Source: a bacterium Ga0077546
GTDB lineage: Bacteria > Cyanobacteriota > Vampirovibrionia > Obscuribacterales > Obscuribacteraceae
DNA length: 22,021 nt
NCBI GenBank assembly: GCA_001464165.1
Contig: LNEX01000391.1
Location: 1-22,021, forward strand
Direction of reading: 5' to 3'
Of this stretch, positions 1 to 22,021 are shown piece after piece. Position 1 is the stretch's first letter; every line of letters begins with the position of its first letter. The notes beneath the pieces are model-generated. The model was not told where the DNA came from. It worked only from the letters and a program-made list of their open reading frames with translations, and did not search any database. The position numbers and the translations under genes were made by a program.

Positions 1-105
1 CAAATGGCTCAAATTGCGGCCATGCCTAAAGAAGTCGTTGAGCCTGTCACCACAGCCGTTGTTGCTGGTGCTGCTGCTGGCGGAATTCCGTCAGAACTCA
101 ACTAA
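1..105 (+). CDS. 3' end of an upstream gene (partial), unidentified
   Basis: An open frame enters from the left edge and ends at TAA 103-105. The visible 34 residues are rich in Ala, Val and Gly, run through a mildly hydrophobic stretch (about residues 15-27) and end in PSELN. I do not recognise the family. The stop lies 31 bp before the GTG start of mutS2 on the same strand with no terminator between them, so the two could be cotranscribed. Other frames here give no better reading. Confidence 0.55.
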   Translation, partial: QMAQIAAMPKEVVEPVTTAVVAGAAAGGIPSELN

Positions 106-136
106 AATTAGTTAGCAGTTCTTCTTTTGAAAGATA

Positions 137-2608
137 GTGAGTATAGAGCATAGAAGTCTTCGTTCCCTTGAATGGGAAAGGCTCACCACTTATCTTGCAG
201 AACAGAATGAAACAGCTGAGGGTGCGAGGCGTTCGTTGCAACTCGTGCCTTCTTTGGGTTTGGACTTTGATCTCGACCGCGAAATAAGCCGTGCTCAAAT
301 TCTATTGGACCAAACCGAAGAAGCGTGTGCTCTAATTTCAAGTCGCACGGCTTTTAGTTTGGCGAAATTGAGCGATGTTCGCGAATCTATAGCCCTGCTT
401 CGAGCTGGTGCGGTGATTACGGCTAGCGAGTTGGCTCGTATCAAGGCACTGCTAGTAGTGGCGCGGTCTGTGCGTGGCTCTCTCTCCCTTCTTATTCCTG
501 CCCAATTCCCACACTTATATCGCTTCGTGTCATCTTTAGTCGCCCTGCCTAAACAAATTGATGCTATTGATTTTGCTATAGATGATTTTGGTGCTGTTAA
601 AGACACGGCTTCTAGTCTTTTGCGCTCATTGCGTCGAGAGAGACATAAACTTGATCAGCATATAAAAGATGAGCTATCGCGTATCATTCAATCGCAGTCT
701 GGCACAAAGGCTTTGCAAGAGCCAATTTATACTGTGCGCGGAGGGCGCTTTGTTTTGCCGGTAATGGCCAATATGCGTTACTTGCTTGATGGTATTGTCC
801 ATGATGCTTCTCAGTCTGGGCTGACCGTGTATGTTGAACCAATTAGCGTGGTTGAGCTTTCTAATCAGACTAGAATTAAAGATTCAGCAATCGAAAGCGA
901 GATTGAGAGAATAGTCGTTGAGCTGTGCGATCAGCTCAGGCCCTTTGCCGATCAAATAGCTGATTGCTATAGTGCCCTAATAGACCTTGATTGCATTATG
1001 GCGCGTGGCCGTCTATCTTTGCTCTACAGTGGTATCAAGCCGGCCCTAAGCAACCAACCCATGATTGAGCTGCGTGGCGCCCGCCACCCACTTTTGCTTT
1101 TACAGAATCGGCAGAATCAAGAGAAGAAAGTTATTGAGAATACGGTATTGATGCAAGAGGGCGAACGTACTCTTGTTATTACTGGCCCTAATACGGGTGG
1201 CAAAACGGTCTTGCTAAAGTTGATTGGTATTTACTCTTTGATGCTTCGCTGTGGCCTCTTGGTGCCGGCCAAAAACGGCTCGAAGACAGCATTGTTTCCG
1301 CTTGTGTGTGCCGATATCGGCGACGAGCAATCACTTGAGCAAAGCCTATCTACTTTTTCTGCTCATATGAAAAACGTTGTCGAAATAGTCAATACGGCCA
1401 AGCGCGGCATGCTGGTTCTGCTTGATGAAATTGGTGCAGGCACTGATCCTAAAGAAGGTGCAGCGCTAGCTCGGGCTATTCTTGAGCATCTACTTGAGCG
1501 TGATGTGGTCACTATTGCCACCACTCACCTTGGTGAGCTGAAAATGTTGGCATATACAAATAGCGGCTTTGTTAATGGCAGCTTTGAATTTGATGAGGCT
1601 ACTCTATCTCCAACTTATAAACTTCGTTTGGGTGTGCCAGGTAGTTCAAAGGCTAATACTATTGCCCAGAGGCTAGGCTTAGATGAGGCAGTGGTGGCTC
1701 GGGCGCGGCAGCTGACTGTGGCTTCGGAGCATGAACTTGAGCAAATTATTGAGAACCTCAATAGTCGCCTTGCCCAGGTGGATGAGCGGCAAGAGCAGTT
1801 GAGTCAGTTGCAGGAAAATCTAGAAGCTAAGCAAGTCAAGCTTGAGCAAAAAGAAGAAAAACTCTTGATCGAGCAAGAGAAAGTGCGCGGACGTATGGCT
1901 TCTGAATTAGAGGAAGAGCTTAAATGCGCTCGCGAGATCATGAAAGAAATGATTGCTGGTCTGCAGCGCGAACCCAGTATTAAAGCGGCTCAGAAAACTG
2001 CTGCTGAGTTAGAGGCTCTGAAGGCAACAGTGAGTTTCTTGCAAGAGCGCCAGAAAATAATTCCAAAAGGGCCAGATCCAAATGTTCTCACTGTCGGCAT
2101 GACCGTGCGGCTGAAGTCGTTGAATAGTTCTGGCATTGTGCAAGAAGTAACTTATTCAGACAAACAGCAATCAAAAATTGATCGGGTTATGGTACAAGTC
2201 GGCCCTCTTAAGGTGAAAGTAGCGCCAGGCGATCTGGAAATTAGGGGAACTGCCAAAGTCAAGGCGGGCCATCAGCCTATAAATATGTCAGCAAAGTCTA
2301 ATTCCAAGAAAAATTCTGCCAATTCTATTCAATATAATGATCCGGCTGTGTTTGTTCGCACACAGAGCAATACCATAGACTTGCGTGGTAAACGGGCGGA
2401 TGATGCTTACGGTCTTGTGGAGCAGTTCGTTGATAGCTGTGCTCTCAATCGTGTCAGTCCGCTGATGATTATTCATGGTCACGGCACCGGTGCCATAAAG
2501 TCTGTTGTGCGCGAATTTCTTAGCAGTTGCCGCTATGCCAACCGCCAGCGCTCTGGTGAGACTTTTGAAGGTGGTGATGGTGTGACCATAGTTGAGCTAG
2601 GCGAGTAG
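137..2608 (+). CDS. mutS2: Endonuclease MutS2 (MutS2/Smr family ATPase)
   Basis: 823 aa, slightly longer than the usual ~785. An N-terminal MutS-like core is followed by an ABC-type ATPase with Walker A GPNTGGKT (residues 350-357), Walker B LVLLDE (D430, E431) and the H-loop segment TTHLGELK. Next come a long Glu/Gln/Lys coiled coil (about 530-640), a KOW-like segment beginning VGMTVRLK (about 653-700) and a C-terminal Smr domain with IDLRG (747-751) and HGHGTG (780-785). In this family the protein acts as a homodimer: it has been linked to suppression of homologous recombination and, in Bacillus subtilis, to splitting collided ribosomes; Smr supplies the nuclease or nucleic-acid contact. All signature motifs are intact. 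GTG at 137 is chosen because the protein opens with the usual leucine-rich helix; its ribosome binding site is weak (GAAAG, 129-133). Confidence 0.96.
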   Translation: MSIEHRSLRSLEWERLTTYLAEQNETAEGARRSLQLVPSLGLDFDLDREISRAQILLDQTEEACALISSRTAFSLAKLSDVRESIALLRAGAVITASELARIKALLVVARSVRGSLSLLIPAQFPHLYRFVSSLVALPKQIDAIDFAIDDFGAVKDTASSLLRSLRRERHKLDQHIKDELSRIIQSQSGTKALQEPIYTVRGGRFVLPVMANMRYLLDGIVHDASQSGLTVYVEPISVVELSNQTRIKDSAIESEIERIVVELCDQLRPFADQIADCYSALIDLDCIMARGRLSLLYSGIKPALSNQPMIELRGARHPLLLLQNRQNQEKKVIENTVLMQEGERTLVITGPNTGGKTVLLKLIGIYSLMLRCGLLVPAKNGSKTALFPLVCADIGDEQSLEQSLSTFSAHMKNVVEIVNTAKRGMLVLLDEIGAGTDPKEGAALARAILEHLLERDVVTIATTHLGELKMLAYTNSGFVNGSFEFDEATLSPTYKLRLGVPGSSKANTIAQRLGLDEAVVARARQLTVASEHELEQIIENLNSRLAQVDERQEQLSQLQENLEAKQVKLEQKEEKLLIEQEKVRGRMASELEEELKCAREIMKEMIAGLQREPSIKAAQKTAAELEALKATVSFLQERQKIIPKGPDPNVLTVGMTVRLKSLNSSGIVQEVTYSDKQQSKIDRVMVQVGPLKVKVAPGDLEIRGTAKVKAGHQPINMSAKSNSKKNSANSIQYNDPAVFVRTQSNTIDLRGKRADDAYGLVEQFVDSCALNRVSPLMIIHGHGTGAIKSVVREFLSSCRYANRQRSGETFEGGDGVTIVELGE

Positions 2609-2725
2609 GTTTCTGCTTTTAAATTGTTGTTTGTCCAAGATTCTTGTAAGGCGTATAGATGTACTTGAAGCGACGGTTGTCAAGGTGAAAATATAACCAC
2701 TTGGCTTCCTGTCTACGTAGTTTCC

Positions 2726-2751
2726 CCAGTTTCAAAGGACGTTAAAACTGG
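2726..2751. repeat. Short inverted repeat between mutS2 and the large gene
   Basis: The arms CCAGTTT (2726-2732) and AAACTGG (2745-2751) are perfectly complementary over 7 bp with a 12-nt loop. No T run follows on either strand, so it is unlikely to be an intrinsic terminator. It could be an operator or a 5'-leader hairpin of the gene at 2809, or chance. The rest of 2609-2808 has a TATAAA-like box at 2774-2779 without a good -35, and the ribosome binding site AGGGGT at 2795-2800. Confidence 0.25.
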
Positions 2752-2808
2752 AATAAATTAATATGGCGCGCTGTATAAATTGTCGCTACTCACTAGGGGT
2801 TCTTTCTA

Positions 2809-3150
2809 ATGGCTGATGTTGCTGATTCAATCCTGAACAAAAAACCAGAGGCTGAGGCTGCCGACCCTAAGAAGGTCGACTTCGGGACTATCTTTGAACA
2901 ACCTAAATTAACGCCAAAACCAGCTGGCGATAGCACTGGCACAGCACCCAAGGTTGCTACTGGCGACAATACAGGCTCAGCTAAGCCTCCTGGCGATGCT
3001 GCTGTTGTTCCAGCTACGACTGCCGCTGCCGACAAGCCTGCTGCCGCTGCCGACAAGCCCGCTGCCACTGCCGACAAGCCCGCTGCCACTGCCGACAAGC
3101 CCGCTGCCGCTGCCGACAAGCCCGCTGCCACTGCCCTGCTGATGCCCTAG
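2809..3150 (+). CDS. N-terminal part of a very large Ala/Pro/Lys-rich protein (frameshifted)
   Basis: 113 aa up to a premature TAG (3148-3150). ATG 2809 has a good G-rich ribosome binding site (AGGGGT, 8 nt upstream). The protein begins with a short amphipathic stretch and is then low-complexity and probably disordered, rich in Ala, Pro, Lys, Asp and Thr, with five 7-residue repeats of the AAADKPA type. The last four residues before the stop, LLMP, do not fit this composition. Shifting by one base after 3135 continues into PADALDLTKPLNPELVKG and straight into the frame of the next entry. The two are therefore almost certainly one gene of about 1544 aa (2809-7442). Function unknown. The break could be a real mutation, a sequencing or assembly indel in the repeat, or less likely programmed frameshifting. 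Confidence 0.7.
   Translation: MADVADSILNKKPEAEAADPKKVDFGTIFEQPKLTPKPAGDSTGTAPKVATGDNTGSAKPPGDAAVVPATTAAADKPAAAADKPAATADKPAATADKPAAAADKPAATALLMP
3022..3135. repeat. 21-bp tandem repeat (5 units plus a 9-bp partial)
   Basis: Units begin at 3022, 3043, 3064, 3085 and 3106, with a partial unit at 3127-3135. The consensus is GCC-RCT-GCC-GAC-AAG-CCC-GCT, encoding A-(A/T)-A-D-K-P-A. Differences are nearly confined to GCT versus ACT in the second codon and one CCT/CCC change, which points to recent duplication. The period is a multiple of three, so gain or loss of whole units would not change frame. Confidence 0.95.
3127..3150 (+). other. Frameshift site joining two halves of one gene
   Basis: The upstream frame reads GCC ACT GCC and then CTG CTG ATG CCC TAG. 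The frame starting one base earlier reads CCT GCT GAT GCC CTA GAC CTG and stays open to 7442. One extra C in the CCC at 3134-3136 would join them. So would restoring 7 nt (GACAAGC) of a repeat unit after 3135, giving ADKPADALDL, which continues the repeat pattern. No classical slippery heptamer (X XXY YYZ) is visible. Confidence 0.75.
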
Positions 3151-3194
3151 ACCTGACTAAGCCACTCAATCCTGAGCTGGTTAAAGGTCTTGCT

Positions 3195-6100
3195 TTGTCT
3201 AAAGAAGTAGCCCGTATTCTCGATAATGACGTGCCAACGGCCAATCGGGCGCAGAAGCTTACTGAAGCTGAAGCAGCTTATGATAAGGCCATTGCCATTG
3301 CTAAACAAGTTACACCAGAGCAGATTGCTGCGGCTAAAGCCGACTACGATGCTGTGATAAAGGCTAAGGCCACTGAGACAGATCCTGAGAAGCTGCGGGC
3401 ATTAGCAGAGCGTCAAGCTGCTAATTACACCCTCATGCGTGTTAATGATTGTGCTCAAGGTAACAAAGCCCTCTGGCTCTATCGTCAAGGCCGAGTTGAA
3501 GAAGGAACTACTCAGTTCTTACAGGCTGCTGGCCTTTCTCCTGAAGATGCGAAGAATCTCGCTAAGCTCACTCCTGAGCAGAAAGCTGTATTGGGAGACA
3601 AGCTAAATGCCAATGCCACGATTCTTACTGACCCCAATTTCATGCGTCAATATACGCGCATTATGGAAAGCGGCCAAAAACTTCCACAAGAATTTGTGCA
3701 GATTCATCAATATCTAAGAGATCAACAAGAAAAAGCTGCGGCCGCGAAGCCCGCTGACTCTCCTGCTACCCAACGTGCTGAGGCCAATACACCGGCTGGG
3801 GCAGAGACACAAGAATCTAGAATAGCTACAATTCAGCGCCTTATTCCCAATGAAGCTGCCAACATTGCCGCCATTAGAGCTGGTAGTGAACTATCGAAGC
3901 AACTGACAGACAGTGGTGCAAAAACGCTGACACCAGAACAACAAAAAGTTTTGGCCGATAGTGTTAAGGCTTCCGATGACCACCTGCTTCTCTCAAAAGC
4001 CAAGTATGAATTTAGCGCTGCTGAGCTGGCCAGGCTTGTACCCACCGAGAAAGCTCCTGCATTCACAGCCGCCGTCGCTAAGATTGATACTGAGTTTGTC
4101 AATATGGTGGCGAAGAGCCCTAAGGGTGCTGATGGTAAACCTGCTCTCAGTCAGGCCGATGCTGGTCTCTTGCAAACAATCACTAATGTTGATGTCAGTG
4201 CAGCTGATCGTACTGCGGCCTTGGCTAAATTGGGTCAGTCCCACCCTGAATTTGGCAAAGCTGTTAATGATGCCGTTGCTGCCGTCGGTACTCAAGAAAA
4301 CGGCCTCAATGCTATTGCTCTGCAATTCGGTATGACTGGTCTGGCCAAGAACTATGAAGAGGCAATTTACGCTAAGCCTACTGCTCACTATAACTATGCT
4401 GCTCTACTCAATTCAGTTGGTGGTAAAGCTGCCGATGGCAGTGATAACAAGGCCACAGCTAAAGCAGTCTTAGAAGCTAGTTTCGCTGATTTGCCAGATG
4501 AGATCACAAAAGCTCTAGTGGCTGACCCTGTTGTGGCTAAGCTTGCCACCGATACTGGTGCTAAGCTCCCTGTGGTTGCTGCCTCAGCAGATAGTGCAGT
4601 CAATCCAGCAGCCAACCCAGCTGCCACTACAGACGCCGCTGCTGTTCCTGGAGATCAAGCTAAGACAACTGATGCTGCCGCTAACCCTGCTGCTCCTGGC
4701 GACATGGCAGCTCAATTGGCTGCGGCTACACCAGATCAGCTGCTCGATGCCGCTCACAAGATGGCCAAAGAAGGTCCAGATTACATACCGCAAACAAAGG
4801 CGCTTTACGAAGAGCTTTTGAAGCGCATTGATGATCCTGCTCGCGTTGCTGATTTGAAGAAGCAGCTAGCTGATAAAGTGGGTGCCATTGAGAAAGGCCA
4901 AACACTCGACGGCAAACCTCTTGATGCTGCCACCAGATTGCAGTATCACGCAGAGAATGCTGGTCTGATTGATTCATTGAGCCTCGGAATTACTGTCCGT
5001 CAAGAATATGCTGCCTACCTTGGTGGTAAAGATGCTCTGGCTATTGACACCAAGAGCCCTGAGAAACTGCAACCGGTTTTAGGCACTGGACCTAACCAAA
5101 TGGACTTGAACAAGTCCATGGATGATCAGCTTAAGCTGGTCTACGCTGCTGCCGATAATATGCCTGTTGACTTGATGAAGCGCGAGAAAGCCAACCTTGA
5201 AAAGAGCATGAGCACCATTGGCTCAAGTGATACTCAAGGTCTCATTCCTAAAGCTTTAGACTTCTTGCAGGGCACGAAAGACAGAGCTGGTGCCATCGAC
5301 ATTGCTGTCACCACTAGAACTGCTTCAGCAATGATGTATATTTCGCAAGGTGCTGTATTCAACCAGGAGAAGAAAGCCTGGGAGCACCGCTCCTCTCCGC
5401 AAATTGATTCTCTCTATCAGCCCACTAAGGCTGTTGAATTGCTTAAGCAAGCCGATGCTAAGTACAAAGAAATTCACGGCGCCAACGCTACCGACCCATC
5501 TCTTGATCAAGTTAAGGCCTTCGGTGCCCAACTTGCTCCTGAGCAATTCAAGGCTGTAACCACAGCGGCTAACACTAAGATGTGGAGCACTGGTGTTGAT
5601 ATTCTCGATACTGGTCTATCGTTTGGCACTCAGTTAGGTGTCGCAGCCCTATTGTCGAAGACAAAAATGGGTTACGTTGCTAAGCATGCCATCGCTGATG
5701 CTTCGTCATTTGGTGTTAACTTCGCTACTCGTTCCGTGGCAATGCGCTTAGGTACTGGTCAGTGGGAGGCTCCTACTGAGACTGCTGTGCATGCTGGTGC
5801 GGTATCAGCTCTGGTAATGTCCATGAAGTACGGCGGTATTGCTGGTAATAAGCTTTTGAACCGCAACCTTGCTGGTTATGAGAGTGTCGCTATGGCAGCT
5901 CGTAACATGGATAACGAGGCCGGCAAAGTTATGACTTTGGGCGAGTACGGCGAACGATTGGCTGCTAAAGGTCTGAAAACAGAAGCTGATGCTATTAGAA
6001 GTAGCAGTTTCGCCGGACGTAAGATTGCCGATTTGACCGATGATGAGTTGAGAGCAGTGTTGCCAACTTCGCTCTCCACCCGTGGCGCGGAGGCAATGAC

Positions 6101-7442
6101 TTTAGTTCAAGGGGGAATGTCTCCGGAGCTGAAAGCCATTAACGAACTGCAAAGAAATGGCATCAGTACTGTTGGTGATATCAAAGCTGCAGTAGCCAAA
6201 GATTTGGACGCTGCTCAAGACTTTGTTCAAGCCGCTAAAGCCGCTGGTTTAGATCCAAAATTGACTCCACGTCAAGCAATGGAGCAGCTTGGTGTCGCTG
6301 GAAATCCTCGTTTTGATACTGCTAAGAAAATCACCGACGAATTGGCTGCACTCGATAATGGTATGAGAGTATCGCGGCTTGGCAGTGTCGAATCAGTAAG
6401 AGTCCTGCCACAGGTTGGCCCATTTTCAGGTAGGTCTGTCAGTGTGCCAACTCGTGACGCTAGAACAATTGGTGAAATTGAGAGCTACGTTGCTAGAGCA
6501 ACTCCTGAAAGCGAAATGGCTCGCATGTTCCCTGGGCTTAGGGGGCAAGCAGACGACGTCGCTTTACGTCAGATTGAAGCAAGCGGAACCGGTATTTTTG
6601 GCGATATTTCTCGCAAGGGTGCCAACGGACAAGGCTGGCGTGCGCTGGATGAACTGGCTCCTGGAGTCAGTGACATCACCAAGAAATCAAAAGGTCAGTG
6701 GTTGAAGGAAGTATTTGTCACCGATCGTTTCTATGGTGGTCTCAGCATTCCTAAGACAGCTAGAGCTGACTTGGCTGATGTACAAGCTCTTAAGGCTGGC
6801 ATGACTCGCCGAGCCGATGCTGTATCTGTTGGTTCATATGTAGTCGGTCTGCATGCTTATCAGAGTATGACCGGTGGTTACGACAAACTGGTAAAGGGCG
6901 TCGACGAGAATGGCAAGGAGAAGAAGTACAATTTCAGCGAAGCTATGCTTGAGGCTAACTTCGGTAGCACCAATCCGACTGCCACTGAAGTCCTACTTCG
7001 CAGTGGTGTTCTGGAAGGTCTGTTTGCTGGAGCTGCCTTCCGTGGCTTCTCTAAGCTAGGTATGGCAGAAAGTAGAGACTTGGGTGTGAAAGCGATTCTT
7101 GGACAGAATCTCAATCGCAAAGCACTTACCTATCAAGCCTTGAGTTCTCCGCTTATTGCTCCGTTTGCAGGGGCTGCGCAAGATTCATGGACTTTGAGAC
7201 CCATGGTTACTGGGGCTGATCAGGAGCTTAAAGATTATGACTACGGCCTAGGAACCGCTATACCTGCTGCTGATGCAACGCCTAAAGCCCCTAGTGATGC
7301 AACACCTAAAGCCCCTGGTGATGCAACACCTACGGTCCCAGTCGATACAACTGCAAAAGCCACACCTCAAGCGGCTACAGATACAACTGCTAAGCCAGCA
7401 ACAAGTGCTGATCAAGTAACAAGCCCAGATGCTAGCCCATAA
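3195..7442 (+). CDS. Main body of the very large helical protein of unknown function
   Basis: 1415 aa from TTG 3195. The open frame extends upstream to about 3135 and joins the preceding entry by a one-base shift, so TTG 3195 is probably internal although an AAAGG lies 7 nt before it. The body is mostly predicted helix, rich in Ala, Lys, Glu and Gln, with one TPR-like stretch near residues 75-115 and Ala/Pro-rich linkers near 185-205 and 460-510. Gly/Ala-rich hydrophobic stretches lie around residues 800-900 and 1205-1340, and the tail is disordered Ala/Pro/Thr-rich with three 8-residue repeats. I recognise no catalytic motif or signal peptide. Architecture and a weakly similar segment link it to the protein at 7641-10445. 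A strong terminator follows. A structural or envelope-associated role is only a guess. Confidence 0.85.
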   Translation: MSKEVARILDNDVPTANRAQKLTEAEAAYDKAIAIAKQVTPEQIAAAKADYDAVIKAKATETDPEKLRALAERQAANYTLMRVNDCAQGNKALWLYRQGRVEEGTTQFLQAAGLSPEDAKNLAKLTPEQKAVLGDKLNANATILTDPNFMRQYTRIMESGQKLPQEFVQIHQYLRDQQEKAAAAKPADSPATQRAEANTPAGAETQESRIATIQRLIPNEAANIAAIRAGSELSKQLTDSGAKTLTPEQQKVLADSVKASDDHLLLSKAKYEFSAAELARLVPTEKAPAFTAAVAKIDTEFVNMVAKSPKGADGKPALSQADAGLLQTITNVDVSAADRTAALAKLGQSHPEFGKAVNDAVAAVGTQENGLNAIALQFGMTGLAKNYEEAIYAKPTAHYNYAALLNSVGGKAADGSDNKATAKAVLEASFADLPDEITKALVADPVVAKLATDTGAKLPVVAASADSAVNPAANPAATTDAAAVPGDQAKTTDAAANPAAPGDMAAQLAAATPDQLLDAAHKMAKEGPDYIPQTKALYEELLKRIDDPARVADLKKQLADKVGAIEKGQTLDGKPLDAATRLQYHAENAGLIDSLSLGITVRQEYAAYLGGKDALAIDTKSPEKLQPVLGTGPNQMDLNKSMDDQLKLVYAAADNMPVDLMKREKANLEKSMSTIGSSDTQGLIPKALDFLQGTKDRAGAIDIAVTTRTASAMMYISQGAVFNQEKKAWEHRSSPQIDSLYQPTKAVELLKQADAKYKEIHGANATDPSLDQVKAFGAQLAPEQFKAVTTAANTKMWSTGVDILDTGLSFGTQLGVAALLSKTKMGYVAKHAIADASSFGVNFATRSVAMRLGTGQWEAPTETAVHAGAVSALVMSMKYGGIAGNKLLNRNLAGYESVAMAARNMDNEAGKVMTLGEYGERLAAKGLKTEADAIRSSSFAGRKIADLTDDELRAVLPTSLSTRGAEAMTLVQGGMSPELKAINELQRNGISTVGDIKAAVAKDLDAAQDFVQAAKAAGLDPKLTPRQAMEQLGVAGNPRFDTAKKITDELAALDNGMRVSRLGSVESVRVLPQVGPFSGRSVSVPTRDARTIGEIESYVARATPESEMARMFPGLRGQADDVALRQIEASGTGIFGDISRKGANGQGWRALDELAPGVSDITKKSKGQWLKEVFVTDRFYGGLSIPKTARADLADVQALKAGMTRRADAVSVGSYVVGLHAYQSMTGGYDKLVKGVDENGKEKKYNFSEAMLEANFGSTNPTATEVLLRSGVLEGLFAGAAFRGFSKLGMAESRDLGVKAILGQNLNRKALTYQALSSPLIAPFAGAAQDSWTLRPMVTGADQELKDYDYGLGTAIPAADATPKAPSDATPKAPGDATPTVPVDTTAKATPQAATDTTAKPATSADQVTSPDASP
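7272..7343. repeat. 24-bp tandem repeat (3 units) at the 3' end of the large gene
   Basis: Units at 7272, 7296 and 7320 encode DATPKAPS, DATPKAPG and DATPTVPV. The first two differ at two bases; the third has diverged in its second half. They lie in the disordered Thr/Pro/Ala-rich tail, mirroring the repeat-rich N-terminus of the same gene. Confidence 0.9.
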
Positions 7443-7485
7443 GTAAGAGTTAAGAGTACAAGTCGCTCTTGACTACCGACAGCAA

Positions 7486-7521
7486 AAAGCAAGGCGCCTT
7501 CTCAGATGGCGCCTTGCTTTT
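7486..7521 (+). terminator. Intrinsic terminator after the large gene
   Basis: Arms AGCAAGGCGCC (7488-7498) and GGCGCCTTGCT (7508-7518) pair perfectly over 11 bp, extended by A-T pairs, with a 9-nt loop. TTT continues to 7521. The A run before the 5' arm would serve as a U tract on the other strand, but no minus-strand gene ends here. Confidence 0.9.
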
Positions 7522-7552
7522 AGGGTAATTACCCCACTTATTTTGTCTGACT

Positions 7553-7582
7553 TTGTCTAGAAAAGGGAACAATCTGTATAGT
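7553..7582 (+). promoter_or_regulatory. Candidate promoter for the gene at 7641
   Basis: TTGTCT (7553-7558) and TATAGT (7577-7582) are spaced by 18 bp and lie between the terminator and the next gene, a sensible place for a new promoter. Transcription would begin near 7589, directly before an interrupted inverted repeat (ACTGA at 7590 with TCAGT at 7613-7617, plus an inner GTGA/TCAC) that could form a 5'-leader hairpin. Confidence 0.45.
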
Positions 7583-7640
7583 CCATATTACTGAGGCCGT
7601 GATTGTTTTCACTCAGTATATGAAGTAAGAGGGGTTGACC

Positions 7641-10445
7641 ATGACCGAGACTAAGCCAGAAACTACTAAGGTAGCCGATTCAACTCCTAAAAAGGCTGAT
7701 GAAGCTGGTGATGCCAGCCTTAAGCTGAGCTTGGCCGGGAACGCTCCCAAGGATACTGGTGACAAAGTAAAAGTAACAGATGCAGCGGCCAAGCCGGCTG
7801 AAATCGACGTCAAGAAGCAAACTGAAGAGATATTCGGTCGCATTAATACCGCAAAACAATCTGCTGATGCCCTGGCTGAGCTTATCGTCAGTAAGAAGCC
7901 GATGGACGAGAAGCTTACCGTTACCGGCGCTGATGGTAAGAGCCAGCAAACTACTGTAGGCGAACGCATCAAAGAGCTGAAGCAAACTGTTGACAGTGCC
8001 GCTAATCAGGCTGTTGTGATGTCTAAGTCTGTTGATCAAGCCGAAGTTTCGCGTCAACTAAATAACAATCTTGCCGAGCGCAATAGCATTGCCAAATCGC
8101 TTGGTCTTGATACCAATAAACTATCTTCTGCCAGCATCACTGAAGCTTTGAAAAATCCCGGTGATAGTGCTACCAAGACTAAGCTTGAAGGCTTGCTCGC
8201 TGCTCAAGATAGAGTCGACGGTTTGAAGACTCTAGAGAACGCACCGGCTTTTACTAAGCTGATCTATGCTCAACTTAAGGGTGGTGGTTTTACCAATCCT
8301 GATACACCAGTTGAGATGATGGCCAACGGTAAGCTTAAAGTTGATCGTGCTGATGTCACCGATGCTATGTCACTCATTGCTGAAGCTGGCGCTAGCAGCA
8401 AAGAATTGCGCAATCATCCCCTTTATCTTAATGCTGTCAACGAAGTATTTCCTCGCAACGAAAATGGTTCGCAGAAAGTGCAGGTGATCACCCAAGAACT
8501 GCAGAATGCAATTGAGCTTGGTAGCAAGGGCAATAAAGCTGAACAGGAGAAAGCTCTCAAAGCTGCTGTTGCTCAAGCTGACAACATCAACGTGCCATTG
8601 ATCGCTCAAATGGTTAAAGACCCTGCTTTTGCTAACAGACAAAGCCCTGAAGTTTTGAAAGAAATGGCTAATACTGTGGTAATGGCTGAGACCGCTAGAT
8701 TGCAATATGCTCAGTTCTTGGCTGAGCAAGGTCGCTTTGGTGAAGCTCAGGCACTCACCTTAAGAGTAAAAGCCGAGTGCCCAGATGTTATGTACAACCG
8801 GGGCGCCGATGGTCAGATACACTACAATGACAATCGTTTCGTTGATTTGGCTAAACTCGATAAGCAGATGGCTGCTTCTTCTACTTTTGATCCGAATAAA
8901 CTCAACACCGATATCAATAATTTCCGCACTCAGTTCCAGCGTTTGCAAGGCGGCAATACCGACTCTAGCACTGAGACAAAAGAGTCTCTTTATGGCAAAG
9001 GTATGAACAACGCTCAGGTCAAAGCCGATTTGGAAGCATTGGGTCACTCGATGGACGGTCAGCTGGCTACCCAGAAGCGCGAACTAACGCAGTCTAAACA
9101 GGCTCTTGATGCTGAGAAAGCAAAACTAGAAGCTGAACAGAAAGGGCTTGGCTCCAAGACTTTCTTGACTGAAGAAGCCGGAAAGATTGAAGCCAAGCGC
9201 ATAGAAGATCAAATCAAAATGATTGATATGCAAAAAAGTCAACTCGACGAGCAAATAGCCAACAATACCAAAAACACTCAGTTGGTTCGCATGCTCGAAG
9301 CTAGTTATGACTTATCTCGTGAAGATAGAAACGCTGCTAATGCTAAGCTGGCTGAAATTGAGCGTGGCGATCCTGAATTTGTCGCTAAGAACAGAGAAGT
9401 TTTGGACCAGATGAAAGACATGGCTAAAGAGCCAGGTTGGTGGGATAGCTGGGGCAAGAAGCTTTGTATTGTCGGCGCTGTAGTTGTCGGTGTTGCTGCT
9501 GGCATTTGGCTTGGACCAGGGGCAATCGCCACCGGAATTGCCGCTGGCTCAGCCGCTGCTACTGCTCTAGGGGTTGGAGCCGTCGGTACCTCGATGCTTG
9601 TTACTGCTGGAGCCGTTGGTGGTGTGACAGTTCTGGGGTTAGGAGCTGGCACCGCGGCCGGTGCCATGACCTACGGCGCCAGAAAAATTGCCGATAACAC
9701 TAATGGCTTGGCGCTAGACAAAGAAGGTAAGCCCATATTCACGAGAGAGACCGCATGGCAAGATGCTGGTGATGCTTTCCGCACTGCTGGCTACGCTGCT
9801 GCATTTACTGCTCTGCCGGGGGCCGCTGGAGGCATTGCTAAAGCCACAACTGTGGCGGGTGAAAGTACTGTTGCCGCTGCCACCACTACTGGTGTTATTG
9901 GTAGAGTTGCTCATGCCGCTCCAAAAATGCTTACCTTTGGCACCACTATGACTGCTGGTCAGACCGCTATAGACGTAGCCTCTGGTCATGGTTCAGAGTT
10001 AACCTTGAAAGGCGTAGCTGGGCAATTGGCATTAAACAGTGTGCTTGGCGTGGGCAGTGCCATTAGTGAAACTGGTCTTATGGCCAGAACTCTAGGTAAA
10101 GTTGTGTCAACGGAAAAACTAGCACCAACGGTCGGTGCACTGACTTATGTTGGCATTACACAAGGAATGAGCATCTATAGCGATCGCACCGGTGTGCAAG
10201 AGCACGGCGCTGCTTATGACGGTTTCAGAAACTCTCCAAGTGTCATCGGGCCATGGGGCTATACTCCACACGATGTAAGCAAGTCCACTTTCCAAGCAGC
10301 TCAAGTTAGAGCAAATATGCAATCACTAGATCAAGGTCAGTCGTATTACACTGCTAAGCCCTATAATGCCAGTACTTTTACAGGCAGCAATTCGGTGTTC
10401 GACAATGCTGCCAGATTGGCCGCCCAGCGTGACGCAAATAAGTAG
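7641..10445 (+). CDS. Large coiled-coil protein with Gly/Ala-rich membrane-like region, unknown function
   Basis: 934 aa. ATG 7641 is chosen over TTG 7635 because the ribosome binding site AAGAGGGG (7627-7634) leaves 6 nt to ATG and none to TTG. The first ~50 residues are Lys/Thr/Asp/Ala-rich and probably disordered. A long helical region follows; about residues 470-600 are strongly charged coiled coil. After a WWDSWGKK junction (from W600), residues 608-680 form an unbroken Gly/Ala/Val-rich hydrophobic stretch long enough for two or three membrane passes with glycine-zipper spacing. A second Gly/Ala/Thr-rich part (about 705-850) precedes a polar tail rich in Tyr, Ser and Gln. No signal peptide or enzymatic motif is seen. 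It shares architecture and the AGGGGTT ribosome-binding context with the preceding large gene. Membrane association is inferred, function unknown. Confidence 0.9.
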   Translation: MTETKPETTKVADSTPKKADEAGDASLKLSLAGNAPKDTGDKVKVTDAAAKPAEIDVKKQTEEIFGRINTAKQSADALAELIVSKKPMDEKLTVTGADGKSQQTTVGERIKELKQTVDSAANQAVVMSKSVDQAEVSRQLNNNLAERNSIAKSLGLDTNKLSSASITEALKNPGDSATKTKLEGLLAAQDRVDGLKTLENAPAFTKLIYAQLKGGGFTNPDTPVEMMANGKLKVDRADVTDAMSLIAEAGASSKELRNHPLYLNAVNEVFPRNENGSQKVQVITQELQNAIELGSKGNKAEQEKALKAAVAQADNINVPLIAQMVKDPAFANRQSPEVLKEMANTVVMAETARLQYAQFLAEQGRFGEAQALTLRVKAECPDVMYNRGADGQIHYNDNRFVDLAKLDKQMAASSTFDPNKLNTDINNFRTQFQRLQGGNTDSSTETKESLYGKGMNNAQVKADLEALGHSMDGQLATQKRELTQSKQALDAEKAKLEAEQKGLGSKTFLTEEAGKIEAKRIEDQIKMIDMQKSQLDEQIANNTKNTQLVRMLEASYDLSREDRNAANAKLAEIERGDPEFVAKNREVLDQMKDMAKEPGWWDSWGKKLCIVGAVVVGVAAGIWLGPGAIATGIAAGSAAATALGVGAVGTSMLVTAGAVGGVTVLGLGAGTAAGAMTYGARKIADNTNGLALDKEGKPIFTRETAWQDAGDAFRTAGYAAAFTALPGAAGGIAKATTVAGESTVAAATTTGVIGRVAHAAPKMLTFGTTMTAGQTAIDVASGHGSELTLKGVAGQLALNSVLGVGSAISETGLMARTLGKVVSTEKLAPTVGALTYVGITQGMSIYSDRTGVQEHGAAYDGFRNSPSVIGPWGYTPHDVSKSTFQAAQVRANMQSLDQGQSYYTAKPYNASTFTGSNSVFDNAARLAAQRDANK

Positions 10446-10480
10446 GGCAATAAATCAGGGTTTCCCTGTGAAGATGGTGC

Positions 10481-11227
10481 ATGCAGGTATCGGTAATTAT
10501 TCCGGCGTATAATGAAGATAGGCGACTTCCTATTACTCTAACGTCGGTCTACCGCTATCTTTATCAGTCGGGTTTAAGCTTCGAAATCATTGTTGTCGAC
10601 GATGGCTCATATGATGATACTGCTTCTTATGTCGAAGAATTTGCTGAGCAGTATCCTGGCGTAAGGCTGCTTTCCTATGCGCCAAATCGAGGCAAAGGAT
10701 ACGCTGTGCGTACTGGCATGTTGGCCGCTAGTGGCGATTATTTGCTCATGAATGACGCTGACGGTAGTTCGCCTATCGAAGAGATGCAAAAGCTCTTAGC
10801 GAAAGGCGAAGAAGGCTTTGATGTGGTTATTGGCTCGCGGGCCATGGGTGATCCTGAGGCTGTGATCAAAGCCTTGCCTCACCGCAAATATATTGGCAAT
10901 ACTTTTAATCTAATTGTGCAGAAACTGATTCTTCCTGGTATCAAAGATACTCAGTGTGGTTTCAAACTATTTCGTCGCCAAGCAGCCCATGACATTTTTT
11001 CGGTTTCGCGTTTGAATGGCTATGCCTTTGATGTAGAGCTTCTCTATATCGCTCGCTTACGCGACTATAAAATTGCCGAAATTGCCATTAACTGGGCCAA
11101 CGTAGAAGGTTCTAAAGTAAACGTCTTGACTGATTCACCACGGATGTTGGCAGAAGTACTGCGCATCACATTTAGTGCTTGGTTTGGTGGCTATCGTAAG
11201 TTAGTGACAAAGAAAAGGTCTCAGTGA
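10481..11227 (+). CDS. GT2 family glycosyltransferase, dolichyl-phosphate glucosyltransferase-like
   Basis: 248 aa, GT-A fold family 2. The N-terminus has VSVIIPAYNE, followed by IVVDDGS (D40, D41), NRGKGYAVRTG and the metal-binding region MNDADGSSP (D92-A-D94). IGSRAMGD and DTQCGFKLFRR are typical of the DPM1/dolichyl-phosphate beta-glucosyltransferase-like subgroup, which transfers a sugar from a nucleotide donor to a polyprenyl phosphate at the cytoplasmic membrane face. No C-terminal transmembrane segments are present, so it is the short soluble or peripheral type. ATG 10481 is the only start that keeps the N-terminal strand. It follows the large gene by 35 bp without a convincing terminator, so it may be cotranscribed with it. 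Donor and acceptor cannot be told from sequence. Confidence 0.92.
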   Translation: MQVSVIIPAYNEDRRLPITLTSVYRYLYQSGLSFEIIVVDDGSYDDTASYVEEFAEQYPGVRLLSYAPNRGKGYAVRTGMLAASGDYLLMNDADGSSPIEEMQKLLAKGEEGFDVVIGSRAMGDPEAVIKALPHRKYIGNTFNLIVQKLILPGIKDTQCGFKLFRRQAAHDIFSVSRLNGYAFDVELLYIARLRDYKIAEIAINWANVEGSKVNVLTDSPRMLAEVLRITFSAWFGGYRKLVTKKRSQ

Positions 11228-12024
11228 ACATTGGCTGTCGCAAGCGCGTCAACAACTTCTTGGTGAATTTTGCCATTGCTAGCGAGAATGTGACCACTCA
11301 TCATATCTAGGGGGCCGCCTTCAAGGTTGCTAACTTTGCCACCAGCTTCTTCAACGATGAGGGCCCCAGCGGCGACGTCCCAGGCCGACAGTTTTCTTTC
11401 CCAGAAACCATCGAGACGACCACAGGCGACAAAGGAAAGATCAAGGGCGGCAGAGCCGTCGCGCCTGACGCCATGGCAGATGTTGGTCACGTGTTTGAAG
11501 CTATCCATATTGTTATAGACATTGTTGACAGTATCAGGAGGGAAGCCAGTAGCCAACAGGCCATTGTCAAGAGAATTACAGCTTGAGGCATGAATAGGCT
11601 CGTCGTTAAGAAATGCACCTTGGCCTTTAATAGCTCGGAATAATTCACCTGACATCGGGTTGAAAATAACGCCATGGGTGACTACGCCATCTTCTTCAGC
11701 GGCGATGGAGACGCAAAAGAAGGGATAACTATGGGTGTAGTTGGTAGTTCCATCTAGCGGATCGATTATCCACCTTCTGTTTGGCGCGCTGCTAGTTTTA
11801 CCAGTATTTCCGTGGGTGATTCCGCCCTCTTCAGCCAGGAAGCTGTCTTCAGGAAAGGCTGCTTTGATGGTGGCGATGATCAAATCTTCTGAAGCTTTGT
11901 CTACATCAGTGACAAGGTTGTAAGCGCTCTTATAATCCACGCTCTTGATTTTGCCAAGCCGAGCTTTTAGCAAAGCTCCACCTACCAATGCTGCCTCTTT
12001 TGCTACATCGAAGACTTTTGTCAT
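11221..12024 (-). CDS. suhB: Inositol monophosphatase family protein (SuhB-like)
   Basis: 267 aa, full length for the family. The Li+-sensitive, Mg2+-dependent phosphatase motifs are complete: LAEEGG (E65, E66), WIIDPLDGTTN (D88, D91, T93) and the C-terminal WDVAAGALIVEEAGG (W215, D216). Members hydrolyse inositol-1-phosphate or related sugar phosphates; in Escherichia coli SuhB also takes part in rRNA transcription antitermination. The ATG at 12024 is preceded by AAAGG at a 5-nt spacing. The stop codon lies inside the 3' end of the convergent glycosyltransferase gene, a 7-bp overlap. Substrate uncertain: inositol-, histidinol- or fructose-1,6-phosphate activity occurs within the superfamily. 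Confidence 0.93.
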   Translation of the reverse strand: MTKVFDVAKEAALVGGALLKARLGKIKSVDYKSAYNLVTDVDKASEDLIIATIKAAFPEDSFLAEEGGITHGNTGKTSSAPNRRWIIDPLDGTTNYTHSYPFFCVSIAAEEDGVVTHGVIFNPMSGELFRAIKGQGAFLNDEPIHASSCNSLDNGLLATGFPPDTVNNVYNNMDSFKHVTNICHGVRRDGSAALDLSFVACGRLDGFWERKLSAWDVAAGALIVEEAGGKVSNLEGGPLDMMSGHILASNGKIHQEVVDALATANVH

Positions 12025-12049
12025 AACCGCCTTTAGTTAACTTGAGTAG

Positions 12050-12079
12050 AATATTTTGAGTTTACTCTAAAGCCGTCAA
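12050..12079 (-). promoter_or_regulatory. Candidate promoter for suhB
   Basis: On the minus strand TTGACG (12079-12074) is followed after 18 bp by AATATT (12055-12050), which would start RNA near 12043, about 20 nt before the suhB ATG. A 10-bp dyad GAGTTTACTC (12058-12067) lies in the spacer. The -35 box is in inverted orientation to an identical TTGACG at 12113 facing ileS. Confidence 0.35.
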
Positions 12080-12112
12080 TAAAGACTTGTTTAGCCCAGA
12101 AGATGCGTTTTG

Positions 12113-12142
12113 TTGACGAATGTAGGGTTGCAGCTCTATCCT
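12113..12142 (+). promoter_or_regulatory. Candidate promoter for the ileS leader transcript
   Basis: TTGACG (12113-12118) matches the -35 consensus at five of six bases. TATCCT (12137-12142) follows after 18 bp and matches four of six at -10. RNA would start near 12149, giving about 45 nt before the leader ORF at 12195 and about 150 nt to the end of the terminator at 12298. Confidence 0.45.
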
Positions 12143-12194
12143 CTATAGGCATATTTATATTGAACTTGATTACCCCCTTTAAAAAGATGCTCTC

Positions 12195-12242
12195 ATGAAA
12201 CTTGGCAACTCTATTTCAATAGAAATTATTACAAGCAAGTAA
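12195..12242 (+). CDS. Putative ileS leader peptide (15 aa, Ile-rich)
   Basis: ATG 12195 to TAA 12240 encodes MKLGNSISIEIITSK. Four of the six codons at 12213-12230 are Ile (ATT TCA ATA GAA ATT ATT). The stop lies two bases before the 5' arm of a possible antiterminator (12244), and an intrinsic terminator follows at 12266, upstream of ileS. This is how leader peptides of amino-acid biosynthetic and some aminoacyl-tRNA synthetase operons are built; E. coli pheST, with a Phe-rich leader, is the known synthetase case. The ribosome binding site is weak (AAAAAG, 12181-12186, 8 nt upstream), the main reason for caution. The ORF could be chance. Confidence 0.42.
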   Translation: MKLGNSISIEIITSK

Positions 12243-12243
12243 G

Positions 12244-12271
12244 GGCGTGGGTAAGTGAATTTGCCACCGCC
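12244..12271 (+). promoter_or_regulatory. Possible antiterminator hairpin of the ileS leader
   Basis: GGCGTGG (12244-12250) can pair with CCACCGCC (12264-12271) over 7 bp with a single bulged C and a 13-nt loop. The 3' arm shares bases 12266-12271 with the 5' arm of the terminator stem, so the two hairpins cannot form together. A ribosome paused on the Ile codons (12213-12230) would leave 12244-12250 free to form this hairpin; a ribosome at the stop codon (12240) would cover it and allow the terminator. Confidence 0.42.
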
Positions 12272-12298
12272 AGCATCACTGTTGGCGGTTTTTGTTTT
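12266..12298 (+). terminator. Intrinsic terminator upstream of ileS (attenuator)
   Basis: ACCGCCAGC (12266-12274) pairs with GTTGGCGGT (12281-12289) over 9 bp with one G-U pair and a 6-nt loop. It is followed by TTTT-G-TTTT to 12298. It reads toward ileS, and no plus-strand gene ends nearby (the neighbour is suhB on the opposite strand). It must therefore end a leader RNA or an independent small RNA starting in 12100-12200. The ileS ribosome binding site GAGGA (12354-12358) is 55 bp further on. Confidence 0.88.
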
Positions 12299-12364
12299 AG
12301 ATCAATTTTTAGCTCATTTTTAGACCTAACTTAAAACCAATTTAGAGACTCTTGAGGACATACA

Positions 12365-15247
12365 GTGGCCGACGATAAGAAGAAATTTCCAGTCAATCTT
12401 CCTGTTACTGCTTTCCCTATGAAAGCTAACAGCACGGTTCGCGAAGTCGAAATTCAGAAGTTCTGGGATGAAAAACAAGTTTATGAGCTCAATTTAGAAA
12501 AGCGTAGTGCTTCTGAAAAGTTCGTCTTGCACGATGGCCCGCCTTATTTGAGCTCGAGCAAGATTCACATTGGTACCGCTCTCAATAAAATTCTCAAAGA
12601 TATCATCACTAAATACAAAGCTCTTCATGGCTTCTACGCTCCTTATGTGCCGGGTTACGATAGCCATGGTTTGCCCATCGAAAACGCCGCTCTGAAAAAT
12701 GTAAAAGGCGGAAGAGCCGCCATAACTCCAGTTGAGCTACGAAAAAAATGTAGAGAATTTGCCCTCTCTAACCTTAAGGGTCAAGAAGATAACTTTAGAA
12801 GACTGGGCGTCTGGGGCGATTGGGCCCATCCTTACATCACCCTTGATCAGCATTTTGAAGCGGCTCAAATAAGAGTGTTTGGCAAGATGGTAACTAATGG
12901 TTATCTCTACAAAGGTCTCAAGCCAGTTTACTGGTGCCCCACTTGCGAGACCGCTTTGGCCGAAGCAGAAGTTGAGTATGCCGACCATACTTCTAACTCA
13001 ATCTATATCAAATTTCCTGTGCCAGATTCTGAGCGCAGTAAGTTGCCTAAGTTTGTTTCTGAGGCAAAAAATGGTGCCGCAAGCACTTATGAAAAGACGC
13101 CTGTATCGTTTGTCGCCTGGACCACCACTCCATGGACTCTTCCAGCTAACTTAGCCATTGCTCTCCATCCAGATTTTGTCTACGAATTCATCACTACTCC
13201 AGATCATGGCGTGTTGGTGGTGGCACAGAGTCTGCGTGAGACTTTCTTGCAAGCTGCTGATATTGATGCTGCTGCAGTTGTTGTGCTGGGTGAAGCTACC
13301 GGGCGCGAACTGGAATTAATAGAAGCCAGACATCCCTTTGTTGATAGAGCTAGCCGAGTAATCAACGGTGCTCACGTTACCAATGAAGCTGGTACTGGTG
13401 TGGTACACACTGCTCCTGGTCACGGTCCAGAAGACTTTGAGGTGGGCAAGCTCTACAACCTAGGCGTCCTTTCGCCAGTTGATGGTCGCGGTATCTTCAC
13501 AGATGAAGCTGGTCAATTTGCCGGGCAGCACTATGCCAAAGCTAATCCTGCCATTGTGGAGCATTTGAAAGAAGTTGGTGCTTTGATCAAGCATCAAACT
13601 TTCAGCCATAGCTATCCTCATTGTTGGCGTTGTAAGAACCCTCTGATTTTCCGCGCAACCGAACAGTGGTTTGCTTCGGTAGAAGGATTCCGTCAAAAGG
13701 CTCTTGAGTGCATTGACCAGGTGGAATGGTTGCCAAACTCTGGTCGCAACCGCATCTTTAACATGGTGCAGAACCGCTCAGACTGGTGTATCAGCAGGCA
13801 GCGTGCCTGGGGCGTACCAATTCCAGTTTTCTATTGCAAGAAATGCAATGAGCCTTTGATGAATGAAAAGAGCATTGAAGCTATTGCCAAAGTCTTTGAC
13901 GCTGAGGGTTCTGATAGCTGGTGGGAAAAGACACCACAAGATTTTGTCGGTGATATGAAGTGCGGCAGCTGCTCGTCTTCTGAGTTTGTTCGTGAGACCG
14001 ACATTATGGATGTCTGGTTCGATTCAGGGGTGACCCATGCTGCTGTACTTGATGCTCGTCCTGAATTGCGTGGTTCGCCCTGTGAGCTTTATTTGGAAGG
14101 TTCAGATCAGCACCGCGGTTGGTTCCAGTCGTCACTTTTGACCAGCGTTGCCATTCATGGTCGGGCACCATACAAGACCGTTCTCACGCACGGCTTTGTC
14201 GTTGATGAAAACGGCCGCAAGATGTCTAAGTCTGTGGGTAACGTGGTTGATCCCGATGAAGTAATAAAACAGTATGGTGCTGACGTATTGAGGCTGTGGG
14301 TGGCTTCGGTGAATTACACCGACGATATTCCAATCGGCAAGAATATGTTGGCTCAATTGGCCGAAGTTTATCGTAAGCTGCGCAATACAGCCCGTTATAT
14401 GCTTGGCAATTTGTATGATTTTGACCCTGCGGTTGATGCTGTGCCTTTTGAAGATCTCTCTTCTCTAGATCGCTTCTTATTGCACCGCCTCAATGAATTG
14501 GTAGAAGAAGTAACTCGCGACTTCGATCGCTTTGAATTCTTCAAGTACTATCAATTGCTGCAAAACTTCTGTGTGGTAGAGCTATCTTCGTTCTATTTCG
14601 ATATTGCCAAAGATACTCTCTACACAGCTGGGCCGAAATCTCTCAAGCGCCGCTCAGTGCAAACTGTGCTGGCTCACATGCTGCAGGCTCTGGTGCGATT
14701 GCTGGCACCAGTTACACCGCACATGGCTGAGGACATCTGGCAGCATATGACCGATGCCGTGAAGACATTCGGTGGCGGCCACCAAAGCGTATTGCTAACC
14801 GATTTCCCAAAATCAAACAAGAGCTTTGAGAACACTCTAGAATCTGATTTCTGGCATGAGCTAATTGACGTGCGCATCATTGTCAACAAAGCCTTAGAGA
14901 CAGCTCGGGCCGCTCGCAAAATTGGTAGCTCATTGGAAGCCAAAGTAGAGTTGGCCTTTGAAGACGCTGCTCTAGCTAAGAAAGTAGCAGCTCTGGGTGA
15001 AGACTTGCCAGGTTTCTTCATTACTTCGCAAGCTGTAATTGGTATCACTTCAACTGTAGAAGCACTGGCTGAAAACAATGAAAGTGGTATCAGTGTCAAA
15101 GTAATTCCTGCATCTGGTGCCAAGTGTGCCCGCTGTTGGAAATTCACTGAAGATCATGGCAAGGGCAAATTGCCAGTGCTCTGCCTGCCTTGCGATGAGG
15201 TGATTGCCGAGTATTATCCAGATTTTGATTTGGAGCTGGCGCTCTAG
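12365..15247 (+). CDS. ileS: Isoleucyl-tRNA synthetase
   Basis: 960 aa, class Ia synthetase charging tRNA-Ile. The first signature motif reads HIGT (H68-T71) instead of HIGH; the second, KMSKS, is intact (619-623). The CP1 editing domain has WTTTPWTLPAN and GTGVVHTAPGHGPEDF. WFDSGVTH, GSDQHRGWFQSS and an anticodon-binding helical domain follow. The C-terminal zinc finger has two Cys pairs (KCARCW and LCLPCD), the usual bacterial type with the FPG/IleRS finger. Start GTG 12365 is set by GAGGA at a 6-nt spacing. A leader with a terminator precedes it, suggesting attenuation control, and a long hairpin follows, so it is probably transcribed alone. Everything except the HIGH variant looks normal for a functional enzyme. 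Confidence 0.97.
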   Translation: MADDKKKFPVNLPVTAFPMKANSTVREVEIQKFWDEKQVYELNLEKRSASEKFVLHDGPPYLSSSKIHIGTALNKILKDIITKYKALHGFYAPYVPGYDSHGLPIENAALKNVKGGRAAITPVELRKKCREFALSNLKGQEDNFRRLGVWGDWAHPYITLDQHFEAAQIRVFGKMVTNGYLYKGLKPVYWCPTCETALAEAEVEYADHTSNSIYIKFPVPDSERSKLPKFVSEAKNGAASTYEKTPVSFVAWTTTPWTLPANLAIALHPDFVYEFITTPDHGVLVVAQSLRETFLQAADIDAAAVVVLGEATGRELELIEARHPFVDRASRVINGAHVTNEAGTGVVHTAPGHGPEDFEVGKLYNLGVLSPVDGRGIFTDEAGQFAGQHYAKANPAIVEHLKEVGALIKHQTFSHSYPHCWRCKNPLIFRATEQWFASVEGFRQKALECIDQVEWLPNSGRNRIFNMVQNRSDWCISRQRAWGVPIPVFYCKKCNEPLMNEKSIEAIAKVFDAEGSDSWWEKTPQDFVGDMKCGSCSSSEFVRETDIMDVWFDSGVTHAAVLDARPELRGSPCELYLEGSDQHRGWFQSSLLTSVAIHGRAPYKTVLTHGFVVDENGRKMSKSVGNVVDPDEVIKQYGADVLRLWVASVNYTDDIPIGKNMLAQLAEVYRKLRNTARYMLGNLYDFDPAVDAVPFEDLSSLDRFLLHRLNELVEEVTRDFDRFEFFKYYQLLQNFCVVELSSFYFDIAKDTLYTAGPKSLKRRSVQTVLAHMLQALVRLLAPVTPHMAEDIWQHMTDAVKTFGGGHQSVLLTDFPKSNKSFENTLESDFWHELIDVRIIVNKALETARAARKIGSSLEAKVELAFEDAALAKKVAALGEDLPGFFITSQAVIGITSTVEALAENNESGISVKVIPASGAKCARCWKFTEDHGKGKLPVLCLPCDEVIAEYYPDFDLELAL

Positions 15248-15275
15248 GCTCATCCTGAATTACTTTTTGAGTTTC

Positions 15276-15316
15276 CCAAAACGGAGAGATTTTCTCTGGA
15301 AATCTCTCCGTTTTGG
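15276..15316 (+). terminator. Long hairpin terminator after ileS (likely bidirectional)
   Basis: CCAAAACGGAGAGATTT (15276-15292) and AAATCTCTCCGTTTTGG (15300-15316) are perfectly complementary over 17 bp with a 7-nt loop. Counting the core as CGGAGAGATTT, the 3' arm runs into TTTT, acting as a short U tract on either strand. It starts 28 bp after the ileS stop. Confidence 0.8.
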
Positions 15317-15394
15317 TAGCGCATTAGATGACAGACTTAGGTAGTTTTAGTAAGCTAAATTAATTGTCAGTATTAGAGCTGTAGCTGCTTTAGG

Positions 15395-15425
15395 CTTAGC
15401 TTTCATCTTAGCTTTCATCTTAGCT
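15395..15425. repeat. 12-bp direct repeat upstream of the kinase gene
   Basis: CTTAGCTTTCAT occurs at 15395-15406 and 15407-15418, followed by a partial CTTAGCT to 15425. It lies in the 200-bp non-coding stretch between the ileS terminator and the kinase gene. It could be a tandem regulator site or simple slippage; no clear promoter was found next to it. Confidence 0.7.
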
Positions 15426-15466
15426 AAATTGGGTATGTTAATTCTGCGTTCTCTATCTGTATTTAG

Positions 15467-15484
15467 AAATACTTAGAAGTATTT
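15467..15484. promoter_or_regulatory. Perfect dyad upstream of the kinase gene
   Basis: AAATACTT (15467-15474) and AAGTATTT (15477-15484) form an 18-bp palindrome with a 2-nt centre, 32 bp before the GTG start. The short spacer and AT-rich arms fit a dimeric repressor site better than an RNA hairpin. No regulator gene is in the window to pair with it. Confidence 0.4.
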
Positions 15485-15516
15485 AGGCGTAGTTAAGAGT
15501 CGTTCGGAGTATATCT

Positions 15517-17229
15517 GTGAAGCCAGAAGAGCGGCAAAAGCAACCAGAGCTAAAAGAGAATATTGAGTTAAAAGAAGTGGAGCCGGTCGCGACTGCAGCC
15601 AATTTGGTCGAAGAATCTTCTAGTTTATTGCCATCGTCTAGTCTTTTACCGCCCTCATATCAAGCCTATGCCCCACAGCCCGCATCCTCTCTGATGGTTG
15701 AGCCCCAGCCGCCGGAGGCTTCGCCAGAGCCATTTCCGAATCTTGGCGATCGCTATGAAGTTCTTGCTTTGGTTGGTCGCGGCGGTATGGGAGTCGTCTA
15801 CAAAGTTAGAGACAAAGCAGTCGACAAAGTATTCGCTGTTAAAGTTCTCAATCACGATCTGCTTCAAGACAAAGTATCGGTTAAACGCTTTGAGCAAGAA
15901 GCTAAGGCGGCCAGTGCTCTCACCCATGCGAATTTGGCAGCAGTCTACGATTATGGCGTTGGTCTTAGCGGTTGTCCCTTCTTGGTCATGGACTATCTGG
16001 AAGGCCAGACCTTAGAGCAAGAGCTGGCCCAGGAGGGTTATTTTGATAGTGAGCGGGCTCTCGATATATTTATCCAAGCAGCGGAAGCTATGGCTGACTC
16101 TCACCTCAAGGGAGTTATTCACCGCGATATTAAACCGGCCAATATTATTTTAGAGAAAGCCGAAAATGGATCTGACTTTGTCAAGCTAGTGGATTTTGGC
16201 ATCGCCAAAGTCTTACCTAGTGAGCAAATGGCCCATGAAAATTTGACTCAGACAGGAGACATCTTCGGCAGCCCTCTCTATATGTCGCCAGAGCAGTGCG
16301 AAGGCAATATGCAAGATCGCCGCTCAGATATTTATTCGCTTGGATGTTTGATGTACGAGACTCTCACTGGTGTTAAGCCCTTTGCTGCTGAGAATCCCAT
16401 CAAGATTATTCTTCGACATATTCATGAAGACCCCAAACCTATTACTAGTCTTACAACGGTTTCCAATCTTCCAGCTCAGTATAAAGTGCCGTCCGATCTA
16501 GACAAGGTGATTTTGCGCTGCTTAGCGCGAGACCCTAATTGTCGCTACCAGTCTGCTTATGAGCTAGTAAACGATCTTAAACTTATCCGCGATGGTAAGA
16601 AAGTGAAGTTTCCACAGCCGTTGGCCATGCCACTAGGTGAGAAGCATTCTAAACGTGAGAGGTTGGTTGTTCTCACTCTGTGTTTGGTTTTGTGCATGGT
16701 TGCAGGCATCTTCATTTATCGGCTTTCCTCTCTCTCTCCACCCGCCACCTCTATTGGTCATCCTATTGCAGCACCCAATGATCAGTTTGCCGATGCCCTT
16801 AATTTTGACAGTAAGTCGTATTCATATTTTATCTCTGGTGAGTATGATAAAGCGGCACCACTGCTTGAGTTTGGTACCAAGGTCTATAGAGATAGTATTG
16901 CTGCTGACCTTAAGCGCGGAGACGACGCTGCTTTTCGTCGAGACAGTGCTCTGCTCAATGAAAATTTCCAGCACCTAGGCAAATGCTACATGATGATGGC
17001 TCGTCAGTCGTCGAGCAAGGGGCTGGCCAGAGAAGCAACTGAGTTGCTCAATAAGGCTAAGGCTAACTATGATCTGGCCATGCCCTTCTATAAAAAATAT
17101 GGCAATTATTCTGGTGGACAGATGCCTGAGTTTGTCACTGATTTTTCCGAAGTTTTGCGCAAGCTAGATTTGCAGGCTGAACTTAAGCAACTGAGAGATT
17201 TAGCTCAAGCGAATAAGATTGAAATCTAG
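15517..17229 (+). CDS. Transmembrane Ser/Thr protein kinase with helical-repeat C-terminus
   Basis: 570 aa. A Pro/Glu/Ser-rich disordered N-terminus (about 1-76) precedes a Hanks-type kinase domain (about 80-345): glycine loop GRGGMGVVYK (from G87), AVKVL with K109, catalytic HRDIKPAN (H202-D204), DFG (226-228) and an activation segment ending GSPLYMSPEQ with nearby Thr residues suited to autophosphorylation. One transmembrane helix (about 383-401) follows, then a Pro/Ser linker and a helical, TPR-like domain (about 430-560) that should lie outside the cytoplasm. All catalytic residues are present, so it should be active. PASTA repeats are absent, unlike PknB of Gram-positives. GTG 15517 has GGAG at a 7-nt spacing. 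It ends 3 bp from the convergent Nudix gene. Signal and substrates are unknown. Confidence 0.94.
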   Translation: MKPEERQKQPELKENIELKEVEPVATAANLVEESSSLLPSSSLLPPSYQAYAPQPASSLMVEPQPPEASPEPFPNLGDRYEVLALVGRGGMGVVYKVRDKAVDKVFAVKVLNHDLLQDKVSVKRFEQEAKAASALTHANLAAVYDYGVGLSGCPFLVMDYLEGQTLEQELAQEGYFDSERALDIFIQAAEAMADSHLKGVIHRDIKPANIILEKAENGSDFVKLVDFGIAKVLPSEQMAHENLTQTGDIFGSPLYMSPEQCEGNMQDRRSDIYSLGCLMYETLTGVKPFAAENPIKIILRHIHEDPKPITSLTTVSNLPAQYKVPSDLDKVILRCLARDPNCRYQSAYELVNDLKLIRDGKKVKFPQPLAMPLGEKHSKRERLVVLTLCLVLCMVAGIFIYRLSSLSPPATSIGHPIAAPNDQFADALNFDSKSYSYFISGEYDKAAPLLEFGTKVYRDSIAADLKRGDDAAFRRDSALLNENFQHLGKCYMMMARQSSSKGLAREATELLNKAKANYDLAMPFYKKYGNYSGGQMPEFVTDFSEVLRKLDLQAELKQLRDLAQANKIEI

Positions 17230-17232
17230 AAG

Positions 17233-17775
17233 CTATTTTAAAAGCTTAAGTGCGTAACTATTGATTGCTAGAACGCTTAAAGCATCGGTAATTTCGCCTT
17301 TTTGCACCATTTCAACTGCTTCAAAAAATGCCAGGCGGCGCACTACTAATTTTTCGCTTCCTTCTGGCTCAGCTTCACCTAAGGTAAGCCCAGTGGCCAA
17401 ATACCAAATGGCTTCTTCGTCCGATACTGAGTTGGATAAATGAGCTCGGCCGAGAACTTGATAATGAATTGCCTCTAGACCGGTCTCTTCTTTTAGTTCA
17501 CGTTTAGCAGCATCAAGTGTGTCTTCAACTTGAGGACAACCGCCTTCCGGTATCTCCCATGAGTAGAAGCCCAGGGGATAGCGATACTGTCCAACCAGAT
17601 AGGTATAGCCTTCTTCGTCTATGGGTAAGACACCAACTGCTTTGTTCTTAAAGTTGACCACTCCGTAGATGCCGTCTTGTCCATCTGGGCGAATGACTTG
17701 GTCTTCTTGTACTTTGATCCACTGGTTTTCGTAAACTATAGACTGAGAGATTGTTTTCCAGGGGTTTTCAGTCAT
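17233..17775 (-). CDS. Nudix hydrolase, ADP-ribose pyrophosphatase-like
   Basis: 180 aa. The Nudix box fits GX5EX7REUXEEXGU exactly: a GG pair, E seven residues on, then RELKEETGL. The preceding segment (YTYLVGQYRYPLGFYSWEIP) resembles the ADP-ribose pyrophosphatase (NudF/YjhB-like) group, which splits ADP-ribose or related nucleoside diphosphate sugars with Mg2+. The start ATG overlaps the end of the upstream permease gene by 8 nt (ATGACTGA), so translation is probably coupled. It is last in the minus-strand cluster, and only 3 bp separate its stop from the convergent kinase gene. The exact substrate cannot be read from sequence. Confidence 0.92.
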   Translation of the reverse strand: MTENPWKTISQSIVYENQWIKVQEDQVIRPDGQDGIYGVVNFKNKAVGVLPIDEEGYTYLVGQYRYPLGFYSWEIPEGGCPQVEDTLDAAKRELKEETGLEAIHYQVLGRAHLSNSVSDEEAIWYLATGLTLGEAEPEGSEKLVVRRLAFFEAVEMVQKGEITDALSVLAINSYALKLLK

Positions 17776-18589
17776 GTTTTAAGGTCCTATTTGAACGTGT
17801 TCTGATGTACTCAGCTGTCAGTGTGATTATGAATGTTGCAGTTAGCATTAGGGTCGATAGGGCGTTAATTTCGGGGCTGACGCCGAATTTAACCATGCTG
17901 TAGATGCGCAGTGGCAGTGTTGTAGCGCCCACACCGGCTGTAAACTGAGTAATAACGAAGTCATCTAAAGAAAGTACAAAAGCAAGAAGTGCACCAGATA
18001 TAATACCAGGGGCTAGAATGGGTAAGGTTACTTTGCAAAATGCCTCTATTGGCGTCGCCCCTAAATCTAGTGCAGCTTCGGCCAGCTGAGGGTTGAGTCC
18101 TTCTAGTCGGGCCGCTACTGTTAAAGCCACATAGGAGAGGCAAAAGATTATATGAGCGACAATTACGGTGGCAAGACCAAGGGGCAGTCCAATGGCAATG
18201 AAGAGAATCAGTGCTCCAACTGCCATGGCTATTTCGGGAACAATAATTGGCAGTACAATCAATCCTCGAATGAGCGCGGTGCCCTGGAAGCGAGCTTGGC
18301 TTAAACCCACTGCTACTAGCACACCCATGAAAACCGATGCCGTTACTGAAATTGATGCTACCAGCAAACTATTGAATAGAGCCGATTTCACCGCTTCGTT
18401 TTGAAAGAGCTTTTGATACCAGTCTAGAGTAAAGCCATGCCATTCTACAGCTAGTCTTGAATTGTCGAAGCTAAAGACAACAAGAATTATGATTGGTACA
18501 TACATGAAAATGTAGACCAGAGCAGCGAATAGATTTAGAGCTTTAGACTGAGGCATCGCTTGATTTTGGTTTAAGGCTTGACTTACCAT
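17768..18589 (-). CDS. potC: ABC transporter permease, spermidine/putrescine PotC-like
   Basis: 273 aa with six predicted transmembrane helices. The EAA loop (EAALDLGATPIEAF, residues 171-184) is the contact site for the ATPase, and the segment FVLSLDDFVITQF is typical of PotC/YdcV permeases for polyamines or similar small cations. A permease of this type needs PotA, PotB and PotD partners; none is in the window. Two starts are possible: ATG 18589 (overlapping the upstream TPR frame by 47 nt) and ATG 18556 (14-nt overlap, giving 262 aa). Neither has a clear ribosome binding site, and the 11 extra residues of the longer form look non-essential. Family assignment is secure; the substrate is not. 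Confidence 0.88.
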   Translation of the reverse strand: MVSQALNQNQAMPQSKALNLFAALVYIFMYVPIIILVVFSFDNSRLAVEWHGFTLDWYQKLFQNEAVKSALFNSLLVASISVTASVFMGVLVAVGLSQARFQGTALIRGLIVLPIIVPEIAMAVGALILFIAIGLPLGLATVIVAHIIFCLSYVALTVAARLEGLNPQLAEAALDLGATPIEAFCKVTLPILAPGIISGALLAFVLSLDDFVITQFTAGVGATTLPLRIYSMVKFGVSPEINALSTLMLTATFIITLTAEYIRTRSNRTLKHD

Positions 18590-18902
18590 CTGACTGAGCT
18601 TCTGATTTAGCTAATAAATAATCTAATCTAGCCTGCATAGCTTTTAGTGGTGTCATATCGCCTTTTTGAGCGGCTACGTCGATGCCTTTTTTGAATGCTT
18701 CTATGGCCTTTTCTATTTGACCTAGTCCTTCGTAGGTGCGGCCTAGTTCTTGGTAAGCCACTGTGTGATTGGGCTTTATTTGTATAGCTTTGAGCAAATA
18801 TGGCTCAGCTAGTTGATATTGCTTCAGTATGTTGTAGCAATTGCCTAATCCGTTGTTGGCAAAAAGATCTTCGCTATCGATTTCAATAACTTGCTCAAAC
18901 AT
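18543..18902 (-). CDS. C-terminal TPR part of the YgfZ-TPR protein (frameshifted)
   Basis: 119 aa from an internal-looking ATG. It consists of TPR units: a GLGNCYNILKQYQLAEPYLLKAI unit shortened here to its core GNCY...AEPYLLKAI, then YQELGRTYEGLGQIEKAIEAF, and a Lys/Ser-rich tail. The frame stays open upstream of the ATG for another 23 codons, up to a TGA at about 18969, reading QQKEDTAKVEAEALERKA in style with the TPR protein before it. No ribosome binding site precedes the ATG. It is best read as the end of the preceding gene, put out of frame by one extra base near 18948-18971. Its 3' end overlaps the start of the PotC-like gene. Confidence 0.7.
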   Translation of the reverse strand: MFEQVIEIDSEDLFANNGLGNCYNILKQYQLAEPYLLKAIQIKPNHTVAYQELGRTYEGLGQIEKAIEAFKKGIDVAAQKGDMTPLKAMQARLDYLLAKSEAQSDGKSSLKPKSSDASV

Positions 18903-18921
18903 AGCTTTGCGCTCTAACGCT

Positions 18922-20442
18922 TCAGCTTCGACTTTGGCAGTGTCTTCTTTCTGCTGGTGCTCTTGTGCTCATTGACTGAGCTTTGGCTTCTTCTGCTTTT
19001 TCTTTGCCGCCACCTTGTTCTAGATAAAACACCGAGAGGTTGGCATAGGCCATGATTGAATCAGGATTAATACGAGCTAGGGCTTCCATTAGTTCCACAG
19101 CTTCGTCCAGTTGATTCTCTTTCGATAGAATCACACCGAGGGCTTCGTAAGCATCTTCTAGATGGCTGTCGAGAAGCAGAGCAGTGCGTAGCTTCTTGAT
19201 GGCTTCTGTGGTGTTGTTGTCTTGGTTAAGTGTTCGGTTGCTATCTGGGCCAGTTGCTTCCGCCGTTTCTTGGCTATTTGATGCGCTCTTGCTGTCGATA
19301 GTGGCATAGAGCTTGAGAGCCTCTTCGTAGAGGTCTTTGGCTTTCAGCTTTAGGTCTTCAGGCTCAATAAAAGGCAGCAGTTTAATTGTGGCCTTACCTG
19401 TAATCGCGGTAGAGCCACCGCTTTCGCTTGGTACCCCAATTGATACTTCTAGCTGGCGGCCTGGTGTTCGGAAGTCGCGTTTGACCATGGCTAGGGCAAT
19501 GTGTCTCTGCAAACGTTGAGAATAGGCATTAGACAGAATTTTGGCAACCTCTTGGCCCGCCACCATAAGTGGTGTGCCTACTGAGATATTGCCATCAATA
19601 GAGCTATTTTGATTGCTCTCTAGCTCTAGTATTAGGCCTGTTAGTTGCTTATTTGGAGAGCCATGTCCTTTGACACGAGCAAGTACTTCTTGTCCCTGGA
19701 AGCAGCCCTTTGTGTAGCTTATGGCCTTGTCTTCTAAGCCTAGTTCGATAATCAAATTTTCGCTGCTGAAGTCTGTGGCAAATTGTGGCAGGCCTGCTTC
19801 GATGCGTTCGACTAGCAGTTGCTGTTCGCTTAGCTTCTTGGCTCCATACTTATTTAAGGCGGGTAGCAGCTTCTCTTGCAGAGTCTCAAATTGGTCGTCA
19901 GAACAATAAATTAAGAATGCTTCTCTGCTTGAAAGTGGTGCTCTGAATATATGTACATTGATGCCAAAGAGGTCGCCGTCAATCAGATCTCTCTCGAAAA
20001 GCGCTGGGTTCTTTTGGCTGAGATTGTCATTGATTACCGTGCGGGCATCAGAGCCAATCAGAGCTAGCATTTTGCCACTGCTCAAGTTAAGCAGTTCGAC
20101 TTTGTCAGAGAAAATGTATTTGTCGAGATGTTCTAATATGGTGGCAACTTGGCTTTCTTCGGCAATGATGCGGTAAGAGCTGTTTTTGCGATAGAGATTG
20201 AAGTAGGCAATCACATGGGCCTTGCGGTCTAAGAGTGCACTAGGCTGCCACTGGTAGGGCTTCAAAGCTTTTACGTCGCTGGTGGTCTGAGCATTGATAA
20301 AACGTTCGCTGTCAGCCCCGTAGATCTCGATCAGGCTGTATTGTGCCGCGGCAACATATCCGAGTTCTTTGCCTGAGTTGCTACGCACCTCTTCTGCTTT
20401 TTCTTCTGCTTTCATGGGGCGAGCCAGTTTTAGCTTGTTCAT
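18922..20442 (-). CDS. ygfZ: YgfZ/GcvT-like folate-binding protein fused to TPR repeats (frameshifted)
   Basis: 506 aa from ATG 20442. The first ~330 residues match YgfZ (COG0354): IEIYGADSERFINAQTTSDV, then the family signature KGCFQGQEVLAR with its conserved Cys (C247). YgfZ proteins bind tetrahydrofolate and help make or repair certain Fe-S enzymes. After a Ser/Asn-rich linker, TPR units follow (about 365-500), which ordinary YgfZ lacks. The final 15 or so residues (STRAPAERRHCQSRS) are out of character. A +1 shift at 18948-18971 continues the TPRs into the next frame, giving about 632 aa. A GTG at 20502 would add 20 residues but lies inside a terminator hairpin, so ATG 20442 is preferred. 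It follows an Fe-S carrier gene, which fits the role. Confidence 0.88.
   Translation of the reverse strand: MNKLKLARPMKAEEKAEEVRSNSGKELGYVAAAQYSLIEIYGADSERFINAQTTSDVKALKPYQWQPSALLDRKAHVIAYFNLYRKNSSYRIIAEESQVATILEHLDKYIFSDKVELLNLSSGKMLALIGSDARTVINDNLSQKNPALFERDLIDGDLFGINVHIFRAPLSSREAFLIYCSDDQFETLQEKLLPALNKYGAKKLSEQQLLVERIEAGLPQFATDFSSENLIIELGLEDKAISYTKGCFQGQEVLARVKGHGSPNKQLTGLILELESNQNSSIDGNISVGTPLMVAGQEVAKILSNAYSQRLQRHIALAMVKRDFRTPGRQLEVSIGVPSESGGSTAITGKATIKLLPFIEPEDLKLKAKDLYEEALKLYATIDSKSASNSQETAEATGPDSNRTLNQDNNTTEAIKKLRTALLLDSHLEDAYEALGVILSKENQLDEAVELMEALARINPDSIMAYANLSVFYLEQGGGKEKAEEAKAQSMSTRAPAERRHCQSRS
18948..18971 (-). other. Frameshift site in the YgfZ-TPR gene
   Basis: Between the TGA closing the downstream frame (about 18969) and the TGA ending the first frame (18922-18924), removing one base joins the two TPR-coding parts. 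Likely spots are AATGAG (about 18968-18973) or the AAA run read from 18950-18948, where losing one A gives AEEDTAKVEAEALERK. The repaired length 18543-20442 is then a whole number of codons. Confidence 0.7.
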
Positions 20443-20464
20443 CTTGCTACTCTTGAGATTATTT

Positions 20465-20503
20465 AAAAAAGGAAACGTGCCGGACAGAATTTTTGCCGGC
20501 ACG
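20465..20503 (-). terminator. Intrinsic terminator between the Fe-S carrier and ygfZ genes
   Basis: Read on the minus strand, CGTGCCGG (20503-20496) pairs with CCGGCACG (20483-20476) over 8 bp with a 12-nt loop, followed by TTT-CC-TTTTTT down to 20465. It lies 33 bp after the Fe-S carrier stop and ends only 22 nt before the ygfZ ATG. Either ygfZ depends on read-through, or its promoter overlaps or precedes the hairpin. Confidence 0.85.
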
Positions 20504-20536
20504 CTCCAAATTACCTATTGGTCATTATTCTAGTTT

Positions 20537-20890
20537 TTAGACTGAGAATGAATTGCCGCAACCACATGAGCCTTTCGCTTGTGGATTCTTGATTACAAAG
20601 CCTTGTCCATCTAGGCCGCTCTGGAAATCCAGAACTGTGCCTTTCAGATAGATAGCGCTTTTAGGATCGATGAAAAGTTTAACGCCGTGTTCTTCAATTA
20701 CATGGTCTTTTTCTTGAGCATTGTCGAAGCTCATGCCATAAGACATTCCTGAGCAACCGCCGCCTTTGATCTCCATACGCAGACCAGTCTTACCTTGCTC
20801 GTCAACCAGGAGTCTTTTTACTTCTGCTGCTGCGGCTTCAGTCAAACCGACAATCGTGGTGGAAGTAGGCGCTGTGGTGGTGTCTGCCAT
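20537..20890 (-). CDS. A-type Fe-S cluster carrier (IscA/SufA/ErpA family)
   Basis: 117 aa, normal size. The three family cysteines are present: C46 in KGGGCSGMSYGM and C109/C111 in the C-terminal GSCGCGNSF. These carriers hold a 2Fe-2S or 4Fe-4S cluster between subunits and pass it to target proteins. An extra ~12 residues at the N-terminus are Thr-rich. ATG 20890 has GAGGT at a 7-nt spacing, so the start is well supported. It precedes the ygfZ-like gene, which also serves Fe-S proteins, but a terminator lies between them. IscA, SufA and ErpA cannot be told apart here; no isc or suf partner genes are visible. Confidence 0.95.
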   Translation of the reverse strand: MADTTTAPTSTTIVGLTEAAAAEVKRLLVDEQGKTGLRMEIKGGGCSGMSYGMSFDNAQEKDHVIEEHGVKLFIDPKSAIYLKGTVLDFQSGLDGQGFVIKNPQAKGSCGCGNSFSV

Positions 20891-21075
20891 ACCCGATACC
20901 TCATTAGTGCTTGTATTGCGGGTTTTTGAGTACTAGTTCAAAACTACCCACAAAGTAAATTTATCACATTGACCAGAGAAAGCCGCGCACCGTAACAATC
21001 TGTTTCTCTTTGCTTTTAAGCTTGAAGGCCACCAGGCTAGTGTTTCAGAATGGCAAGAGCAGTTTGGCTTAACTT

Positions 21076-21091
21076 TTAGCCGATAGGCTAA
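21076..21091 (-). other. Small hairpin after the Nudix gene
   Basis: TTAGCC (21076-21081) and GGCTAA (21086-21091) form a 6-bp stem with a 4-nt loop, directly after the Nudix stop codon on the minus strand. Only AAAAG follows on that strand, with no U tract, so it is a weak terminator candidate. The rest of 20891-21092 should carry the promoter of the Fe-S carrier gene; I found no convincing -35/-10 pair. Confidence 0.3.
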
Positions 21092-21092
21092 C

Positions 21093-21719
21093 TTAACCTA
21101 GGTGAGATTTGAGCTTGAGCGCAACTCGACTCAGCCGTCGGCCATAGTCGCCCGTGGCTAACTGGTCAATGGTTACCCACTTGTATTTCGCCACTTCATC
21201 CTCTTGCAGCACTATTGGCTGTTCATTTTTGTGGTCGAGCTGGTAAATATACTGAAAGTCGTGATGTCGATGTTCGCCTTCCGCTTTGGCTGGATTAGCG
21301 GGAATGTCGTGGGTGTCTACATCAAAAGGGAGAATATAGCGTGCCGAACTGTTTGGGCTATGAATGAGAGTTATGCCCTCACCGCCTAGCCCAGTCTCTT
21401 CTATCAGCTCGCGCCTAGCTCCAGATTCGGGGTCTTCGTCATGATTGAGATGACCACCTGGTTGGAGCCAGCGCTTCAGACCATTGTGGTGAATCAGTAG
21501 CAGATGAGAAGATTGGTTTATCACCAGGGCGCTAGCCGTGAGATGGCCAATCATATTCTTGCGATTGGTTAAGTGACAATCATTGCTAGCTAATTGCTCT
21601 AAAAGCACCGTAATTCTTTCGGCTTCTTGCGGCACGGTAGTGAGATAGTTTTGAAGTAAATCAGCTATTGAGTAAATGAATTGTGCGCTGCTTTTTTCAT
21701 TTTCAATTGTGTTTGTCAC
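21093..21719 (-). CDS. Nudix hydrolase (second, distinct type)
   Basis: 208 aa. The Nudix box reads G-HLNHD-E-DPESGAR-REL-I-EE-T-GL, a full match to GX5EX7REUXEEXGU. Before it are HLTASALVIN and the characteristic LLIHHNGLKRWLQPGGH, and a helical extension of about 50 residues. That N-terminus and the WLQPGGH motif resemble a broad group of uncharacterised bacterial Nudix enzymes and differ from the ADP-ribose pyrophosphatase-like enzyme at 17233. GTG 21719 starts 4 bp after the stop of the upstream gene, with GAGG about 12 nt before it, so the two are probably cotranscribed. Substrate unknown. Confidence 0.9.
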   Translation of the reverse strand: MTNTIENEKSSAQFIYSIADLLQNYLTTVPQEAERITVLLEQLASNDCHLTNRKNMIGHLTASALVINQSSHLLLIHHNGLKRWLQPGGHLNHDEDPESGARRELIEETGLGGEGITLIHSPNSSARYILPFDVDTHDIPANPAKAEGEHRHHDFQYIYQLDHKNEQPIVLQEDEVAKYKWVTIDQLATGDYGRRLSRVALKLKSHLG

Positions 21720-21723
21720 TGAA

Positions 21724-22021
21724 CTAAAAGGCCTCGAAAACTACTTGAGCAATTTCGCCAAATACTCGAAAGGTCTCCCTTGTAGTATCTATATCTAGCT
21801 TTTCTATTGAGGTTGGTTGAACAAGGACTACTCCATAGCCGGATCTGACATGCAATTCTGTGAAATTTGTGTATTGGCTCAGAAGCAGTAATTTATCTAT
21901 CATTGACGGATATTGGACAAAGCGCAAGGCTTGATCATCATTGTTGCTTTTGGCTATAAATTCACTGTCAAATTTCTTCAAACCCACTGGTTTGTCGCTG
22001 TGATCGACAAGTAGGATGCGG
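21724..22021 (-). CDS. 3' part of an unidentified gene cut by the right edge
   Basis: The frame is open from the TAG at 21724-21726 to the window edge: at least 98 residues, with no stop upstream. A GTG at 21987 would give 87 aa, but upstream codons read RILLVDHSDKPVG in normal protein style, so the gene very likely starts outside the window. The visible part is a mixed alpha/beta segment with Tyr- and Asp-rich stretches (VQYPSMIDKLLLLSQY) and ends FGEIAQVVFEAF. I do not recognise the family. It lies 4 bp upstream of the Nudix gene on the same strand. Confidence 0.7.
   Translation of the reverse strand, partial: RILLVDHSDKPVGLKKFDSEFIAKSNNDDQALRFVQYPSMIDKLLLLSQYTNFTELHVRSGYGVVLVQPTSIEKLDIDTTRETFRVFGEIAQVVFEAF

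Follow-up and report, generated by a model that had tools for sequence, protein, structure and literature searches.

How is the expression of ileS controlled in a bacterium of the non-photosynthetic sister lineage of cyanobacteria? The question is raised by the region 5' of this gene in the window, which here means the whole stretch of 22,021 nucleotides that was analysed. In the trpL-type attenuator of Escherichia coli, a leader ORF carries tandem cognate codons near its stop, and alternative hairpins that share an arm are associated with a U tract. A preliminary description of this DNA had read the ileS upstream region as such a leader-peptide attenuator. Our comparison of 51 ileS upstream regions supports that reading, and we consider it highly probable, from the sequences compared, that the region is a ribosome-mediated transcription attenuator that would tune ileS to the amount of charged tRNA-Ile available.

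The proposed regulated gene, ileS, encodes isoleucyl-tRNA synthetase (12365..15247, plus strand, GTG start at 12365; TIGR00392, 964.8 bits). A gene of the inositol-monophosphatase family (11221..12024, minus strand; PF00459), previously called suhB, lies divergently 5' of the ileS region. All features of the region itself are on the plus strand. A promoter-like pair, TTGACG-18-TATCCT, stands at 12113..12142 and is followed by a leader ORF of 15 codons (MKLGNSISIEIITSK, 12195..12242) with its ATG at 12195 and its stop codon TAA at 12240-12242. The putative regulatory Ile codons stand in the leader reading frame at 12213..12230 (ATT 12213, ATA 12219, ATT 12225, ATT 12228). Segment A (GGCG, 12244..12247), the predicted 5' arm of the antiterminator, starts, counted from first bases, 4 nt past the stop codon and 16 nt past the last Ile codon, and its predicted partner is 12268-12271. 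In the minimum free energy fold from the stop codon to the terminator 5' arm, an inner antiterminator helix at 12250..12265 pairs 12250-12254 with 12261-12265. Segment B (12266..12275) is the predicted 5' arm of the terminator and is also used by the antiterminator, and segment C (12280..12297) comprises the 3' arm of the predicted terminator hairpin (12280-12289) and the U tract. The terminator, 12266-12289, has 10 pairs, 6 of them GC, and then a T-rich tail. The sequence GAGGA at 12354..12358 reads as the Shine-Dalgarno-like motif of ileS. Promoter pair, Ile-containing ORF, stop codon and terminator thus all lie where the preliminary description had placed them; its antiterminator, 12244-12250 with 12264-12271, was close and is better drawn as the two helices 12244-12247/12268-12271 and 12250-12254/12261-12265.

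Other genes of the window were also noted. A Ser/Thr protein kinase (PF00069) is encoded 3' of ileS at 15517-17229 (plus strand) and resembles PknB, below the cut-off of that family. Two very long ORFs at 3195-7442 and 7635-10445 (plus strand; 1415 and 936 aa) drew no match from Pfam or from NCBIfam at E 0.001, and a single protein encoded at 18922-20502 (minus strand) combines aminomethyltransferase-like folate-binding domains with subsequent TPR repeats.

In the proposed mechanism, transcription would start downstream of 12142 and a ribosome would translate the 15-codon leader. When Ile-tRNA is ample, the ribosome would reach the stop codon and mask A (12244-12247), so that the terminator formed by B and C (12266-12289) would halt transcription short of ileS. 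When Ile-tRNA is scarce, the ribosome would stall on the Ile codons with its 3' edge just short of A; free A would then pair with B ahead of the synthesis of C, and transcription would read through into ileS.

In the window by itself, most of these parts depart little from chance. Between 10500 and 13000, promoter-like sites number 6 vs 3.4 expected and terminator-like sites 2 vs 2.3 expected, neither count being beyond chance in shuffled sequences. The antiterminator energy of the window does not stand out from shuffles (p 0.184; the helix is short), and the whole fold of 12150-12310 shows no strong departure from chance (z -1.81). An Ile-rich ORF at the window's spacing to the terminator is beyond chance (p 0.007). 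It is because of its conservation in relatives that the attenuator as a whole exceeds chance. The same figures bear on the reading that 12266-12289 is no more than an intrinsic terminator that ends a small RNA or a short transcript from upstream, with Ile codons and alternative pairing there by accident: the window terminator by itself is within chance, terminators alone are common, and one relative (G045) has a terminator without an Ile ORF. The comparison described below leaves this reading very improbable, since it is contradicted by the joint occurrence of ORF and terminator, by the frame of the Ile codons and by a segment A that is complementary to B in all 34 leaders.

The IleS sequences nearest to that of the window are those of L001 (96% identity) and L002 (69%; Candidatus Melainabacteria), and the next loci, many of them from Gastranaerophilales, have 51-57% identity. 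These neighbours place the window among the non-photosynthetic relatives of the cyanobacteria, in the order Obscuribacterales. As relatives we took the 53 genomes of the order of L001 and searched them with the window IleS. An ileS start was obtained in 50 of them (G011, G014 and G020 were left out for want of one), which together with the window gave 51 upstream regions. In an automatic scan, 34 regions had a terminator no more than 170 nt from the ileS start, and 33 of these had an Ile-rich ORF that ended 21-33 nt 5' of it. In G034, the ORF MSTLLVSAIII, 24 nt from the terminator, was taken as the leader in place of a TTG-started ORF 71 nt away; G002 has a leader and a terminator with an interrupted T run, which only a looser terminator scan found. 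The tally over the 51 regions is 34 with both ORF and terminator (the window and 33 genomes), 16 with neither and 1, G045, with a terminator only. The looser scan gave 33 with both, 15 with neither, 2 with a terminator only (G045 and G018) and 1 with an ORF only (G043, whose terminator it missed); the G018 hairpin looks unrelated and has no leader ORF. ORF and terminator thus occur jointly (Fisher p 2.4e-12 on raw counts, uncorrected for kinship). The terminator lies 20-89 nt from the ileS start. At 80% IleS identity the 34 leader loci form 16 clusters, and therefore represent more than one recent copy.

Regions that lack the leader also lack the terminator, with the exception of G045 and, in the looser scan, G018. 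Within 300 nt, two of the 17 regions without a leader (G024 and G028) carry an Ile-rich ORF; neither has a terminator. The preliminary description had named relatives that keep the terminator and lack the Ile ORF as evidence against its reading; among the 35 regions with a terminator, 34 keep both and G045 alone does not. In G045 (locus L130), the leader ORF between promoter and terminator has apparently been lost with the terminator retained, though the assembly may be at fault. For a terminator without its leader ORF, as in G045, constitutively low ileS expression is predicted.

The leader ORFs, of which MYTSIIIPT, MLVRIIIISS, MFSRAAIIITS, VSVRNIIRTIIIEC, MYIQHTISAIIILD and the G034 peptide are examples, contain 2-6 Ile codons each in the 34 regions out of 51 that have them; where more than one start codon was possible, it was picked by hand. 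Together they hold 131 Ile codons, namely 94 ATT, 24 ATC and 13 ATA. Ile enrichment was assessed in the 35 sequences with a terminator (34 leaders and G045), with the ORF end placed 15-40 nt 5' of the terminator. At least 2 Ile residues occur in the last 8 codons in 34/35, vs 5.0% of dinucleotide shuffles, and at least 3 in 28/35, vs 0.6% of shuffles; any other amino acid reaches at least 3 in the last 8 codons in at most 1 of the 35. Within the last 8 codons of the 34 leaders, 113 Ile triplets are in frame, and the two alternative frames hold 7 and 8. Both the presence of in-frame Ile codons in 34/35 and this frame bias of 113:7:8 argue against accidental Ile codons before a plain terminator.

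Outside the Ile codons, no third-position bias was detected in two clades (differences at positions 1/2/3 of 9/12/9 and 50/61/48). Only the Ile codons therefore appear to be selected, and it is from their frame alone that we infer that the leader is translated; given the absence of this bias, no claim is made for a functional leader peptide. The weak ribosome binding site that the preliminary description had seen in the window proved genuine and general. No Shine-Dalgarno motif precedes the window leader start (12178-12194), and a Shine-Dalgarno-like 4-mer is present at 12/34 leader starts vs 8.0 expected, so that the group is hardly above chance. A Shine-Dalgarno-like motif stands 5' of the ileS start in 49/51 regions. 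With G047 left out, whose contig stops there, 33 leaders were scored for promoters: the best site 5' of the leader ORF starts with TTGAC in 24/33, and the mean score is 8.9 of 12 vs 7.8 for shuffled letters.

Segment A is strongly conserved, often as GCTGG, and is complementary to the terminator 5' arm B, often CCAGC; the A of G030 looks misaligned in the antiterminator alignment. When the stretch that begins at the stop codon and closes with B was folded, A was predicted to pair with B in 34/34 leaders. The antiterminator energy is lower than that of shuffles on average (mean z -3.06) and reaches p <= 0.05 in 28/34 leaders; it is not beyond shuffles in the window, G001, G009, G012, G050 and G008. 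The preliminary description had asked of the two alternative stems that they show compensating changes, and this holds for the terminator. Over 31 distinct sequences, pairing in the terminator helix amounts to 94.4%, and 5 of its 8 pairs have changed on both sides. None of 500 shuffles attains its covariation score or its pairing percentage; two of the five measures, the counts of both-side-change pairs and of pair types, are reached by 29 and 81 of the 500. For the antiterminator helix the pairs are kept (85.9% of alignment cells paired) and the changes do not exceed controls, its covariation being reached by 79/500 shuffles, while versions slid along the alignment gave more double-change pairs in 2/6 and more double-change cells in 3/6.

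The spacing fits the classical model, as the preliminary description had argued from the window. Over the 34 leaders, A lies 15.0 +/- 2.3 nt (range 11-20) past the first base of the last tandem Ile codon and 5.4 +/- 2.7 nt (range 3-13) past that of the stop codon. Counted from the first base of the codon in its A site, a ribosome shields some 12-13 nt on the downstream side. With this reach, a ribosome waiting at the last Ile codon would only just spare A, and one at the stop codon would cover most of it. Moreover, Ile-to-stop and stop-to-A distances compensate each other (Spearman -0.39, p 0.023, uncorrected for kinship). Where the Ile run extends up to the stop codon (G034 and G036), A lies 13 nt past the stop codon, and where it ends earlier (G040 and G008), A lies 3-4 nt past it. 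A stalled ribosome may select between the two hairpins. A protector hairpin of the trp type is predicted for the window and its close kin; over the 34 leaders its mean is 0.67 vs 0.63 for shuffles, which is not beyond chance. In place, then, are the parts, their order and spacing, the in-frame Ile codons, the terminator covariation and the joint occurrence of ORF and terminator.

The Ile-rich ORF might also be translated and control ileS through translation, message stability or reinitiation and not through termination. The leader could indeed signal to the ileS ribosome binding site as well, with the terminator 20-89 nt from the start. However, what is conserved and covaries is a terminator with a U tail and not a hairpin that would cover the ribosome binding site of ileS, and the Shine-Dalgarno-like motif of ileS lies outside the terminator hairpin (49/51 starts). 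We therefore give this kind of control a small probability and prefer transcription attenuation.

A T-box is the usual control of ileS in Bacillota. In a T-box, the leader RNA itself would bind uncharged tRNA-Ile directly and no peptide would be involved; gene and signal would be the same as in the attenuator proposed here, and a terminator/antiterminator pair would likewise be expected. Nevertheless, Rfam gave no match of any kind in the window at gathering score, and no T-box is among the matches up to E 10 in 12025-12420. RF00230, which the preliminary description had proposed as a check, was found in 0/53 genomes of the order vs 5/14 control genomes (strict filters, with scoring limited to 34 candidates or fewer in each genome). 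In the Rfam scan L027 showed its T-box, no T-box appeared in L002, L089, L108 and L110, and a crude T-box pattern occurred 5' of ileS in 9/45 loci scanned, all outside the cyanobacterial phylum. A T-box thus has next to no likelihood here. For the attenuator, Ile-tRNA would be the signal, sensed through the leader ribosome.

To see where else the element occurs, a covariance model was built from 29 of the 34 leaders, with the near-duplicates G001, G012, G036, G042 and G044 left out. It gave one match each in 33 of the 53 genomes of the order, always just upstream of ileS, and none elsewhere in these 53 genomes at E <= 0.01 (strict filters, 81 candidates scored per genome). All of these matches belong to sequences that went into the model or to near-duplicates of them, and recovering them therefore tests nothing; the test lies in the lack of further matches. 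Across 146 genomes of the phylum, with 29 candidates scored in each, the model found G001 itself and one marginal partial match in G275 (33.6 bits, E 0.005, model positions 31-92), which we take as chance. Leader ORFs were also sought at other genes of the order, with at least 2 cognate residues in the last 10 codons and the listed frame lengths: candidates were found at 23/30 ileS loci, 0/21 ilvB loci, 0/25 valS loci and 1/30 pheS loci. The pheS candidate (L182 in G020), a TTG-started ORF of 39 codons with 3 Phe in the last ten and a weak hairpin 80 nt on, was judged probably due to chance. Among the places examined, the element is confined to ileS.

Outside the order, the element was present in 0/25 of the next-nearest IleS loci (L003-L026 and L030), 2 of which have a terminator, and in 0/20 chosen genomes of the class, 3 with a terminator, a set that partly overlaps the 25 loci. 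In L073 (Atribacterota), MKLNTVMLITISP lies 25 nt 5' of a GC-rich hairpin before ileS; a similar hairpin recurs nearby, and this case is probably chance. Mapped on a 55-row IleS tree, which has some open forks and long branches, the leader takes at least 8 changes by a quick method. A single gain close to the root of a clade of 47 rows, followed by several losses, would fit, as other readings may. We lean towards an independent origin in the non-photosynthetic cyanobacterial sister lineage, where the element would have arisen near the base of most of the order as a dedicated Ile sensor of ileS only and was apparently dropped as a unit several times.

Acetolactate synthase (ilvB) is above the TIGR00118 cut-off in only 21/53 genomes of the order, and none is over it in the genomes nearest to the window (G001, G009, G010, G012 and G013). 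This scarcity suggests frequent Ile auxotrophy, though the genomes may be incomplete. Genomes with ilvB over the cut-off number 14/33 with the leader vs 5/17 without it, which is no clear association.

The proposed element shares with the trp, his, leu and ilv attenuators of Proteobacteria an ORF with tandem cognate codons, hairpins with a shared arm, a U tract and a downstream gene for the same amino acid. Unlike them, it precedes ileS, whose product is a tRNA synthetase and not a biosynthetic enzyme, and unlike the trp type the ileS leaders have no supported protector hairpin and have weak Shine-Dalgarno sites. No Rfam leader-peptide family matched at gathering score in the window, L002, L089, L108 or L110. 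Leader-peptide attenuation of a synthetase gene is familiar from pheST of E. coli. Further cases in the portions of the literature accessible to us are trpS and leuS of Streptomyces, under leader-peptide control (PMC1262725), hisS of bacilli, with leader peptides (PMC2965389), and a named trpS leader CDS of Caulobacter (PMC4117421); ileS of Actinobacteria is assigned there to a T-box of the translational form (PMC1262725). The ileS leaders resemble those of pheST, Streptomyces trpS and leuS and bacilli hisS, as far as the excerpts describe these, in having an ORF 5' of the synthetase gene that is rich in the charged amino acid, and the trpS leader CDS of Caulobacter in the position of the ORF 5' of a synthetase gene (PMC4117421). 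The accessible parts of these three papers (PMC1262725, PMC2965389, PMC4117421) describe no leader with Ile codons before ileS, and no sequence relation to the known synthetase leaders is claimed. In Caulobacter crescentus, an "ileS leader CDS (CCNA_03934)" is named as a negative control; it is likewise a small ORF 5' of ileS, for which the available text of PMC4117421 describes neither Ile codons nor attenuation. According to the available part of PMC4833913, cyanobacteria offer no reliable data on attenuation, and Ile/Val attenuators are known yet missing from Rfam, as far as the text of PMC3766115 at hand goes. The mechanism is therefore old, being of the classical trp type. Within the reach of the open-licence literature searched, what is new is the control of ileS by Ile codons and its occurrence in the cyanobacterial phylum; ileS may have been the subject of an earlier prediction.

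Taken together, the 34 diverged copies and the apparent joint losses provide a natural series from which it may be learned which spacings and pairings attenuators need. The same series may reveal how an attenuator works without strong leader ribosome binding sites. Moreover, the leader would report the charging of Ile-tRNA in uncultured bacteria, many of them seemingly without ilvB.
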